Shown: positions 1 through 64,000 of the stretch, in pieces
How positions within the stretch are numbered: the first letter of the stretch is position 1
How the letters are laid out: every line of letters begins with the position of its first letter
Assembly: GCF_900564145.1 (NCBI RefSeq)
Contig: NZ_UOOB01000002.1
Coordinates: 186,001-250,000, forward strand
Direction: 5' to 3'
DNA length: 64,000 nt
DNA from: Comamonas sp. lk
GTDB lineage: Bacteria; Pseudomonadota; Gammaproteobacteria; Burkholderiales; Burkholderiaceae_C
Made by a program: the position numbers and the translations under genes
The notes under the pieces: model-generated
Seen by the model: only the letters and a program-made list of their open reading frames with translations
What the model was told of the DNA's origin: nothing
Databases searched by the model: none

Positions 1-246
1 AGCAACACGGCCTACATCCGGCTTTCGGTGATGATCCATCGAGAGAACTGACAGCCGTTGAACCCGCTGGCCAGTCCCCTTGGCAAAGCGAAACACCCTA
101 CATCTCCCCTGGCAGCCCTCGGGCCAGCCTTTGTTTTGTCTTTCCAGCCGGAGAGAAGCCGGAAAGCGACGCTGCTATCGATTCAAGAACTGGGGAAATT
201 GTAGGCAGCTTTGTGTTTTCTCAATGACCGGAAAACGACAATTGGG
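1..246. other. Left edge: possible 3' end of an unidentified gene plus intergenic DNA
   Basis: The first frame on the + strand is open from the window edge to a TGA at positions 49-51 and would end a protein in ..RLSVMIHREN. This is too short to identify. The remaining bases up to the end of the methyltransferase gene at 247 show no convincing coding frame, only a small GC-rich inverted repeat (CCGG-rich, near 150-167). I see no RNA gene here. Confidence 0.25.
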
Positions 247-1155
247 CTATCGCAAACCCGTGTTGCGCGACTGGTGCAGCATGGCACGCATGTCCTGCAA
301 GGACACCGAGCTATTGGCCTCCAGCCTCACCTTGGGCTGGGGTTTGTAAGCGTGACCGTAGACGATTTCGAAGGTCAAAGACAATTGACCGTCGGCCTGC
401 TTGTCACGCCACTTCTCGGCCATTGCGGCTTCAAGACGCGCCAGCCACTGGCGGCCTCGCAAGCCGGCAAAACGGGCCGGGTGCAGATTACGCCCCAACT
501 CGCGCAGCTCCTGCAGCAGCCGCTGCGGCGTGGCAAAAGTGAGGGTGATGTGCTCCATGTCCATCACCGGCTCGCTGAAGCCGGAATGCACCAGCATGTC
601 ACCCCAGTCATGCATGTCCGTGAAGCTGTGACCTGCCGGGCCCAGGCCCAGATCGGCATAGAGACGATGCAGCTGGCGCACCGTATCCGGCCCCAGGCAG
701 GAGAACATCACATAGCCGTCGATCTTGAGCAGCTTGTGCCATTGTTCGATCAGCGTCTGCGGATCGCCTGCGGTGTGCAGCAGCATATTGGCCCAGAGCA
801 TGTCCATGCTGGCGTCCGCAGGTTGTGCCACCTGCACGCCAGCGCCCTTCCAGCGCGCCATCTGCCACCAGCGGCTGCCCAGCTTTTCCTGCGCCAGCAG
901 CTGGCGTGCCGCCACAGGCTCATACACCGTGCATTCGGCCTGTGGATAGCGTTCACGTAGCAGATCGTGGGCCTGTATGCCGCCGCGCACGGGCTCCCAA
1001 TGGCACCAGTGCTCGGGCGGCTTGACGATCCATTCCAGACGCTGCTGCATGCGGCTGGCCACCTCCTCATGCAGCCAGGGTGCCTGCGCCGGTGCGGCCT
1101 CGTGCCAGCGACGGGCGGCTACAGGGTCAATGGTGGGAGGCAGCTGATGGGACAT
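247..1155 (-). CDS. BioC-like SAM-dependent methyltransferase
   Basis: The product is 302 residues with a degenerate class I methyltransferase layout. A central stretch (MDMLWANMLLHTAGD) resembles the acceptor region of BioC/UbiE-type enzymes, and a later LKIDGYVMFSCLGPDT segment resembles the strand after motif III. The N-terminal PVAARRWHEAAPAQAPWLHEEVASRM stretch is typical of BioC-like proteins of Burkholderiales, where the enzyme would methylate malonyl-ACP to start biotin synthesis. The classic GxGxG glycine loop is not obvious, so activity is uncertain. I chose the ATG at 1155 because the protein then begins with MSHQLPPT; the frame stays open further upstream but runs into the divergent comF promoter. 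No other bio gene is adjacent. Family is likely; the exact function is an inference. Confidence 0.6.
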   Translation of the reverse strand: MSHQLPPTIDPVAARRWHEAAPAQAPWLHEEVASRMQQRLEWIVKPPEHWCHWEPVRGGIQAHDLLRERYPQAECTVYEPVAARQLLAQEKLGSRWWQMARWKGAGVQVAQPADASMDMLWANMLLHTAGDPQTLIEQWHKLLKIDGYVMFSCLGPDTVRQLHRLYADLGLGPAGHSFTDMHDWGDMLVHSGFSEPVMDMEHITLTFATPQRLLQELRELGRNLHPARFAGLRGRQWLARLEAAMAEKWRDKQADGQLSLTFEIVYGHAYKPQPKVRLEANSSVSLQDMRAMLHQSRNTGLR

Positions 1156-1213
1156 GACGGTGCGTGCAGACAGATTGACAGAAGGCGCAAGGCCGCTGCC
1201 ATAAAGGGAAACA

Positions 1214-1978
1214 ATGCGGCGCGAGTATATTGATTCCATGCCCAACCTTCATGCGACATGGCTTTCGCGCCTGCGCCAGCCCTGGGATGCGGCCTTGCAG
1301 GCTTTGCCCAGCCAGTGCGCCGTGTGCAGACGCTGGCCAGCCGAGCGCCTATGCGCCGACTGCCTTGCGCGCTGGACCCAGGCCAGCCACCGCTGTCTGC
1401 GTTGCGCTCTGCACCTGCCAGCACCGACTCCGCTTTGCGGGGCCTGCCTCCGGCAGCCGCCAGCGCTGGCCGCCTGTGTGGCGGCCGTGGACTATGCCTA
1501 TCCATGGCAGCAGCTGATTGGCGACTTCAAATTCAGGGCCGATATCGGGCTGGCCCGCAGCCTGGGCCGCTTGTTGCCCGAACATGCACCTGCACAACCG
1601 CTGCTGCAGAGCTGCGATGCACTGATACCCGTACCCTCTTCCGCCAGACGCCTGCGCGAGCGCGGCTTTGACCATACCTTGCTGCTGGCGCGCGCGCTGA
1701 GTCGCCAGTTATCCTTCTCACTGGAAATTCGCTCTCACGCCGTGCAGCGCCAGCACACCGATATGCCGCAGCACGTGCTGAGCCGTCATCAGCGCTTGCG
1801 CCAGCTGCGCGGCGTTTTTCAGGTCGCACCTGCGCATGCCGAGGCGATCAAAAGCCAGCACCTGCTGCTGTTTGACGACGTGATGACCACCGGCGCCACG
1901 CTGAACGCCCTGGCAGGCAGCCTGCTCCAGGCCGGAGCCGCCTCGGTGTCGGCCCTGGTCATCGCCAGAACACCGTGA
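1214..1978 (+). CDS. comF: ComF family phosphoribosyltransferase-like protein
   Basis: The protein of about 254 residues begins with paired cysteines (CAVC, CADC, CLRC, CGAC) that would form the ComF zinc-binding region. It ends with a type I phosphoribosyltransferase fold carrying the PRPP loop LLFDDVMTTGAT near residue 220. ComF proteins are linked to DNA uptake in naturally competent bacteria (GntX in enterics); the reaction is not established. Two starts are possible: ATG 1214, preceded by an AAAGGGAA ribosome site, and ATG 1238, which gives MPNLHATW. It is divergent from the methyltransferase gene, with about 60-80 bp shared for both promoters. Confidence 0.85.
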   Translation: MRREYIDSMPNLHATWLSRLRQPWDAALQALPSQCAVCRRWPAERLCADCLARWTQASHRCLRCALHLPAPTPLCGACLRQPPALAACVAAVDYAYPWQQLIGDFKFRADIGLARSLGRLLPEHAPAQPLLQSCDALIPVPSSARRLRERGFDHTLLLARALSRQLSFSLEIRSHAVQRQHTDMPQHVLSRHQRLRQLRGVFQVAPAHAEAIKSQHLLLFDDVMTTGATLNALAGSLLQAGAASVSALVIARTP

Positions 1979-2084
1979 TGGTCTTGCTCCCGATCTGCGC
2001 CTGTTCCTGCTCAACCCGACCGGCAAGTCTGGAACTGCGGCATGTCAGCACAGCCAAGGCCAGCCAACTGCACAATAGCGCCCC

Positions 2085-2579
2085 ATGTTTCATATCGTTC
2101 TTGTGGCCCCGGAAATCCCACCCAATACGGGCAACGTCATCCGCCTGGCGGCCAATACAGGCTGCAGCCTGCATTTGATCGAGCCCTTGGGCTTTTCCAT
2201 GGAAGACCGGCATATGCGCCGTGCCGGGCTGGACTATCACGAGTACGCCTCGGTACAGCGCCACGCCAGCTGGGATGCTTTTCTGCAGACCAGCCAGCCC
2301 GACCGCAGCCGCATGTTTGCCATGACCACCCATAGCAGCAGCCCGGCACACGCCATCGCCTTCAAGGCCGGCGACTGGCTGGTGTTTGGCTCGGAAAGCA
2401 AGGGCCTGCCCGCCGAGGTGCGCGCCCAGTTCCCCAACGAACAGCGCCTGCGCCTGCCCATGCTGGCGTCTCAGCGCAGCCTGAACCTGTCCAACGCCGT
2501 GGCGGTCACGGTATTTGAAGCCTGGCGTCAGCTGGGCTTTGAAGGTGCGGCACTGGCCGAGCCGGTGCCTGCGCCATAA
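2085..2579 (+). CDS. trmL: tRNA (cytidine(34)-2'-O)-methyltransferase TrmL
   Basis: At 164 residues this has the full length of the small SpoU/TrmD-superfamily enzyme TrmL, which 2'-O-methylates the wobble base of tRNA-Leu isoacceptors. The three SPOUT motifs are visible: [18 protein letters not shown] near the N-terminus, [11 protein letters not shown] in the middle, and [18 protein letters not shown] at the C-terminus, which form the SAM-binding trefoil knot. It lies 106 bp after comF on the same strand. The ATG has only a weak ribosome site. Confidence 0.93.
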
Positions 2580-2731
2580 GTTCCCTCCGATTAGCACTGA
2601 TTTCGAGACATTAAGTTTCGCTCCAGGGGATTTTTCTTTGGATTACATCGTCCTAAAGTACGAGTCATGGACTTCCGGCCAACCGACGATTTCCGTCAGG
2701 ACTGCAAGCCCGATGTACCAAAGGACACATC

Positions 2732-3043
2732 ATGAAATACGCCAACCGCCTCGCAATCGTTGCCACCCTTGCCATGTCTGCCGCCGCCGCACAGGCTGCA
2801 GGATTTGACTTCACCAGCGGCCATTACCCACCCAAGGCCGAAAGCCAATCCACTCTGACCCGTGCCCAGGTAAAGGCCCAGACCATGGATGCTCTGGCAC
2901 AAGGTCAGCTGCTGTCCGGAGACGCCTCCTACCTGCCCTTGTCCGCTCAGACACAGCAGCCTTCCACCCTCAGCCGCGAACAAGTACGCCAGGAAACAGT
3001 AGCCGCCGGCAAGGCCGGTTTGCTGGATAGCTACGGCGAATGA
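2732..3043 (+). CDS. DUF4148 domain-containing exported protein
   Basis: A 103-residue protein with a clear Sec signal peptide (MKYANRLAIVATLAMSAAAAQA, cleavage likely after AQA). The mature part holds two similar segments, TLTRAQVKAQTMDAL and TLSREQVRQETVAAG, which is the pattern of DUF4148, a family common in Burkholderiales with no known biochemical role. The ATG is preceded by an AAAGGA ribosome site. A strong intrinsic terminator lies about 60 bp after the stop, so it is probably transcribed alone. Confidence 0.85.
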   Translation: MKYANRLAIVATLAMSAAAAQAAGFDFTSGHYPPKAESQSTLTRAQVKAQTMDALAQGQLLSGDASYLPLSAQTQQPSTLSREQVRQETVAAGKAGLLDSYGE

Positions 3044-3105
3044 AAAACCAAGGCCTGTGCCAGGAAAGCGCTAGGCAAGCGCCAGGGCTCAGACCCACAG
3101 ACAGC

Positions 3106-3137
3106 AAAGCCCCAAGGAAACCCTGGGGGCTTTTTCA
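3106..3137 (+). terminator. Rho-independent terminator after the DUF4148 gene
   Basis: AAGCCCC-A-AGG pairs with CCC-T-GGGGGCTT around an AAA loop and is followed at once by TTTTT, the usual form of an intrinsic terminator on the + strand. Confidence 0.85.
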
Positions 3138-3159
3138 TTTCAGAGCCATGCGGCAGATC

Positions 3160-3624
3160 TCAGGCTGCGGCACCAAAGCTGCGCGCCAGCGATTCAGCCA
3201 CGCACACCGGTTTGTCGCTGCCTTCGCGCTCCACCGTGACCAACCAGGTCATCTGAATGCCGTCGGGCTCCACACGCTCGGCATGCTGCAAGTTCATGCG
3301 GGCGCGCAAGCGGCTGTTGACGGGCACGGGAGCCACAAAACGCACACGGTTGAGGCCATAGTTCACGCCCATCTTCGAGCCCTCGATGGAAAACGTGGAT
3401 TCAAAGAACTGGGGCAGCAGCGACAGAGTCAGAAAACCATGGGCGATCGGCGCGCCAAACGGGCCTTGGGCGGCCCGCTCCGGGTCAGTGTGAATCCATT
3501 GCTGGTCGCCCGTGGCATCTGCAAACATCTGGATCTGTGCCTGGGTGATGGTGACCCAGTCGCTGACCGCAACTTCCTGGCCAATGCAGGCCAGCACTTC
3601 GGAGTAGGAGTGGAAGGTTTTCAT
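3160..3624 (-). CDS. MaoC family (R)-specific enoyl-CoA hydratase-like protein
   Basis: About 154 residues forming a single hot-dog domain. The MaoC hydratase-2 signature is visible: FADATGDQQWIHTDPERA, containing the catalytic Asp and His, followed by the overhang GPFGAPIAHGFLTLSLLPQF. Members hydrate trans-2-enoyl-CoA to (R)-3-hydroxyacyl-CoA in fatty acid or PHA metabolism. The ATG at 3624 (MKTFHSYSEV) matches the family N-terminus better than the longer upstream frame. It is convergent with the DUF4148 gene and shares no operon with other lipid genes here, so the physiological substrate cannot be stated. Confidence 0.88.
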   Translation of the reverse strand: MKTFHSYSEVLACIGQEVAVSDWVTITQAQIQMFADATGDQQWIHTDPERAAQGPFGAPIAHGFLTLSLLPQFFESTFSIEGSKMGVNYGLNRVRFVAPVPVNSRLRARMNLQHAERVEPDGIQMTWLVTVEREGSDKPVCVAESLARSFGAAA

Positions 3625-3762
3625 GCACCCAATGTAGAGGGCGCCCATGTCAGGCTTTGTCAGCCATGCGACAAGTCATGGCAAACCACTAAAAATCAAG
3701 AAAAACAAGGCTTCAGCCCTTATCTGGCAATGGCTGGAAGCTATGACTTTTAATGTTGAAGC

Positions 3763-4392
3763 TTACTGATTTGCGCGCTGAACAAAGAACAGCCCTGTAC
3801 CCACCGCCACCAGCAGGCTGCCGAAGACGCGATTTTGGTTGCGCATGGCGCGGGCACTGCGCATCAGGCTGCGCAAGGCGCTGGCTCCGGCGGCATAGCT
3901 GTGCATGACCACGGTATCCACAGCCAGCATGGTCACCGCCAGAATCGCCAGCTGCGGAGCCAGAGGGCGGTTGCTGCTCATGAACTGGGGCAGCACGGCC
4001 ACCATGAAGATGATGCCCTTGGGATTGGTGGCATTGGTCAGAAAGCCGGTGAGCACCCGCTTTTGAAAGCTGATCTGCGGCATGCTCTCCTGCGTGGCCA
4101 GCGCCGAGCCGCCGGCCCGCCACTGGCTGATGCCCAGATAGATCAGATAGGCAGCGCCCACGATCTTGACCACGTTGAAAGCAATCTCCGAGGCCATCAA
4201 CAGCGAGCCCACTCCGGCCCCCGCTATCAACAAGATGAGCAGCAAACCCAGTTGCAGCCCCAGGATGGTGGCACTGGTCTTGCGCACGCCATATGAGAGC
4301 CCATGGCTCATGGACAGCACCGCCCCCGAGCCCGGCGACACCGCGATGATCCAGGAAGCCACAAAAAACGCCAGCCAAGTATGCCAATCCAT
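3763..4392 (-). CDS. LysE family amino-acid/homoserine exporter
   Basis: About 209 residues, with hydrophobic segments in the RhtB/LysE pattern and an N-terminal motif SPGSGAVLSMSHGLSYGVRKT (family consensus TPGP...G...G). Further motifs are GAAYLIYLGISQWR and FLTNATNPKGIIFMVAVLPQF, the conserved NPK-type loop. LysE transporters export basic or neutral amino acids and metabolites by proton exchange. The ATG at 4392 (MDWHTW) is preferred because the longer frame starts with TTG. No regulator gene is adjacent. Confidence 0.88.
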   Translation of the reverse strand: MDWHTWLAFFVASWIIAVSPGSGAVLSMSHGLSYGVRKTSATILGLQLGLLLILLIAGAGVGSLLMASEIAFNVVKIVGAAYLIYLGISQWRAGGSALATQESMPQISFQKRVLTGFLTNATNPKGIIFMVAVLPQFMSSNRPLAPQLAILAVTMLAVDTVVMHSYAAGASALRSLMRSARAMRNQNRVFGSLLVAVGTGLFFVQRANQ

Positions 4393-4465
4393 GAGAAACC
4401 CCAAACGCCAAAACCGTAAACCAAGAGCAGTATCTTAAAAGTTGTGCTCTTTGCCTGCAGACCCT

Positions 4466-4493
4466 GGCGAGACAGCCCCAGGCGGGACAGCCC
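4466..4493 (+). repeat. Short imperfect tandem repeat
   Basis: GGCGAGACAGCCC and GGCGGGACAGCCC occur 15 bp apart in the divergent spacer between the LysE-type and antiporter genes. Possible regulatory spacing, but no function is shown. Confidence 0.5.
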
Positions 4494-4612
4494 TTGCATG
4501 CCGTTCACAACGATTGGCTGCAAATTTGCTGCCGGCCTTTAACTGGCAACGGTTTCTGAGTGCCACAATGTTCTAGCAATACGGGTTAACACCAATTAAA
4601 CACGACCCACAT

Positions 4613-6490
4613 ATGGAACACAGCGCTCCCATCTGGCTGACTTACGGCTTTACCTATCTTGCTGCGGCCGTTCTGGCCGTGCCCCTTGCCCGCGCTCTGG
4701 GCCTGGGGGCCATCATCGGCTATCTGGGCGCAGGCATTGCCATGGGCCCCTGGGGTCTGGGGCTGGTGCGCAATGTGGAGGACATACTGCACTTTGCCGA
4801 ATTCGGCGTGGTGCTCATGCTGTTTGTCATCGGCCTTGAACTGCAGCCCAAGCGGCTGTGGGAGTTGCGCCGACCGATTTTTGGCTGGGGCATGGCACAG
4901 ATGGCGGTCTGCACCGGCATTTTGTTTTTGGCAGCCTGGGCCTTTGGCTTTTCATGGCGGGTCAGCCTGATCGCCGGCATGGGGCTGGCACTGTCGTCCA
5001 CCGCCATCTGCCTGCAAGTCATGTCCGAACGCAATCTGATGCGCACGCCCAGCGGTCAGGCCGCGTTCTCCATCCTGCTGTTCCAGGACGTGGCCGCCAT
5101 TCCCATCCTGGCGCTGATCCCGATTCTGGGCGCCTACAAGGCAGCAGCCGCCGCCCATGGCGAAAGCCATGTCTGGCTGACCATTTTCAAAACCGTGGGC
5201 ACGATTGGCGCCGTCATCATCGGCGGACGACTGCTGCTGCAACCGGTGCTGCGCTGGATTGCCCGCAGCAAGACGCCCGAGATCTTCACCGCCACCTCGC
5301 TGCTGCTGGTGGTGGGCATTGCCATGCTGATGGTGCAGGTCGGCCTGTCCATGGCACTGGGCGCTTTTCTGGCCGGCGTGCTGCTGGCCGACAGCGAGTA
5401 CCGCAGCGAGTTGAAAACCAATATCGAGCCATTCAAAGGCTTGCTGCTGGGCCTGTTCTTCATGGCCGTGGGCATGAGCATCGATTTCGGCGTGATTCTC
5501 CAATCGCCGCTGGTCATGGCAGCCATGGTGCTGGGATTTTTGAGCCTGAAGGCGCTGATGATCTTTGGCCTGGCCAAGGTCATGAACATTCCCTGGCGCG
5601 AGCGCCCGGTCTTCACACTGATGCTGGCCCAGGGCGGCGAATTTGCTTTTGTAGTCTTCCAGACTGCGGCCCAGTACAAAGTGTTCCAGCACAATGTCTC
5701 CTCCATGCTGGTGGCCGCCGTGGCGCTGTCCATGCTGCTGGGTCCTTTGCTGCTGGTGCTGCTGGACAAGCTGCTGCTGCGCCGCTTTGCGGCCATCAAG
5801 GACGCCCAGGACCCGCAGGACAAGGCCAGGGAAATCTCGGAGCCCCAGGAAGCCCCCATCATCGTGGCCGGCTTTGGCCGCTACGGGCAAATCGTGGCCC
5901 GCGTGCTGCTGGCCCAGGGCATACGCCCCACCATCCTGGACCACAGCGTGGAAATGCTGGAGGCCGCTCAGACCTATGGCTACCGCGTCTTCTATGGCGA
6001 TGCCACACGGGTCGATCTGCTGCGCATTGCCGGTGCGGCCCAGGCCCGCGTGCTGGTGATTGCCGTGGACGCCCCCGATCAGTCCGTCAAGATTGCCAGC
6101 CAGGCGCGCAAGCATTTTCCCAATCTGGAAATCGTGGCCAGAGCGCGCGATCTGGACCACTGGTTTCGCCTGCGCGACTTGGACATAGCGCACATACAGC
6201 GCGAGGTGTTCGAGTCCAGCCTGGCGTCGGCCCAGTCCGTGCTGGAACTGGTTGGCGAAAGTCCTGCCGATGCCAAACGCATGGCCGAGCGCTTTCGTGA
6301 ACACAATCTGGACCTGGCCGAGCGCATGTACCCGCATTACAAGGATCAGAACCAGAATCAGCTGATTGCCGTGGCCAAACAGGGGCGCCAGCAACTGGTG
6401 GAACAGATGGCCAAGGAGCGCACCGCGCTGCTGCAGGACGAGCAGCCGGACAGCCAAAACCACAGGCCAGCCGGCCGGGATGAGGCGTGA
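4613..6490 (+). CDS. KefB/KefC-type monovalent cation:proton antiporter
   Basis: A 625-residue CPA2 antiporter. About twelve hydrophobic segments occupy residues 1-390, including the GLALSSTAICLQVM and FQDVAAIPILALIP segments that carry the ion-binding residues of this family. A cytosolic RCK/TrkA-N domain follows, starting near residue 415 with the Rossmann motif IIVAGFGRYGQIVARVLL and the NAD-binding aspartate in ILDHS. Family members exchange potassium for protons and are gated by nucleotides and, in KefC proper, by glutathione adducts. No KefF/KefG partner gene is adjacent, so glutathione gating is not supported here. The C-terminal 30 residues are charged and not conserved. Confidence 0.9.
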   Translation: MEHSAPIWLTYGFTYLAAAVLAVPLARALGLGAIIGYLGAGIAMGPWGLGLVRNVEDILHFAEFGVVLMLFVIGLELQPKRLWELRRPIFGWGMAQMAVCTGILFLAAWAFGFSWRVSLIAGMGLALSSTAICLQVMSERNLMRTPSGQAAFSILLFQDVAAIPILALIPILGAYKAAAAAHGESHVWLTIFKTVGTIGAVIIGGRLLLQPVLRWIARSKTPEIFTATSLLLVVGIAMLMVQVGLSMALGAFLAGVLLADSEYRSELKTNIEPFKGLLLGLFFMAVGMSIDFGVILQSPLVMAAMVLGFLSLKALMIFGLAKVMNIPWRERPVFTLMLAQGGEFAFVVFQTAAQYKVFQHNVSSMLVAAVALSMLLGPLLLVLLDKLLLRRFAAIKDAQDPQDKAREISEPQEAPIIVAGFGRYGQIVARVLLAQGIRPTILDHSVEMLEAAQTYGYRVFYGDATRVDLLRIAGAAQARVLVIAVDAPDQSVKIASQARKHFPNLEIVARARDLDHWFRLRDLDIAHIQREVFESSLASAQSVLELVGESPADAKRMAERFREHNLDLAERMYPHYKDQNQNQLIAVAKQGRQQLVEQMAKERTALLQDEQPDSQNHRPAGRDEA

Positions 6491-6506
6491 TACGCTGCGC
6501 GCCATC

Positions 6507-6959
6507 ATGTTCAACCCCAGTCAAGCCGATGTACGGCGATTTTTTTGCGGAGTGCGCGCCAAGATGATCAGCGGCGCCCCCATGGAGGCCATCGAGACGC
6601 TGGCCAGTCTGTGGATTGATGAGCACCCCGAGTATTTTGCAGAGCTGTCCGATGTGGAGGCCGCTCTGGTGCGCAACTATGACGCCGCGCCCGAACGCAC
6701 CAACCCGTTCCTGCACCTATCCATGCACCTGTCCATCAGCGAGCAATGCAGCGTGGACTCTCCACGCGGCATTCGCCAGGCCGTGGAATTGCTGACCAAA
6801 AAGCGCGATCTGCACGACGCCCACCATGCAACCATGGAATGCCTAGGCCAGATGCTCTGGGAAAGCCAGCGCTCGGGCCGCCCGCCCGATGGCGAGGCCT
6901 ATGTGGCAGGCGTGCAGCGGCTGGCAACCAGCGACGGGAGCTTCAAAAGCTCCCCCTGA
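6507..6959 (+). CDS. DUF1841 family protein
   Basis: A 150-residue soluble protein starting MFNPSQADVRRFFCG, with a second conserved block HLSMHLSISEQCSVDSPRGI and an HDAHHATMECLGQMLWE helix; this matches the DUF1841 family of proteobacteria. No reaction is known. The ATG at 6507 lies 16 bp after the antiporter stop, so the two are probably co-transcribed. The last codons and the TGA stop lie inside a dispersed repeat (from 6949), so the C-terminal tail FKSSP is probably encoded by the repeat rather than ancestral. Confidence 0.85.
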   Translation: MFNPSQADVRRFFCGVRAKMISGAPMEAIETLASLWIDEHPEYFAELSDVEAALVRNYDAAPERTNPFLHLSMHLSISEQCSVDSPRGIRQAVELLTKKRDLHDAHHATMECLGQMLWESQRSGRPPDGEAYVAGVQRLATSDGSFKSSP

Positions 6960-7024
6960 GGCGCTACGCGCCCTCCCCCTCTCTCTTCGGGAGGGGGACG
7001 ACACACTCGCTGAGGGACGGCCCT
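6949..7024 (+). repeat. Dispersed two-hairpin intergenic element, copy 1
   Basis: The stretch from GCTCCCCCTGAG to about 7024 matches, with few changes, the reverse complement of 48988-49064. It can fold into two successive hairpins: GGCGC-TAC-GCGCC, then CCCCCTC with GAGGGGG. The first stem carries a compensated base-pair change relative to copy 2 (GCCGC-TGC-GCGGC). Both copies sit directly at the 3' end of a gene and point the same way relative to it. Confidence 0.85.
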
Positions 7025-7090
7025 TGCTCTGTGTCTCTGGCCCAGGCCTCGCGAGTTTGACGACTAGGCATTATTCCAACCACCTTTCCG

Positions 7091-7126
7091 AAAACACAAA
7101 GCCCGCATCTGCGGGCTTTGTGTTTT
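7091..7126 (-). terminator. Long-stem bidirectional terminator
   Basis: A perfect 16-bp inverted repeat (AAAACACAAAGCCCGC, loop ATCT, then its complement) separates the DUF1841 gene from the convergent cytochrome gene. Its AAAA/TTTT flanks make it a plausible intrinsic terminator on both strands, and it ends 12 bp from the cytochrome stop. Confidence 0.9.
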
Positions 7127-7138
7127 GGGTGATGCAAA

Positions 7139-7801
7139 TTACTTTTGCCCCAGCTTGAAGTGCGGCTGGGCCACGACCTGCATCTCGCTGTCCAGACTAC
7201 CTATGTATTTGGCCAGCAGCTGCAGCTCGTTGTTGTTGAACTGCTTGGCGATACCAGCCATCACGCCGTTGCTACGGCCTATATGGGGATTGCCTTCGGT
7301 CTTGTATGACTGTAGGGCACGGAAAACGTAATCCGAATACTGGCCCGCCACCTTGGGGTAGGAAGGATCGATGGGCTTGGAAAACGCTTCGCCATGGCAG
7401 GAGAAACAAGCGCCTTTTTGCAGCAGCGGGGCAACTGCTGCGCTGGCTTCCCTGGGCTTGGCGTCCTTGGCTTTGCCATGGCTGGCATAAAGCGCTGCCA
7501 CGTCGGCCATGTCCTGGTCGCTCAGCGAATCGGCAATGCCGCGCATGGTGGGGTGCTTGCGCTCGCCTTTTTTATAGGCCTGCAATGCAGAGACGATGTA
7601 AGCGGCATTCTGGCCGCCAATCATGGGAACTTTGTAAACTTCAGGGAAACTGGCTTGATAGCCTGGAATGCCGTGGCAGCCGATACACATGGCAATCTTG
7701 CCCTGCCCTGCTTTTGCATCGCCGCTGACGGCCTGGGCCTGTGCCAGACTGGTCACTGATGCGACAGCTGCTGCCAATACCGTGGTCCAAGTTTTTCTCA
7801 T
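7139..7801 (-). CDS. Di-heme cytochrome c, class c4-like
   Basis: About 220 residues with a signal peptide (cleavage after LAQAQA) and two heme-binding motifs: CIGCH near residue 39 and CFSCH near 132. Each half carries a downstream Met that could be the sixth ligand (PTMRGIA and NGVMAGIA). Two tandem mono-heme domains of this size are typical of cytochrome c4, a periplasmic electron carrier to terminal oxidases. The ATG at 7801 (MRKTW) is chosen over an upstream ATG because it gives a compact signal peptide. It is divergent from the MoxR-type ATPase gene. Confidence 0.9.
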   Translation of the reverse strand: MRKTWTTVLAAAVASVTSLAQAQAVSGDAKAGQGKIAMCIGCHGIPGYQASFPEVYKVPMIGGQNAAYIVSALQAYKKGERKHPTMRGIADSLSDQDMADVAALYASHGKAKDAKPREASAAVAPLLQKGACFSCHGEAFSKPIDPSYPKVAGQYSDYVFRALQSYKTEGNPHIGRSNGVMAGIAKQFNNNELQLLAKYIGSLDSEMQVVAQPHFKLGQK

Positions 7802-7918
7802 TTTGCGCGCACAATCCTTCAAGAGTTCAGACGGGTGCTCAATGCCTTGCTGCAGTGAAAATGATTATGGCAGCGAGAATTTGACACGCTTATCCCTACT
7901 TACGCTGATAGACCACCC

Positions 7919-8773
7919 ATGAAGTTCCAAGGTTCCGACCAATACGTTGCCACGCAAGACCTGATGCTGGCCGTCAATGCCGCTGCCACGCTGCAGCGCC
8001 CGCTGCTAGTCAAGGGCGAGCCCGGCACGGGCAAGACCATGCTGGCCGAAGAAGTGGCCTCCGCGCTGAAGATGCCGCTGCTGCAGTGGCATATCAAGTC
8101 CACCACCAAGGCGCAGCAAGGCCTGTATGAATATGACGCCGTAAGCCGTCTGCGCGACAGCCAGCTGGCCGATGTGGAAGGCAGCGAACGCGTCAAGGAC
8201 ATCAACAACTACATCGTCAAAGGCGTGCTGTGGCAGGCCTTCACGGCCAATGAGCCCGTGGCCCTGCTGATCGATGAGATCGACAAGGCCGACATCGAAT
8301 TCCCCAACGATTTGCTGCGCGAAATCGACCGCATGGAGTTCTACTGCTACGAGACGCGTCAGATGATTCGCGCCAAGCACCGGCCCCTGGTCTTCATCAC
8401 CTCCAACAACGAAAAAGAGCTGCCCGACGCTTTTCTGCGCCGCTGCTTTTTCCACTACATCAAGTTCCCCGATCAGGAGACCATGCGCCAGATCGTGGCC
8501 GTGCACTTCCCCAAGCTGCAGGGCGAATTGCTGAGCGCCGCCATGAAGGTCTTCTATGACGTGCGCAATCTCCCGGGGCTGAAGAAAAAGCCTTCTACAT
8601 CTGAGCTGATCGACTGGCTCAAGCTGCTGGTGGCCGAGGAGATTCCACCGGAATCGCTCAAGGCCGAAGACGGCAAGGTGACCGTGCCGCCGCTGGTGGG
8701 TGCCTTGCTCAAGAACGAACAGGACATGAGCCTGTTTGAAAAGCTGGTGTTCATGAACCAGCGCAACCGATAG
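7919..8773 (+). CDS. MoxR-type AAA+ ATPase
   Basis: 284 residues with Walker A GEPGTGKT near residue 36, Walker B VALLIDEIDKAD near 118, sensor 1 VFITSNNEKELPDAFLRRC near 160 and the arginine finger in the same block. MoxR ATPases act as chaperones that mature or insert cofactors into partner enzymes, usually with a von Willebrand factor A (VWA) protein. The partner is encoded three genes downstream, at 9668. The ATG lies close to the divergent cytochrome promoter and has no clear ribosome site, so it may be translated from a short leader. Confidence 0.9.
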   Translation: MKFQGSDQYVATQDLMLAVNAAATLQRPLLVKGEPGTGKTMLAEEVASALKMPLLQWHIKSTTKAQQGLYEYDAVSRLRDSQLADVEGSERVKDINNYIVKGVLWQAFTANEPVALLIDEIDKADIEFPNDLLREIDRMEFYCYETRQMIRAKHRPLVFITSNNEKELPDAFLRRCFFHYIKFPDQETMRQIVAVHFPKLQGELLSAAMKVFYDVRNLPGLKKKPSTSELIDWLKLLVAEEIPPESLKAEDGKVTVPPLVGALLKNEQDMSLFEKLVFMNQRNR

Positions 8774-8801
8774 GCCGTACTTGCGACCGAAGGAGACCGC
8801 G

Positions 8802-9035
8802 ATGAGCACTGCACAGCAACTGCTGCTGGAAGGCTGTACCGACGCGCTGGGTTTTGTGGGCGGCGCCCTGACCGGCTGGGGCCTGGCCCATGTGCTGGGT
8901 CTGGAGCTGTTTGCCCCCGGTTATGGTGCGGGCACCATTGCGGCTATTGCCCTGGTGGGCCTGTGCGCCGGCCTGGGCCTGAAGCTGGCCAGATTGGGGC
9001 GAGCCCGCATGCGTGTGCAGACGGGCAAGAACTGA
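8802..9035 (+). CDS. Small membrane protein of unknown function
   Basis: A 77-residue protein with two hydrophobic stretches rich in Gly and Ala (ALGFVGGALTGWGLAHVLG and GAGTIAAIALVGLCAGLGLKLA), followed by a basic tail. The ATG at 8802 has a good AAGGAG site 8 bp upstream. It lies between the MoxR and GNAT genes in the same run and is probably translated with them. I do not recognise the family; a two-helix membrane hairpin is the most that can be said. Confidence 0.65.
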   Translation: MSTAQQLLLEGCTDALGFVGGALTGWGLAHVLGLELFAPGYGAGTIAAIALVGLCAGLGLKLARLGRARMRVQTGKN

Positions 9036-9046
9036 GGACGTGGATC

Positions 9047-9649
9047 ATGGCATTTATCGAACCTGTCACCCTGCGCGACCGCGGCGTGCGACTGGAGCCG
9101 TTGGGCCTGGAGCATGAAGCCGGGCTTGCCGCCGCAGCGGCCGATGGCGAACTGTGGAAGATTCGCGTCACCTCCGTGCCCGAGCCGCAGGAAACCCGCA
9201 GCTACATTGAAACCGCCTTGCTGGGCCGCGAGCAAGGCCACCGCTTTGCCTTTGCCGTGCTCGACGATGCCAGCGGCAAGGTGCTGGGCACCACCAGCTA
9301 TCACGACATCGTTCCCGCCATTCGCCGCGTGGAAATCGGCTACACCTGGTATGCCGCCAGCGTGCAGCGCTCCCATGTCAACACCTCGGCCAAGCTGCTG
9401 TTGCTGGCCCATGCCTTTGGCACGCTGGCCTGCCATGTGGTGGGCTGGCGCACGGACAATTTCAACTTTGCCAGCCAGCGCGCCATCGAGCGCCTGGGAG
9501 CGAAAAAAGACGGCGTCATCCGCGGCCATGCACTGCGCCGCGACGGCACGATACGCGACACGGTGATGTACAGCATGCGCAGCGGCGAATGGCCGGAAGC
9601 CCGTGCGCAGTTGCTCTATCTTTTGGAGCAGCATGCGACCGCCAAATAA
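9047..9649 (+). CDS. GNAT family N-acetyltransferase (RimJ/RimL-like)
   Basis: A 200-residue protein. The N-terminal LRDRGVRLEPLGLEHEAGLA resembles the first strands of RimJ/RimL-like acetyltransferases. Later motifs are VEIGYTWYAASVQRSHVNTSAKLLLLAHAF, the acetyl-CoA-binding region, and VGWRTDNFNFASQRAIERLGA, the C-terminal helix. The target may be a protein N-terminus or a small amine and cannot be inferred. The ATG at 9047 follows a GAGG site 11 bp after the preceding stop; the frame stays open upstream only because of the GC bias. Confidence 0.85.
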   Translation: MAFIEPVTLRDRGVRLEPLGLEHEAGLAAAAADGELWKIRVTSVPEPQETRSYIETALLGREQGHRFAFAVLDDASGKVLGTTSYHDIVPAIRRVEIGYTWYAASVQRSHVNTSAKLLLLAHAFGTLACHVVGWRTDNFNFASQRAIERLGAKKDGVIRGHALRRDGTIRDTVMYSMRSGEWPEARAQLLYLLEQHATAK

Positions 9650-9667
9650 GCGCTGGAGGCATATTTG

Positions 9668-10852
9668 ATGCTGATTGATTTCTTCTACACCTTGCGCGCG
9701 GCCAAGCTGCCGGTTTCGGTCAAGGAATTTTTGATGCTGCTGCAGGCGCTGGATGCCGGCATCGTCGGGCCCAAGGGCGAGAACTGGAGCCTGGATGATT
9801 TCTATCATCTGGGCCGCACGATTTTGGTCAAGGACGAAAAGCATTTCGACAAATACGACCGCGCTTTTGCCGCCTATTTCAAAGGCGTGGAAATGCTGGC
9901 CGACCTCACCAAAGAGATTCCGCAGGACTGGCTCAAGCAGTTGCTGGAGCGCGAGCTCAGCCCCGAGGAAAAAGCCAAGCTCGAGGCCATGGGCTGGGAC
10001 GAGCTCATGGAGACGCTCAAGAAACGACTGGAAGAGCAAAAAGAGCGCCACGAAGGCGGCAACAAATGGATTGGAACAGGCGGCACCAGCCCCTTCGGCC
10101 ACGGCGGCTACAACCCGGCAGGCATACGCATAGGCGGACCCGGCCGCAACAAGAGCGCCGTGAAAGTCTGGGAGCAGCGCGCCTACCGCGACTACGATGA
10201 TTCACAGGAGCTGGGCACACGCAATATCAAAGTGGCGCTGCGCCGCCTGCGCAAGTTTGCACGCGACGGCAACGAGCTGGAGCTGGATCTGCCCGACACC
10301 ATTCGCGCCACGGCAGCCAATGCCGGCTATCTGGATATCAAGATGATTCCGGAGCGGCACAACAACGTGAAAGTGCTGCTGCTCATGGACGTGGGCGGCA
10401 CCATGGACGAGCATATCCAGCGTGTGGAGGAGCTGTTCTCTGCGGTGAAGAGCGAGCTGAAGCACCTGGAGTTCTATTACTTCCACAACTGCGTCTACGA
10501 CTTCATGTGGAAGAACAACCGCCGCCGCTTTGCCGAGAAGTTTTCGACCTGGGACATCATTCGCAAATACAACAAGGACTACAAGCTGATCTTTGTCGGT
10601 GACGCGACCATGAGCCCCTATGAAATCCTGCAACCCGGGGGCTCGGTGGAATACATGAACGAGGAGCCTGGAGCCGAGTGGCTGCAGCGCCTGACCCATG
10701 CTTTTCCCAAGTTTGCCTGGATCAACCCCGAGCCTCAGGGCGTCTGGCAATACCGCCAGAGCATCTCCATCATCGAGCAGCTGATGAGCCAGCGCATGTA
10801 CCCTTTGTCACTCAAGGGCTTGGAAGACGCCATGCGCATGCTGTCAAAATAG
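9668..10852 (+). CDS. VWA domain protein, partner of the MoxR-type ATPase (CoxE-like)
   Basis: 394 residues. The N-terminal half is helical and charged (MLIDFFYTLRAAKLPVSVKEFLMLLQAL), as in the CoxE-like/YehP-type family. The C-terminal half is a VWA domain whose metal-site motif appears as LLLMDVGGTMD near residue 240, in place of the canonical DxSxS. Members work with MoxR ATPases in enzyme maturation, and both genes lie in one co-oriented run here. The ATG at 9668 has a GGAGG site 10 bp upstream. No cox or mox structural genes are in the window, so the client enzyme is unknown. Confidence 0.88.
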   Translation: MLIDFFYTLRAAKLPVSVKEFLMLLQALDAGIVGPKGENWSLDDFYHLGRTILVKDEKHFDKYDRAFAAYFKGVEMLADLTKEIPQDWLKQLLERELSPEEKAKLEAMGWDELMETLKKRLEEQKERHEGGNKWIGTGGTSPFGHGGYNPAGIRIGGPGRNKSAVKVWEQRAYRDYDDSQELGTRNIKVALRRLRKFARDGNELELDLPDTIRATAANAGYLDIKMIPERHNNVKVLLLMDVGGTMDEHIQRVEELFSAVKSELKHLEFYYFHNCVYDFMWKNNRRRFAEKFSTWDIIRKYNKDYKLIFVGDATMSPYEILQPGGSVEYMNEEPGAEWLQRLTHAFPKFAWINPEPQGVWQYRQSISIIEQLMSQRMYPLSLKGLEDAMRMLSK

Positions 10853-10856
10853 GAGG

Positions 10857-12764
10857 ATGCCCAAAAAATTGCCTCTGAAAGTGCCGGCCTTGAAGCCGAC
10901 TCTTCTTTTGGGAGCCGCTTTGCTGCTTGGCGGCTGCAGCCTTCTCTCACCCAAAGACAAAGATGCCGATCCGGCCATTGCGGTCGCGACCGGCGACCCC
11001 GCGTTCACGCTGGAAGTGGATGCCCCCAAGGAAATTCGCGAGCTGCTGGAAAAGCATCTGGAGCTCAAACGCTATCGCTATCAACCCGATCTGCAGCGAC
11101 GCGAACTCACGCGTCTGCTGGGAGCGACCGACGCCAATGTGCGCGAGCTGATCGGCACGCTGGGCTACTTCAGCCCCACGGTGACCGTGGAGCTTAGCGA
11201 CACGCCCGATGACGATGCGCCTAGCAAGGTGGTGGTGAAAGTAGATCCCGGCCCGCCCGCGCTGATTGAAAAATCCGATGTGCGCTTTACCGGTGTCAAT
11301 GCCGACGATGAGCTGGGCCTGTCGCAACGGCTGCAGATTCAGGAGACCTGGCCGCTGCAACCCGGCGAACAGTTCTCGCAGTCGGCCTGGAGCAGAGCCA
11401 AGAGCGGCGGCTTGAGAGAGCTGCAAAAGCGCCGCTACCCGCTGGCCCGCATCGACTCCAGCCTGGCCGATATCGACGCCGACACCCACCAAGCCAATGT
11501 CAGCGTGGCCTATGCGCCCGGCCCGGCCTACCGCTTCGGCCCGCTGCAAATTGAGGGCGCCGAGCGCTACGACCCCGTGGGCACGGCACGCATTGCCCGC
11601 CTGCCTGAAGGCCAGGAATACGACCAGCAGGCCATGCTCGATGCACAGCAGCGCCTGGTCAGCAGCGGCTATTACGAATCGGTGTTTCTGACCCTGGCCG
11701 ATGCCCCGCAGCAAACGGCCAGCGAAGAGAAAAACCAGGCGGCCCGCGACGCCCAAGGCGCCCAGGTCACCTCGCCGGTGATTGCCAAGGTGCGCGAGGC
11801 CAAGCTGCAGAAATGGGTGTTCGGTGTGGGTGCCAGCACCGACACCGGCCCGCGCCTGTCCATCGATCACATCTACAACAAGGTGCCGGGACTGGACTGG
11901 CGTGCCGTGAGCAAGTTGCAGCTGGACAAGAAGAACCCGCTGATCTCCACCCAGGTCACTGGCCTGCCGGGCGAGGACTTGTGGCGCTGGTTTGCAGGCG
12001 GCAAGCTGGAGCGCTCGCCGGCCGGCGACTTCAACACCAACAGTGCCATGCTGCGCATGGGCCGCTCCAAGGCCGACAACCGCATCGAGCGCAACTACTA
12101 TCTGCAATACGACTACGCCAAGACCCAGGGCGACGGCGCGCCGCCCGGCGCCTCGTCGCTGATGGCCAACTACGGCTGGACGGCACGCTACTTCGACAAC
12201 AATCTGCTACCCAGCTCGGGCTTCGGTCTGGCCTGGGAGGCCGGTGCCGGCACCACGCTGACCCCGCAGAAAACACCGTTTGGCCGCATCACCGGCCGCT
12301 GGATGAGCCTGATCCCCATGGGCGAGCGCGACGAGGAAACCCGGCGCCGCAGCCGCTTGCAGCTCAGGGCATCGGCCGGTGCCGTGTTGGCCAGAAAAGA
12401 TGTGGACATACCCACCACGCTGATGTTTCTGACCGGCGGCGACAACACCGTGCGCGGCTACGGCTATCAGTCCATTGGCGCGCGCACCGACAACAACCGC
12501 GTCATCGCGGGCCGCTACCTGGCTACGGGCAGCGTCGAGTGGCAGCGCCCCGTCACCATCAAGGGCAATACGCAGGACTTCGAACACACGCTGTTCGTCG
12601 ATGCGGGTACGGTGGGCGATGAGTTCGACCACATGTACATGCGCGTCGGCGTGGGTACCGGCATTCGCTGGAAAAGCCCCGTAGGCCCCATACAAGCAGA
12701 TATCGCCTGGGGCGCACAGGAAAAGCAGCTACGCCTGCACCTGCGCCTGGGCTTCACGTTCTAA
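10857..12764 (+). CDS. tamA: TamA-like Omp85 protein with a lipobox
   Basis: A 635-residue outer-membrane protein. POTRA-like repeats fill residues 50-290, and a 16-strand Omp85 barrel follows, with the lid-lock motif region FLTGGDNTVRGYGYQSIG near 520-537 and a terminal aromatic strand LRLGFTF. TamA works with TamB to insert proteins and move lipids to the outer membrane; tamB starts 2 bp downstream. Unusually, the N-terminus has a lipobox (ALLLGGC, Cys about residue 27), so the mature protein may be a lipoprotein. The AGGAGG directly abuts the ATG at 10857, so a slightly later start (TTG 10868) is possible and would keep the lipobox. Confidence 0.88.
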   Translation: MPKKLPLKVPALKPTLLLGAALLLGGCSLLSPKDKDADPAIAVATGDPAFTLEVDAPKEIRELLEKHLELKRYRYQPDLQRRELTRLLGATDANVRELIGTLGYFSPTVTVELSDTPDDDAPSKVVVKVDPGPPALIEKSDVRFTGVNADDELGLSQRLQIQETWPLQPGEQFSQSAWSRAKSGGLRELQKRRYPLARIDSSLADIDADTHQANVSVAYAPGPAYRFGPLQIEGAERYDPVGTARIARLPEGQEYDQQAMLDAQQRLVSSGYYESVFLTLADAPQQTASEEKNQAARDAQGAQVTSPVIAKVREAKLQKWVFGVGASTDTGPRLSIDHIYNKVPGLDWRAVSKLQLDKKNPLISTQVTGLPGEDLWRWFAGGKLERSPAGDFNTNSAMLRMGRSKADNRIERNYYLQYDYAKTQGDGAPPGASSLMANYGWTARYFDNNLLPSSGFGLAWEAGAGTTLTPQKTPFGRITGRWMSLIPMGERDEETRRRSRLQLRASAGAVLARKDVDIPTTLMFLTGGDNTVRGYGYQSIGARTDNNRVIAGRYLATGSVEWQRPVTIKGNTQDFEHTLFVDAGTVGDEFDHMYMRVGVGTGIRWKSPVGPIQADIAWGAQEKQLRLHLRLGFTF

Positions 12765-12766
12765 AC

Positions 12767-15700
12767 ATGGCGGATACCCCAACCAACAGCCCGGGCCAGA
12801 CGCCCGCGGCCAATCACAACCCCGGCGCTGCGCCAGCAGCGCCGCGCAAGCGCCGCCGCTGGCTGCGCGCACTGGGCTGGCTGACGCTGACGCTGATCCT
12901 GGTCGCAGCCGTGGCCCTGGGCAGTCTGCTCTGGTGGATAGGCCGCGACGACTCTCTGGCCCAGACCCTGCAACGCGTGGCACGCTGGCTGCCCGAAGGC
13001 CAGAGCCTGTCTGCCAAGGAAGTGACGGGCAGCGTCAAGAACGGCGGCCGCATCGGCTGGCTGCAATGGCAAAGCCCGACCATGAAGGTCGAGGTCAAGG
13101 ACGCCAAGATCGGCTGGCAGCTGCGCCCGCTGATCTTCTCGCGCGCCCTCAAGCTGGGCGAAGTGCATGTGGCGGAGCTGCAGATTTCCAGCACGCCAGA
13201 CCCCGAGAAAAAGCCCAGCGAGCCACTGCAATCGCTACACCTGCCCGTCAAGATCGAGCTGCCTTTCAAGGTCGATCGCATTGTCTGGAGCGGCCCGCCC
13301 GAGGTCGTGGTCCAAGACCTCAGCGGCCGTTATGAATACACCGGCAGCCATCACGAGCTGCAGGTGCGCAGTCTGCGCGTGGCCGATGGCAGCTACCAAT
13401 TGCAAGCACGCATGCAAGGTGCCGCTCCCATGCAGCTCAAGGCGCAGCTGCAAGGCCAGCTGCAAACGCCCAACCCCTTGCAAGCTCAAAGCGGCCTGCC
13501 TGCGGCCCTGATCGAGGTGCTGGCCGAGGCACAGATTGAAGGCACGCTGGCAACCGAAGCGGCCCAGCTGAGCCTGAGTGCCCATGCAGAGGCCCAAATT
13601 CAGGAGCAAGCAGCGCTTGAAGATAAAGCCTCTGATAGCAAAACCACTGCAAAGTCAAACGAAAACAAGCGCAAGCAGCTAGAGAAAACAGAGCAAGCTG
13701 CCGAAACCCAGCCCATGCTGGCCGATATCAAGGCCAGCGTCATGCCCTGGAAAGAGCAGCCGCTGCTGTCGGCCCAGGCCTTGCTCAAGAATCTGGATGT
13801 GGCAGCTTTCTGGCCCCAAGGCCCGCGCACGGCGCTGTCCGGCGAGCTGAACGCCGGCCCCGGCCCGGTGCTGACTGCAGACTCCGCCACCACCGCAGGC
13901 CAGCAGCCGCAGCCCAGCGAGCACAGTCAAACGACCTGGGCACTGTCCGCACAGTTCAGCAATGCCCTGCCCGGCCCCTGGGACAAGCAGCGCCTGCCGA
14001 TCAAGCAGCTGCAGGCCCGCATCAACTTTGACGGCGGCCAGTGGCTGGTCGACGAAGGCCAGATGGATATCGGCAAGGGGCAGATCAAGCTCACGGGCCG
14101 CTATGTGCCAGCAGGTCAGATGTTCAACGGCAAGCTGCTGGTCGAGCAACTCAACCCCACTGACATTCTGAGCACGCTGGAGGCGGCGCCGCTGCAAGGC
14201 TCGGTTCAGGCCGAGACGCTGACGCCAGACTTGCCCGTCAACCCGCAAGATCGCCAGCAGCCCGAGCCTGCGCCCGCCGTGGCCTTTGCCATTGATCTGC
14301 ATGCCGCAGGCAAGCCCCAGGGCAAGGCACTGCGCATTCAGACCCTGGCCGGCAAGGGCCAGTGGCAAGCGCCGCTGCTGCAGCTGGAGACGCTGCAGCT
14401 GGAGGCGCTGCAGGCCAAGCTCGATGCCAAAAATGTGGAGTTCAACACCGAAAGCCAGCAGGCCAAGGCCCAGCTCAAGGCCAGCGTGCCCGGTGCCGAT
14501 CTGCAACTGGCGGGCCAGATGGGCCCCAAGGATGGCAAGGGACAAACCACGCTGAAGCTGAGCTCGCTGACCCAGCTGACCCAATGGCTGCGCAAACTGC
14601 CCGGCGTGCAAGACCCGCTGGGCGGCGCGCAGCTAGACGGTACTGCCGGCGCCGAGCTGGAGTGGAACGGCGGCTGGGGCAATTTGCTGCAACGCATCCA
14701 GGCCGGCCAGGGTGCGCAGCTGCCCGCCAGCGGATTGCAGATCAAGGCCAATGTGCAGGGCGAAAAAATCCGCTATCTGGCGGCCAGCACGCCGGCCGAG
14801 CAAGCCATCGTCATTTCCGCGCTGCAACTGGGCATCAACGGCAGCCCCGAAAACGCCAGGATCGCCTTGACTGCCCAGGCCCAGCAGGCGGGCCAGAGTG
14901 TGCAGCTCGATACCGCGTTGCAAGCCGGCCTGTCCAACGCCAAGGCCGCAGCGCCTCTGGACTGGCAAGCCAGCCTGGAAAAGCTGCAAGCCCAGCTCAA
15001 ACCCGGCAACGGCAAGCCCGGCCCCTGGGTAGCACAACTCATGCCGGGCGCGCCGGTGCAGATCACCCAGCGCACCAGCGGCAACACCGTGCTGAGCACG
15101 GCCTATCAAATCAGCGCCGGCCGATTGCAGCTGACACCGCCCGATCTGGGCATACGCCGCACCGGCAGCGAGCCGCCGGCCCCGGTGCTGCTCAGCTGGA
15201 ACGACAGCAAGGCCACCAAGGCTGGCAACGGCCAGTGGGGGCTGACCAGCACCGGCCGTGCGCAAGGCATTCCGCTGGCCTGGGTCGATGCGTTCAGCAT
15301 GGGCGACGACGATCCACCGCTGGAGTCGGCCGGCCTATCGGGCGATCTGAGCTTCAACGGTCGCTGGGATGTGGACACTTTGGGCAAGGCACTCAAGGCC
15401 GAACTGGTGGTGGAGCGCGCCGCCGGCGATCTGCGCCTGGCTGTGGAAGAGAGCTCGGGCACGACCGTGGTGCAGACCACCGGACCCACGGCCACCAAGG
15501 CCGGCAGCACGCGCACCCGCACCATCAAGGGCGCGGGCATGCGGGCTCGCATCAAGGATGCGCGCCTGACCGTTCAGGCCCAGGGCAGCAATGTGACAGC
15601 CAAGCTGCTGTGGGATAGCGAGCGTGCAGGCAGCGCCACGGGCGAGCTGCGCACCCAGCTCGCTTATACCGACGGCGGCTGGACCCTGCCCGACAACGCC

Positions 15701-17098
15701 CCACTCTCGGGCCAGGTCCACGCCAAAATGCCCGATATCGGCATCTGGACCCTGTTTGCTCCGCCGGGCTGGCGCATCAAGGGCGCCTTGGCCGCAGATG
15801 CCGTCATCAGCGGCAATCTGCAAGACCCGAAGTGGGCCGGCAATATCAGCGCCGACGGTCTGAGCATTGTCTCCATCCTCGACGGCATCGATCTGCAGGA
15901 CGGCGTGCTGCGCGCCAAACTGCAGGGCACGCGACTGGATATCACCGAGCTGCGCCTCAAGGGCGGCAAGGGCAGCAATGCGCGCATTCTGGGCTATAGC
16001 GGCAATCTGACCAGTGCGCCCGTAGACGGCGGCGAGCTGATCGGCTCCGGCTTTGCGCAATGGACGGCACCCGGCAGCGCCGGCGGCGAGCCCGGCCTGT
16101 CCATGAACCTGCAGGCCGAAGCCAAAAAGCTGCAAGTGCTGGTGCGTGCCGACCGCCAGGTCAGCATCTCCGGCAAGCTGCAAGCCAGGCTGGAGCAAGG
16201 CCAGTTTGTGCTGCGTGGCGATCTGGGCGTGGACCGAGCCTCCATCATCCTGCCCGAGGAATCCGCGCCGTCTCTGGACAAGGACGTGGTGGTGCACTCT
16301 GCCGCATCGCGCAAGGCCGAAGAGGAAGAGCGCAAAAATCAGGAGCGCGCCGCACGCAAGGAACAGGCCCGCGCCACACCGCGCAAGGTGCCGGACATCC
16401 TCGTCAAACTGGATCTGGGCCGCGACTTTGCCCTGCAAGGCTTTGGCATCACCACGCGGCTGCGCGGCCAGCTGGAAATCAAAGGTGCCAGCTATGTGGG
16501 CGGCCCGCCCAGCGTGACAGGCGAGATCAGCACCGAGCAAGGCCGTTACCGTGCCTGGGGCCAGTCGCTGGATGTGGAAACCGGCCTGATCCGTTTCAAC
16601 GGTCCTTACAACAACCCCTCGCTGGATATTCTGGCCCTGCGCCCCAACATCGCCGTCAAGGCCGGTGTGCAGGTGCTGGGCACGGCCAGCGCACCGCGCG
16701 TGCTGCTGTACTCGGACCCTGTCCTGCCCGATGCCGAAAAGCTGTCCTGGGTGGTGATGGGCCGCGACCCAGCCAGCGGCGGCGCCAGCAGCGCCCTGCT
16801 GCAGCAGGCGGCCATGGCCTTGCTGGCCGGCGGCAACAGCAGCAGCGGCAAGATTGCGAGCAGCCTGGGGCTGGACGAGGTGGGTTTCAAGGGCGGCGGC
16901 GACAACGACGCCTCTGGCGCGGCCCTGACCTTGGGCAAACGCCTGTCGGACAAGCTATACGTGACCTATGAGCAAAGCCTGTCCGGGGCCATGGGCATCA
17001 TCTACATCTTCTACGACCTGTCACGCAGCGTCACGCTGCGCGCCCAGACCGGCATGACCAGCGCACTCGATCTGGTCTATACCGTGCGCAAGGATTAA
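12767..17098 (+). CDS. tamB: Translocation and assembly module protein TamB
   Basis: A 1443-residue protein with one N-terminal membrane anchor (WLRALGWLTLTLILVAAVALGSLLWWIG) after a Pro/Ala-rich leader, and a long periplasmic body of beta repeats. It ends in the conserved TamB (DUF490) domain: NPSLDILALRPN, VLLYSDPVLPDAEKLSWVVMGRDP, then KLYVTYEQSLSGAMG. It spans the periplasm as a lipid-transfer groove and pairs with tamA, 2 bp upstream. Residues about 280-315 are a charged insertion (EDKASDSKTTAKSNENKRKQ) encoded by lower-GC DNA resembling a dispersed motif seen again near 48883. Confidence 0.93.
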   Translation: MADTPTNSPGQTPAANHNPGAAPAAPRKRRRWLRALGWLTLTLILVAAVALGSLLWWIGRDDSLAQTLQRVARWLPEGQSLSAKEVTGSVKNGGRIGWLQWQSPTMKVEVKDAKIGWQLRPLIFSRALKLGEVHVAELQISSTPDPEKKPSEPLQSLHLPVKIELPFKVDRIVWSGPPEVVVQDLSGRYEYTGSHHELQVRSLRVADGSYQLQARMQGAAPMQLKAQLQGQLQTPNPLQAQSGLPAALIEVLAEAQIEGTLATEAAQLSLSAHAEAQIQEQAALEDKASDSKTTAKSNENKRKQLEKTEQAAETQPMLADIKASVMPWKEQPLLSAQALLKNLDVAAFWPQGPRTALSGELNAGPGPVLTADSATTAGQQPQPSEHSQTTWALSAQFSNALPGPWDKQRLPIKQLQARINFDGGQWLVDEGQMDIGKGQIKLTGRYVPAGQMFNGKLLVEQLNPTDILSTLEAAPLQGSVQAETLTPDLPVNPQDRQQPEPAPAVAFAIDLHAAGKPQGKALRIQTLAGKGQWQAPLLQLETLQLEALQAKLDAKNVEFNTESQQAKAQLKASVPGADLQLAGQMGPKDGKGQTTLKLSSLTQLTQWLRKLPGVQDPLGGAQLDGTAGAELEWNGGWGNLLQRIQAGQGAQLPASGLQIKANVQGEKIRYLAASTPAEQAIVISALQLGINGSPENARIALTAQAQQAGQSVQLDTALQAGLSNAKAAAPLDWQASLEKLQAQLKPGNGKPGPWVAQLMPGAPVQITQRTSGNTVLSTAYQISAGRLQLTPPDLGIRRTGSEPPAPVLLSWNDSKATKAGNGQWGLTSTGRAQGIPLAWVDAFSMGDDDPPLESAGLSGDLSFNGRWDVDTLGKALKAELVVERAAGDLRLAVEESSGTTVVQTTGPTATKAGSTRTRTIKGAGMRARIKDARLTVQAQGSNVTAKLLWDSERAGSATGELRTQLAYTDGGWTLPDNAPLSGQVHAKMPDIGIWTLFAPPGWRIKGALAADAVISGNLQDPKWAGNISADGLSIVSILDGIDLQDGVLRAKLQGTRLDITELRLKGGKGSNARILGYSGNLTSAPVDGGELIGSGFAQWTAPGSAGGEPGLSMNLQAEAKKLQVLVRADRQVSISGKLQARLEQGQFVLRGDLGVDRASIILPEESAPSLDKDVVVHSAASRKAEEEERKNQERAARKEQARATPRKVPDILVKLDLGRDFALQGFGITTRLRGQLEIKGASYVGGPPSVTGEISTEQGRYRAWGQSLDVETGLIRFNGPYNNPSLDILALRPNIAVKAGVQVLGTASAPRVLLYSDPVLPDAEKLSWVVMGRDPASGGASSALLQQAAMALLAGGNSSSGKIASSLGLDEVGFKGGGDNDASGAALTLGKRLSDKLYVTYEQSLSGAMGIIYIFYDLSRSVTLRAQTGMTSALDLVYTVRKD

Positions 17099-17253
17099 GC
17101 ATCAAACATGCCTTTAGCCCTTGATCAACAAGCGCCAGTCGCTATCGAAATGGGTGCACCACACCGGCGCGCAGCCCCTGAGGCTGCCGCTGGACGGCCG
17201 ATCCCGGCCATCCAGGCCGGAGGAGCGAGCCAACGCAGTTAGAATCGCTGCTT

Positions 17254-17328
17254 CTCCCCGTAGTTCAATGGATAGAACGGTCGCCTCCTAAGCGACAGAT
17301 ACAGGTTCGATTCCTGTCGGGGGGACCA
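17254..17328 (+). tRNA. tRNA-Arg (anticodon CCT)
   Basis: The 75-base gene folds as a cloverleaf: acceptor CTCCCCG pairs with CGGGGGG (one T-G pair), anticodon stem GTCGC/GCGAC holds loop CTCCTAA with anticodon CCT, and T stem ACAGG/CCTGT holds loop TTCGATT. The 3' CCA is encoded. It reads AGG codons. Such tRNA genes are common integration targets. Confidence 0.95.
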
Positions 17329-17334
17329 TTTTCT

Positions 17335-17369
17335 AGTCCGGTAGTCTCCAAAGGCTTCCGGACTTTTTT
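17335..17369 (+). terminator. Terminator after tRNA-Arg
   Basis: AGTCCGG and CCGGACT form a 7-bp stem around a 16-base loop and are followed by TTTTTT, directly after the tRNA. Confidence 0.75.
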
Positions 17370-17441
17370 ATTTTCCCTCTGTAAACGGCTTTTTTCTTTC
17401 CACTGAAGTCCATCAGTGTCCAATGGCATCCACGCCTATCT

Positions 17442-17486
17442 GGGGGCACATTTGGGGGCACATTTTTAGAAATTGGGGCACATTTC
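17442..17486 (+). repeat. Tandem 12-bp repeat beside tRNA-Arg
   Basis: GGGGGCACATTT occurs twice head to tail (17442-17453, 17454-17465), with an 11-bp partial copy at 17476-17486. Such iterons near a tRNA resemble arm-type integrase-binding sites or the remnant of an integrated element, but no integrase gene is present. Confidence 0.7.
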
Positions 17487-17635
17487 ATTTGCACCTCCAG
17501 CGGCCCTCTGAGGAAGTGCCCCCATTTCCCGGGCACGTACCCTAGCACTGTGCTTGTTTGACTGGCTAGGTATGGGCCCGAAGCGCAGTACCTGAGGTTC
17601 TCAAAAAACACAGCCGCACACCCATTCGCCCTTGG

Positions 17636-17818
17636 CTACTTGTTTTCCGTCCGCACCTCGGGCGCAATATTTTGTGGAGCGTCCTCGGAAGCTACAGCCT
17701 TGCGCTGAACCTTCTCGGCCTTCTTTTTTTTCTTCTCTAGCTCACGCTGTCGTTTTTCGAATTGGTAGTTTGGTTTTGGCACTGAGCGATTCCTTTTGTG
17801 GTCTATGTTCCTCACCAT
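17636..17818 (-). CDS. Small lysine-rich coiled-coil-like protein
   Basis: A 60-residue, highly basic product. Its centre, PNYQFEKRQRELEKKKKKAEK, strongly resembles a group of short hypothetical proteins of beta- and gammaproteobacteria that share a P-x-Y-x-F-E-K-R-x-R-E-x-x-K-K pattern; that recollection is not checked. It is likely a single helix or nucleic-acid-binding peptide. The ATG at 17818 has no strong ribosome site, and a second overlapping reverse-strand frame exists, so expression is uncertain. It sits in the lower-GC region after tRNA-Arg. Confidence 0.45.
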   Translation of the reverse strand: MVRNIDHKRNRSVPKPNYQFEKRQRELEKKKKKAEKVQRKAVASEDAPQNIAPEVRTENK

Positions 17819-18072
17819 ACCCCATGTACTTCACCCGAAAAGTCTTACCTCCACTGGAAATGCTTCTTTGAACGGTGGTCAGCCCAGTAAATTGACGCGT
17901 CCGGTCAAGGAAAGAGAGGTATCTCTGTTGGCCATGCTGCAGTGGCGTATCCATTGCCTTGACCTACGCGCATGCATGGGAGGTGGCTGCGGTTGGCTGT
18001 GACCTGCCCGGCTTTTACAAGGCCATGGTTCGCCCGATGGAGTGACTGAAAAGGTTTGGCTGCAGCACTTGC

Positions 18073-18825
18073 TCAGTCATGCACAAGCTGTCGCGACAGG
18101 AAGCTGCAACTGGCGACCAGCAGTTGCGCCATTTCAGCGATATTGTTCTCCAGACGATGCTGTGGACCGGCCACCGCCACGGCAAGGGGTTCGTTGTGGA
18201 CGTTGATAAAGGCTGCTATTGCCCAGACATCGCTCACGTTTTCCCCACGCGTGACGAAGTAGCCCTGCTTGCGGCTGTCCAGCACGTCCTGCGCCAGCAC
18301 CTCATGCTCTACCTTGGTTGCGGTGGTGATGGCCTGGAGCCTGCGCTCTTTCAGCCAGGTGCGCAGCTCGGCCTCCTTGAGGCTGCCCAACAGCGCTTTG
18401 CCGATGGAGCTGGAATGCAGAGGCTTGAATTCCCCCGGCTTGGCCGAGTAGCGAATGGAATGCAGCCCTTCCACCACCTGCAGATAGATCACCGAGTCCG
18501 CCTGACGCTTGCCCAGAATGATGGTCTCGCGCGTGGCGTCGCGCAGGCGCTCCAGCACCGGCGTAGCACGTTCCACCAACGGATCTTTGGCACAGATGTC
18601 TCGCATCACATCCAACATGCGCCGCGTCGGGTATAGCGCCCGAGGTCGGCTGAGCGTGTAGAGGTAGCCACGCGCAATCAACGTGCTGACGATGGCGTGG
18701 CAAGTGCTCTTGGGAATGTTGGCCGCCTCCGCCAGCTCCGTCAGGGACAGCGGCGTCTGCCCGCTTTGAAAGACTTCATAGATATCGATCATGCGATCGA
18801 GCGAGGTGACGGTGGTTGCTGTCAT
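18073..18825 (-). CDS. IclR family transcriptional regulator
   Basis: About 250 residues. The N-terminal winged helix-turn-helix is visible (LSLTELAEAANIPKSTCHAIVSTLIARGYL), followed by the IclR effector domain (ADSVIYLQVVEG, HSSSIGKALLGSLKEAEL, GYFVTRGENVSDVWAIAAFI). The ATG at 18825 is preferred because AAGGGAAG lies just upstream; the frame is open 39 residues further. It is divergent from the B12-mutase catabolic cluster that begins at 19007, so it is the likely pathway-specific regulator, binding in the roughly 180-bp spacer. Confidence 0.9.
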   Translation of the reverse strand: MTATTVTSLDRMIDIYEVFQSGQTPLSLTELAEAANIPKSTCHAIVSTLIARGYLYTLSRPRALYPTRRMLDVMRDICAKDPLVERATPVLERLRDATRETIILGKRQADSVIYLQVVEGLHSIRYSAKPGEFKPLHSSSIGKALLGSLKEAELRTWLKERRLQAITTATKVEHEVLAQDVLDSRKQGYFVTRGENVSDVWAIAAFINVHNEPLAVAVAGPQHRLENNIAEMAQLLVASCSFLSRQLVHD

Positions 18826-19006
18826 GTCTTCCCTTTTCATGGTGGCAAGCGAGAACGGAAATTCAGCCAGCTGAACAAATTGCGCAGCAATGAGATCAAT
18901 CATGCGGCATTTCCCAATTTGTTCCAAATGCTGAACTTTCATCCTTGTTTTCGAAAAACAGGCTTCCTACGATGGCTGCACAACATTTCACGGAGGCAAT
19001 ACCAAA

Positions 19007-19786
19007 GTGCAGGCCATTCAGGACATCAGCATCGGGCGAGAAGAGAACGGCGTGGTATGGATCACGATTGACAGGCCCCACAAACACAATGCGCTGGCGG
19101 GCCATGTGCTCACCTCCTTGGCTCAGGCGGTGGTGCAGGAGAGCGCACTACCCAACACTCGCCTGGTGCTGATTCGTGGCGCCGGTGAACGATTTTTTGC
19201 CGCCGGCGGCGATCTGCTAGAGCTTTCGGATGTTCGTGACGAAGCCGCAACCCAAGCCATGGCCGATCATTCACGCGGTGCACTCGATGCCATTCGCCAG
19301 TGCCCCGTACCCGTGCTGGCTTACTTGAACGGAGACGCCATCGGCGGCGGAGCCGAACTGGCACTGGCTTGTGATCTGCGCTTGCAGGCAGCACACGCCC
19401 GCATCGGTTTTATCCAGGCACGTCTGGCCATCAGCAGCGCCTGGGGCGGCGGCCCTGATCTGTGCCAGCTCATCGGTAGCGCCCGCGCCATGCGGCTGAT
19501 GGCGCGCTGCGAAATGGTGGGCGTGCAACAGGCCCTCGACTGGGGCCTGTCCGACCAGCTCATCAGCGACGGCCCGGATGGCCAGGACATTCAAACGTTT
19601 CTGGCTCCCATGCTGGCCTGCCCGGTCCACGTGCTGCGCGCCATCAAGGCCCAGACCAGTGCCTGGCGCAACGGCAAGAACTACGAACAGCGGCGCGACG
19701 TGGAGCGTCAGCAGGTCATGCGTACCTGGCTGCACGACGACCACTGGAGTGCATCGGACCGATTTCTTGCGAAAGGCAACCAATGA
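19007..19786 (+). CDS. Enoyl-CoA hydratase/isomerase family protein
   Basis: 259 residues with the crotonase fold. The first oxyanion-hole region is RFFAAGGDLLEL, and the second is YLNGDAIGGGAELALACDLRL, which includes the GGG(A)EL motif. The usual second catalytic Glu region reads IGFIQARLAISSAWGG; the typical P-E-x-x-L/G pattern is replaced, so the reaction may be a decarboxylation, isomerisation or hydrolysis rather than plain hydration. It starts at a GTG with ACGGAGG 10 bp upstream and overlaps the mutase gene by 4 bp (ATGA). First gene of the cluster. Confidence 0.85.
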   Translation: MQAIQDISIGREENGVVWITIDRPHKHNALAGHVLTSLAQAVVQESALPNTRLVLIRGAGERFFAAGGDLLELSDVRDEAATQAMADHSRGALDAIRQCPVPVLAYLNGDAIGGGAELALACDLRLQAAHARIGFIQARLAISSAWGGGPDLCQLIGSARAMRLMARCEMVGVQQALDWGLSDQLISDGPDGQDIQTFLAPMLACPVHVLRAIKAQTSAWRNGKNYEQRRDVERQQVMRTWLHDDHWSASDRFLAKGNQ

Positions 19787-21405
19787 AACGAGACGACATC
19801 CTACGGTTTGAGGGTGCCCCCCCTCAGCTGTACCCCACGTCCCCTAGCGGCATTGATGTGCCGACCTGTGTGGATGCCTCAGCGGTGGATGCCGAGCGCA
19901 TAGGCCAGCCCGGCGAGTACCCTTTCACCCGCGGTATTTTTCCCGACGGCTACCAGGGCAGACTGTGGACCATACGCCAGTACTCGGGCTTCGGCACCGC
20001 CGAAGAATCCAATGAGCGCTACAAGTTCTTGCTGGAAAAAGGACAGACCGGCCTATCGGTGGCGCTGGACCTGCCCACGCAGTGCGGCCTGGATCCCACG
20101 CACCCCATGGCGCGACCGGAAATCGGCAAGGTAGGCGTCTCGCTGTCCAACCTCAGCGAGGCCGAGATTCTGTTCAAGGATCTGGACCTTTCCAAGATTT
20201 CCACCTCGTTCACCATCAACGGCACGGCGGCCATCATTTATGCCATGTACCTGGCCGTGGCCGACAAGCAGGGCGTACCGCGCAGCAAGCTCACCGGCAC
20301 GATACAGAACGACATTTTGAAAGAGTACGTGGCGCGCGGCACCTGGATTTTTCCGGTGCGCCCGTCCATGCGGCTGATTGCCGACAGCATTCTGTATTCC
20401 AACGAGGTCTCGCCACGCTTCAATCCGATCAGCATTGCCGGGGCCCATGTGCGGGATGCAGGAGCCACTGCGGCCGAAGAAATGGCCTACACCCTGGCCA
20501 ACGGCCTGGCCTATGTGGATGAGCTGCGCAGCCGCGGCGGCGATGTCGAGAAGTTCGCCAAGCGCCTGTCCTTCTTCTTTTATGTGCACATGGACTTCTT
20601 CGACGAAATCGCGAAGTTCCGTGCCGGGCGCCGTCTCTGGGCCCGCTTGATGAAAGAGCGCTACGACGTTCAGGATCCCAAAGCCCAGCACTTCCGCTTT
20701 GGCGTGGTTTGCGGTGGCTCGTCTCTGGTAGCACCTCAGCCCTACAACAACGTGGTGCGCGTGGCCGTCGAAACCATGGCTGCCGTCTTTGGCGGAGCGC
20801 AGTCCATTTTCACCTGTGCCTTCGATGAGGCCTTTCAGATTCCCACCGAATCCTCGGCCGAGCTGGCGGTACGCACGCAGCAGATTCTGGCCTACGAAAG
20901 CGGCATTGGCCGCACGGTGGATCCTCTGGGCGGCAGCTACTTCCTGGAGCAGCACACCGACCGCATGGAAGAACAGATCGTCGGCATCATGGATGAGATC
21001 GACGCTTACGGCGGAGTGGTGCGAGCCATTGAAGACGGCTGGCTGCAGATGCGTCTGGCTGAGCGCGGACTGGAGCGCAAGCTCGACACGGACGCCGGAA
21101 AAAGCGTGGTGGTGGGCCAGAACCACTTCAAGAAAGAGAACGAGGAAATCAAGGTTGGCGAGGTATTCACGCTCGACCCCACTGTCGCACAGCGGGCGCT
21201 GGAGAAATACCAGCATGTGATGGACACCCGCGACAACTCGGCCGTCAAACACGCTCTCTCCCGACTTTCCGCGGCGGCTGCCAAGGATGACGAGAACGTC
21301 ATGCCCTATCTGGTCGAGTGCTGCCACGCTTACGCCACGGTCGAAGAGATGACGGATTGTCTCAAGGCGCAATGGGGCGAATTCAAGGAGCCGGTGAACT
21401 TATGA
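19783..21405 (+). CDS. Acyl-CoA mutase large subunit (methylmalonyl-CoA mutase family)
   Basis: A 540-residue TIM-barrel subunit without its own B12 domain, as in the split isobutyryl-CoA and 2-hydroxyisobutyryl-CoA mutases. Key segments are RLWTIRQYSGFGTAEESN, GLSVALDLPTQCG, TIQNDILKEYVARGTWIFP and ISIAGAHVRDAGA, the last with the His that contacts cobalamin. The residue in the RQY position is Tyr67, residue 94 is Ala and Arg185 is kept. From family knowledge, Tyr plus Arg binds a free carboxylate as in methylmalonyl-CoA mutase, while Ile/Asp marks 2-hydroxyisobutyryl-CoA mutase and Phe/Gln marks isobutyryl-CoA mutase. A carboxylated acyl-CoA is therefore the likely substrate. It overlaps both neighbours by 4 bp. 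Confidence 0.92.
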   Translation: MKRDDILRFEGAPPQLYPTSPSGIDVPTCVDASAVDAERIGQPGEYPFTRGIFPDGYQGRLWTIRQYSGFGTAEESNERYKFLLEKGQTGLSVALDLPTQCGLDPTHPMARPEIGKVGVSLSNLSEAEILFKDLDLSKISTSFTINGTAAIIYAMYLAVADKQGVPRSKLTGTIQNDILKEYVARGTWIFPVRPSMRLIADSILYSNEVSPRFNPISIAGAHVRDAGATAAEEMAYTLANGLAYVDELRSRGGDVEKFAKRLSFFFYVHMDFFDEIAKFRAGRRLWARLMKERYDVQDPKAQHFRFGVVCGGSSLVAPQPYNNVVRVAVETMAAVFGGAQSIFTCAFDEAFQIPTESSAELAVRTQQILAYESGIGRTVDPLGGSYFLEQHTDRMEEQIVGIMDEIDAYGGVVRAIEDGWLQMRLAERGLERKLDTDAGKSVVVGQNHFKKENEEIKVGEVFTLDPTVAQRALEKYQHVMDTRDNSAVKHALSRLSAAAAKDDENVMPYLVECCHAYATVEEMTDCLKAQWGEFKEPVNL

Positions 21406-21818
21406 GCACGCAACAACGCACTGCCAAATTGGCATCCAAACGCATCCTGATCGGAAAACCCGGCTTGGACGGGCACGACATCGGTGCCAAGATCATTGCG
21501 CTGACCTTGCGCAACGCCGGAGCCGAAGTGATCTACACCGGCCTGCGCCGCAGCCCGGCACAGATCGCCCAGGTCGCCATTGACGAAGGGGTGGATGCCG
21601 TGGGCTTAAGCATTCTCTCGGGCAGCCACAAAGAGCTGGTGGCCGACGTGATTGCCCAGTTGCACGAGATGAACGCGCACGACGTGAAGGTGTTTGTCGG
21701 CGGCACCATACCCGCCGAAGATCACGCCTCGCTGCACCAGCTGGGTGTCAGTGCCGTATTCACCGCCGATATGCCGCTGGACATCGTGGTGGCATCTCTG
21801 GCCGAAAGCCTGTCATGA
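21402..21818 (+). CDS. Acyl-CoA mutase small subunit (B12-binding)
   Basis: A 138-residue cobalamin-binding domain. The DxHxxG motif appears as KPGLDGHDIGAK (the His is the lower axial ligand), followed by SILSGSH and VGGTIPAED, which cradle the nucleotide tail. It matches the usual small subunit of split mutases (about 136-140 residues). The ATG is inside the 4-bp ATGA overlap with the large subunit, and the gene overlaps the CoA-transferase by another 4 bp, so all three are translationally coupled. Confidence 0.95.
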   Translation: MSTQQRTAKLASKRILIGKPGLDGHDIGAKIIALTLRNAGAEVIYTGLRRSPAQIAQVAIDEGVDAVGLSILSGSHKELVADVIAQLHEMNAHDVKVFVGGTIPAEDHASLHQLGVSAVFTADMPLDIVVASLAESLS

Positions 21819-22945
21819 CGGCGCCACTGGCTGGAATCCGCATCATCGAAGTCGGCCACATGCTGGCTGGCCCTTACTGCGGGCTCATGCTGGCGGATAT
21901 GGGTGCGGAGGTCATCAAGATCGAAACGCCTGAGGGCGACATCGCCCGCTCGGTGAGCCCGCATTTTGTCGGGCCGCACAACGCCTACTTTGCCAGCCTC
22001 AACCGCAGCAAGAAAAGCGTGGTACTGGATCTGGCCAGCCCGAAGGGACAGGAGGTACTGGCCGATCTGGCCAGTACCTCCCATGCCCTGGTCACCAATC
22101 TGCGGCCCTCGGCCATACGCAAATTGGGGCTGACCTATGAAAGCCTGCGAGACGTTAACGAGCGCCTGGTCTGCGTGGCGCTCACCGGCTACGGTCTGAA
22201 TGGCCCGTACTCCGACAATCCGGCATACGACTACGTCATCCAGGCGCTGACCGGAGTGATGGCCCTCACCGGCGATCCTTCAGCCCCGCCCACCAAGGCC
22301 GGTTACTCCGCCGTAGACAATTCGGCCGGTCTGGTTGCCGCAGTAGGACTGCTGGCCAAGATCGTGCAAGGACAGGGTGGCCAAGTCGACGTCGCGATGT
22401 ACGACGTGATGCTCTCGCAGCTCAATTACCTGGCAGGCGCAGCACTCAACGCCGGCGAGACGATCGAACGGCTGGCCGACTCATCGCACCCTTACGTGGT
22501 TCCTGCCCAGATTTTTGCCACCGCCGATGGCTGGCTGACGCTGTTCATCACGCACGACAAGTTCTGGGAAATTTTCTGCCTCGAACTCGACCTGCCCCAA
22601 TGGGTAGATCACCCGCACTTTGCCACCATGGCGGCACGGCGCATGCACCGTGCGGAAGTCGTTCCCGCCATTGCACAGGTGCTGCAGCAGGCCCCGGCAT
22701 CGGAATGGGTACGGCGCCTGGCACCGTTGGGCGTGGTTGTGGCCGAAGTGGGTACGCTCAATACGGCGCTCAAGGGCGACATCGCCCGCTCGCGCGAACT
22801 GGTGGTGCCTCTGGGCGATGGCAGCCTGCCGCTCAGCGCGGTAGCCAGCCCCATCCGCTTCGACAACTTCACTCCTTCCTACCGCTTGCCGCCGCTGCTC
22901 AATGAGCACGCTGCAGAACTGCTGGGAAAGGACGTGACATGCTGA
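21815..22945 (+). CDS. CaiB/BaiF family CoA-transferase (class III)
   Basis: A 376-residue class III CoA-transferase: GIRIIEVGHMLAGPYCGLMLADMGAEVIKIE at the N-terminus, NRSKKSVVLDLASPKG, and GYSAVDNSAGLVAA with the catalytic Asp. These enzymes move CoA from a donor such as succinyl-CoA to a carboxylic acid. Between the mutase and its chaperone it probably activates the mutase's acid substrate, taking the place of the CoA ligase found in the 2-hydroxyisobutyrate pathway. The substrate is not deducible from sequence. Confidence 0.92.
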   Translation: MTAPLAGIRIIEVGHMLAGPYCGLMLADMGAEVIKIETPEGDIARSVSPHFVGPHNAYFASLNRSKKSVVLDLASPKGQEVLADLASTSHALVTNLRPSAIRKLGLTYESLRDVNERLVCVALTGYGLNGPYSDNPAYDYVIQALTGVMALTGDPSAPPTKAGYSAVDNSAGLVAAVGLLAKIVQGQGGQVDVAMYDVMLSQLNYLAGAALNAGETIERLADSSHPYVVPAQIFATADGWLTLFITHDKFWEIFCLELDLPQWVDHPHFATMAARRMHRAEVVPAIAQVLQQAPASEWVRRLAPLGVVVAEVGTLNTALKGDIARSRELVVPLGDGSLPLSAVASPIRFDNFTPSYRLPPLLNEHAAELLGKDVTC

Positions 22946-23877
22946 TGAACACCCCGGCCCTGGATCGCTCATCTCTGGGCCGCGCTCTGACCAAGCTGGC
23001 CAATGCCGACGTCTCAGGCGCCGCCCTACTCTCGCCGCAGTCGCAGCCCGAAAAGCTGGCGCAGCGCATCGGAGTGACCGGTGCCCCGGGTGCCGGCAAG
23101 AGCACGCTGGTGGGACTGCTGGCCATGCTGAGGCTGAGAACCCGGGACCGCCTGGGTGTACTGGCCGTGGACCCCAGCAGCCCGCACAGCGGAGGGGCGA
23201 TCCTGGGCGACCGCATCCGCATGGACGACATCGCTGGCAGTCACGAGCTGTACATCCGCTCCCTTGGCTCGCGCAAAACCACAGATGGGCTGGCCGACAA
23301 CCTGCCGGAAATGCTCGACCTGATGGATGCCTATGGCTTCGATGAGGTACTGCTGGAGACCGTTGGTGTGGGCCAGGCGGAATACGCGGTACGCGCCCAG
23401 GTGGACACCCTGGTGCTGGTGCTGTTGCCGGACAGCGGTGACGTGGTTCAGGCCATGAAGGCCGGAATCATGGAAATGGCCGATATCTTTGTGGTCAACA
23501 AGGCCGACTTGCCTGGCGCCCAGCGCATGGTGGCCGATATCCGGCGCATCGCTGCCGTCAGCCGCCGTGCGCCGGATGCGTGGGTAGCGCCCATTTTGTT
23601 GACATCCTCGGCACAGCCGGAATCCATTACCGCGCTGGCCCAGGCGGTAGAGCAGCACCAGGCTTGGCTGGCCGGCACCAGCGGGCACCAGCAGACCTTG
23701 CACGCCCAAAGGGCTCGCTACCGGCTGAAGCGAAACCTGGAGCGGCGGCTGGGCGATGCCATTGCATGCCAGAACACCGAATTTTTCTCAGCGCCTGCTG
23801 CGCAACAGCTGGCGAACATCCTCGATGCCGTGCAAACAACGTTCGCGGCAGACATGCAGAAAGCTTCGCCATGCTGA
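22939..23877 (+). CDS. MeaB/ArgK-type G-protein chaperone of the B12 mutase
   Basis: 312 residues with Walker A GAPGAGKST near residue 48, VDPSSPHSGGAILGDRIRM (the switch region of this family), the TVGVGQAE segment and the NKAD guanine-specificity motif. MeaB proteins load adenosylcobalamin on, and protect, acyl-CoA mutases. Its place directly after the mutase and CoA-transferase genes, overlapping by 7 bp, supports this dedicated role. Confidence 0.93.
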   Translation: MLMNTPALDRSSLGRALTKLANADVSGAALLSPQSQPEKLAQRIGVTGAPGAGKSTLVGLLAMLRLRTRDRLGVLAVDPSSPHSGGAILGDRIRMDDIAGSHELYIRSLGSRKTTDGLADNLPEMLDLMDAYGFDEVLLETVGVGQAEYAVRAQVDTLVLVLLPDSGDVVQAMKAGIMEMADIFVVNKADLPGAQRMVADIRRIAAVSRRAPDAWVAPILLTSSAQPESITALAQAVEQHQAWLAGTSGHQQTLHAQRARYRLKRNLERRLGDAIACQNTEFFSAPAAQQLANILDAVQTTFAADMQKASPC

Positions 23878-24836
23878 AAAACATGCTTTTGCTGCTCACT
23901 GCTGCCTGTGCGCAACTGGGATTGTCGACTCCGGTCGCTCACGCTTTTCCAGACAAGCCTGTACGGATCATCGTGCCGCAGACTCCCGGGGGCGCTTCCG
24001 ATGCGCTGGCGCGGATCATGGCGCAAAAGCTGAGCGAAAAATGGGGGCAGCCCGTCATCGTGGATAACCGCCCCGGCGCGGGCGGCAATATCGGCATGGG
24101 GGCGGTGGTCGCCTCCACCGCCGACGGTCATGTGCTGCTAATGACCTATGTGGGCACCCAGGCCATCAATGGTGCGCTGTACCGCAATCTGCCTTTTGAC
24201 CCAGTGGCAGATTTCGCTCCCGTGGCCACACTGGCTACTTTGCCGTTCGTGATTGTGGGACGCAGCAATGCACCATTTCACACGGTGGCGGAGTTGGTGG
24301 GAACAGCCAAAAATGGGCGCGTGACCTATGGTTCCGCCGGCAACGGCTCGGTCAACCACTTGCTGGGCGAGATGTTCAGTGCCGGTGCCAAGGTCAAGCT
24401 GGAGCATGTTCCTTACCGCGGGGCGGCGCAGGCGCTGCAAGACCTGCTGGCCGGCCAGATCGATGTGGTCTTCACCAGTCTGCCATCCGTGGCCGGGCAG
24501 CTCAAAAGCGGCAATCTGCGTCCGATTGCGGTAACCAGCGCCCGCCGTGCCAAAGCCTTTGCACAGATCCCTACGGTGGCAGAGGCAGGCCTCCCCGATT
24601 TTGACGTCGCCCCCTGGTTCGGTCTGATGGCACCCGGTCGTGTGCCGCGCGAAGTCATCCTGAAAATCAACACCGATGTGAACGATCTGCTGCGCAGCCG
24701 CGAGGTGAGCGCCAGTTTCGAAGCACAAGGCGCGGAACCTTTTCCGACGTCACCCGATGAGTTCGGACAACAGCTGCGCGCCGATGCCCTGCGCTGGGGC
24801 AAGGTGGTTCGCACTTCTGGCGCGCGACTGGACTGA
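23871..24836 (+). CDS. Bug family tripartite tricarboxylate transporter receptor
   Basis: A 321-residue periplasmic protein with a signal peptide (cleavage after AHA) and Bug signatures: FPDKPVRIIVPQTPGGASDALAR, NRPGAGGNIG and VTYGSAGNGSVNHLLGE, then GQIDVVFTSLPS. Bug receptors bind small carboxylates for TctAB-type permeases. No permease is encoded nearby, so it may serve a distant transporter or act as a sensor. It overlaps the MeaB gene by 7 bp. Its clustering suggests that the pathway substrate, or a related acid, is its ligand. Confidence 0.9.
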   Translation: MLKNMLLLLTAACAQLGLSTPVAHAFPDKPVRIIVPQTPGGASDALARIMAQKLSEKWGQPVIVDNRPGAGGNIGMGAVVASTADGHVLLMTYVGTQAINGALYRNLPFDPVADFAPVATLATLPFVIVGRSNAPFHTVAELVGTAKNGRVTYGSAGNGSVNHLLGEMFSAGAKVKLEHVPYRGAAQALQDLLAGQIDVVFTSLPSVAGQLKSGNLRPIAVTSARRAKAFAQIPTVAEAGLPDFDVAPWFGLMAPGRVPREVILKINTDVNDLLRSREVSASFEAQGAEPFPTSPDEFGQQLRADALRWGKVVRTSGARLD

Positions 24837-25142
24837 ATGATGACGCGCACGCACATTCGTCTGTCCAAAAAAGCCATCCACGCCGGCACCGCAAAGCAGG
24901 CATCTCCGGCTGAGGTGAATGCGGCCAGGACAGCCGCACTTTCCCTGCTGCACCACAGCGTTCAGCACAGGCACAAGCAGCTGGCTCTGATCCGGCTGCT
25001 GAATGCGGTGCAGCTGAGTGCGGATATTGACGCAGTGTCGTGGGATCACTGCCTGACCGTCGCCAAGGCATCGGCCAGTCCGCGGGAGCTGCAGCTGCTG
25101 TACGCCATGCGAGGCCAGTGCGCAAGTAGGCAAGCGCTGTAG
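24837..25142 (+). CDS. Hypothetical small protein between two solute receptors
   Basis: A 101-residue frame that begins immediately after the Bug receptor's TGA. The product is basic and predicted helical, with no signal peptide, metal-binding motif or transmembrane segment that I can see. I do not recognise the family. The tight linkage favours translation with the operon; short length and lack of motifs argue for caution. Confidence 0.45.
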   Translation: MMTRTHIRLSKKAIHAGTAKQASPAEVNAARTAALSLLHHSVQHRHKQLALIRLLNAVQLSADIDAVSWDHCLTVAKASASPRELQLLYAMRGQCASRQAL

Positions 25143-25178
25143 ATGCTTGCAGTTTGACTTTTCAACAAGGAGAGTTTG

Positions 25179-26432
25179 ATGCCGACACCCAAAAAGCGTT
25201 TTGCCCGTCGTGAGTCTTTCAGCCCCGGCTGCCTGACAGGCCTTGCCCTGATTCTGTCTGCGTGGGGATCTGCAGCAACGGCGCAGACAAAGGTCTCGGA
25301 TGACGTCATCCGCATTGGGGTTCTGGCGGACATGTCTGGACTGTATTCCGACATGGGTGGGCCGGGAATAACCGAGGCCGTGAAATTGGCCGTGGCGGAT
25401 GCCGGCGGTACGGTCATTGGCAAAAAAATAGAAGTGATTGCCTCCAACCATTCGGCCAAAGCCGATGCCGCCGCCACCCGGGCTCGCGAATGGTTTGACA
25501 CCCAGGGCGTGGATATGATCATCAGCGGCCCCAGCTCGGGCACCAGCCTGGCGATTGCCAAAGTCGCGACGGAGAAGAAAAAAATCGTGATGGTCACTGG
25601 CGGCGTGGCCGCGCAGCTGACCAACGAAGAATGCTCTCCCTACATCATTCACTATCTGTACGACACCGTGGCTCTGGCGCGCGGCACAGCTTCGGCCATG
25701 AGCAAGCAAGGCGGCAAGAGCTGGTACTTTCTTACGGTGGACTACGCCTTTGGTGATTCTCTGGAGCGCCAGACTGCCCAGGTCGTCAAAGCCAATGGCG
25801 GCAAAGTCATGGGCAGCGTGCGCCATCCACTCTCGGCCTCGGATTTTTCGTCCTTCCTGCTGCAGGCCAAAGCCTCGGGCGCCCAGGTGCTGGGCCTGGC
25901 CAATGGCGGCGGCGACACCATCAACGCCATCAAGGCAGCCCATGAGTTTGGCGTGTCCCAGTCCATGAAGATTGCCGGCTTGATGCTGTTTCTGACCGAT
26001 GTGCACTCGCTCGGTCTGAAGCTCACCCAGGGTATCAACCTGACCGAAGCCTGGTACTGGGATAGCAATGACAAAACGCGGGCTTGGTCTCAGCGCTTTC
26101 AGGGCAAGATGAAGAAGATGCCCACCAGCATGCAGGCTGCCAGCTACTCCGCCGCATTGCAGTATCTGCTTGCGGTCAAAGCGGCCGGAACCGATCAATC
26201 CGAGCAAGTGATGGCACAGCTAAAAAAACAAAAAATCGACGATATGTACACGGCGGATGGTTTCATCCGTGAGGATGGCCGAATGGTCCACGACTTGCGG
26301 TTGATGGCAGTCAAGAGCCCGGCCGAATCCAAGAAGCCTTGGGACTATTACAAGGAGCTGCAAGTCATTCCGGGCGGTCAGGCGTTTGCCTCCAAAGCGG
26401 AGTCCAAATGCAAAAGCTGGGTGGGAGGGTAA
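25179..26432 (+). CDS. ABC transporter substrate-binding protein (branched-chain amino acid/amide type)
   Basis: About 417 residues with a long signal region ending at ATAQ and the type I periplasmic fold: IRIGVLADMSGLYSDMGGPGITEAVKLAV, then VDMIISGPSSGTSLAIAKV. This LivK-like family also binds aromatic and short organic acids. The ATG at 25179 follows AAGGAG with 6 bp spacing. No ABC permease or ATPase gene is adjacent, so it is an orphan receptor, like the Bug protein two genes upstream. Confidence 0.9.
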   Translation: MPTPKKRFARRESFSPGCLTGLALILSAWGSAATAQTKVSDDVIRIGVLADMSGLYSDMGGPGITEAVKLAVADAGGTVIGKKIEVIASNHSAKADAAATRAREWFDTQGVDMIISGPSSGTSLAIAKVATEKKKIVMVTGGVAAQLTNEECSPYIIHYLYDTVALARGTASAMSKQGGKSWYFLTVDYAFGDSLERQTAQVVKANGGKVMGSVRHPLSASDFSSFLLQAKASGAQVLGLANGGGDTINAIKAAHEFGVSQSMKIAGLMLFLTDVHSLGLKLTQGINLTEAWYWDSNDKTRAWSQRFQGKMKKMPTSMQAASYSAALQYLLAVKAAGTDQSEQVMAQLKKQKIDDMYTADGFIREDGRMVHDLRLMAVKSPAESKKPWDYYKELQVIPGGQAFASKAESKCKSWVGG

Positions 26433-26512
26433 GCCAAAGCAAAGCCATTCCCTACACCCCACAAGTCAGTGCATCCCTTTCCAAGCAATTACTAAGATCA
26501 GGAGACATAGCG

Positions 26513-27604
26513 ATGACAACCACTACCCCTAATTTTTTGAAGAACACAACGGCTCCTTCCGAAGCCGTGCGCAAAGCCATCGTGGAAGCCAAGGAGCTTC
26601 CCATTCTGGACGTCGGCCCTTATCTGGCAGGCGTGCCTGGTGCGCTGGAACAGTTGGGCGCCGATGTGCGCCACATTCAGGAGAATCTGGGCTTTTTCGC
26701 CATCATCAACCACGGCATTCCCCAGACGCTGATTGATGAATCGTTCCACCAGACAGCTCAGCTGTTTGAAATATCGGGCGATGAAAAAATCAAACACCGA
26801 GTGGGCTATCACCATCAGGGCTACCTGCCGCCGAAGTCTTCGATCCTGCAGTCGACTGCCATCAAGGAAAAGATCGCGCTCAACACGAAGAAGGACACCA
26901 ACTCTGCCTGGTTGTTCATGCGCGAACGCGATGCCAATGACCCAAAGGTCAAGGCCAATGTGCGCCACCGCGGTCTGAATCAGTGGCCCGACAGCCTGCC
27001 AACATTCAAAAGCACGCTCTACCAATACCAGACCTCGATGGAAAGACTGGGCAAGGAACTTCTGCCGATATATGCCCGTGCACTGAATCTTCGTGCCGAT
27101 TACTTCGACAGCATGTTCCAGACCCCCGAGTACTACCAGCGTTGTGCCTACTACCATCCCGAAGAAAAGATGGAAGAAGGACAGTTTGCGCTGGCACCTC
27201 ACTCGGACGGCAGCTTTCTGACGCTGCTGCCCATGACACCCGTTCCAGGCCTGCAGGTGATGACGCCAAACAAAGAATGGCTGAGCGTGAAGTACGTGAA
27301 GGACGCACTGATAGTCAACACCGGCCAAGTGCTCAACCGCTTATCGAACGACCATTTCATCGCTACGCCGCACCGCGTCATCAACCCGCCGCACAAGCGC
27401 TATGCCATGACTTTCTTCTTCTACCCCGATGACAACGCCAGCGTGGCTCCCATTGCCGAGTGTGTGCAGCCCGGTGAGAAGGCAAAGTACGATTCACGCA
27501 CGTTCTACGACTTCTTTGTCCCTTATCTGGACGACCTCTACCACTACAACGACACCAACTTCATGAAGGAAGTGGAGCCCGAGCGCGCAATGGCGCAAGG
27601 CTAA
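26513..27604 (+). CDS. Isopenicillin N synthase-like 2-oxoglutarate/Fe(II) oxygenase
   Basis: A 363-residue enzyme with the DIOX_N start (ELPILDVGPYLAG, NLGFFAIINHGIP) and the 2OG-Fe(II) core. The iron triad is His230 and Asp232 (APHSDGSF) and His287 (ATPHRV), with Arg296 in RYAMTF as the likely 2-oxoglutarate anchor; the usual R-x-S reads R-x-A here. It probably hydroxylates the pathway substrate, giving an alcohol for the downstream SDR and aldehyde dehydrogenase. The ATG at 26513 follows AGGAG. The substrate cannot be inferred from sequence. Confidence 0.88.
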   Translation: MTTTTPNFLKNTTAPSEAVRKAIVEAKELPILDVGPYLAGVPGALEQLGADVRHIQENLGFFAIINHGIPQTLIDESFHQTAQLFEISGDEKIKHRVGYHHQGYLPPKSSILQSTAIKEKIALNTKKDTNSAWLFMRERDANDPKVKANVRHRGLNQWPDSLPTFKSTLYQYQTSMERLGKELLPIYARALNLRADYFDSMFQTPEYYQRCAYYHPEEKMEEGQFALAPHSDGSFLTLLPMTPVPGLQVMTPNKEWLSVKYVKDALIVNTGQVLNRLSNDHFIATPHRVINPPHKRYAMTFFFYPDDNASVAPIAECVQPGEKAKYDSRTFYDFFVPYLDDLYHYNDTNFMKEVEPERAMAQG

Positions 27605-27708
27605 TCACCTGGCCGCCGTCTTTGCCCGACCGGGCGTACCAGCTTCGCAGGTACTGTGCGTTGCGGGCAAGGACGGGACAGCCGTTTTTCAAATTACCAG
27701 GGGCCAAT

Positions 27709-29145
27709 GTGAAGAGGCAGCTACTCATCAACGGAAATTGGGTGGACGCGCTGGAAGGCGGAACCATCAATGTGGTCGATCCTTGTACGGCGCGTCCGTT
27801 TGCCACCATTGCACGCGGCCGAGCCGAAGACGTGAACCGTGCAGTCGCGGCTGCACAAGCAGCCATGGAGGGTGCCTGGGGGCGCACCACCGCCACCGAG
27901 CGTGGGCGCATTTTGCAGCGTCTGGCACAGATCATCGTGGCCAATGGCGAGGAGCTGGCACAACTGGAGGCCCGCGATACCGGCAAGCCCATGGCCGTAG
28001 CCCGAGCCGATGCGGCGGCCGTGGCACGCTACTTTGAGTTTTACGGGGGCGCGGCCGACAAGGTGCATGGCCAGACCATCCCTTATCTGAATGGCTATAA
28101 CGTGAGCGTGGTACGCGTGCCGCATGGCGTGACCGGCCACATCATTCCCTGGAACTATCCGGCGCAGATGATGGGACGCACACTGGCTCCCGCGCTGGCC
28201 ATGGGCAATGCTGCGGTGGTAAAGCCCTCAGAGGACGCCTGCCTTACTGCACTCAAACTGGCGGAGCTGGCCATGGAAGCGGGGCTTCCTGCCGGAGCAC
28301 TGAACATCGTCACCGGCTACGGTGCTGAGGCCGGCGCCGCGCTCACCGCACACCCAGGCGTCAATTTTGTGACCTTCACCGGTTCGCCTGAAGCCGGCGT
28401 GCTGGTACAGCAAGCCACGGCCCGCCACCACGTGCCTTGCGTGCTGGAGCTGGGAGGAAAGTCACCTCAAATCGTTTTTGATGATGCGAATCTGGCCAAA
28501 GCTGTTCCGGCCATCGTGCGCGCTATCGTGCAAAACGCCGGACAGACCTGCTCGGCTGGCAGCCGCCTGCTGGTGCAGCAAGGAGTGTATGACGCGTTCG
28601 TCAAGACCGTGGCCGAACACTTTTCCGCTATGCGTGTGGGCACACCGGAAATGGATCTGGACTGCGGCCCGCTGATCAGCGCCAAGCAGCAAATGCGCGT
28701 GCAGGCCTTTATCGACGAAGCTGTGCAGCAAGGCATTCCGCTGCTGGCCCAGGGTCGCCTGGCAGATGGTCTGTCGAATGATGGCTTCTTTGTCCCCCCG
28801 GTCTTGTTCGGTGCGGTGCCCCGCAACAGCCGTCTGGCTTGCCAGGAAATTTTCGGCCCGGTGCTGGCCGTGATGCCATTCACCGACGAGGAAGATGCCG
28901 TGCGCCTGGCGAACGCCACAGAGTTTGGTCTCGTCGCCGGCATCTGGACCGAGAACGGCAGCCGCCAGTCGCGCATGGCCCAGCGCATTGCCAGCGGGCA
29001 GGTGTTCATCAACTGCTATGGCGCTGGCGGTGGGGTGGAGCTGCCATTTGGCGGCGTGAAGAAAAGCGGATACGGCAGGGAAAAAGGCCTGATGGCACTC
29101 GAGGAGATGAGTACCACCAAGACCATTGTTCAACATTACGAATGA
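27709..29145 (+). CDS. NAD(P)-dependent aldehyde dehydrogenase
   Basis: 478 residues from a GTG start after an AGGGG site. Conserved parts are IIPWNYPAQMMGRTLAPALAMGN (N-169 region), VTFTGSPEAG, the catalytic Glu in LELGGKSPQ, the catalytic Cys about residue 281 in NAGQTCSAGSR, and EIFGPVLAV. It resembles betaine/4-aminobutyraldehyde-type dehydrogenases but the substrate is not fixed by sequence. The frame also runs upstream from a TTG, but the GTG start gives the usual family length. It follows the oxygenase and precedes the SDR, 15 bp apart. Confidence 0.9.
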   Translation: MKRQLLINGNWVDALEGGTINVVDPCTARPFATIARGRAEDVNRAVAAAQAAMEGAWGRTTATERGRILQRLAQIIVANGEELAQLEARDTGKPMAVARADAAAVARYFEFYGGAADKVHGQTIPYLNGYNVSVVRVPHGVTGHIIPWNYPAQMMGRTLAPALAMGNAAVVKPSEDACLTALKLAELAMEAGLPAGALNIVTGYGAEAGAALTAHPGVNFVTFTGSPEAGVLVQQATARHHVPCVLELGGKSPQIVFDDANLAKAVPAIVRAIVQNAGQTCSAGSRLLVQQGVYDAFVKTVAEHFSAMRVGTPEMDLDCGPLISAKQQMRVQAFIDEAVQQGIPLLAQGRLADGLSNDGFFVPPVLFGAVPRNSRLACQEIFGPVLAVMPFTDEEDAVRLANATEFGLVAGIWTENGSRQSRMAQRIASGQVFINCYGAGGGVELPFGGVKKSGYGREKGLMALEEMSTTKTIVQHYE

Positions 29146-29160
29146 TCCGGAGACAACAAC

Positions 29161-29913
29161 ATGAGTGCATTGACCAATAAAGTGGCCATCGTCACGGGCG
29201 CAGGCAGCGGCTTCGGTGCCGCAACCGCCAAAGCCTTTGTACAAGCCGGGGCCAAGGTGATACTGGCCGATCTGCGCCTGGAAGCGGCGCAGCTTGTGGC
29301 CAAAGAGCTGGGCGCCAACGCCTTAGCTGTGGCTTGCGATGTGAGCAAAGGCGAGCAGGTACAGGCCATGGTGGAGCAGTGTGTAAGCCACTTCGGTACG
29401 CCGGATGTGGTGGTCAACAACGCCGGCACCACACACCGCAACCAGCCCATGCTGGAAGTGGACGAAGCCACGTTCGACCGCGTCTTCAACGTCAATGTGA
29501 AATCCATCTACCACATGACCCGCGCCGTGGTACCGCTGATGCAAAAGCGCAAAGACGGCGTGATCATCAACATCGGTTCGGTCGGCAGCATCCGCCCTCG
29601 CCCGGGACTGACTTGGTACAACAGCTCCAAGGGAGCGGTCAAAGTAATGACCAAGTCGATGGCCGTGGAGCTCGCCCCTTTGGGCATTCGCGTGAATCTG
29701 ATTGCACCCGTCATGTCGCCAACAGGCTTGCTGCAGGACTTCATGGGTGTGGCCGACAGCGAAGAAAACCGCTCACGTTTTGTCTCCACCATCCCTATGG
29801 GGCGCATGTGCGACCCCATGGATGTTGCAAATGCGGCGCTGTATCTGGCAAGCCCGCAATCTGCATTCCTCACGGGTATTGAGCTGCCGGTTGACGGAGG
29901 CAGATCCATTTAA
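29161..29913 (+). CDS. Short-chain dehydrogenase/reductase
   Basis: A 250-residue classical SDR: TGAGSGFG cofactor loop (residues 12-19), NNAG, catalytic Ser140, Tyr153 and Lys157 (YNSSK), and the C-terminal LTGIELPVDGG. Asp37 after the second strand (LADLRL) suggests NAD rather than NADP. It closes the catabolic cluster, 15 bp after the aldehyde dehydrogenase gene. A role in oxidising the alcohol made by the oxygenase is an inference from order. Confidence 0.92.
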   Translation: MSALTNKVAIVTGAGSGFGAATAKAFVQAGAKVILADLRLEAAQLVAKELGANALAVACDVSKGEQVQAMVEQCVSHFGTPDVVVNNAGTTHRNQPMLEVDEATFDRVFNVNVKSIYHMTRAVVPLMQKRKDGVIINIGSVGSIRPRPGLTWYNSSKGAVKVMTKSMAVELAPLGIRVNLIAPVMSPTGLLQDFMGVADSEENRSRFVSTIPMGRMCDPMDVANAALYLASPQSAFLTGIELPVDGGRSI

Positions 29914-30089
29914 TTTCTTCAGGGACTGGGCATTTTGGCGTAGACATCGGTCGAGCCAATTTAACCAGATGCCTCTGTGCCAAGGCCGCCGTGCTGTAGT
30001 CGCACTTGCGTATGGTCTTGCCATCAAATCTGCTGCAGATTGCGCAGCAGAGCCACCCCAGCCAGCACAAAGTAATCGACGCAGGAAAT

Positions 30090-30124
30090 AAAGGCTGCGA
30101 AGCGCCAAGCTTTGCTGCCTTTTT
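30090..30124 (+). terminator. Terminator after the catabolic cluster
   Basis: AAAGGC..GC.AAGC pairs with GCTT.GC..GCCTTT around GCCAA and is followed by TTTTT. It lies 177 bp after the SDR stop, between the convergent SDR and GGDEF genes. Confidence 0.6.
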
Positions 30125-30136
30125 CCCTTTCGCAGT

Positions 30137-31606
30137 TCACTCTGTGCTCGAACGGCGATTGCGCTCCTTGCTCTGGTAAGCGCGGGCTTTCTCGGCGTAC
30201 ATAGCTTGATCCGCCCGCTGCACAATCGCCTCTACGAGCGAGCCCTCATGACCACAGGCATGCCCCATGGACACATGAATGGTGTGCCCGGGATAGAACT
30301 GATTGTTCAACTCCAGCAATGACAGGATGCGCTCCTGCAAGGCGATGGCTCCCCGCTCATCCGTGCCGGGCAGCAACACCATGAACTCATCTCCGCCAAT
30401 ACGGCAAACACAGGCCGGAGCATCCACCGCTTTCGCAAGCACCTCGCCCATGCGTCGCAGCATGGCATCGCCCGCCGCATGCCCGCGTTCGTCATTGACG
30501 GTCTTGAGGCCGTTCATGTCTATGGCGATCAAGGACAAGGGCCACGGGCCTTTGCGGGACAGTCGATTCAACTCTTCGGTATAGAAGGCGCGATTGCGCA
30601 GCTGGGTCAGCACATCATGCTTACCCAGATACTCCAGATAGGCTTCCGCTTTTTTACGTGCGGTGATGTCCACCAGGGACAGCAGCACCAGGCCCCAGTT
30701 TTCCGCATGACTGGTCATGATGGAAAACTCCAGGTGAATGTGAAGCACATCGCCTGCCAGTCCGTAGTTCACGACTTCCCGTTGCTGCACCAGCTTGCCA
30801 TCCCAGAGGTCGATCAGTTGCTCGGCAAACGAGTCATACATTTCTCCCCGAAAGATGCGGGACAGGCTGCGCAGCAATTGCGCCTTGTTCTCTGCCCCGA
30901 ACATTTTCAGCGTCTGACGATTGACGTCGATCACCTGGATCTCCTGCATGCAGCGCGTCACGAACTCCGGATGAACCTTGAGAAAGGTTCGGAAATCAGT
31001 GATGCCGCGTGCACGCACTTCGTCCATCAGTCGCTTGACCACACTGAAGTCTTCTACCCACAGCGATACCGGTGAGTACTCGAACAGGTCTCGGGCATAT
31101 TGTTCGCTCTGCTGCAACTGCGCCGTGCCCTGCACTTCGGCAGTCACATCCTCCAGCGAAACCAGCACCCGGCTCCAGCTGTCCTCATAACCTGGCAGCA
31201 CACGGGCGCGCACCTGAACATCCAGCCTGCGGCCATCCAGGTCATAGTTGACCGAGCGGGTCTCGAAACTCAGTTGCCCCTGCCAAAGCGCCAGCAACTC
31301 GTTCACGATGCTCTCGAGCATGTCGCCGCGAAAGACCTCATGCAGACGACTTTTCAAACTCTCCTGGTCTGCGGCTTTGAAGAGATCCAGGGTGTACTGG
31401 TTGACCTGCAGCACCTTGTAGGATTGGCTGCAGCGCCGCAGCCGTTCCGGATCTTCCTTCAAGAAAGCGAGCAGATCTTCGACCCCCTGCGCTCGCCACT
31501 GATCGAACAATTGCTTGAGCCCGCTGTAATCCTCCATCCAGAGTGATACAGGGGCAAGGTTGAACATATCCTCAAAGTCCAGACCGTCCGCGAGTGAATT
31601 TGTCAC
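30137..31606 (-). CDS. Diguanylate cyclase with a duplicated PAS-like sensor
   Basis: 489 residues from a GTG start with an ideal GGAGG eight bases upstream. Residues 15-155 and 175-315 are two copies of one PAS-like unit (both have APVSLW.ED or SPVSLW.ED, ..VFRG.M or ..IFRGEM, and ..LVSLEDVTA or LLSLVDITA), offset by 160 residues. The GGDEF domain is intact, with CRIGGDEF at 401-408. No RxxD product-inhibition site is seen five residues before GGDEF. It makes cyclic di-GMP from GTP. There is no membrane segment, so it should be cytosolic. Confidence 0.9.
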   Translation of the reverse strand: MTNSLADGLDFEDMFNLAPVSLWMEDYSGLKQLFDQWRAQGVEDLLAFLKEDPERLRRCSQSYKVLQVNQYTLDLFKAADQESLKSRLHEVFRGDMLESIVNELLALWQGQLSFETRSVNYDLDGRRLDVQVRARVLPGYEDSWSRVLVSLEDVTAEVQGTAQLQQSEQYARDLFEYSPVSLWVEDFSVVKRLMDEVRARGITDFRTFLKVHPEFVTRCMQEIQVIDVNRQTLKMFGAENKAQLLRSLSRIFRGEMYDSFAEQLIDLWDGKLVQQREVVNYGLAGDVLHIHLEFSIMTSHAENWGLVLLSLVDITARKKAEAYLEYLGKHDVLTQLRNRAFYTEELNRLSRKGPWPLSLIAIDMNGLKTVNDERGHAAGDAMLRRMGEVLAKAVDAPACVCRIGGDEFMVLLPGTDERGAIALQERILSLLELNNQFYPGHTIHVSMGHACGHEGSLVEAIVQRADQAMYAEKARAYQSKERNRRSSTE

Positions 31607-31826
31607 AAACAACACCTCCACTCGCAATTATTACCGCTGTCGCCAAATGCAGGCTCAGCCTTGCGAGAGCGCAGGGTCTAAGGCCCAGCAAGCTGCTAAT
31701 GCATAGTCCGGCGTAAGAGCAAGGCAACACCCCCACAAGCGTCCCACTCATTGAAATATGAAGATATCGAAGCCCAAAACTCCGAAGGCAAGTGCCTAGA
31801 CTTGCCCACCGGAGGCGAGGCCGCAA

Positions 31827-33434
31827 TCAGATGGTTTCCGGAGCTACCGGGGCTACCGCAGCGATATCGTTGCTGGCGCGCATGAAGCCCATGAGATCTC
31901 CCATGGGCATGGGCCTTGCAAAAAGCCAGCCCTGGGCATATTGAACGCCGGCGGCGCGCAGGGTATCGCGCTGGCGCTCGGTTTCCACACCTTCGGCAAT
32001 CATCTCAAGCGCCAAGGTCCGCGCAATCTCAATGATGTGCAAAGCTACCTTGGAGGTCGAAGAGTTCTGCTCAAAGGAGTCTACGAACATCTTGTCGATC
32101 TTCAGCAAGTCCAGGTCATAAGTGGCCAAGTACGAAAGGCTGGAGCTGCCGGTGCCAAAGTCGTCGATGGCGACTTTAAAGCCCTGTGCGCGCACGGAAA
32201 CCAGCCTTCCCTTGGCTTTGTCTGGCTGCATCAGGCCACGCTCCGTCGCTTCTATCAAAATGTTGTGCGATTGCGCACCTGCATGCTGCAGCAGAGTCGT
32301 CAGCTGACCTTCCATCTGCGGCGAGTGCAGATCTTCGGCTGAAAAATTGATAGCAATATGGGTATCTGGATAGGCCGTGATCAGCGCCACGGAATCGCGC
32401 GCGACCATTTCCATGACCTGAGCCGTGACCTGCTTGATCAAGCCATGGCTTTCGGCTTCGGGAATAAAAACCGCTGGACTCACAGGCGGCTCATCCGGAG
32501 GGCTCCAGCGGATCAAGGCCTCGGCGCCCACGCAGCGATTGGTGCGCAAATCCATCACAGGCTGATAGACCATATGAAACTCCTTGCGCCGCAAAGCCTC
32601 GCGCAGACGCGCTTTAAAGGAGAGTTGATATCGCGCGCGCAACAGCACGACCAGAGCCAGCAGAGCACCGATGATCACGCCCTCCGGAATAGTGCGTACA
32701 ACAGCCCCGTAGACATAGGACTTCACAAGATCAGGCGGCATGGCCGCAAATGCGGCCGTTGAGCCGAGATCCGAGGGCTTGATGCTCACCAAATTCCCTT
32801 GATCGTCTTTGAAAAATGTCTCGTCCTTCTCAAATTTATGTATCCATTCAGGATCCACCTTGCCCATGAAGCGCATGAGCTTTCGGGTCATCAACGCAAA
32901 CTGACCGAAAACCACCCCCGAAGGCACCAAGACGTCGGTCACGATATCAGGCAGGTAGATGACGGCATAGCCTGCACGCGCATCAACAGAAAACCGGGGG
33001 GCAGGCTCCGGAAGCAATTTGACGTTATCCCAATGGCGCGGTGTTCCCGGTTCAGAGTAGCTTCTGTCAGGCAGGCCGATATCTAGCGCTTCACGAGCGC
33101 CCAGTGTCGAGCACTCCAGCACGTTGTCACGAATTCTGCCGACGGCCTGCAGATAGCTCTCTGTCGCCGCCACGGCATCCATGCGCATCAGGTCGGCCGC
33201 CGAGCAAGCCACTTCATCATCTTGAGCAAGCAGTTGATCAACCGCCGCATTGGCCTGAAAGCGAAGAGCGGCCGAACGCTGCAAAACACGGCTAGTGGTC
33301 TGAGCCAGAAAAGCATTGGCCTCTTTATGGCCTTGCTCCCAAGCCAGGTAAAGCGACGCTACGACCGGAAGGGAAAAGGCCAGCCATGCGCCAACGCAAG
33401 TCATGGCCACTATTTGGGTTCGACGCTTGAGCAT
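31827..33434 (-). CDS. CSS-motif EAL cyclic di-GMP phosphodiesterase
   Basis: 535 residues. Two membrane helices (about 8-31 and 245-266) bracket a periplasmic domain with CSA (77-79) and CST (108-110), the cysteine pattern of CSS-motif phosphodiesterases, which sense periplasmic redox. The cytosolic EAL domain is complete: GAEALIRW (EAL at 305-307), INFSAEDL, IEATE, DDFGTG, LKIDK and AEGVE, so it is predicted active in cleaving cyclic di-GMP. The ATG follows AAGGAG. It lies next to two GGDEF genes on the same strand. Confidence 0.93.
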   Translation of the reverse strand: MLKRRTQIVAMTCVGAWLAFSLPVVASLYLAWEQGHKEANAFLAQTTSRVLQRSAALRFQANAAVDQLLAQDDEVACSAADLMRMDAVAATESYLQAVGRIRDNVLECSTLGAREALDIGLPDRSYSEPGTPRHWDNVKLLPEPAPRFSVDARAGYAVIYLPDIVTDVLVPSGVVFGQFALMTRKLMRFMGKVDPEWIHKFEKDETFFKDDQGNLVSIKPSDLGSTAAFAAMPPDLVKSYVYGAVVRTIPEGVIIGALLALVVLLRARYQLSFKARLREALRRKEFHMVYQPVMDLRTNRCVGAEALIRWSPPDEPPVSPAVFIPEAESHGLIKQVTAQVMEMVARDSVALITAYPDTHIAINFSAEDLHSPQMEGQLTTLLQHAGAQSHNILIEATERGLMQPDKAKGRLVSVRAQGFKVAIDDFGTGSSSLSYLATYDLDLLKIDKMFVDSFEQNSSTSKVALHIIEIARTLALEMIAEGVETERQRDTLRAAGVQYAQGWLFARPMPMGDLMGFMRASNDIAAVAPVAPETI

Positions 33435-33744
33435 GCGAATCTCCTTGCGCGCGCAGACGGCATGATTTTCTACATTGCAGGACGACCTGCTTCCGCTCTT
33501 GTATCACTGGGATCTGCTTTTGTTAATTAACGAGTTGGCGAGAACTTTTCTCTCTCCCGTTATCTTGCCAGCGAGATTTCTTGCTCAACAACTGGATGCG
33601 GCCCGTTGTCAATATTTCACATAGGCCTGGATTTTCAAAGAAGTGCGCACAAACTTCAAAAACAATAGCAACACTTTCATAACTGAAAGGCACAAGGCCG
33701 CAAAATTCTCATACTGCGGCCTTGGTGGATAAAGCAGCAAGGCG
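33435..33744. other. Intergenic stretch between two c-di-GMP genes
   Basis: About 310 bp. It carries the upstream region of the EAL gene, with an AAGGAG site and a TTAATTAA palindrome near 33522. At 33694-33723 a 9-bp stem (AAGGCCGCA/TGCGGCCTT) could end the GAF-GGDEF transcript on the - strand, though the U-run is weak. I see no gene here. Confidence 0.5.
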
Positions 33745-34758
33745 TCAATGCAGTTTCTGGCGAGCAGCCTTGACGCGGTACATGGCGGCATCGGCCTTCT
33801 GCAAGGCATCGTCCACATCGGTTTCATCGGGCGAGAGGCTGATCACGGCCACGCTGGCACCTTCGTAGACCAGCTTGCGCCCGCCGGACAGCAAGACCGT
33901 GATGGTCGAAGCCGCCGCCAGGCGCTGCTGCAAGTCCGTGGCAATGGCGTCACCATCGTCGCCGAGCTGCGGGCCCGAGCCCACGATGACAAACTCATCG
34001 CCGCCAAAGCGGGCCAGCATGTCGCTGCTGCGCACCGCAGCTGCCAACTGCTCGCCCAGTGAACACAGCAAGGCATCTCCAGCCTCATGGCCATGCTGGT
34101 CGTTGATCTGCTTGAAACGATCCAGATCCAGAAAACCCACCAGCACCCATTCGCGGCTGCGGCGGCAGTGGCTGATGACACGATGGAGTTCTTCGGTCAG
34201 ACAGCGGCGATTGGGCAGTCCGGTCAGGGCGTCCAGCAGCACCAGTGACGACAGCTCCCGGTTGGCCTGTTGCAGCGATTGCACCAGTTGCTCGCGCTCG
34301 GCAAAACCGGCAATGATCTTGGCGAACAGGCGCAAAGCGCTTTCCGCATCTTGCGGCAACTGGGCCGAGCGGCGGCTGGCCGCACACAAGGTGCCGTAAA
34401 GCGAGCCGCTGGCAAAACGCACGGGCGTGCTGACATAGGTCTGAATACCCAGCTCGCGCGCCGCACCCGAATCCCCCCAGCACTCGGCCACATTGCCGGT
34501 GTACATGCGCCCCTCATCCAGCGCACGCTTGCACAAGGTGTCTCCCCAGGGCACTTCCAGTCCTTCAGGCAGATTGAGTTCGCCGGTGTTGAGCGAATAG
34601 ATCACGTTCTGCACACCGCGCACCTCGTCGACGGTGGTGAGATAGGCGGACTCCAGATCCGTCAGCTCCACCAGTATCTCCAGCAAGGGGCGGGTCATAC
34701 CGCTCAGGGACTGGGCCGAACTCACCGACTGGGAAAGCCTATGCACCATGGATTGCAT
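33745..34758 (-). CDS. GAF-GGDEF diguanylate cyclase
   Basis: 337 residues. Residues 20-160 resemble a GAF sensor domain (LESAYLTTVDE, LGIQTYVSTPVRFASGSLYGTLCAAS). A linker helix leads to an intact GGDEF domain (FLDLDRFKQINDQHGHEAGDALL, RFGGDEF, GGDEF at 252-256). An inhibitory site RSSD lies five residues before it, so product feedback is likely. The ATG is preceded by GGAG. Together with the nearby PAS-GGDEF and EAL genes it forms a c-di-GMP gene group. Confidence 0.92.
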   Translation of the reverse strand: MQSMVHRLSQSVSSAQSLSGMTRPLLEILVELTDLESAYLTTVDEVRGVQNVIYSLNTGELNLPEGLEVPWGDTLCKRALDEGRMYTGNVAECWGDSGAARELGIQTYVSTPVRFASGSLYGTLCAASRRSAQLPQDAESALRLFAKIIAGFAEREQLVQSLQQANRELSSLVLLDALTGLPNRRCLTEELHRVISHCRRSREWVLVGFLDLDRFKQINDQHGHEAGDALLCSLGEQLAAAVRSSDMLARFGGDEFVIVGSGPQLGDDGDAIATDLQQRLAAASTITVLLSGGRKLVYEGASVAVISLSPDETDVDDALQKADAAMYRVKAARQKLH

Positions 34759-34870
34759 TTTTTATTACTCCAACGCCGCGTCAATACAGATCAATTGAAT
34801 AGCTCAATTCTCTTCTAATCACAAACCTGTCAAGCTCAGTTCAGGTTTCATGCGCCATGACTCAAACACT

Positions 34871-34895
34871 CTTGCCATCGTTTCCGGATGGCAAG
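34871..34895. other. Nine-base-pair hairpin in the GGDEF/kinase spacer
   Basis: CTTGCCATC and GATGGCAAG flank a 7-base loop between the GAF-GGDEF and histidine kinase genes. There is no adjacent T-run on either strand, so this is not a clear terminator. Confidence 0.4.
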
Positions 34896-34935
34896 CCAAG
34901 GCCTGCAGCGTGAATTTGATTTACCCCGCCAGCAC

Positions 34936-36321
34936 CTAAGCGGCAAGCGCGGGCCAGATGATCTGTACCCGCAAGCCGCCCAGAGCCGGTGATTGGTCCA
35001 GCACCAGTTGCGCACCTGCCCTCTCGGCAATGGTCTGAACAATGGACAGGCCCAACCCGCTGCCGCCGGCTTTGCCGCCCGCACCCTCACCGCGTACAAA
35101 ACGCTGCACCACGCGCTCTCGCTCTTCAGGGGCAATGCCAGGGCCAGAATCCTCCACCACCAAGGCCCGCCCTCGCCCATCCTGGCGCCAGCCCACATCC
35201 ACACGACCGCCTGCGGGCACGTATTTGAGGGCGTTATCCAGCAAATTGCGCATCAGCATGGCCAGGGCCTGCGCATCACCGGGTATGAAGAACGCAGCCT
35301 GCAACTGCGGGTCTTCGCTCAAGCCCATGTCCAATCCGGCAGCCTGTGCGGCCGCTGCGCAATCGGCCAAGGCCTGCTCCGCCAGCTGGCGCAAATCCAC
35401 CACAGCTGCAGTGGCCGCTGGTGCGGCTTCCTGCCGGGCCAGAGCCAGCAATTGCTCCACCAGGCGCTTGGCCCGTTCGATACCGGCGGCCAGCTGGACT
35501 TGCGCGGCCTCGCGTTCGGCCTCGCTGGTGGCACGACGCAGCGCCTGTAATTGCAGCTGCAAGGCGGCCAACGGCGAGCGCAGCTCATGCGCGGCATCGG
35601 CCACAAAATGCTGCTGGGCCTCAAAAGCCTGGCTCACACGCTGCAACAGGTGATTGAACTCCAGCACCAGGGGCTGAATTTCATCGGGCAAGCCCTGCAC
35701 AGCCACGGGGGCCAGGGCCTGCGGCTGGCGCCCGGCCAGCTCGGCTCGCACGCGCTGCACAGGGGCCAGCGATTTGCGGATCACCCACCACACGACCAGC
35801 GCCAGCAAGGGGGCAAGCAAGGCCACGGGCCACAGGCTTTGCAGCGCCGCATCGCGCGCCAGCGTCTGGCGCACGCGCATGTCCTGGGCAATCTGAATCA
35901 CCTGGGAGCGGGTTTGCAGCGAAAACACGCGGTAAGTCGTTCCCTGAGCCGGCACGTCGGCAAAGCCCAGCACCGCCATTTGCGGCAGAGCAGCCCCCAG
36001 GGCGGATTCAAAAATGCGCAGACCTTCGTTGGTCCAGACCTGGACGATGAAGTCCTTGTTCTCGTCTTCCAGAGGCGTGCCCTGCGTTCTGCCCTGCGCA
36101 TCCACAGGCAGGCCTGCGCGCAGCGCAAATGCGGTTTGCTGCATCTGGTAGTCAAACAGGGAATCGGTCTGCACCAGGGCATTGCGGTAGGCAAAAATGC
36201 CTTGCAGCACGGTGGTGAACACAATGGCTGCACCTATGAACAGCAGCAGCCATGCGCCCAGAGAACCTGGAAGCCAGCGCCGCCAGGACATGGGGCCCTT
36301 GTTGGAGCAATGCTCAGTCAT
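34936..36321 (-). CDS. Two-component sensor histidine kinase (QseC-like)
   Basis: 461 residues. Two membrane helices (about 22-42 and 163-182) flank a periplasmic domain of about 120 residues. A HAMP-like linker follows, then the phospho-acceptor His245 in FVADAAHELRSPL, the N box LMRNLLDNALKYVPAGG, and the G boxes VEDSGPGIAPEERERV and GSGLGLSIVQ. It belongs with the QseC/PmrB group. The gene overlaps the response regulator by 4 bp, so the two form one cognate pair. The signal is unknown. Confidence 0.92.
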   Translation of the reverse strand: MTEHCSNKGPMSWRRWLPGSLGAWLLLFIGAAIVFTTVLQGIFAYRNALVQTDSLFDYQMQQTAFALRAGLPVDAQGRTQGTPLEDENKDFIVQVWTNEGLRIFESALGAALPQMAVLGFADVPAQGTTYRVFSLQTRSQVIQIAQDMRVRQTLARDAALQSLWPVALLAPLLALVVWWVIRKSLAPVQRVRAELAGRQPQALAPVAVQGLPDEIQPLVLEFNHLLQRVSQAFEAQQHFVADAAHELRSPLAALQLQLQALRRATSEAEREAAQVQLAAGIERAKRLVEQLLALARQEAAPAATAAVVDLRQLAEQALADCAAAAQAAGLDMGLSEDPQLQAAFFIPGDAQALAMLMRNLLDNALKYVPAGGRVDVGWRQDGRGRALVVEDSGPGIAPEERERVVQRFVRGEGAGGKAGGSGLGLSIVQTIAERAGAQLVLDQSPALGGLRVQIIWPALAA

Positions 36322-36977
36322 GGCTTGGGAACCATATAGCCCACGCCACGCACATTGAGCACCAGAGCGGCCCCCAGCTTTTTGCGCAGCCCGTGGATGT
36401 AGACCTCGATGGCATTGCTGCTGACTTCATCTCCCCAGCCATAAAGCTTGTCCTCCAGTTGCTGGCGCGACAGCGTGCTGCCCGGGCGCTGCAGCAAGGC
36501 CTCAAGCACCGCCCATTCACGCCCTGACAGCAGCACCGGCTGGCCTTGCACCGTGGCCTCGCGCGTGCGGGGGTTGAGCATGACGCCCGCATGCTCATAC
36601 ACCGCCTCCATGCGCCCGACCGCGCGGCGCGTCAAGGCGCGGATGCGGGCCAGCAGCTCGTCCATGTCATAGGGCTTGATGATGTAATCGTCGGCCCCGG
36701 CATCCAGCCCGGCCACTCTGTCCTTGACAGCATCGCGCGCCGTGGCCACCAGCACGGGCGTGGCATCCTTGCGGGCACGCAGCTGGCGCAGCAGCTGCAG
36801 GCCATCCAGCCTGGGCAGGCCCAGATCCAGCAACACCAGATCGTACTCATGGGCCAGCAAAGCCGTATCGGCCTGCAGGCCATCGACCACCCAGTCCACC
36901 GCATAACCATCACCGCGCAGCAGGCCCTGCACGGCCTGGCCAATCATGGTGTCATCTTCAACAAGCAAAAGGCGCAT
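36318..36977 (-). CDS. OmpR family response regulator (QseB-like)
   Basis: 219 residues: a receiver domain with acidic pocket EDD and phospho-acceptor Asp51 (LVLLDLGLPRLDG), then a winged-helix effector ending in YIHGLRKKLG and RGVGYMV. It pairs with the kinase gene, overlapping by 4 bp. The ATG lies in the 3' arm of a perfect 15-bp inverted repeat (36968-37006), so start-codon access may depend on RNA folding. There is no Shine-Dalgarno sequence before the ATG. Confidence 0.93.
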   Translation of the reverse strand: MRLLLVEDDTMIGQAVQGLLRGDGYAVDWVVDGLQADTALLAHEYDLVLLDLGLPRLDGLQLLRQLRARKDATPVLVATARDAVKDRVAGLDAGADDYIIKPYDMDELLARIRALTRRAVGRMEAVYEHAGVMLNPRTREATVQGQPVLLSGREWAVLEALLQRPGSTLSRQQLEDKLYGWGDEVSSNAIEVYIHGLRKKLGAALVLNVRGVGYMVPKP

Positions 36978-37006
36978 GGATCAAGCATAACGATCCATGC
37001 GCCTTT
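36968..37006 (-). promoter_or_regulatory. Perfect 15-bp inverted repeat over a start codon
   Basis: The arms AAAGGCGCATGGATC and GATCCATGCGCCTTT flank a 9-base loop. On the coding (-) strand the second arm contains the response regulator's ATG. The repeat could be an RNA hairpin that hides the start codon, or a DNA operator. The pairing is exact over all 15 positions. Confidence 0.85.
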
Positions 37007-37085
37007 GTGCCGGCTAAGCCCTGTCGCTACATGCGCCATCCAAGACATGGCGAGCGTATGTGCCCCCCAGGCGCTAGTCGCCGAT

Positions 37086-37490
37086 TCAGAGCGCGGCTTC
37101 GATCTGCGGCATGGCCATGCGTGCCTTGGTCAGAGCCATGCCCAGATTGGCCGTGCGGCGGCAGACAAAGACTGCCACATAGTCGGGCACCGACTTGCTA
37201 CGCAGGAACACGTGGATCAGGTTGTCGCTGTTGATGATGATTTCCTGAAAATAGTGATGACCGTCGTCGCTGAGGCCGCGCGAGCGCTTGAACATCTTCT
37301 CGATCATGGAGACATTGGGGCCGTTGAACAAATCACCGGTCGCCGCAGCCACCAGATCAATGACCTCGCGAGGGTGAGAATCTACGGTGCGGATGGACAA
37401 CAACATGCCGGAGCCCGCGTCCACATAACCCACGGCCAGACATTCGGGAACCGTGGGCACCACCTGGCTCAAAACTGCATCCAAACTCAT
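37086..37490 (-). CDS. Small roadblock/LC7-like protein
   Basis: A 134-residue soluble protein starting MSLDAVLSQVVPTVPECLAVGYVD. The alternation of strands and helices (a VDAGSGMLLSI strand, then a long helix, then YFQEIIINSDNLIHVFLR) is like roadblock/LC7 proteins such as MglB, which form dimers and control small GTPases or kinases. That is a fold-level guess. The ATG at 37490 follows AGAGAGAA. It is encoded 31 bp after the ABC-phosphatase fusion on the same strand, suggesting a shared task. Confidence 0.6.
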   Translation of the reverse strand: MSLDAVLSQVVPTVPECLAVGYVDAGSGMLLSIRTVDSHPREVIDLVAAATGDLFNGPNVSMIEKMFKRSRGLSDDGHHYFQEIIINSDNLIHVFLRSKSVPDYVAVFVCRRTANLGMALTKARMAMPQIEAAL

Positions 37491-37521
37491 TACGTTCTCT
37501 CTTTCATTTTCTCGATCTCGG

Positions 37522-39090
37522 TCACGCCATTTTTTCAAGCAGCGCGTTTTCGTATGCGTGTAGCAGCGCCTCCTGCGCCTGGGACTGCACGTATTGCGCG
37601 TCAATCAGGCGCACGCGGCGCAGCGCTTCCTCGCCGGTCAGCCCTTCGCGCACCAGCCATGCGGCCAGCACGGTGCCGGTGCGGCCCAGACCGGCCAGGC
37701 AATGCACGGCCAGCACTTCGCCGCGCCGCATGGCTGCAGACATGCGCGCCAGCAGCATCTGGATCTGCGCGACGGTGGGCGACTCATGGTCATAGACGGG
37801 CAGATGGAAGTTCTTCAGCCCGTGGCGCTGCAGCGGCTGCTGCGGAAAGTCTTTCTCGGTCAGCGTGATCAGCATGGTGACGCCGCAGCGGCGCAAGGCC
37901 TGCAGATCCAGATCCATGTCATGCACCACGCCGGGCCAGGGCGTGCCCGCCAGACGGCCCGGCACCAGCCAGGCAAAGCCGCTGGGGCCACGGCTGGCAG
38001 GCACGGAATGCTCGGCGGCGGTCAGCGGCAGCATGTCCATCAGCACGGCGGTGCTCACCAGGCGCGCCTTGAATGCCGCCAACCCATGCTGCGCCATGGC
38101 AGATGCGGCCCCGCCCTGCGCCTGAACGGAGGCCGCCGTGGTTTCAATAATTCTTTTTGCCTGCAGCTCAATGAAATCCTGCGCTTCAAGCTCATTTTTT
38201 TGAGGAGGCTTCATCGCCACGGCCTGAAGGTCTGCAAATTCGGCAATCGCCTGCAGCGCTGCCGCCGGCAAGGGCGGCGCAGGCTGTACATCGTCGGCCA
38301 GGTGCTCAGCCGGCGTGCCCGGCATGGGCACGGAGCAGCTACCGCTGCGCAAGAACTGCCGGCCCGCCGCCGTTGCTGGCGCGTGCATGAAGCCATCCAT
38401 GGGGCCGGACTCCTGAATGCGCCCGCCGGCCAGCAGCAGCATGTGCTGCGCCACCGCCTGCGCATGTTTTTGCTGGTGGGTGACCAGCAGCACACAGCTG
38501 CGCTGCGCCACCCGAGCAATGAGCTCCAGCAACACAAAGGCCTCGTAGCCGGCAAGTTCTGCCGTGGGCTCGTCCAGCATGAGCACGGCGGGCTCGGCCC
38601 AGGCCTCGCGCAAAATGGCCACGGCGCGCTGCTGCATAGCCGTCAGTTCCAGGGTCGGCGTATCCAGCATGGGCAGCAACTCGGCAAAGCCGTACTCTTG
38701 CAAACAGGCCTGCACCCATTGCCGCCACTGCAGCGGCGAGTGCTGCCGATGCAGGCGCATTTGCTCGATCAAGGCTTCCAGCGTGCTCGAACGCATCAGG
38801 CTGGCCTGCTGCTGCACCAGACGCGGCAGGGCTGGCGCCGGATGCATGGAGTCCGGATGCCTGTCTACCGGCTGGCCTGCATAGTGCAGCGCACCCCAGC
38901 GGCGAAAACGCGGGTTGCCGGCATTGAGCCCCGCCATGGTGCGCAGCAGTGTGGATTTGCCCGTACCTGCCGGGCCCAGCAAGGCCGTAACACCGGTTTT
39001 TGGCAGGGCAAAGTCCACCTCAGCCAGGATGACGCGCGCGCCATACGATGCCCCCAGGCCGTGGGCCTGCAGGCTGGATTCCTGTTCCAA
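37522..39090 (-). CDS. Fusion of an ABC-type ATPase and a DUSP23-like tyrosine phosphatase
   Basis: About 522 residues. Residues 10-240 are a PstB-like ABC ATPase: Walker A GPAGTGKST (39-47), Walker B VLMLDEPTA (about 169-177) and H-loop LLVTH, but the LSGGQ signature is degenerate (LTAMQQRA). A linker (about 250-355) is followed by a phosphatase domain with FAWLVPGRLAG, a general-acid loop LPVYDHESP and the P-loop HCLAGLGRT (463-471), all resembling eukaryotic DUSP23/VHZ. There is no membrane segment. The TTG start at 39090 is chosen because GGGAGG lies 6 bp upstream; a GTG at 39114 is the alternative. A cytosolic signalling role is an inference. Confidence 0.85.
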   Translation of the reverse strand: MEQESSLQAHGLGASYGARVILAEVDFALPKTGVTALLGPAGTGKSTLLRTMAGLNAGNPRFRRWGALHYAGQPVDRHPDSMHPAPALPRLVQQQASLMRSSTLEALIEQMRLHRQHSPLQWRQWVQACLQEYGFAELLPMLDTPTLELTAMQQRAVAILREAWAEPAVLMLDEPTAELAGYEAFVLLELIARVAQRSCVLLVTHQQKHAQAVAQHMLLLAGGRIQESGPMDGFMHAPATAAGRQFLRSGSCSVPMPGTPAEHLADDVQPAPPLPAAALQAIAEFADLQAVAMKPPQKNELEAQDFIELQAKRIIETTAASVQAQGGAASAMAQHGLAAFKARLVSTAVLMDMLPLTAAEHSVPASRGPSGFAWLVPGRLAGTPWPGVVHDMDLDLQALRRCGVTMLITLTEKDFPQQPLQRHGLKNFHLPVYDHESPTVAQIQMLLARMSAAMRRGEVLAVHCLAGLGRTGTVLAAWLVREGLTGEEALRRVRLIDAQYVQSQAQEALLHAYENALLEKMA

Positions 39091-39476
39091 ATTAAGCCTC
39101 CCTCGCGGTACCACGCGATGGAATGCATGGCGTTTGATATGAGTGCGCCATCGTTTGCGGCCGGATGCCGTGATGCGTTTTCCAAGACCTCGCCTTGCCG
39201 GCCATTCAGTTCATGGCATCAAGGAAATAAGTAGAAAGCACCCACGCAGGCCCGGCAGTTTATGGCAATCAATACCTAATTTTTTGTTACTTAATGAAAC
39301 GCGACTATTTAATTCGGAATACCTATTGATTTATTCTCCAGATTTAAATCTGGTTTTAATCGAATTTTCAAACGAAATTTAATAAAACAAAATGACACCG
39401 ATACAAACCTGTATCGGTGTCATCCATTCTCAAACCCAGCGATTAACGACGCTTCAAGCGAAGCCGGTGTTCAGGC
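39091..39476. other. AT-rich intergenic region with a 16-bp palindrome
   Basis: About 390 bp. Bases 39240-39390 are strikingly AT-rich for this genome and contain the exact palindrome CCAGATTTAAATCTGG at 39338-39353. The upstream region of the ABC-phosphatase fusion lies at the left and the DegP terminator at the right. I see no gene; the AT-rich block may be a promoter region or a binding site for a silencer such as an H-NS-like protein. Confidence 0.6.
39392..39423 (-). terminator. Terminator after the DegP/HtrA gene
   Basis: A perfect 14-bp stem (ATGACACCGATACA and its complement) with loop AACC lies about 55 bp past the protease stop on the - strand and is followed there by TTTTGTTTTATT. 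Confidence 0.9.
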
Positions 39477-41009
39477 TTATCCCAGGCGCACAGGCACAAA
39501 AATCTTGTTGCCATCGCGCCAGATCAGCACGGCCACGGACTTGTCGGCCTTGGCCACGGCGGCTCGCACGGCCTCCACATTGCCGGCAGGCACGCCGTTG
39601 ATGGCCAGCAGCACATCGCCAGCCTCTATGCCGGCGGCAGCAGCGGGGCCGCCCGCCTGGGCCACGACCAGGCCGGCATCCACGCCGATCTGCTTTTTCT
39701 CCTCAGGCTGCAGCGGGCGCAGCGCCAGGCCCAGCTTGCCCTTGTCTGCATCTTGCGCACCCTGGGCCAAGCGCTCGGTCTTGTCGCTGGCATCGGTCAG
39801 GGTGGCGGTCAGTGTTTTGGCTTCACCCTTGCGCCAGATTTCCAGCGTCACCTTCTGCCCAGGCAAGGCCTGACCGATGAAGGCAGGCAAATCGCCGCTG
39901 CCCACAATGGCCACGCCATCGACCTTGCGCACCACATCGCCGGGCTCCAGTCCGGCCTTGGCGGCAGGGCCGTTCTTTTCCACGCTGGCCACCAGCGCGC
40001 CTTCAGGCTTGGGCAGCTTGAAGGAGTCGGCAAACGCCTGGTTGACCTCCTGCACGCTCACGCCCAGCTTGGCGTGCTGCACCTTGCCCGTGGTCTGGAT
40101 CTGCTGCTGCACGTGCGTAGCCAGCTCGATGGGAATAGCAAACGACACGCCCTGGTAGCCACCGGAGCGGCTGTAGATCTGGCTGTTGATGCCCACCACC
40201 TCACCTTGCGCATTGAACAGCGGACCGCCCGAGTTGCCGGGATTGATGGCCACGTCAGTCTGCAGGAAAGGCACAAAGGAATCATCGGGCAGCGAGCGGC
40301 CCTTGGCGCTGACCACGCCCGCCGTCACGCTGTTTTCAAAACCAAAGGGCGAACCAATGGCCAACACCCAGTCGCCCACGCGCAATTGGCTGGTCTGGCC
40401 CAGCTTGACGGTGGGCAGGCCGCTGGCCTCGATCTTGAGTACGGCCACATCGGTCTTGGGATCGGCACCCAGCACCTTGGCGCTGAACTCGCGCCGGTCG
40501 GTGAGCTTGACCGTCACCTCCTTGGCGCCATGCACCACATGGGCATTGGTAAGAATCACACCATCGCTGGAGACGATAAAGCCCGAGCCCTCGCCGCGCA
40601 CCGGCGTATCGGGTCTCTGGCCTCGGCCGCCTTGCATGCCCGGCATGCCGGGAAGGCCGAACTGGCGAAAGAATTCAGAGAAGGGGTCGTCGGGGCTGAT
40701 CTGCGGCGCAGCACCGCGCTCGCTGGCGGAATCCGCCGTGTCTTCACGCATGGAGCGCGAAGTTCCGACCACGCTGATATTGACCACGGCAGCCCCGTTG
40801 CGGGCGGTGATCTCGGCAAAATTAGGTGTCGTCAGCGTGGGCAGATTGCCGGCTGCGGGCTGATTGAAGGAGGAGACTGCCGTCTGAGCGACGGCATCGC
40901 TGCGGCTGGCCCCCACCAGACCGGCGCCGGTCGCTCCCAGCGCACCAATGGCTCCGGCGGCCACCAGAGCCATGACCAGACGACGAGGTGTAGACAAAAG
41001 CGTATTCAT
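39477..41009 (-). CDS. DegP/HtrA family periplasmic serine protease
   Basis: 510 residues with an N-terminal signal or anchor (LVMALVAAGAIGALGATGAGL). A trypsin-like domain carries His157 (TNAHVV), Asp187 (KTDVAVL) and Ser260 (NPGNSGGPLFN), and two C-terminal PDZ domains follow (about 300-395 and 405-505). It degrades or refolds misfolded envelope proteins. The length and the two PDZ domains match DegP/MucD. It follows no anti-sigma genes here, so control is not evident. The ATG has an AAAGG site. Confidence 0.95.
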   Translation of the reverse strand: MNTLLSTPRRLVMALVAAGAIGALGATGAGLVGASRSDAVAQTAVSSFNQPAAGNLPTLTTPNFAEITARNGAAVVNISVVGTSRSMREDTADSASERGAAPQISPDDPFSEFFRQFGLPGMPGMQGGRGQRPDTPVRGEGSGFIVSSDGVILTNAHVVHGAKEVTVKLTDRREFSAKVLGADPKTDVAVLKIEASGLPTVKLGQTSQLRVGDWVLAIGSPFGFENSVTAGVVSAKGRSLPDDSFVPFLQTDVAINPGNSGGPLFNAQGEVVGINSQIYSRSGGYQGVSFAIPIELATHVQQQIQTTGKVQHAKLGVSVQEVNQAFADSFKLPKPEGALVASVEKNGPAAKAGLEPGDVVRKVDGVAIVGSGDLPAFIGQALPGQKVTLEIWRKGEAKTLTATLTDASDKTERLAQGAQDADKGKLGLALRPLQPEEKKQIGVDAGLVVAQAGGPAAAAGIEAGDVLLAINGVPAGNVEAVRAAVAKADKSVAVLIWRDGNKIFVPVRLG

Positions 41010-41216
41010 GGCAAACCTTTCAAAAATGCACCGTGGCGGTGCTATTGAGAGGTAGTTTGAACGCCCAGACTTAGGCCAGACTTAGGAGCGGCCAGCCTCG
41101 TTTGGCACAGCAAAGAAATGAGCGCTTCGCGCTTATCCAATCCTGATTTTCAACAATATTCATCTGAAATCATTGATTGGAGAGCGCCACAAGCTCTCCT
41201 ATTCATAGCAACTGCT

Positions 41217-41603
41217 TCAGATCAGCGCCAGCACCTTCTCGGGCGGCCGGCACAGTGCAGCCCCCTTGGGCGTGACCACGATGGGGCGGTTGAGCAGCAC
41301 GGGATGCGCGGCAACCGCAGCCAGCCGCTGCGCGTCGCTGACACCGGCCTGATCCAGGCCCAGCTCCTGGTATGCGGCTTCCTTGGTGCGCAGCAAATCC
41401 TGCAGGGGAACGCCCAGATGCGCCACCAGTTCGGCCAGTTCGGGCGCCGTCAGCGGCGTGGCAATGTAGTCCACGATATTGGGCTCGATGCCGTTGTCGC
41501 GCAGCAGGGCCAGGGCTCCGCGCGAGTTGCTGCAGCGGTTGTTGTGAAAAATGGTGATATCGGGGCGATTCACCGGCGCATCCGTGGGGTGGCTTGTAGT
41601 CAT
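41217..41603 (-). CDS. arsC: ArsC-type arsenate reductase (glutaredoxin-dependent)
   Basis: A 128-residue thioredoxin-fold protein with the nucleophile Cys24 in FHNNRCSNSRG, where the family usually has NPxCxTSR. Later motifs match E. coli ArsC: LLRTKEAAY and NRPIVVTPKGAALCRPPEKVL, with the anion-binding arginines. It should reduce arsenate with glutathione and glutaredoxin. No arsR, arsB or acr3 gene is adjacent, so it may be a housekeeping relative rather than part of a resistance operon. Confidence 0.88.
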   Translation of the reverse strand: MTTSHPTDAPVNRPDITIFHNNRCSNSRGALALLRDNGIEPNIVDYIATPLTAPELAELVAHLGVPLQDLLRTKEAAYQELGLDQAGVSDAQRLAAVAAHPVLLNRPIVVTPKGAALCRPPEKVLALI

Positions 41604-41652
41604 GCGCCGAGTGTAGTGGCCCGACGCATGAATTCCATTCCGCTAGCCTCGC

Positions 41653-42966
41653 TCAGGCCGCCACCTCCTCATGCACTTCCAGCTCGCGCCCCGGCAGCAC
41701 CAGATTCAGGGCCACCGCCACCAGCGCGCCCACGGTAATGCCTGAGCCAAACACTTCGCGGATGAAGGCCGGCATCTTGACCAGCAGATCGGGCCTGACG
41801 GTCACAGCCAGGCCGCAGCCCAGAGAGACGGCAATGATGAGCGTGCTGCGGCGCGACTGCTCGCTGCTGCTGAGCATGCGCACGCCGGCACAGACAATCA
41901 TGGCGAACATCATCAGGCCAGCGCCACCCAGAACCGGCTGGGGAATGGTGACCACCAAGGCGCCCAGCACCGGAAACAAGCCGGCCAACAGCAGCATCAC
42001 CCCGGTGAGCATGACCACATGGCGGCTGGCCACGCCGGTCAGCGACACCACGCCCACGTTCTGCGCAAAAGTGGAGACCGGCGGGCTGGACATCAGCGCG
42101 GCAAAGGCCGAGCCCACGCCATCGCACAACATGCCGCTGGCCAGGCGCTTGCCGGGAATCGGCGTGCGCGTGGCGGCACCCAAGGCCATGAAAGTGCCCG
42201 TGGTTTCCACGATCGTGACCAGAAAGGCGATGGACATGGCCACTATGCCGGACAGGGGGAAACTCATGCCGAAGTGCAAAGGCTGGGGAATGGCAAACCA
42301 GGCCGCCTGCCTGACCTGGGTGAAATCGATCCAGCCCATGGCCAGGCACAGCAGGTAGCCGCACACAATGCCCAGCACCACGGCCGATGCTGAAATCATG
42401 CCCTTGCCCCACTGCACAAAACCAATCACCAGAAACAGCACGAAGACGGCCACCGCCAGATTGGCCACCGAGCCATAGCCGGCACTGCCCACGCCGCCTG
42501 CTGCCCAGTCCACGGCCACCGGCGTCAGCGACAGACCGATCATGGTGACGACCACGCTGGTGACGGTATGCGGAAAGAAGCGGCGGATCACCGGCATGAA
42601 AAAGCTGCCCACGATCATCACCAGCGAGCCCACCAGCGATGAACCCAGAATGCCGGGCACGCCGTGCTCCAGACCCACGCTGATGCCCGCGCCGACAAAC
42701 GCAAAACTGGTGCCCATGACGCAGGGCAGGCGTATGCCCACCGGCCCTACGCCCCGGCACTGGATGATGGTCACCACCCCCGAGCCCAGCAAGGCCGCGT
42801 TGACCAGAGCCACGATCTGGTCGGCCGGCAGCTTGAGCGCTCCGCCAAACACCAGCGGCACCGCGATGATGCCCCCCAGCGCGGCCAGCAAATGCTGCAG
42901 CGACAGCAGCAGCGTGGTGAAAAAACGCGGTGGGCGATCCTCAACGCCGTAGATCAAATGTTCCAT
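41653..42966 (-). CDS. NCS2 family purine/uric acid:cation symporter
   Basis: A 437-residue polytopic membrane protein of the nucleobase-ascorbate transporter family. Conserved parts are an N-terminal QHLLAALGGIIAVPLVFG, CVMGTSFAFVGAG and a glutamate-bearing ETTGTFMALG. Xanthine, uric acid or guanine-type bases are likely substrates. It lies 92 bp after the 8-oxoguanine deaminase gene on the same strand, which supports purine-base uptake. The ATG follows AAGGAG. Confidence 0.9.
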   Translation of the reverse strand: MEHLIYGVEDRPPRFFTTLLLSLQHLLAALGGIIAVPLVFGGALKLPADQIVALVNAALLGSGVVTIIQCRGVGPVGIRLPCVMGTSFAFVGAGISVGLEHGVPGILGSSLVGSLVMIVGSFFMPVIRRFFPHTVTSVVVTMIGLSLTPVAVDWAAGGVGSAGYGSVANLAVAVFVLFLVIGFVQWGKGMISASAVVLGIVCGYLLCLAMGWIDFTQVRQAAWFAIPQPLHFGMSFPLSGIVAMSIAFLVTIVETTGTFMALGAATRTPIPGKRLASGMLCDGVGSAFAALMSSPPVSTFAQNVGVVSLTGVASRHVVMLTGVMLLLAGLFPVLGALVVTIPQPVLGGAGLMMFAMIVCAGVRMLSSSEQSRRSTLIIAVSLGCGLAVTVRPDLLVKMPAFIREVFGSGITVGALVAVALNLVLPGRELEVHEEVAA

Positions 42967-43058
42967 TGCCTGTCTCCTTGGTTTGTTATCGGAATGTTTT
43001 TGCCTGACGGGCTCTCACCCTCAGGCTCAATGGACGAGATGGCAGCGGCTGGCGCTGC

Positions 43059-44444
43059 TCAGCTTTGGTAGGCCGCCGCGAACAGCTGGCTGGCCAGCGT
43101 TCTGTGCGTGCCCAGCACCTGCTCCAGATCGGCCGTCAGCAACTGCCCGTCGGCAATCACGACGCGGCCGTTGATGACGCTGGTATGCACCTGGGTAGGC
43201 GTGCAGAACACCAGGGCCGCCACGGGGTCGTGGCCGGCTCCGGCATAGGCAATCTGGTTCATGTCAAAGGCCACGAAATCCGCCGACATGCCGGTGGAAA
43301 TGGCACCGATGTCGTCGCGATTGAGCACGCGTGCACCGCCCAGGGTGGCGATTTCCAGGGCCTGGCGCGCACTCATGGCGGCCGGCCCATGGCCTACACG
43401 CTGCAGCAGCATGGCCTGGCGCACTTCGCCCAGCATGTGAGCGCCGTCGTTGGAAGCGCTGCCATCCACCCCCAGCCCCACGGGCACGCCGGCATCGCAC
43501 ATATGGCGCACCGGCGCTATGCCGGAGGCCAGGCGCATATTGGAGCAAGGGCAATGCGCCACCCCCGTTCCGGTGCGGGCAAACAGGGCAATGCCCTCGG
43601 CATCGAGCTTGACGCAATGCGCATGCCAGACATCGCGCCCCACCCAGCCCAGGCTCTCTGCATATTGCGCCGGCGTCAGCCCGAATTTTTCGCGCGAGAA
43701 CGCCACATCGTTCTCGTTCTCCGCCAGATGGGTGTGCAGCGAAACCCCGTGGGCACGCGCCAGCAGCGCCGACTGGTGCATGAGCTCGCGCGTCACCGAA
43801 AACGGCGAGCAAGGCGCCAGCACCACGCGCAGCATGGAGTGGCGGGAGCTGTCGTGGTATTGCTGAATCAGCCTCAGGCTGTCGCGCAGGATGAAGGCCT
43901 CATCCTCCACCACCTGATCCGGGGGCAGCCCTCCCTTGCTGCGCCCCAGGCTCATGGAGCCCCGCGCCGCATGAAAGCGCATGCCCATCTGCTGGGCCGC
44001 AGCAATCGAGTCATCCAGACGCGAGCCATTGGGAAACAGGTAGAGGTGGTCGCTGCTGGTGGTGCAGCCCGACAGCATCAGCTCGGCCATGGCCGTCTGC
44101 GTGGAGGCATGCACCATCTGCGGCGTCAGATGCGACCACAACATGTACAGATTGCCCAGCCAGTCAAACAGCTCCACATCCTGGGCCGCAGGCACAGCAC
44201 GGGTCAGGCTCTGGTACATGTGGTGATGGGTGTTGACCAGGCCGGGGATCACCACCTTGCCGCGCATATTCAGCACCTGGGCCTGGCCGGTCTCCATCAG
44301 CGCACGGTATTGCTGCGGCAGCTGGTCCGTGGGGCCGGCCCATTGGATGGCGGCCCCTTCGGCCACCAGAGCTCCATCGGCGATCTCGCGCCTTTGCTCG
44401 TCCATGGTGACGAGTACATCGGCATGAAGGGCTATCAAAGTCAT
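43059..44444 (-). CDS. 8-oxoguanine deaminase (amidohydrolase superfamily)
   Basis: 461 residues of the amidohydrolase fold: metal-binding NTHHHMYQSLTRA, HTHLAENENDV, WHAHCVKLD and the catalytic Asp region GLGVDGSASNDGAHML. The CPCSNMRLASG and SDHLYLFP stretches are like 8-oxoguanine deaminases, which convert 8-oxoguanine to uric acid and ammonia. The ATG at 44444 (MTLIALHADV) is preferred over an upstream TTG. The adjacent NCS2 permease and the product urate point to salvage or disposal of oxidised purines. Confidence 0.85.
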   Translation of the reverse strand: MTLIALHADVLVTMDEQRREIADGALVAEGAAIQWAGPTDQLPQQYRALMETGQAQVLNMRGKVVIPGLVNTHHHMYQSLTRAVPAAQDVELFDWLGNLYMLWSHLTPQMVHASTQTAMAELMLSGCTTSSDHLYLFPNGSRLDDSIAAAQQMGMRFHAARGSMSLGRSKGGLPPDQVVEDEAFILRDSLRLIQQYHDSSRHSMLRVVLAPCSPFSVTRELMHQSALLARAHGVSLHTHLAENENDVAFSREKFGLTPAQYAESLGWVGRDVWHAHCVKLDAEGIALFARTGTGVAHCPCSNMRLASGIAPVRHMCDAGVPVGLGVDGSASNDGAHMLGEVRQAMLLQRVGHGPAAMSARQALEIATLGGARVLNRDDIGAISTGMSADFVAFDMNQIAYAGAGHDPVAALVFCTPTQVHTSVINGRVVIADGQLLTADLEQVLGTHRTLASQLFAAAYQS

Positions 44445-44555
44445 TTTGGCGTTTCCACTGTCGTTCAAGTGGAGGCCAGTCTAGAAAGACTTGTGCGCTC
44501 ACGATAGCGCTAAATTCCGCCTCTAATGCACACAAAATGTGTACATCAAGGCCAG

Positions 44556-45518
44556 CTAGATCGCGGCAAACATGCGGGCCAAAGCCGCCTCTATGCTTTG
44601 CGCCATCAGCTCGGCAGCGGCGCTCAGTTGCCCTTTGCTGCGGGCCATCAGCACCAAGGCCTGGCGCTGCAGCTCGGGATCGCGCAAGGGCAGATACAGC
44701 AGGGCATTGCGGCTGCACTCCTCCATCACATCGAGGGGGTTGAGCAAGGCAATGCCGCTGCCCATGGCCACCAGACGTTGAATCAAGGCCATGGAGGTGG
44801 ACTCGGCCACTGGTGTGACCTCGATGGCGTTTCTGGCAAAGGCCGCATCCAGCAGCGTGCGAATGGAAAGCGGTGGCGCAGGCAGGATCAGCGGGTAGCC
44901 CACGCACTCGCTGAGCAGCACCGAAGAGTGCTTTGCCAATGCATGCCCCGGCGGAACCACCGCCCCAATCTGCCATTCGCTGGCCGCGAGCACACGCAAG
45001 GTCTTGGGCACCGGCAGGTCGTAGCACAGGCCCAGGTCCATCTCGCCGCGTTCGACGGCTGCGGCAATCGCGGCCCCTGGCATATCGATCACGCGCACCG
45101 TGATGCCCGGATAGCGCTGACGAAAATCATGTACCAGCGAGGGCATCAGCGAGGCCGCCAGCCCGGTGGTGGCCGCAATGCCGATATGGCCGCGCCGCGC
45201 TCCTTTGAAGTCTTCGATTCTTTCGCGCAGCGCCTCATGCTCGCGCAAGGTCTGGCGCACATGGGCCAGCACCATTTCCCCCAAAGGCGTCAGGCGCAGG
45301 CGATTGCTGATGCGCTCGAACAGCGGCGCGCCCAGCTCGGCCTCCAGGTCCAGAATCTGCCGGTTGACGGCGGTAGGAGCCACGTGCAGATACTCCGCCG
45401 CTTTGCGTATGGAGCCACGGCGCACGACCTCATCGAAGTAACGCAAAACTCGGGAATGCATGGCGGCAAGCGTACCCGGTTTCGCCGGATGCAGTGGTAG
45501 GGCCAGCGCATAAGACAT
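44556..45518 (-). CDS. LysR family transcriptional regulator
   Basis: 320 residues with the N-terminal winged helix (RYFDEVVRRGSIRKAAEYLHVAPTAVNRQILDLEAELGAPLFER) and a C-terminal periplasmic-binding-like effector domain. The first 19 residues are longer than usual for the family; an ATG at 45461 would give the standard start. It is divergent from the Bug receptor gene at 45599, with 80 bp between, and is the likely regulator of that receptor, and perhaps of the oxopurine genes downstream on the same strand. Confidence 0.9.
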   Translation of the reverse strand: MSYALALPLHPAKPGTLAAMHSRVLRYFDEVVRRGSIRKAAEYLHVAPTAVNRQILDLEAELGAPLFERISNRLRLTPLGEMVLAHVRQTLREHEALRERIEDFKGARRGHIGIAATTGLAASLMPSLVHDFRQRYPGITVRVIDMPGAAIAAAVERGEMDLGLCYDLPVPKTLRVLAASEWQIGAVVPPGHALAKHSSVLLSECVGYPLILPAPPLSIRTLLDAAFARNAIEVTPVAESTSMALIQRLVAMGSGIALLNPLDVMEECSRNALLYLPLRDPELQRQALVLMARSKGQLSAAAELMAQSIEAALARMFAAI

Positions 45519-45598
45519 ATCAGCTATGAGCGCTGCACTCTGGCTTTTTCAGGCTTCATCCCTAGACTGGCGACAAGACCAAAACAAGGAGACTGGCC

Positions 45599-46612
45599 AT
45601 GACGTCGTTTCAACATCTGACCCGCAGGCAGTGGGCGCAATGGGCAGGCGCCGGCGCGCTGACGGGACTTGCAGGCCTGCCTGGCATGGCCGCTGCGCAA
45701 AAAACCAGCTATCCCCACAAGGCTATCCGCATGGTGATTCCGTTCACCCCCGGCGGCTCGGCCGACATTCTGGGCCGCGCCATCGGCCATGAGCTGACCA
45801 CGGCCTGGGGCCAGAGCGTGGTGCCGGAAAACGTGGCAGGTGCCGGCGGCAGCATTGGCGCAGACCGCGTGGCCAAGGCCGCTGCCGACGGCTATACCTT
45901 GCTCATGGGCCATGTGGGCACGCTGGCGGTCACGCCCACGCTCTACCCCAAGCTGCCTTACGACCCGATCAAAAGCTTCACCCCACTGGCCTGGGTGGCG
46001 CGCGTGCCCAATGTGCTGGTGGTTCACCCCTCCGTACCCGTTAACGATCTGGCCTCGTTCATCGCCTATGCCAAGGCCAGACCCGGCAGCGTGAACTTCA
46101 GCTCGGGCGGCAACGGCAGTGCCGCCCATATGACCATGGCCTATCTGGCCTTGCAGGCCGGCTTGAATCTGCAGCATGTGCCCTACAAGGGCACGGCGCC
46201 GGCCGTCAACGATCTGGTGGCCGGTCAGGTGCAGGCCCTGTTCACCGGCGTGCCGGCGGTGCTGGCGCAGATTCGCTCCGGGCAGATCAAGGCCATTGCC
46301 GTGTCCTCGCCTCAGCGCATTGCCGCCCTGCCCAATGTGCCCACGGTGGCCGAGACCGGCTTGCCCGGCTTGAGCGGCTTTGAGGCCGACCAGTGGTATG
46401 GCGTGGTGGGCCCGGCCCAGATGCCTATCGATGTGGTCAACAAGATCAACGCCCAGATCAATGCCTCGCTCAAGAGCCCGGCCATTCTGGAGCGCCTGCA
46501 AAGCGAAGGTGCCCAGCCCATGCCCAGCACGCCCAAGGTGTTTGCCGATCTGATTGCCAAGGACTTGCAGCGCTGGCGCAAGGTGATTGTGGACAGCAAG
46601 ATGTCGCTGTAA
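45599..46612 (+). CDS. Bug family solute-binding receptor (second)
   Basis: A 337-residue periplasmic protein. Its signal peptide carries a Tat-like RRQWAQW and ends near GMAAAQ. Bug motifs are KAIRMVIPFTPGGSADILGRAIG, NVAGAGGSIG, VNFSSGGNGSAAHM and VKGTAPA-type VPYKGTAP. The ATG has AAGGAG upstream. No tctAB permease gene is present. It pairs with the divergent LysR regulator; the ligand is unknown. Confidence 0.92.
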   Translation: MTSFQHLTRRQWAQWAGAGALTGLAGLPGMAAAQKTSYPHKAIRMVIPFTPGGSADILGRAIGHELTTAWGQSVVPENVAGAGGSIGADRVAKAAADGYTLLMGHVGTLAVTPTLYPKLPYDPIKSFTPLAWVARVPNVLVVHPSVPVNDLASFIAYAKARPGSVNFSSGGNGSAAHMTMAYLALQAGLNLQHVPYKGTAPAVNDLVAGQVQALFTGVPAVLAQIRSGQIKAIAVSSPQRIAALPNVPTVAETGLPGLSGFEADQWYGVVGPAQMPIDVVNKINAQINASLKSPAILERLQSEGAQPMPSTPKVFADLIAKDLQRWRKVIVDSKMSL

Positions 46613-46651
46613 GTGCCGCACGCCAGGTTGCGGCGCTCCACATGGGTCGGC

Positions 46652-47413
46652 TCAAGCTTTGCGCAGCCTGTCCACTTCGGCGTGCAAGTCCTTGGCCCAG
46701 ACACGCCGGTCGCGCCCCTGGGCCTGCTGTGGCTCGCCGTAATGCACCACGGCCATCAGCTGCTCGGCACTGAGCACGCGCCAGATGGAGCCCAGCAGGG
46801 TTTCATCGCCCACATAGGTGGCGGCGTAGCTGGGCTCGCCGGTTTTGCCATCGACAAAGCGCAGACCCACGGGCTGTACCGGGGCATCGACCTGCACGGC
46901 TGCCTGCAGCAGATTGGAGTGAAACGACAGCAGCTCGCGACCGTCGCCCGTCGTGCCTTCGGGAAAGACCGCCAGAATTTCACCGCGCTTGAAAGCCTCT
47001 TCCATGGCCGTGATCATGCGCACGGCATCGCGCCGCGAGCTGCGCTGTATGTAGAGCGTGCCCGCCGCCGTGGCCAGCGTGCCGATGATGGGCCAGCCCT
47101 TGACGTCGGATTTGGAGATGAACCGGCAGTGACGCGCCGCGTGCAGCAGCGGAATGTCCAACCAGGAGATGTGATTGCTGACCAGCAGCACCGGGCCTTG
47201 GGTGGGTGGCTGCCCCTCAATCTGCAGCTGCACCCCGGCGCGCACCATCAAGGTGGCGGCCCAGGCCTGCACATGCTCATGCTGCTGCCAGTAGTGCAGC
47301 TGCGGAAAGCGAAAGGCCACAATCCACGCGCCCTTGGCGACATGGGCCAGCAGACGCAGACCGCGCCAGACGGCGCGCAAACTGTTTTTGATTTTGTACA
47401 AGCCGTTCGCCAT
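46652..47413 (-). CDS. 1-acyl-sn-glycerol-3-phosphate acyltransferase (PlsC family)
   Basis: About 253 residues with acyltransferase motif I NHISWLD (catalytic His and Asp) near residue 80, motif III VFPEGTT near 150, and an amphipathic N-terminus. It would acylate lysophosphatidate at the inner membrane. The ATG at 47413 is chosen over an upstream TTG. It follows pyrC on the same strand after 133 bp, so it may be part of that transcript. Confidence 0.88.
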   Translation of the reverse strand: MANGLYKIKNSLRAVWRGLRLLAHVAKGAWIVAFRFPQLHYWQQHEHVQAWAATLMVRAGVQLQIEGQPPTQGPVLLVSNHISWLDIPLLHAARHCRFISKSDVKGWPIIGTLATAAGTLYIQRSSRRDAVRMITAMEEAFKRGEILAVFPEGTTGDGRELLSFHSNLLQAAVQVDAPVQPVGLRFVDGKTGEPSYAATYVGDETLLGSIWRVLSAEQLMAVVHYGEPQQAQGRDRRVWAKDLHAEVDRLRKA

Positions 47414-47546
47414 GGTTAGCAAGAATTCCTCGTTCCCGACTGACGCTCAAAATCCCGGCGGGCCCGGGGCAGGCGGCGCAGACCCAAGCCCGCCGCACCG
47501 CCCCTATCTAGCCCAAACCGCTGCCTTTCAGCGGCTCAGCAGCGGT

Positions 47547-48845
47547 TTAAGCCGCCCGCTCGAAAGCGATCTGTCCATCGACCAGCGTGTAGCGCACGCG
47601 GGCCGGCAGTTCGTAGCCGCCAAACGGCGTGCTCTTGCCCTGGCTCAGCAGCGCCTTGGGCTCCACCGTCCATTCGGCAGCGGGATCGACAATGCACAGA
47701 TCGGCCATACCGCCGGCTTGCAACAGGCCCAGCTGCGCTTGCTGCTCGCCCAAAGCCGCACCCAGCACTGCCACGGGCGATGCCGTCACGGCCTGCAAGG
47801 CACGGTTCAAGGGCACTCCATGGTCGCGGCTCCATTTGACGGCCACGGACAGCAGCAGCTCCACCCCGGTGGCGCCGGGCTCGGACTCTGCAAACGGCAG
47901 GGCTTTTTCGTCTTCGTCCACAGGGGTGTGGTCGGAGACCAGGGCGTCAATCGTGCCGTCAGCCAGAGCGGCAGACAGAGCATCGCGGTCGCGCTGCTGG
48001 CGCAGCACGGGCACCACACGGGCGCTGCTGTCGAAGTAGCCGATATCGGTTTCGGTCAGCAGCAGGGAGTTGATGGAGACATCGGCCGTCACATTCAGGC
48101 CTTCGGCCTTGGCGCGGCGCACCAGTTCCACGCCTGCGGCACTGGAGATGCGGCACAGGTGCACCCGCGTCTGCGAGCCGCGAATCAGCTCGAAGATGGT
48201 GTGCAGCGCAATCGTCTCGGCGGCCACCGGCACGCCGGCCAGACCCATGCGGGTGGCCAGTGCACCGCTGGCGGCCACGCCCTTGCCCAGGTCCTTGTCC
48301 TGCGGGCGCAGCCACACGGCATAGCCAAAGGTGTTGGCATAGGACATGGCGCGTTGCAGCGTCTGGATGCTGGACAGCGGCACATCGGCCTGGCCAAAAG
48401 CCACGCAGCCCGACTCGGTCAGCTCGGCCATCTCGGTCAGCGTCTCGCCCTTCAGACCGATGGTCAGCGCCCCCATGGGGAACAAGCGCGCCTTGTGCAG
48501 CTTGTCGGCACGCAGCTTGAGCATTTCCACCAGACCTTGCTCGTCGAGCACGGGATCGGTATCGGGCGGGCAAACCAGGCTGGTCACGCCGCCGGCCACG
48601 GCAGCCGCCATTTCGGACTGCAACATGCCTTCGTGCTCGTAGCCGGGCTCGCGCAGGCGCATGGCCAGATCGACCAGGCCGGGCAGCACCCAGCAGCCCT
48701 TGGCATCGATTTCACGCTCGGCCACAAAACCGGCAGGCGTCTCGCCCAGCGCGATGATCTGCTTGCCGTCGATGGCGATATCCGCCTGTTGATCAAAGCC
48801 ACGGGCCGGGTCCATCACTCGGCCATTACGGATCAAAATTTTCAT
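47547..48845 (-). CDS. Pseudo-dihydroorotase (PyrC', PyrX-like)
   Basis: A 432-residue amidohydrolase of the dihydroorotase type in which the metal ligands are gone. The expected DxHxHxR reads D59-L-A-M-R-L-R, the His of HVST reads Arg (HLCRISS), the His of xxHHLLLTE reads Ile/Asn, and the final DHAPH reads DHTPV. By analogy with Pseudomonas PyrC', it is predicted to be inactive and to support the assembly of aspartate carbamoyltransferase, encoded just upstream by pyrB. A separate active dihydroorotase should lie elsewhere in the genome. Confidence 0.9.
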   Translation of the reverse strand: MKILIRNGRVMDPARGFDQQADIAIDGKQIIALGETPAGFVAEREIDAKGCWVLPGLVDLAMRLREPGYEHEGMLQSEMAAAVAGGVTSLVCPPDTDPVLDEQGLVEMLKLRADKLHKARLFPMGALTIGLKGETLTEMAELTESGCVAFGQADVPLSSIQTLQRAMSYANTFGYAVWLRPQDKDLGKGVAASGALATRMGLAGVPVAAETIALHTIFELIRGSQTRVHLCRISSAAGVELVRRAKAEGLNVTADVSINSLLLTETDIGYFDSSARVVPVLRQQRDRDALSAALADGTIDALVSDHTPVDEDEKALPFAESEPGATGVELLLSVAVKWSRDHGVPLNRALQAVTASPVAVLGAALGEQQAQLGLLQAGGMADLCIVDPAAEWTVEPKALLSQGKSTPFGGYELPARVRYTLVDGQIAFERAA

Positions 48846-48882
48846 GGTTTTGCACCAAATTGGCCGCCAGCCCTTATTCCAT

Positions 48883-48897
48883 AAGCGCTAGCAGCTA
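48883..48897 (+). repeat. Short AGCGCTAGCAGCTA motif upstream of pyrC'
   Basis: AAGCGCTAGCAGCTA at 48883-48897 differs by one base from AAGCGCAAGCAGCTA at 13667-13681 inside tamB. Both are followed by A-rich sequence. This may be a small dispersed motif. Confidence 0.5.
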
Positions 48898-48987
48898 TAA
48901 AAATATATCTAAAAACCGTCACCACCAGCAACTGCAGTTTGCTTCGTCGACTTTCGCATGGGACACCAAGCTAGGGCCAAAGCTGGC

Positions 48988-49064
48988 CGCGCCGCCCCGA
49001 CGCGAGGGTGTCGTCCCCCTCCCGCATCGCGAGAGAGGGGGAAGCCGCGCAGCGGCTCAGGGGG
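48988..49064 (-). repeat. Dispersed two-hairpin intergenic element, copy 2
   Basis: The reverse complement matches the element at 6949-7024. It begins 4 bp past the pyrB stop and lies in the pyrB-pyrC' spacer. First hairpin GCCGC-TGC-GCGGC shows compensated change relative to copy 1; second hairpin pairs CCCCCTC with GAGGGGG around a longer loop. Confidence 0.85.
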
Positions 49065-49067
49065 TGT

Positions 49068-50030
49068 TCACGCCTCATTCCCCGCCACGATGGACATCAC
49101 GGCCATGCGCACGGCGATGCCGAAAGTCACCTGCGAGAGGATTACGGCCTGCGGCCCGTCCACCACTTCCGAGGCGATTTCCACGCCGCGGTTGATGGGA
49201 CCGGGGTGCATGACGATGGCATCGGGCTTGGCCAGCTGCAGCTTCTCCGGCGTCAGACCGAAGCTCTTGAAATACTCCTGGCTGGAAGGCAGCAGCGCGC
49301 CGCTCATGCGCTCGTTTTGCAGGCGCAGCATGATGATGACATCGCAGTCCTTGATGCCTTCTTCCAGGTTGTGGAAGACGCGCACGCCCATGCTGGCCAT
49401 GTCCGAAGGCACCAGCGTGCGCGGGCCGACCACGCGCACTTCGGCCGCGCCCAGCGTGGTCAGGGCGTGAATGTCGGAGCGCGCCACACGCGAGTGCAGC
49501 ACGTCGCCCACGATGGCCACGCGCAGATTGGAGAAATCTTTTTTGTAGTGGCGGATGGTGTACATGTCCAGCAGCCCCTGGGTGGGGTGGGCGTGGCGAC
49601 CGTCACCGGCATTGACCACGTGGACATGGGGAGCCACATGCTTGGCGATCAGATAGGGCGCACCCGATTCGCTGTGGCGCACGACAAAGATATCGGCCGC
49701 CATGGCCGAGAGGTTGTCAATGGTGTCCAGCAGGGTCTCGCCCTTGCTGGCCGAGCTGCGCGCGATATCGAGATTGAACACGTCGGCCGACAGGCGCTTG
49801 GCGGCGATGTCGAAGGTGGTGCGGGTACGTGTGCTGTTTTCAAAGAACAGATTGAACACGCTCTTGCCGCGCAGCAAGGGCACCTTCTTGACTTCACGGT
49901 CGTTGACGCTGACGAAGTTGCCGGCGGTGTCGAGGATGTGGGTCAGGATGTCCTTGGACAGGCCTTCGGTGGAGAGCAGGTGGATCAGCTCGCCGTTCTT
50001 GTTCAGTTGGGGGTTGCGCTTGTACAGCAC
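49068..50030 (-). CDS. pyrB: Aspartate carbamoyltransferase catalytic chain
   Basis: 320 residues from a GTG start 2 bp after the pyrR stop (GAGG site). Motifs of the carbamoyl phosphate site [34 protein letters not shown] [17 protein letters not shown] and the aspartate site LRLQNERM are present, and the length is that of pyrB. It makes carbamoyl-aspartate in pyrimidine synthesis. It is encoded with pyrR, ruvX and yqgE, and is followed by the pseudo-pyrC. Confidence 0.95.
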
Positions 50031-50032
50031 GA

Positions 50033-50563
50033 TCAGGCCTCTTGGATGCGAAAGTGGAAAACACCGCCCTCGTCGCGTGCCAGCGACAGCAGACGGTCGG
50101 CCGGCAGCACCACGCGCGCTGCGGCAAAGTCGGCCTGGAAGGGCAACTCGCGCCCGCCCCGGTCCACCAGAACGGCCAGGCGCACACAAGCGGGCCGGCC
50201 GTAGTCATAAAGTTCGTTGAGCACGGCGCGCACGGTACGACCGGTGTAGAGCACATCGTCCAGCACCAGGATATCGGCGCCGTTGACGTCAAAGTCGATC
50301 TGCGTCTGGGCGCTGGTGCTCATGCCGCGCTGGGCAAAATCGTCGCGGTGCAACGAGGACGAGAGCACGGCAGGCTTGCCTTGCAGATTCAGATCCTTGT
50401 GCAGGCGCTCCACCAGCCAGGCGCCGCCCGAGGTGATGCCGGCCAGACGCGTCTGGGGCCCCATGAGGCGCTGCACACCACGCAGCAATTCGCCGTACAA
50501 GGCTTCGGCATCCAGAATCAGGCTCCCTTGTCCCGACTGGTTTCCTGCAATGGTTTCACTCAT
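50033..50563 (-). CDS. pyrR: Bifunctional PyrR: pyrimidine regulator/uracil phosphoribosyltransferase
   Basis: 176 residues with the PRPP-binding loop [16 protein letters not shown] and the GAWLVERL and [10 protein letters not shown] segments of PyrR. It has a phosphoribosyltransferase fold and in Gram-positive bacteria controls pyr attenuation; its role in betaproteobacteria is less certain. The ATG overlaps ruvX by 4 bp and its stop nearly abuts pyrB. No attenuator is evident in the 2-bp junction. Confidence 0.92.
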
Positions 50564-51072
50564 GGAAGACTCCTCAAAAACTGTTCCAAAATAATGCAGG
50601 CCGAAGCCGCATCGGCGTCACGCGCGCCGCCGGCCAGGGCTTCGGTCGTGCTGTAGCGTTCGTCCACTTCATAGACCGGCAGCTTGCAGCGGCTCCTCAG
50701 CTGGCGGCCAAATTTCAAGGCCCGCGCCGTGTTCTCGTGCGCGGCGCCATCGGGGTGGTAGGGCACGCCGATCACCAGCGCATTGGGCTGCCACTCGCGC
50801 ACCAGCTTGTCCACCGCCACCAGGCGCGCTTCTGCAGCTTCGGCCTTGATGGTGGGCAGCGGATTGGCCCCGCCCAGCACCCGGTTGCCCGAAGCGCAGC
50901 CCGTGCGCTTGGTGCCAAAGTCAAAAGCCAGAAATTGCTGAAAGTGCGCGGGAACCTCGGGCTGGCTGGGCACGGGGGCTGCGGCTGGCGCCATACCTGA
51001 TGCCTGCGTCGATCCGTCGGCCGATGAAAAGGCCGCATCGGCGGCCTTGTGGGAAGAGGAAATATCAGTCAT
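50560..51072 (-). CDS. ruvX: Putative pre-16S rRNA nuclease/Holliday junction resolvase RuvX (YqgF)
   Basis: 170 residues with the RNase H-like fold: FLAFDFGTKRTGCASGN, VIGVPYHPDG and YEVDERYSTTEA, then DADAASACIILEQFL. The first 45 residues (Ala/Pro/Ser-rich) are an extension absent from typical RuvX and may be disordered. It overlaps yqgE and pyrR by 4 bp each. YqgF enzymes mature the 16S rRNA 5' end. Confidence 0.93.
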   Translation of the reverse strand: MTDISSSHKAADAAFSSADGSTQASGMAPAAAPVPSQPEVPAHFQQFLAFDFGTKRTGCASGNRVLGGANPLPTIKAEAAEARLVAVDKLVREWQPNALVIGVPYHPDGAAHENTARALKFGRQLRSRCKLPVYEVDERYSTTEALAGGARDADAASACIILEQFLRSLP

Positions 51073-51668
51073 GCACGTCCGGATTCGGGCGACAGCATCC
51101 AGCGCTGCAAACCCAGCAGGCCCAGGGCGCGGTCATAGCGCTGCTCCACCGGGGTGTCAAAAATCACCATGGGGTCGGCAGCCACCGTCAACCAGGCGTT
51201 CTCGCCGATTTCGGATTCCAGCTGGCCTTCGTCCCAGGAGGCATAGCCCAGCGTGACCAGCAGCCGCTTGGGGCCTGCGCCGTCTGACAGGGCTTCGAGC
51301 ACGTCCTTGGAAGTGGTCATCTCCAGCCCGCCGGGGATGGTCATGGTCGAGGCATAGGCCGATTCGTCCGCCGCCGCGCCCTCGATCACCATGGGCTCGT
51401 GCAGCACAAAACCTCGGTCGGTTTGCACCGGGCCGCCGGTATAGACCTGCTCGTTGCGCAAATCCTCGCGTTTGAGACCCAGGTCCACCTTTTTGAGTAA
51501 GCCTTCCAGACTGAGACTGGAAGGTTTGTTGATAATCAGACCGAGCGCTCCACGCTCGCTGTGTTCGCACAGGTAGACCACGCTGCGCGAAAACGACTCA
51601 TCTTCCAATCCGGGCATGGCGATCAGGAAGTGGTGCGTCAAATTGATAGGCGCAGATTCTTCAGACAT
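51069..51668 (-). CDS. YqgE/AlgH family protein
   Basis: A 199-residue protein with the family's LTHHFLIAMPGLEDESFSRSVVYLCEHSERGALGLIINKP opening and GWEAGQLE-type WDEGQLESEI block. Its molecular role is not established; the gene is commonly paired with ruvX, as here with a 4-bp overlap. It heads the yqgE-ruvX-pyrR-pyrB operon and is divergent from the photolyase gene, with only 23 bp between start codons. Confidence 0.92.
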   Translation of the reverse strand: MSEESAPINLTHHFLIAMPGLEDESFSRSVVYLCEHSERGALGLIINKPSSLSLEGLLKKVDLGLKREDLRNEQVYTGGPVQTDRGFVLHEPMVIEGAAADESAYASTMTIPGGLEMTTSKDVLEALSDGAGPKRLLVTLGYASWDEGQLESEIGENAWLTVAADPMVIFDTPVEQRYDRALGLLGLQRWMLSPESGRA

Positions 51669-51691
51669 GTCAGCGATTTTACCGGCGATCT

Positions 51692-53194
51692 ATGTCTCCT
51701 TCTTACCCTGTGGGCTTGGTTTGGTTCCGACGCGATCTGCGCCTGGCCGACAATGCCGCGCTTTATGACGCTTTGCGCCAGTGCGCACAGCTTTATTGCG
51801 TTTTTGTGCTTGACGACAGCATTCTCGCGCCTCTGCCGCGTGCAGACCGCCGCGTGGAGTTCATCTGCCAGAGCCTGGTCGAGCTGGACCAGAGCCTGCG
51901 CAGCAGCAGCGGTCGCAGCGATGTCGGCCTGATCGTGCGCCGAGGGCTGCCCCAGGACATCATTCCCGCCCTGGCCCGTGAACTGGGCGCGCAGGCGGTG
52001 TTCTGCAATGACGATGACGAACCCCAGGCCCTGGCCCGCGATGCCGGCGTGCGCCGCCAGCTGCGCGCCCAGCAGGTGAACTTTCTGCCCAGCAAGGACC
52101 ACCGCATCTTCGGCCGCGACGAGGTGCTGACGCAAAGCCTGTCGCCGTTTTCCGTCTTCACGCCCTACAAGAACGCCTGGCTGCGCAAGATCACGCCGTT
52201 TTATCTCTCGAGCTACCCCAGCGAGCGCCATCTGGGCGCCAAGCTGGCGGCCCGACCCGAGGCAGATGTGCGCCCCATGCCCAGCGCGGCCGAGCTGGGC
52301 TTTGTCGCCGGCACGCTGGACGGCCTGCGCCTGCCCACCGGCGTCAGCGGTGCCCGGCAGCTGCTGGCCGACTTTCTGCCGCGCCTGCCCAAATACCAGG
52401 CGGCGCGCGACTTTCCCGCGCTCAAAGGCCCCAGCTACCTCAGCGTGCATCTGCGCTTTGGCACGGTATCGATACGCGAGCTGGCGCGTATCGCCTATGA
52501 AGCCGCCCACAACGAGGACTGGCACCCAGAGGAGCGCGAAGGCGCGGCCACCTGGCTGTCCGAGTTGATCTGGCGCGATTTCTATTTTCAGATTCTGGCC
52601 CACCATCCGCATGTCACCGCGCGCAGCTTCAAGCCCGCTTATGACGCCATTGCATGGGACAGCGGCCCCGAGGCCGACGCCTTGTTCAGCGCCTGGTGCG
52701 AGGGCCGCACCGGCTACCCCCTGGTCGATGCCGCCATGCGCCAGCTCAACACCTCGGGCTATATGCACAACCGCTTGCGCATGGTCACGGCCAGCTTTCT
52801 GGTCAAGGATCTGGGCCTGGACTGGCGACGCGGCGAGGCCTATTTTGCCGAGAAGCTCAACGACTTTGATCTGGCGGCCAACAACGGCGGCTGGCAGTGG
52901 GCGGCATCTACGGGCTGCGATGCCCAGCCCTGGTTTCGCATTTTCAACCCGGTCACGCAAAGCCAGAAGTTCGATGCCCAGGGCCAATTCATTGCCCGCT
53001 ATGTGCCCGAAGTCGCCGCCCTGCCCGCCAAGCTGCGTCATGCACCCTGGCTGGCCAAGCCCATCGAGCTGGCCGAAGCCGGCATCCGCTTGGGCCAGCA
53101 CTACCCCTACCCTGTAGTGGACCATGCCGCAGCGCGTGAAAAAACGCTGGCCCGCTATGCCGTGGTCAAAAGCAGCAACGATCAGGACTCCTGA
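51692..53194 (+). CDS. phrB: Deoxyribodipyrimidine photo-lyase
   Basis: 500 residues of the cryptochrome/photolyase family: LVWFRRDLRLADNAAL at the N-terminus, then FAD-binding motifs (PYKNAWLRK, YLSVHLRFGTVSIREL) and the catalytic WLSELIWRDFYFQIL and TGYPLVDAAMRQLNTSGYMHNRLRMV blocks. Trp residues of the electron-transfer chain are kept. It repairs cyclobutane pyrimidine dimers with visible light. The start shares a 23-bp divergent spacer with yqgE. Confidence 0.95.
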   Translation: MSPSYPVGLVWFRRDLRLADNAALYDALRQCAQLYCVFVLDDSILAPLPRADRRVEFICQSLVELDQSLRSSSGRSDVGLIVRRGLPQDIIPALARELGAQAVFCNDDDEPQALARDAGVRRQLRAQQVNFLPSKDHRIFGRDEVLTQSLSPFSVFTPYKNAWLRKITPFYLSSYPSERHLGAKLAARPEADVRPMPSAAELGFVAGTLDGLRLPTGVSGARQLLADFLPRLPKYQAARDFPALKGPSYLSVHLRFGTVSIRELARIAYEAAHNEDWHPEEREGAATWLSELIWRDFYFQILAHHPHVTARSFKPAYDAIAWDSGPEADALFSAWCEGRTGYPLVDAAMRQLNTSGYMHNRLRMVTASFLVKDLGLDWRRGEAYFAEKLNDFDLAANNGGWQWAASTGCDAQPWFRIFNPVTQSQKFDAQGQFIARYVPEVAALPAKLRHAPWLAKPIELAEAGIRLGQHYPYPVVDHAAAREKTLARYAVVKSSNDQDS

Positions 53195-53200
53195 AAAAGA

Positions 53201-53276
53201 AGCGGCTTGCGCTTGTCCTTCAGAGGCTTCAGAACTTATTCAGTCTGAAACCCCATCAAGACCGGCGCAAGCCGCT
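53201..53276 (+). terminator. Bidirectional hairpin terminator between phrB and chpA
   Basis: AGCGGCTTGCGC (53201-53212) pairs exactly with GCGCAAGCCGCT (53265-53276) around a loop that itself contains short inverted repeats. T-rich sequence (CCTTGTTTT) follows on the + strand. It sits between the convergent photolyase and chpA genes. Confidence 0.75.
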
Positions 53277-53296
53277 CCTTGTTTTCTAGAGAAAAC

Positions 53297-56200
53297 TTAG
53301 TCGCCCACGGCCGGCGTGCTGCCAGTCGCGCCACCGTGCAAAGGCTGGCTGTCGGGCGCCGGGCCGCTGCGTTGCAAGGCGTAGTGCTGAATCAGGCCCA
53401 GCAACTCCTCATCGGCATAAGGCTTGCCCAGATAGTGGTTGGCGCCCAGCTGCGCCGCCATCTCGCGATGCTTGTGGGCAATGCGCGAGGTGATCATGAT
53501 CACCGGCATGCCTTTCAGTCGGTGGTCCGCGCGGATATTGCGCAGCAGATCGAAACCGTCCATGCGCGGCATTTCGATGTCCGACAGCACCACCGTGGGG
53601 CGCTCGTCCTGCAGCACTTCGATGGCCTGCAGGCCGTCGGCCGCCAGGGCCACGCGGTAGCCTTCGCGCTGCAGCAGGCGCTGGGTCACACGGCGCACGG
53701 TAATCGAGTCATCGACCACCAGCACCAGAGGCACCGAGGCCTGAGCATCGCCCGTCAGCAACGCGCCCGCAGCAGCGGACGATGCCTGCAAGCCTTCGGC
53801 TGCGGCCTGCTCGGCCTTGACCGCCAGCGCACGCACCTGATCGCCATACACATTGGCCAGGGCCACCGGGTTGTAGATCTGCACCACGGCACCCGAAGGT
53901 AGCACGGACATGCCGGTCAGGCCGGGCAGACGCGCCAGCTGAGGGCCCAGGTTCTTGATCACCACTTCCTGGTTGCCCAACACCTCATCCACATGCAGGG
54001 CAATGCGCTGCGAGGCACTGCGCACAATCAGCACGGGACGGGTACGGCCCACGGCTTCCTCGCTGCGCAAAGACGATTGCCACAGCGCACCGGCCCAGTA
54101 AAACGGCATGACTTCGCTGCCGTCGTGGAACTCCTGGGTTTGATAGGCCTGGCCCAACGCATCCAGCGGCGTGCGGCGCACGATTTCCACCAGGCTGGCA
54201 GGTACGCCCACGCTCATCTTGCCCACGCGCAGCATGACCACCTGGGTCACGGCCGTGGTCAGCGGCAAGACCAGACGGAAGGCGCTGCCGCGGCCAGCCT
54301 CGGAATGGGTTTCTATGCGTCCGCCCAGCGCATTGACTTCGGAGCGCACCACGTCCATGCCAATGCCGCGCCCGGCCACGCCGGTGATCTCGGTGGCCGT
54401 GCTGAAGCCCGACTCGAAGATCAGGCGGCCCGCATCTTCCATGCCCATGAACTGGTCGGCGGCCCAGAGATTCTGGCTGATGGCCTTGCTGCGAATGCTC
54501 TCCAGATTCAGGCCGGCGCCGTCGTCTTCCACCGACAGCGCCACGTCGTTACGCTCCTGGCTCAGAATGATTTCGATGGTGCCCACGGCCGACTTGCCTG
54601 CGGCCTGGCGTTGCTCGGGCGATTCGATACCGTGCGCCACGCAGTTGCGCAGCAAGTGCTCGAAGGCCGGCATCATGCGCTCGAGCATGCCGCGGTCCAT
54701 TTCGATGGTGCCGCCCAGAATGTTCAAGCGCACCTGCTTGCCCATCTCCTTGGAGGTCTGGCGCACCACGGCATACAGGCGCTCGGCCAGAGATTCGAAC
54801 TCCACCATGCGCGTGCGCAGCAGATCGCGCTGCAGATCACGCGCCTGGCGGCCCTGGGCCACCAGATCGTCTTCCGCCGCAATCATGTCGCGCTGCAGAT
54901 TGCGCTGCACGGTGGCCACGTCGTTGACCGACTCGGCCATCATGCGGGTCAGCTCCTGCACGCGGGTGAAACGATCGAACTCCAGCGGATCGAAACCGGC
55001 GGCCGAATCCTTGGACAGGGCCAGACGCGACTGCATCTGGCTCTCGGCCTGCACCTCGATATCGCGCAGCTGGCTGCGCAGGCGCTCCAGATTGAGCGTC
55101 AGATCGCCCAGCGAAGCCCGGACCTGGGCCAGGCGCGAATCCACACGCGAGCGGGCAATCAAAACCTCACCGGCCTGGGAAATCAGGCGGTCCAGCAACT
55201 GGGCACGCACGCGCACCGTCTGCTGCGATGCGACGCGCGGTACGGCCGCAGACGCTGCAGCCTGCGCATCCAGCGCGTCATCGAAAGCGGAAACCTCGGG
55301 CTCGGTGGCAACGCTTTCACTGCTGGCAGAAGCGGCCTCGTCGGCAGGAGCGCTCTGCGCTTGAGCGGCAGCCGTCGCAGCGCTTTCTGCGGCCAGATGC
55401 AGCGGCGCCTGAATCACGGCATCGTCAATCCGGTCCAGCGGCGGCTCTGCGTCCTGCTCGCCCGCCACGCGCAGCACATCAAAGCTGGCTTGCAGGGCAT
55501 CAAAACGGGCCAGCAAGGGATCAATGCTTTCGGCGCTGGGCTTGTCGCCATCCACGCGCTCCACGGCCGACTCCAGCCGGTGTGCCATCTCGCCCATGCG
55601 CATGGCTCCTGCCAGGCGGGCGCTGCCCTTGAGGGTGTGCAAGGCACGCAAGGTTTCCTTGCGGGCATCGTCCAGCAGCGGGCGCGCATGCCAGCGGCGC
55701 AGAGCGGCGCCCAGCTTGGGCAGCAGATCGACGGCTTCTTCTTCGAAGATGGGGAAGAGATCGGGGTCGACCTGATCGAGCACATCGATCTCGTCATCGT
55801 CCGTCTCGGCATGGACGGCCAGGGCAATCGCCGCATCGATGCGGCGCTGCAGATCGGCTTCCTGCTCGGCACCCACGGGCCGCGGCATGGCCGAGTACAC
55901 GGCAGGCGCCTGTGGCACATCGGGTGTTTGCGCGCCGCTCTCGAGAACGGGATCGGCGCTTTCAACCGTTTGCGCCGCGAAGTCCAACGGCAGATCCAGC
56001 GGATCCACGGTCTTGGCGGGCAAATCGGTCAGCAGATCCGACCAGTCGCGGGCACTAAGATCCAGCTCGCTGACTTCAAGTGCTGGCGGTACCTCGGTCA
56101 ACTCCAGGTTTTGCGCCAGCAAGGCCTGCAACTCTTCGGCTATCGAGGGCTGCGCCGTCTTCAGAAAGCCTGCGGCGAACTGGTGCAGCAGGCGGCGAAT

Positions 56201-59200
56201 CTCTTCCGACGCGTTGACGCAGCAGCTGGCCTGATGCTGCGTGGCAAAGCCCTGGGGCTGCAGATGCTGCAGCGTGTGCTCCAGCAGGCGCGCCAGTTCG
56301 GACAGCGGCTTGAAGCCCACGGTGCCTGAGCTGCCGGCCAGCGAATGGGCCAAAGCCACGGCATCCTCGGGCACGGGCTGGCTCAGGTCCAGGCTCCACT
56401 GCTGCAGCACGGCCCGCAGGCGCTCGGACCACTCGTCGGCCTCGTGGAGATAGACGTTGTACAGCGGTGTGCTGATGCGCAGCCCGTCGATATGCTTGTA
56501 ATCGTCCTCTGGCGCGGCGGGTTGCTCCGGCATAGGCACTTCCGGCGCCATATCGATTTCAGCGATGGGCGTGTGCTTGGCGGCAGGCGCTGCCTCAGAA
56601 ACTTCGAAGTCCGCAAAATCCACGACTGGAGCCGCTTGCAGCAGCGGCTGCGGCGCGCTCTCAAGCGCTTGATCAATGAGAGTCTCTGGCTCGGCCTCGG
56701 GTTCGGGCGCCAATGCGGGTTCTGGCTCAACCACGGGCGCGTGTGCATCCAAGGCCGCCAGCTCGCTCTCGCGCATGGCGATTTCGAAATCTGCAAAGTC
56801 CAGATCCTGCGCCTCATCGGGGCTGGCCGGCACCTCGCTGATCGCTGCATCTGTCGCGTCGCCGGGCCGCTGCAGCGGTGCATCGGCAGACGCGGGAAGA
56901 AAGACATCAAAGTCCAGCGCGGGCAGAAAGGCATGCGCCTCATGGCTCTGCGCAGGCAGCAGCGCTTCGGCGGCGGCTTCTGCGGGACTTTTCTCGAGCC
57001 TGTCCTCGGACTTGCCTGCCGGTTGCTCTTCTTCAGGCAGATCCAGCATCCAGCCCAGCTCAGTGGAAGCTGCGGGTTCGGCGGAGACCTGTGGCTCAAC
57101 GGGAATTTCTGGCTCGACGGGAACTGGGGGGGCCGCCGTATCGAGGGCCTCAGCTTCGGGAGCCAGCGGAGCAAACTCTGCTATGGCCTCCGGCCTGCGT
57201 GCGCGGCGCGGCATCAGCGCGACATCGGCGCGCTGGCCGGTCAGACGCATGGCATCGGCGGCAGCGCGAAATGGCGTGGCAGACCAGTGCTCGGCCTGAC
57301 GCGCTTCCAGATCCTGCGCCCAGGCAGCAAAAGCCTTGAGGGCATCGACGGCCAGAGCGCGCATGGGCGCCGGCATGGGCTTCTGCTCGGCCAACCAGGC
57401 ATTGAGCATTTGCTCCAGAGCCCAGCCGGCTTCACCGAATTCATCCAGCCCCACCATGCGCGAACTGCCCTTGAGCGTGTGAAACGCGCGGCGCAGCGTG
57501 GTTTGCTCACTCAGGCTGCCGGCTTGCTCTTCCAGCACACGCAAGGCCTGCAAGCCGTTTTCCACGACTTCACGGGCTTCTTCCAGGAAGATGAACAGCA
57601 GCTCATCTTCGCCATCAAGTTCCTGCGCACTCAGCGCCGGCTCCACAAAGGCCGGCACTTCGAAATCGGGCGCGACCTGCACCGGCGATGCCGACGCGGA
57701 AAGATCCAGATCCAATGCCGCCAACGGCTCTTGTGCCTCGGGCTGGGCGGCCGTGCTTTGAGGCATGCCGGCAAACACCTGGGCCATGGCATCGCCCAGC
57801 GCATCGGGCGCAGGCTCGCTCACCGGAGCGGGAGCCGGCAAGGAAGGCGCCAGGCTTTCGGCCACAGCGGCATCCGGCATCTGCCCCAGATCGACGTCCA
57901 CGGGAGCGGCTGGCGGCTTAGGTTCTTCGGCAGGCAGAACCGCCGTCATGGGTTCAGCAACCACGGGGTCTGCTGCTGCCGCCTTCACTACGGAATCAAG
58001 AGCTTGTTCCGCAACTGCGAAATGCACTTCAGGTGCAAATGACTCTGGAGCAGTGACAGATACAGCGGTCTGCGCTGGTATTTCGGGAGCAGCGTCTTCG
58101 GTGGAGATATCCACCGTGGGCTTGAAAGGCTCGCTGCTGCGTTTGCGATTGCGTCCCATGAGAACGCGCAACTCGTCGGCTTCCTCGTCATAGATGAACA
58201 GCTTGCGCGCCATATTGCGCTGGTAGCTGAGCATGTCGATGAGAAAACCCATGGCGCCCAGGCTATTGCCCAGTTTCTCGAAGGCCTGAGCGCGCTGCTC
58301 CTCCCGGACTTCGCCCAGGATCAACTGCTCGACCTTCTCGCGCATGCGCTGCATGCCAAACGCAGCCTGATCAAAGCCCAGCACCGAGAACACGCCGCGC
58401 ATTTGCGACATCTGGTGAGGCACGGCCGCCAGCACGCTGGTATCTGCGGGATTGCGGAAATACATATCCAGCTGCCGTTCGGACTCGCCCAGGGTGGAGC
58501 GCAATTCGCCCACCACCGAACCCATGGTCTGGTCATCGCTGGCCTGGCGGAACAGCTCTTCCATCCAGGGCTCCAGCGGCTGGGCAGGAGCGCCTTGCAA
58601 GGCAGCATCCAGCCGGTACACCAGGCTGCTGAACTGGCTGGCCTGGGCCTTGTCATCCAGATTGAAGGTGGCAAAAACGGCTTGCAGATAGAGCACGGCC
58701 GTCGCCACTTCCATGGCCAGCTCGGCCGGTGGCGGCTGACCGATGCGGTCCACGGTTTCCGCCACGCGAATCAGGGTCCGGGCCAGGCCCTGGCTGGCGG
58801 GCTGCAGCTTGACCAGGGATTCGGCCACCTGGCCGAACTGTTCCACCGTCAGCTTGATCTTGCCGCGCTCGCCACCGGCCAGAGCCGACCAGGTGTCGGC
58901 CACGGCCGCAATGCGCTTGCGCGCCAGAATCAGCACGGCCGGATCATGGCGGCCAAAGCGCGCCACCTGGTAATCCACCTGGGGCATGCCGTCCATGGAG
59001 TAGGCCTGCTGGACCGCCTTGAGCACCTCGCCGGAGTGCTCGCGCGGCTTGGCCTGGGCACAGAAGAACATCAGGTCCTGCAGCAGCCGCGCCGGCGGCA
59101 GGCTGTCGCCCTTGGCCATGGAGGCGTATTGCATGAGCACGCGCGAGGCCATGCGCTTGACATAGAGATCGACCGCGATCAGGCCATGTGCCTGGGCATC

Positions 59201-59917
59201 GAAAAAGGCAGCCGCAATCTTCCAGAAGCTGCGTGCCGTCACGTCCTCCAGCTTGCCGGCGGCAAGGCGCAGGCACAGGTCGCGCATTTGCGCCGAGGCT
59301 TCGCGGTCTTCGCTCTTGATCAGGCGCAGCACCACGCCATCGAACAAGGCCCGGGCTGCGGGGCCGTATTCCAGCGCTGCGGGCATGGCACCCACCCAGT
59401 CGGGTTCGCGCGCCCGGCGCTCTGCAGGCCATAGATCGCCGGGATGCACTTTTTCATTGCCGGCCAGCGTCGCCACTTCACGGTACTGGGGAAACAAGGC
59501 CACGGCCGACACTTCTTTGCCGGCCAGCATGGTTTCCAGAAATTCCATCAACGCAAAATGCGTGCGCTCCAGCGTGGCGGCAGCCTCGGCCGTGCACAGC
59601 TCGGGACGCTGTATGAAGCGGTTGACCGCATCCTCCATGCTGCGCATGATCTGGGCCGGAGCACCCAGGCCCACCATTTCCAGCGCACCGCAAGCCTGGT
59701 GCAGCTGCTGGCGCGCAATGCGCAGAGCCGAAGTGTCCAGCGTCTCCAGATCGGCTACACGGGCCGCGTCCGCGTCCCGGACAAATCGGCCTACCGCCTT
59801 GTTCGCAGCTTCCAGCGACTTGCGCAGCTCATCAAGCACCCAGGCCAGGGGCCCCAGGTCCTGCTCTGCAGGTGCAGTCATCACTGCACGGATTGGCGAG
59901 TCGTCTACCACGGACAT
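53297..59917 (-). CDS. chpA: ChpA/PilL giant hybrid histidine kinase of the pilus chemosensory system
   Basis: A 2206-residue protein. The N-terminal block has a FimL/Hpt-like motif (LHQACGALEMVG). Three further Hpt domains have their His in FHTLKGSSRMVG (near 812), AHSLAGSSGTVG (near 1192) and LHTLKGSARLAG (near 1426), separated by long acidic Ala/Pro/Glu linkers. A CheA core follows: N box LLRNCVAHGIESPEQRQ (near 1755), G boxes VEDDGAGLN and GRGIGMDVVRSEV, a CheW-like domain (near 1894) and a receiver with phospho-acceptor Asp about 2112 (VVLSDIEMPRMDG). It controls type IV pili with pilG-pilJ upstream. The ATG at 59917 follows AAGGGA. Confidence 0.93.
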   Translation of the reverse strand: MSVVDDSPIRAVMTAPAEQDLGPLAWVLDELRKSLEAANKAVGRFVRDADAARVADLETLDTSALRIARQQLHQACGALEMVGLGAPAQIMRSMEDAVNRFIQRPELCTAEAAATLERTHFALMEFLETMLAGKEVSAVALFPQYREVATLAGNEKVHPGDLWPAERRAREPDWVGAMPAALEYGPAARALFDGVVLRLIKSEDREASAQMRDLCLRLAAGKLEDVTARSFWKIAAAFFDAQAHGLIAVDLYVKRMASRVLMQYASMAKGDSLPPARLLQDLMFFCAQAKPREHSGEVLKAVQQAYSMDGMPQVDYQVARFGRHDPAVLILARKRIAAVADTWSALAGGERGKIKLTVEQFGQVAESLVKLQPASQGLARTLIRVAETVDRIGQPPPAELAMEVATAVLYLQAVFATFNLDDKAQASQFSSLVYRLDAALQGAPAQPLEPWMEELFRQASDDQTMGSVVGELRSTLGESERQLDMYFRNPADTSVLAAVPHQMSQMRGVFSVLGFDQAAFGMQRMREKVEQLILGEVREEQRAQAFEKLGNSLGAMGFLIDMLSYQRNMARKLFIYDEEADELRVLMGRNRKRSSEPFKPTVDISTEDAAPEIPAQTAVSVTAPESFAPEVHFAVAEQALDSVVKAAAADPVVAEPMTAVLPAEEPKPPAAPVDVDLGQMPDAAVAESLAPSLPAPAPVSEPAPDALGDAMAQVFAGMPQSTAAQPEAQEPLAALDLDLSASASPVQVAPDFEVPAFVEPALSAQELDGEDELLFIFLEEAREVVENGLQALRVLEEQAGSLSEQTTLRRAFHTLKGSSRMVGLDEFGEAGWALEQMLNAWLAEQKPMPAPMRALAVDALKAFAAWAQDLEARQAEHWSATPFRAAADAMRLTGQRADVALMPRRARRPEAIAEFAPLAPEAEALDTAAPPVPVEPEIPVEPQVSAEPAASTELGWMLDLPEEEQPAGKSEDRLEKSPAEAAAEALLPAQSHEAHAFLPALDFDVFLPASADAPLQRPGDATDAAISEVPASPDEAQDLDFADFEIAMRESELAALDAHAPVVEPEPALAPEPEAEPETLIDQALESAPQPLLQAAPVVDFADFEVSEAAPAAKHTPIAEIDMAPEVPMPEQPAAPEDDYKHIDGLRISTPLYNVYLHEADEWSERLRAVLQQWSLDLSQPVPEDAVALAHSLAGSSGTVGFKPLSELARLLEHTLQHLQPQGFATQHQASCCVNASEEIRRLLHQFAAGFLKTAQPSIAEELQALLAQNLELTEVPPALEVSELDLSARDWSDLLTDLPAKTVDPLDLPLDFAAQTVESADPVLESGAQTPDVPQAPAVYSAMPRPVGAEQEADLQRRIDAAIALAVHAETDDDEIDVLDQVDPDLFPIFEEEAVDLLPKLGAALRRWHARPLLDDARKETLRALHTLKGSARLAGAMRMGEMAHRLESAVERVDGDKPSAESIDPLLARFDALQASFDVLRVAGEQDAEPPLDRIDDAVIQAPLHLAAESAATAAAQAQSAPADEAASASSESVATEPEVSAFDDALDAQAAASAAVPRVASQQTVRVRAQLLDRLISQAGEVLIARSRVDSRLAQVRASLGDLTLNLERLRSQLRDIEVQAESQMQSRLALSKDSAAGFDPLEFDRFTRVQELTRMMAESVNDVATVQRNLQRDMIAAEDDLVAQGRQARDLQRDLLRTRMVEFESLAERLYAVVRQTSKEMGKQVRLNILGGTIEMDRGMLERMMPAFEHLLRNCVAHGIESPEQRQAAGKSAVGTIEIILSQERNDVALSVEDDGAGLNLESIRSKAISQNLWAADQFMGMEDAGRLIFESGFSTATEITGVAGRGIGMDVVRSEVNALGGRIETHSEAGRGSAFRLVLPLTTAVTQVVMLRVGKMSVGVPASLVEIVRRTPLDALGQAYQTQEFHDGSEVMPFYWAGALWQSSLRSEEAVGRTRPVLIVRSASQRIALHVDEVLGNQEVVIKNLGPQLARLPGLTGMSVLPSGAVVQIYNPVALANVYGDQVRALAVKAEQAAAEGLQASSAAAGALLTGDAQASVPLVLVVDDSITVRRVTQRLLQREGYRVALAADGLQAIEVLQDERPTVVLSDIEMPRMDGFDLLRNIRADHRLKGMPVIMITSRIAHKHREMAAQLGANHYLGKPYADEELLGLIQHYALQRSGPAPDSQPLHGGATGSTPAVGD

Positions 59918-59963
59918 GCTCAATTCCCTTGACCCGTCAGGGCTCGTATGTGTTGATGGGTAC

Positions 59964-62192
59964 TCAGACGATCTTGAATCGTGCCACCGACTGGCGCAGT
60001 TCTTCGGCCATGTGGGACAACTCACGCACCTGCTGTGCCGTGCTGCGCGTACCTTCACCCGTCTGCTCCGTCACCGCAAAAATGTGCTGAATATTCTCGG
60101 CCACATCATTGGCCTGCGCGGCTTCGCGCGAGGTGGAGGAGGAAATTTGCTCGATCAGCTCGGCCAGTCGGCGCGACACGCTGTCGATTTCGGACAGTGC
60201 GGTGCCGGCGGAGTCGGACAGGCGCGCGCCGTCCACCACACCCTGGGTGGAGCGTTCCATGGCGGCCACCGCATCCTGGGTGTCGGTCTGAATGGCTTTC
60301 ACCAGGGCCGCAATCTGGCGCGTGGCATCTGCCGAACGTTCGGCCAGGCGCTGCACTTCTTCCGCCACCACCGAGAAACCGCGACCGGCTTCACCGGCCG
60401 AAGCGGCCTGGATGGCGGCGTTCAGGGCCAGCACATTGGTCTGCTCGGTAATGTCGGAAATCAGTTCGGTAATTTCACCAATTTCCTGGGACGATTCACC
60501 CAGGCGCTTGATCCGCTTGGAGGTGTCCTGGATCTGGTCGCGAATGGAGTTCATGCCGCCGATGGCGTTTTGCACGGCCTTCAAGCCGGAGTCGGCAGCC
60601 TGCAGCGATTGACGGGCCACCTGGGCCGATTGCTGCGCCTGAGCCGACACATCGTTGATGCGGCCGGCCATCTCCAGAATCGACTGACCGGTTTCACGAA
60701 TCTCGTGCAGCTGCTCGTTCGATGCGGCCAGCAGCTCCGTGGAGTTGGCATCCACCTCGGCCGTGGTCTGAGCCACCCGGGTGGCCGTGTTCTGCACCGA
60801 ACCCACCAGGGCGCGCAATTCTTCCACCGTGTAGTTCACCGAGTCGGCAATGGCGCCGGTGATGTCTTCCGTCACCGTGGCTTCCTGGGTCAGATCGCCT
60901 TCGGCCACCGACTGCAGCTCGTTCATCAAACGCAAAATGGCAGCCTGGTTGGCATCGTTGATGCGCTTGGCTTCCTGCTCCTGAGAGCGGGCGTCGATCT
61001 GGTGACGTTCGGCCAGCTGCTGGCGTGCACGGCTGTCCATCAGCTGCACGCGGGAGATACCTATGCCGCACAGCACAGCCACCAGAACCGCCAGGGCCAG
61101 CACGACCAGTTGCCAGACGCTGGCACCCGCGCCGCCTTGCAAGGCGGTCTGCAGCTCTTCCAGCTGGCGGCGCAGCGGTTCGCTATCGTTGTTGATAGCC
61201 GTCTGCGCTTCACGCGCCGAGACCAGTCCTTGCAGATTGCCCAAAATGGCGCTGGCCTGGGCACGCGTCTCGTCGTACTGCTTGATCAGGGTTTGCAGCT
61301 GCTCGCGAATTTGCTCGTCACGGCTGGGTGCCAGGCGCAGCTCGGCATTGCCATCCAGCAGGCCTTCGGAGATTTCCTTGAAGGAGTTCAAATCCTTGCC
61401 CAGCAGGAACACGGCCTCAGGGCTCACGCCTTCCAGGGTCTGGAACTCGTTGGCCGACTTGGCAATACGCTGGGTCAACATCACCAGCTGGCCTGCGGCC
61501 GCAATCTCAGCCGCGCCCGCGCCTTGCTGCAGCTTCAGCGAGGAGATGGTTTCGGCGGTTTCCAGCAGGTCCGACGATTGGCGGTTGATGGTGCGCAGAG
61601 CCTCACCGACCTGGGTCAGGATTTTTTGCTGACCCATGATCAGGGCAGCGCTTTTCTCGGCCCGCTCCGTCAGTGGGGTGATGCTGTCCATCGTGGCCTG
61701 CAGGTCGGCACCCACGGCATTCACGCCCAGCTCGGGATCGCCCGAAGACAGGGCGTGCACATTGCGCGCCAGCACGCCAGCGCTGTCTTTCACGTCAGCA
61801 AAAGCCGCTTCGGCACCTGTCATGGCCTGGGAGACCGACTTGGCCAGACGCTGGGACTGCATCAAGGCCTGGCCGGTGGCAGCCAGCTGTTGGTTGGAGT
61901 TGTTGGCCGAGCGCAGCATCCATGCCGCCACGACCACCAGCACCAGCACCGACAGACCGAGCAAGGTGAACAGCGTGCGCTGATGCTTGGGGACCGGCGC
62001 CTTGCCCAGCAGCGGCAGCGTGACCTGCTCCTGGGTTGGCAGCACCGCATCGCCGCTGCGCATTCCCAATGTGGTATCCAGTGAATACATATCCTGGGCC
62101 ACGGTATCGCCAAGCATGCTGTTGTCAGCACCCGTGCCTGATCGATCAGACTTGCGTTGGAACCACTGGGTGAATCGTTGTGCAAAAGACAT
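59964..62192 (-). CDS. pilJ: Methyl-accepting chemotaxis protein PilJ
   Basis: About 742 residues. Two membrane helices (LFTLLGLSVLVLVVVAAW near 65-85, and LVVLALAVLVAVLCGIG near 355-375) flank a PilJ-type periplasmic domain (AQRLAKS-containing helices). A methyl-accepting cytoplasmic hairpin follows, with EITELISDITEQTNVLALNAAIQAA and AGEAGRGFSVVAEEVQRLAERS. It senses pilus or surface signals and controls ChpA. The ATG at 62192 is 20 bp past the pilI stop. Confidence 0.94.
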   Translation of the reverse strand: MSFAQRFTQWFQRKSDRSGTGADNSMLGDTVAQDMYSLDTTLGMRSGDAVLPTQEQVTLPLLGKAPVPKHQRTLFTLLGLSVLVLVVVAAWMLRSANNSNQQLAATGQALMQSQRLAKSVSQAMTGAEAAFADVKDSAGVLARNVHALSSGDPELGVNAVGADLQATMDSITPLTERAEKSAALIMGQQKILTQVGEALRTINRQSSDLLETAETISSLKLQQGAGAAEIAAAGQLVMLTQRIAKSANEFQTLEGVSPEAVFLLGKDLNSFKEISEGLLDGNAELRLAPSRDEQIREQLQTLIKQYDETRAQASAILGNLQGLVSAREAQTAINNDSEPLRRQLEELQTALQGGAGASVWQLVVLALAVLVAVLCGIGISRVQLMDSRARQQLAERHQIDARSQEQEAKRINDANQAAILRLMNELQSVAEGDLTQEATVTEDITGAIADSVNYTVEELRALVGSVQNTATRVAQTTAEVDANSTELLAASNEQLHEIRETGQSILEMAGRINDVSAQAQQSAQVARQSLQAADSGLKAVQNAIGGMNSIRDQIQDTSKRIKRLGESSQEIGEITELISDITEQTNVLALNAAIQAASAGEAGRGFSVVAEEVQRLAERSADATRQIAALVKAIQTDTQDAVAAMERSTQGVVDGARLSDSAGTALSEIDSVSRRLAELIEQISSSTSREAAQANDVAENIQHIFAVTEQTGEGTRSTAQQVRELSHMAEELRQSVARFKIV

Positions 62193-62211
62193 AGCGCTGC
62201 TTCCAGAAACC

Positions 62212-62739
62212 TTAAGCACGAATGCTCAAAAACTTGGCGGTTTGCGACAGGCGCTGCAACTGCAGCTCTTGCCAGCGGCGGCCTGTGCTATCGATATGGA
62301 CGGAGCCAAAAAAGCTCGGAGAACGAGCCGGTGCCGGCTCGCTTTGGACAAAGGCGTCTGCGCCGCGCAGACCCTGAAGCTGATCCACCAGCAAGGCAGC
62401 ATTCACCTCCAAAGCGGAGTTGAATGCCAGCAAGCTGGTTTCGGATAATTCCTGCTCGCTGCGGGAGCGGCCATGGTTGAGCAGCAGGGCCAGATCCACG
62501 ACGCCCGCCAGGGTGCCGCGCAGATTGGCAATCCCCAGAAACCAGTTCTGGGTATAGGGCACGGGCTGAACGCCCGTCCACGGGAAAATTTCCCCAGCCT
62601 GGCTCAAGGGCAGCAGGTAGTCACGACCGCCGGCCTGCACGGCCAGCCAGGCAGCGACCGTCACGCTTTCGCTACGTGCTGCCTGCAGGCGGCCTGCCAG
62701 ACGGGATTGGAGATCTCGGAGGGCTTCGCGGTTCGCCAT
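62212..62739 (-). CDS. pilI: CheW-like coupling protein PilI
   Basis: A 175-residue CheW-like protein (LLPLSQAGEIFPWTGVQPVP, FLGIANLRGTLAGVVDLALLL). It should couple PilJ receptors to the ChpA kinase. Order between pilH and pilJ is the same as in Pseudomonas. The stop lies 20 bp before pilJ. Confidence 0.93.
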   Translation of the reverse strand: MANREALRDLQSRLAGRLQAARSESVTVAAWLAVQAGGRDYLLPLSQAGEIFPWTGVQPVPYTQNWFLGIANLRGTLAGVVDLALLLNHGRSRSEQELSETSLLAFNSALEVNAALLVDQLQGLRGADAFVQSEPAPARSPSFFGSVHIDSTGRRWQELQLQRLSQTAKFLSIRA

Positions 62740-62754
62740 GGGCAGACGCAGCCT

Positions 62755-63117
62755 TTACAGCGCTGCGATCTTGGCTTGCAGCTCGGCTGCATCCACCGGC
62801 TTGGTGATGTAGCCGCGCGCACCCTGGCGCATCCCCCAGACGCGGTCGGTTTCCTGGTTCTTGCTGGTGCACATGAGAATGGGCACATCGGCAAACAGCG
62901 GATCGCGCGAGATGGAGCGGGTCAGCTGAAAGCCGTTCTGGCCCGGCATGACCACATCCATCAAAATCAGATCGGGCTTGTCTTCGGCCAGGCGCTTCAT
63001 GGCCTCTTCGCCGTTTTCGGCGGTGCGCACCTGCAGGCCCTGTCTTTGCAGCAGGTCCGTGAGAAACATCAGTTCGGTCTTGGAGTCGTCTACGACCAGT
63101 ACTTTTTGAATAGGCAT
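62755..63117 (-). CDS. pilH: PilH CheY-like response regulator
   Basis: A 120-residue single receiver domain with acidic pair VVDDSK, phospho-acceptor Asp (LILMDVVMPGQNG, about residue 52), Thr/Ser in CTSKN and Lys in ITKPVDAAE. In twitching systems PilH opposes PilG in controlling the pilus motors. The ATG at 63117 overlaps the pilG stop (TGATG), so the two are coupled. Confidence 0.93.
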   Translation of the reverse strand: MPIQKVLVVDDSKTELMFLTDLLQRQGLQVRTAENGEEAMKRLAEDKPDLILMDVVMPGQNGFQLTRSISRDPLFADVPILMCTSKNQETDRVWGMRQGARGYITKPVDAAELQAKIAAL

Positions 63118-63521
63118 CACGCGGCTCCCACACCTGCGGTTTGCTGGCCAAACTGTTCCACAGCCTGCAGCAGTTGATCTTTGGTAAAAGGTTTGGTCAG
63201 ATAGTCTTGGCAGCCCACCATGCGGCCGCGTGCCTTGTCAAACACGCCATCCTTGGACGAAAGCATGACAACTGGAGTGCTGGAGAAGCGTGCGTTGCGC
63301 TTGATGATGGCGCAGGTCTGATAGCCATCGAGCTTGGGCATCAGAATGTCGCAGAAAATGAGCTGCGGCTGGTAATCGTTGACCTTGGAAAGAGCGTCGA
63401 AACCGTCGTCAGCCAGCAAAACTTCGTAACCGCCCTGCTTGAGGAAAATCTCGGCGCTGCGGCGGATGGTATTGCTGTCATCGACCACCAGAACCCGCAA
63501 AGGCGCACTGGATGCTGTCAC
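63117..63521 (-). CDS. pilG: PilG CheY-like response regulator
   Basis: A 134-residue receiver with VVDDSNTIRRSAEIFLKQGGYEV, phospho-acceptor Asp in FCDILMPKLDGYQTC and Lys in LTKPFTKDQ. PilG promotes pilus extension. It starts with GTG, with a GGAGGAG site 7 bases upstream, and heads the pil-chp operon. The operon order pilG-pilH-pilI-pilJ-chpA is complete in this window. Confidence 0.93.
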   Translation of the reverse strand: MTASSAPLRVLVVDDSNTIRRSAEIFLKQGGYEVLLADDGFDALSKVNDYQPQLIFCDILMPKLDGYQTCAIIKRNARFSSTPVVMLSSKDGVFDKARGRMVGCQDYLTKPFTKDQLLQAVEQFGQQTAGVGAA

Positions 63522-63571
63522 TGTGAATCTCCTCCCGAATTAGGCCTTGGAATATCGAGCGGCAAAAGCAC

Positions 63572-63745
63572 TCAGATTTCCACCATCTCAAAATCTTCTT
63601 TTCTGGCGCTGCACTCAGGGCATGTCCAGTTCATGGGCACGTCTTCCCAACGCGTATTCGGCGGGATGCCATGTTCGGGGCAGCCTTGCGCCTCGTCATA
63701 AAGCCATCCACAGATCAAACACATCCAAGTTTTAGGGTCGGTCAC
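63572..63745 (-). CDS. Rubredoxin
   Basis: A 57-residue protein from a GTG start with the two iron-binding pairs CLICG and CPECS and the intervening aromatic pattern (WLYDEAQG, PPNTRWEDVP, W-x-CPEC). It is a small one-iron electron carrier. It is encoded on the same strand as pilG, about 50 bp upstream of it, and probably has its own promoter shared with the divergent thiD. Confidence 0.92.
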   Translation of the reverse strand: MTDPKTWMCLICGWLYDEAQGCPEHGIPPNTRWEDVPMNWTCPECSARKEDFEMVEI

Positions 63746-63839
63746 AGCTTATAGGGCCTTCACATAGAATGCAACGATTGTATCTAGTCATAACCCCGGC
63801 CTTCACCCTTGCTATCCCGGGTGCACACTGGGGTGAGCC

Positions 63840-64000
63840 ATGGCACTGAACACCCCCCAAACACCTACCCCCTCTTCCACTTCGGACACCGCAGAAACCG
63901 AAGCGAGTCCTATCTGCGTGCTGGTTTTCAACAGCAGCGACCCCAGCGGTGCTGGCGGCCTGTCTGCGGACATCTCCACCATCTCCTGCGTAGGTGGGCA
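63840..64000 (+). CDS. thiD: Hydroxymethylpyrimidine/phosphomethylpyrimidine kinase, partial
   Basis: Only the first 53 codons are in the window. After a Pro/Thr/Ser-rich leader, the sequence VLVFNSSDPSGAGGLSADIS matches the start of ThiD (usual SxDPSGGAGIQADL), the substrate loop of the ribokinase-like fold. The kinase phosphorylates HMP and HMP-P in thiamine synthesis. The ATG at 63840 is preceded by GGGGTGAG. No TPP riboswitch is seen in the short upstream region. Confidence 0.8.
   Translation, partial: MALNTPQTPTPSSTSDTAETEASPICVLVFNSSDPSGAGGLSADISTISCVGG

Follow-up and report, generated by a model that had tools for sequence, protein, structure and literature searches.

To our knowledge, only a few B12-dependent mutases of acyl-CoA have been assigned to characterised classes, and every class led to a pathway (propionate, ethylmalonyl-CoA, isobutyryl-CoA or 2-hydroxyisobutyrate). 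What, then, does such a mutase do in Comamonas sp. lk, where its genes share a cluster with a 2-oxoglutarate (2OG) oxygenase? We analysed a stretch of 64,000 nucleotides (the window), part of a 777,576-bp contig in a genome of two contigs. The cluster probably serves the breakdown of a small organic acid. The reading that we favour, tentatively, is an inducible two-module catabolic unit: a methyl group is oxidised to give a dicarboxylate, CoA is transferred to it, and a 1,2-rearrangement and probable decarboxylation follow.

Gene organization and a putative IclR operator

The first-pass annotation described a divergent IclR gene on the minus strand and eleven plus-strand genes. Pfam and NCBIfam profiles, sequence and open reading frames bear this out, with all twelve families as stated and the run of overlapping or abutting genes comprising the first seven (coordinates throughout are those after choice of start codons). 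The first six plus-strand genes, from the crotonase to a TctC/Bug solute receptor (23871-24836, +; PF03401), are joined by overlaps of 4, 4, 4, 7 and 7 bases; orf101 (24837-25142, +), a conserved small protein without a Pfam match, abuts the receptor gene, and the gaps after it measure 36, 80, 104 and 15 bases. In Diaphorobacter sp. HDW4B, the same twelve genes are annotated in identical order on a plasmid of 761 kb, whose DNA shows 79.2% identity over 85% of the stretch compared.

The start chosen for the IclR-family regulator (18073-18825, -; PF09339/PF01614) gives 250 aa and agrees with the length annotated in Diaphorobacter; a longer ATG frame begins at 18942. This regulator would control the cluster through a pair of palindromes spaced by about 60 bp, a putative operator made up of a distal element, AAATTCAGCCAGCTGAACAA (18859..18878), and a proximal one, TTGTTCCAAATGCTGAACTT (18919..18938), the latter being the top match in the window at 25.1 bits. 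All 27 of the 27 spacers that we analysed contain an exact TTC-N8-GAA pair, 59-61 bp apart, against a mean of 0.054 and a maximum of 2 in shuffles.

Recurrence of the core

The core, crotonase-mutL-mutS-CaiB-MeaB, recurs in Alpha-, Beta- and Gammaproteobacteria. The cluster is not a product of chance, because the core is found at 70-95% mutase identity in 80 loci (kept out of 274 found) with its order conserved. Of the 77 loci that could be assessed for it, 74 have the crotonase gene immediately 5' of mutL; mutS is present in 80/80, MeaB in 73/75 and CaiB in 69/80, being missing downstream in 11/80. The core occurs in about 1% of sampled relatives (3/299 family genomes and 3/369 class genomes, the window's own genome counted), and the titles and sources of core-bearing records name soil, groundwater, lake, marine and plasmid origins. 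TctC, TRAP or MFS carriers adjoin the core, and orf101 homologues occur at 75%, 47% and 42% in L001, L004 and L016.

The CoA-transferase, CaiB (21815-22945, +; PF02515), belongs to family III (CaiB-type), and its best NCBIfam model is succinate-glutarate CoA-transferase, at 240.9 bits and under that model's cut-off of 750. The MeaB-like GTPase, a chaperone of the mutase (22939-23877, +; PF03308), scores above the Pfam MeaB cut-off and reaches 237.3 bits with TIGR00750 (cut-off 240.75).

A predicted new subfamily of acyl-CoA mutase

The mutase is split into a large B12-dependent subunit, mutL (19783-21405, +; PF01642/TIGR00641, 625 bits with PF01642), and a small B12-binding subunit, mutS (21402-21818, +; PF02310/TIGR00640, 76.6 bits with PF02310), whose DxHxxG motif reads LDGHDIG. 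The core mutases form their own clade (SH-aLRT 100), and, judged by tree and residues, this mutase type is undescribed and forms a predicted new subfamily. All 86 core rows keep Y89 and R207, which we take to be the carboxylate clamp of methylmalonyl-CoA mutase (MCM), together with the H244 equivalent. The same 86 rows carry M78G, Y243A, E247D, Q330V, T331C and H364F (MCM numbering), and those core rows that were listed have Cys or Ala at position 366 (MCM N366); the rest of what is presumably the conserved MCM pocket (Y243, E247, Q330, T331, H364, N366) is therefore not matched. Reference mutases (14 rows, the misread L101 left out) keep Q330, T331 and H364 in 14/14 rows, Y243 and E247 in 12/14 and N366 in 11/14. 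These positions vary elsewhere too: L130, a 655-aa protein that we infer to be Ecm-like, differs at 331, 364 and 366, and the divergent protein L129 at most pocket positions. With the clamp kept and the common pocket residues replaced, the predicted substrate is probably a dicarboxyl-CoA larger than methylmalonyl-CoA; clamp and pocket do not name it. A precedent for alkyl-substituted malonyl- or succinyl-CoA is offered by ActD/MatB, mutases of the split HCM subclass that are proposed to act on hexylmalonyl-CoA (PMC5719088). Ecm and ActD/MatB share with the prediction for the core mutases a dicarboxyl-CoA substrate with a longer side chain; the core mutases differ in clade (in a tree that did not include L130 and ActD/MatB) and in context, which is catabolic here and biosynthetic or assimilatory there.

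The same residues bear on another account, in which a divergent MCM or sbm operon would serve ordinary succinate or propionate metabolism. Besides the MCM-like Y89/R207, the window mutase shows 40% identity to ScpA, and its identity to the split Ilyobacter MCM, whose operon is of the propionate type and includes genes for an epimerase and a Na+-decarboxylase, is 47-49%; in three core-bearing genomes (G004, G005, G006) no other PF01642 mutase was found. The window genome, however, also encodes a canonical MCM, and the six replaced pocket positions, the separate clade and the attached oxygenase module make ordinary MCM function improbable. The large subunit reaches 537.4 bits with the NCBIfam equivalog PRK09426 (cut-off 876), a weak test for a split mutase because the model is built on a fused protein.

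The first-pass annotation set the cluster apart from the 2-hydroxyisobutyrate pathway. This separation holds, because the core mutase lacks the residues of 2-hydroxyisobutyryl-CoA mutase (HCM) and carries the Y89/R207 clamp. What we take to be Ile90, Asp117 and Gln208 of HCM, read as I, D and Q in Xaut_5021, correspond to Y67, A94 and R185 in 86/86 core rows. HCM (4r3u) is nonetheless the top PDB match (495.8 bits), and its subunits are likewise split, yet these residues, together with the use of CaiB rather than a ligase, contradict such a pathway and leave it a very slim prospect. The known pathway (hcmAB, MeaB-like, ligase) presumably shares with the cluster a logic of oxygenase, dehydrogenases, activation and mutase; the cluster differs in its dicarboxylate clamp, its CoA-transferase and its 2OG oxygenase. 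The residues of an isobutyryl-CoA mutase are absent: at Phe80/Gln198, which we assume to be the residues of that enzyme, IcmF rows L095 and L097 show F/Q and the core mutases Y/R.

The crotonase and the comparison with sbm

The first-pass annotation had the mutase straighten a branched chain and the crotonase (19007-19786, +; PF00378; GTG start) finish the route. Straightening combined with a hydratase is less likely, given the residues of the crotonase and a set of functions that matches E. coli sbm. The first hydratase Glu (E117) is kept in 73/73 crotonases, whereas the second position (Q137) is Gln in 67/73 and His in 6/73, so that the two catalytic Glu of an enoyl-CoA hydratase, both present in the hydratase 5zai, are not found together in the core enzyme. 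In the ScpB decarboxylase of E. coli, too, only the first of the two Glu is present. On these residues the crotonase is probably not a hydratase and, by analogy with ScpB, probably acts by decarboxylation after rearrangement. Against decarboxylation, its AF2 model (pLDDT 95.9) and its sequence are closer to hydratases, and its Ser144 aligns with a Tyr of ScpB that we take to belong to the active site.

The sbm operon (scpA-argK-scpB-scpC) likewise unites a mutase, a MeaB-type GTPase, a crotonase-superfamily enzyme and a CoA-transferase, and its crotonase-family enzyme decarboxylates branched malonyl-CoA. The parts are not orthologous: the crotonase is 21.3% identical to ScpB, the CoA-transferase is of the CaiB type (PF02515) and not of what we assume to be the separate family of ScpC, the mutase is split where that of sbm is fused and has another pocket, and the cluster adds the oxygenase module and IclR. 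An epimerase was not among the genes seen in the cluster, whereas sbm is reported to have needed one for propionate production (PMC5512728); this counts against our favoured reading.

Linkage of the oxygenase module to the core

The feeding module consists of a Liv-type ABC solute receptor (25179-26432, +; PF13458; 3i09 at 514 bits), an Fe(II)/2OG oxygenase of the isopenicillin-N-synthase type (26513-27604, +; PF14226/PF03171, alignment, AF2 and fold matches), an NAD-type aldehyde dehydrogenase (ALDH; 27709-29145, +; PF00171; GTG start), nearest in NCBIfam to betaine-aldehyde dehydrogenase but under cut-off, and a short-chain dehydrogenase (SDR; 29161-29913, +; PF13561/PF00106), over cut-off for the PRK07231 subfamily. 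H230, D232, H287 and R296 of the oxygenase are invariant in a 28-row alignment, leaving the HxD...H triad and the 2OG-binding Arg intact.

Might the mutase core and an oxygenase-ABC operon be unrelated neighbours? The gaps of 36-104 bp between later genes would allow it, as would a terminator-like stem between the two halves (25130-25150; its scan was at chance level, 11 found vs 11.1 expected), and a motif scan of the window found no IclR site ahead of the ABC receptor or the oxygenase. In two loci (L029, L030) the module lies in opposite orientation, beside LysR and flavin-oxidoreductase genes. Linkage nevertheless argues for one unit: the oxygenase is near a core in 18/80 loci, in three arrangements, with opposite arrangements in Betaproteobacteria and Alphaproteobacteria, and its label on the mutase tree requires 6 changes vs 19.3 when shuffled. 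A genome-wide search (E <= 1e-80) detected it in 2/299 family genomes, with a core nearby in both, and in 1/369 class genomes, the window's own; in Hydrogenophaga 2FB it adjoins a second core copy. Where the match exceeds 75% identity (G000, G026, G307), it lies by a core in 3/3, a check of three genomes with 319 protein relatives outside it, and a search of 72,556 plasmid records gave a single match, in the Diaphorobacter cluster. The close orthologues, seen in three genomes and a single plasmid record, all lie beside cores; we judge two unrelated operons quite improbable, and the 18/80 loci and the three-genome check support the earlier claim that oxygenase module and B12-mutase core belong together as a catabolic unit.

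In 62/80 fetched loci, some of them truncated at contig ends, no oxygenase lies within reach, which makes it a supplier of the core and not one of its defining parts. A 3-hydroxyisobutyrate-dehydrogenase-like gene (family tested on one) occurs in 10 Alphaproteobacteria loci, all in the oxygenase-bearing clade, and may stand in for the SDR there; no homologue of the window ALDH was found in the Alphaproteobacteria loci carrying the oxygenase. One locus (L067) has an ALDH at 66% by the core, with the oxygenase absent.

A proposed route and its reverse

In the two-module unit that we favour, families and linkage suggest that the oxygenase would act on a small branched carboxylic acid, hydroxylating an unactivated methyl group, and that SDR and ALDH would take CH2OH through CHO to COOH, yielding a substituted dicarboxylic acid. 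CaiB would transfer CoA to one carboxyl; the adenosylcobalamin mutase, kept active by MeaB, would shift the thioester between succinyl-type and malonyl-type skeletons bearing an extra alkyl substituent; and the crotonase would pull this equilibrium. Like ScpB in sbm, it would most likely do so by removing CO2 from the malonyl-type CoA. Cores lacking the oxygenase module would handle a dicarboxylate imported by the TctC, TRAP or MFS carriers nearby.

The direction originally proposed is the reverse, and we find it doubtful. On this reading, oxygenase, SDR and ALDH would oxidise a methyl group borne by a quaternary or tertiary carbon to a carboxyl, as in a conversion of pivalate to dimethylmalonate. 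CaiB would form a malonyl-type CoA, which the mutase would straighten into the succinyl type. The crotonase would act downstream, hydrating or hydrolysing its substrate, and could supply an enzyme such as a citramalyl-CoA-like lyase. The chemistry makes this attractive, since a quaternary carbon blocks beta-oxidation, and the clamp with an enlarged pocket would fit dimethylmalonyl-CoA. A gene of one sequence cluster, two tested members of which belong to the citryl-CoA-lyase family, also lies within ~9 kb of the core in 8/80 loci, five being Alphaproteobacteria with the oxygenase. However, the crotonase misses the second hydratase Glu, an acyl-CoA dehydrogenase is absent among the window's cluster genes, and among the open-access papers listed in our literature searches none was seen to describe such a pathway.

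Returning to the favoured direction, we consider it possible that the cluster handles branched acids by a route that depends on B12 and is new, in which the 2OG oxygenase would turn an unreactive methyl into a second carboxyl, the handle for the new mutase subfamily, and a hydratase-incompetent crotonase would drive the rearrangement by decarboxylation. Such a route would be an aerobic, oxygenase-fed counterpart of sbm, with a substrate accepted by no described acyl-CoA mutase.

Our findings add to the known B12-dependent mutases one more coherent class, for which we predict a dicarboxyl substrate and which has a near-constant crotonase partner. The putative operator would make induction screens simple, and a mutase with so unusual a pocket would become an engineering candidate once the acid is identified. 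Naming that acid would reveal how branched or quaternary carbon, or else substituted succinates, can be metabolised.

Gene layout and distribution of the mutase core

The first-pass annotation described a cluster of twelve genes, and we found all twelve in that arrangement. Pfam and NCBIfam assign an IclR regulator, a crotonase, the large and small subunits of an acyl-CoA mutase, a family III CoA-transferase (CaiB), MeaB and a TctC (Bug) receptor, followed by an orphan small protein, a Liv-type ABC receptor, a DIOX_N/2OG-FeII oxygenase, an ALDH and an SDR. Consecutive genes overlap by 4 to 7 bases from crotonase through TctC. The orphan small protein, orf101 (24837-25142; 101 aa, conserved, no Pfam family), is encoded between the Bug and ABC receptors; its gene directly abuts that of TctC, and the gaps after it are 36, 80, 104 and 15 bases. 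The window spans 186001-250000 of the 777,576-bp contig C2, and a canonical methylmalonyl-CoA mutase (MCM) is also encoded in the same genome, on C1. At 17254-17328 a tRNA-Arg(cct) gene separates the TamB gene from the cluster and is a possible integration site.

Scanning a single genome for each species yielded 274 relatives of the mutase large subunit, the best 80 of which (70-95% identity) were kept. At these loci the small subunit is always encoded downstream of the large one (80/80), and the crotonase is a near-constant partner, lying immediately upstream in 74 of the 77 loci that could be assessed (3 more undecidable). MeaB is present in 73 of 75 (5 more undecidable), CaiB lies downstream in 69 of 80, and TctC is found in 22 of 64 (16 more undecidable). 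Hosts among these best 80 of 274 relatives include Betaproteobacteria, Alphaproteobacteria (Bradyrhizobium, Rhodospirillales, marine bins) and Halomonas, and the core also occurs on plasmids of Marinobacter and Sulfitobacter. Among named complete records, the closest entire copy lies on a 761-kb plasmid of Diaphorobacter sp. HDW4B. Sampled genomes carry the core in 3 of 299 cases for the family and 3 of 369 for the class, each count including the window's own genome.

A distinct mutase clade with an altered pocket

A quick maximum-likelihood tree built from 100 rows groups all 86 core mutases in a single clade on a long stem (SH-aLRT 100). Outside it fall MCM, 2-hydroxyisobutyryl-CoA mutase (HCM, Xaut_5021), IcmF and a protein from Deinococcus, as well as another class (L100, and 1307-2989 of L105, the Diaphorobacter plasmid locus). 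The nearest outgroup of this clade is unsure because of long branches among the outgroups, from which L101 was left out. The window's own mutase (L082) was counted once, and L120 was left out of the residue comparison.

Aligned to the MCM of P. shermanii (1req_A), all 86 core rows keep Y89, R207 and H244, and all 86 carry the replacements M78G, Y243A, E247D, Q330V, T331C and H364F. The position of HCM Asp117 is Ala in the core mutases; at position 366 the core rows examined have Cys, or Ala if they are oxygenase-bearing alphaproteobacterial ones. In the 14 reference rows (L101 excluded), Q330, T331 and H364 occur in 14, Y243 and E247 in 12 and N366 in 11, while M78 is missing from both IcmF rows; four additional MCM rows show the same residues as this set. 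L130 (655 aa), which we take for an ethylmalonyl-CoA mutase and which no NCBIfam model names as such, keeps Y89, R207 and Y243 and varies at 331, 364 and 366; L129 departs from the references at most of these positions, and L126 carries a Leu/Asn/Gln pattern.

In MCM, the Y89/R207 clamp holds the free carboxylate, and the other residues line the substrate and the adenosyl group. The core pattern suggests that the substrate would be a dicarboxyl-CoA with a side group larger or more hydrophobic than that of methylmalonyl-CoA. Substituted malonyl- or succinyl-CoA substrates have a precedent in the hexylmalonyl-CoA proposed for ActD/MatB, which belong to the split HCM subclass (PMC5719088).

The Diaphorobacter HDW4B plasmid also carries another B12 mutase cluster (L105 888-6341) ahead of the twelve-gene cluster; it comprises a small subunit, a large subunit, MeaB and an AMP-ligase, then a Liv transporter. 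At MCM positions 89/207/243 the mutase of this additional cluster shows Leu/Asn/Gln, a combination that L100 and L126 share and that matches neither MCM, HCM nor isobutyryl-CoA mutase.

The crotonase and the direction of the mutase

All 73 aligned crotonase rows keep the first Glu of the hydratases (E117) along with W241, H246 and W247, as do the 53 rows of another alignment; at the second Glu position 67 of the 73 have Gln and 6 have His. The crotonase ScpB of the E. coli sbm operon likewise retains just the first of the two Glu residues, whereas the hydratase 5zai has both. The title of PDB 4fjw records E131Q engineered in a tuberculosis crotonase, a change that we expect to abolish hydration. 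The fold comparison did not separate crotonase functions, and ScpB was absent among the 50 matches listed, which excludes nothing. Because the sequence and fold are, apart from the second Glu, closer to hydratases than to ScpB, we only infer that the crotonase decarboxylates, from its residues, its pairing with the mutase and the logic of the sbm operon (PMC5512728).

The first-pass annotation had the mutase straightening a branched chain and the crotonase completing the route. We consider this direction less likely than a mutase direction and crotonase role as in sbm, a tentative reading that we would put at somewhat under an even chance.

Neighboring modules and an alphaproteobacterial variant

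The proposed linkage of the oxygenase module with the mutase core was upheld; the genome check on core loci lacking the oxygenase covered 25 of 62 such loci (24 genomes). In the oxygenase-bearing clade, a gene resembling 3-hydroxyisobutyrate dehydrogenase or tartronate-semialdehyde reductase lies by the core in 10 loci (family tested on one member), as do the two subunits of a sulfopyruvate-decarboxylase-like TPP enzyme in 10 and 9 loci (one member each tested). These genes adjoin the core in L047, L050, L051, L053, L054, L057, L064, L068, L069 and L078, with one TPP subunit not seen in L051. The 3-hydroxyisobutyrate-dehydrogenase-like gene could replace the SDR. In the alphaproteobacterial oxygenase-bearing loci we found no homologue of the window ALDH, which counts against a fixed three-step route from methyl to carboxyl group.

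Other genes also gather near the core. A citryl-CoA-lyase-family gene lies at most about 9 kb away in L047, L054, L064, L069 and L078 and in L016, L022 and L032 (tested in L054 and L016); the first five, which are alphaproteobacterial, also have a PaaK-like ligase, its family tested in L054. In L008, L012, L013, L016, L019, L020, L034, L055, L061 and L070, the core has beside it parts of a module that combines an FMN-dependent hydroxyacid dehydrogenase, TctC, a TauD oxygenase and an RraA aldolase, the parts varying by locus; a second IclR gene is often present too. The palindrome AAGTTCAACATGTGAAACTT recurs upstream of some of these module genes.

A conserved pair of putative IclR operators

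Two exact TTC-N8-GAA palindromes, 59-61 bp apart, occur in all 27 IclR-crotonase spacers analyzed, namely those of the window, of 24 of the 25 loci tried with a divergent IclR gene, and of L105 and L109; L011 was dropped by a length filter. Shuffled spacers gave a mean of 0.054 and at most 2 of 27 with the pair, a contrast that is inflated by kinship among the spacers, the flanks of which nevertheless differ in length and sequence. Two loci outside the 27, L008 and L016, carry the same pair. The putative operators lie at 18859-18878 and 18919-18938 in the window, and the consensus is TTGTTC-N3-AT-N3-GAACAA. In L011 the pair is present twice with identical sites (6547-6626 and 9041-9120), which would fit a duplication of the regulator region.

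No such palindrome lies upstream of the ABC receptor or oxygenase gene in the window. A candidate third operator at 29126-29145 (22.9 bits, from a matrix that contained one wrong second window site; the 27-spacer test uses no matrix) was rejected: it lies over the ALDH codons TIVQHYE-stop, and Diaphorobacter encodes TIVQHFE without the palindrome. Its retention in several relatives is explained by the conservation of these codons. We also rejected a regulon shared with the neighboring TauD/FMN_dh/TctC/RraA module, where the matches fit the other palindrome, often beside the second IclR gene. A genome-wide pattern count (195 vs 163 in the reversed control) revealed no wider regulon. A terminator-like stem at 25130-25150 marks the end of orf101, with the total stem count at chance level, and promoter and terminator scans gave no excess over chance.

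Discussion

Isovalerate, itaconate and pantoate routes are unsupported guesses as to the substrate. The Variovorax thiodipropionate pathway includes crotonases and an act gene, and differs in that a matching mutase core does not appear in the excerpted account (PMC6370202). Judged by titles and starts of abstracts, none of the open-access papers listed deals with this cluster. The cluster is a real, conserved catabolic system, apparently undescribed. Its enzyme families are known; what is new, as far as the open-access literature can show, is the combination of a mutase subfamily, its crotonase partner and an oxygenase feed.
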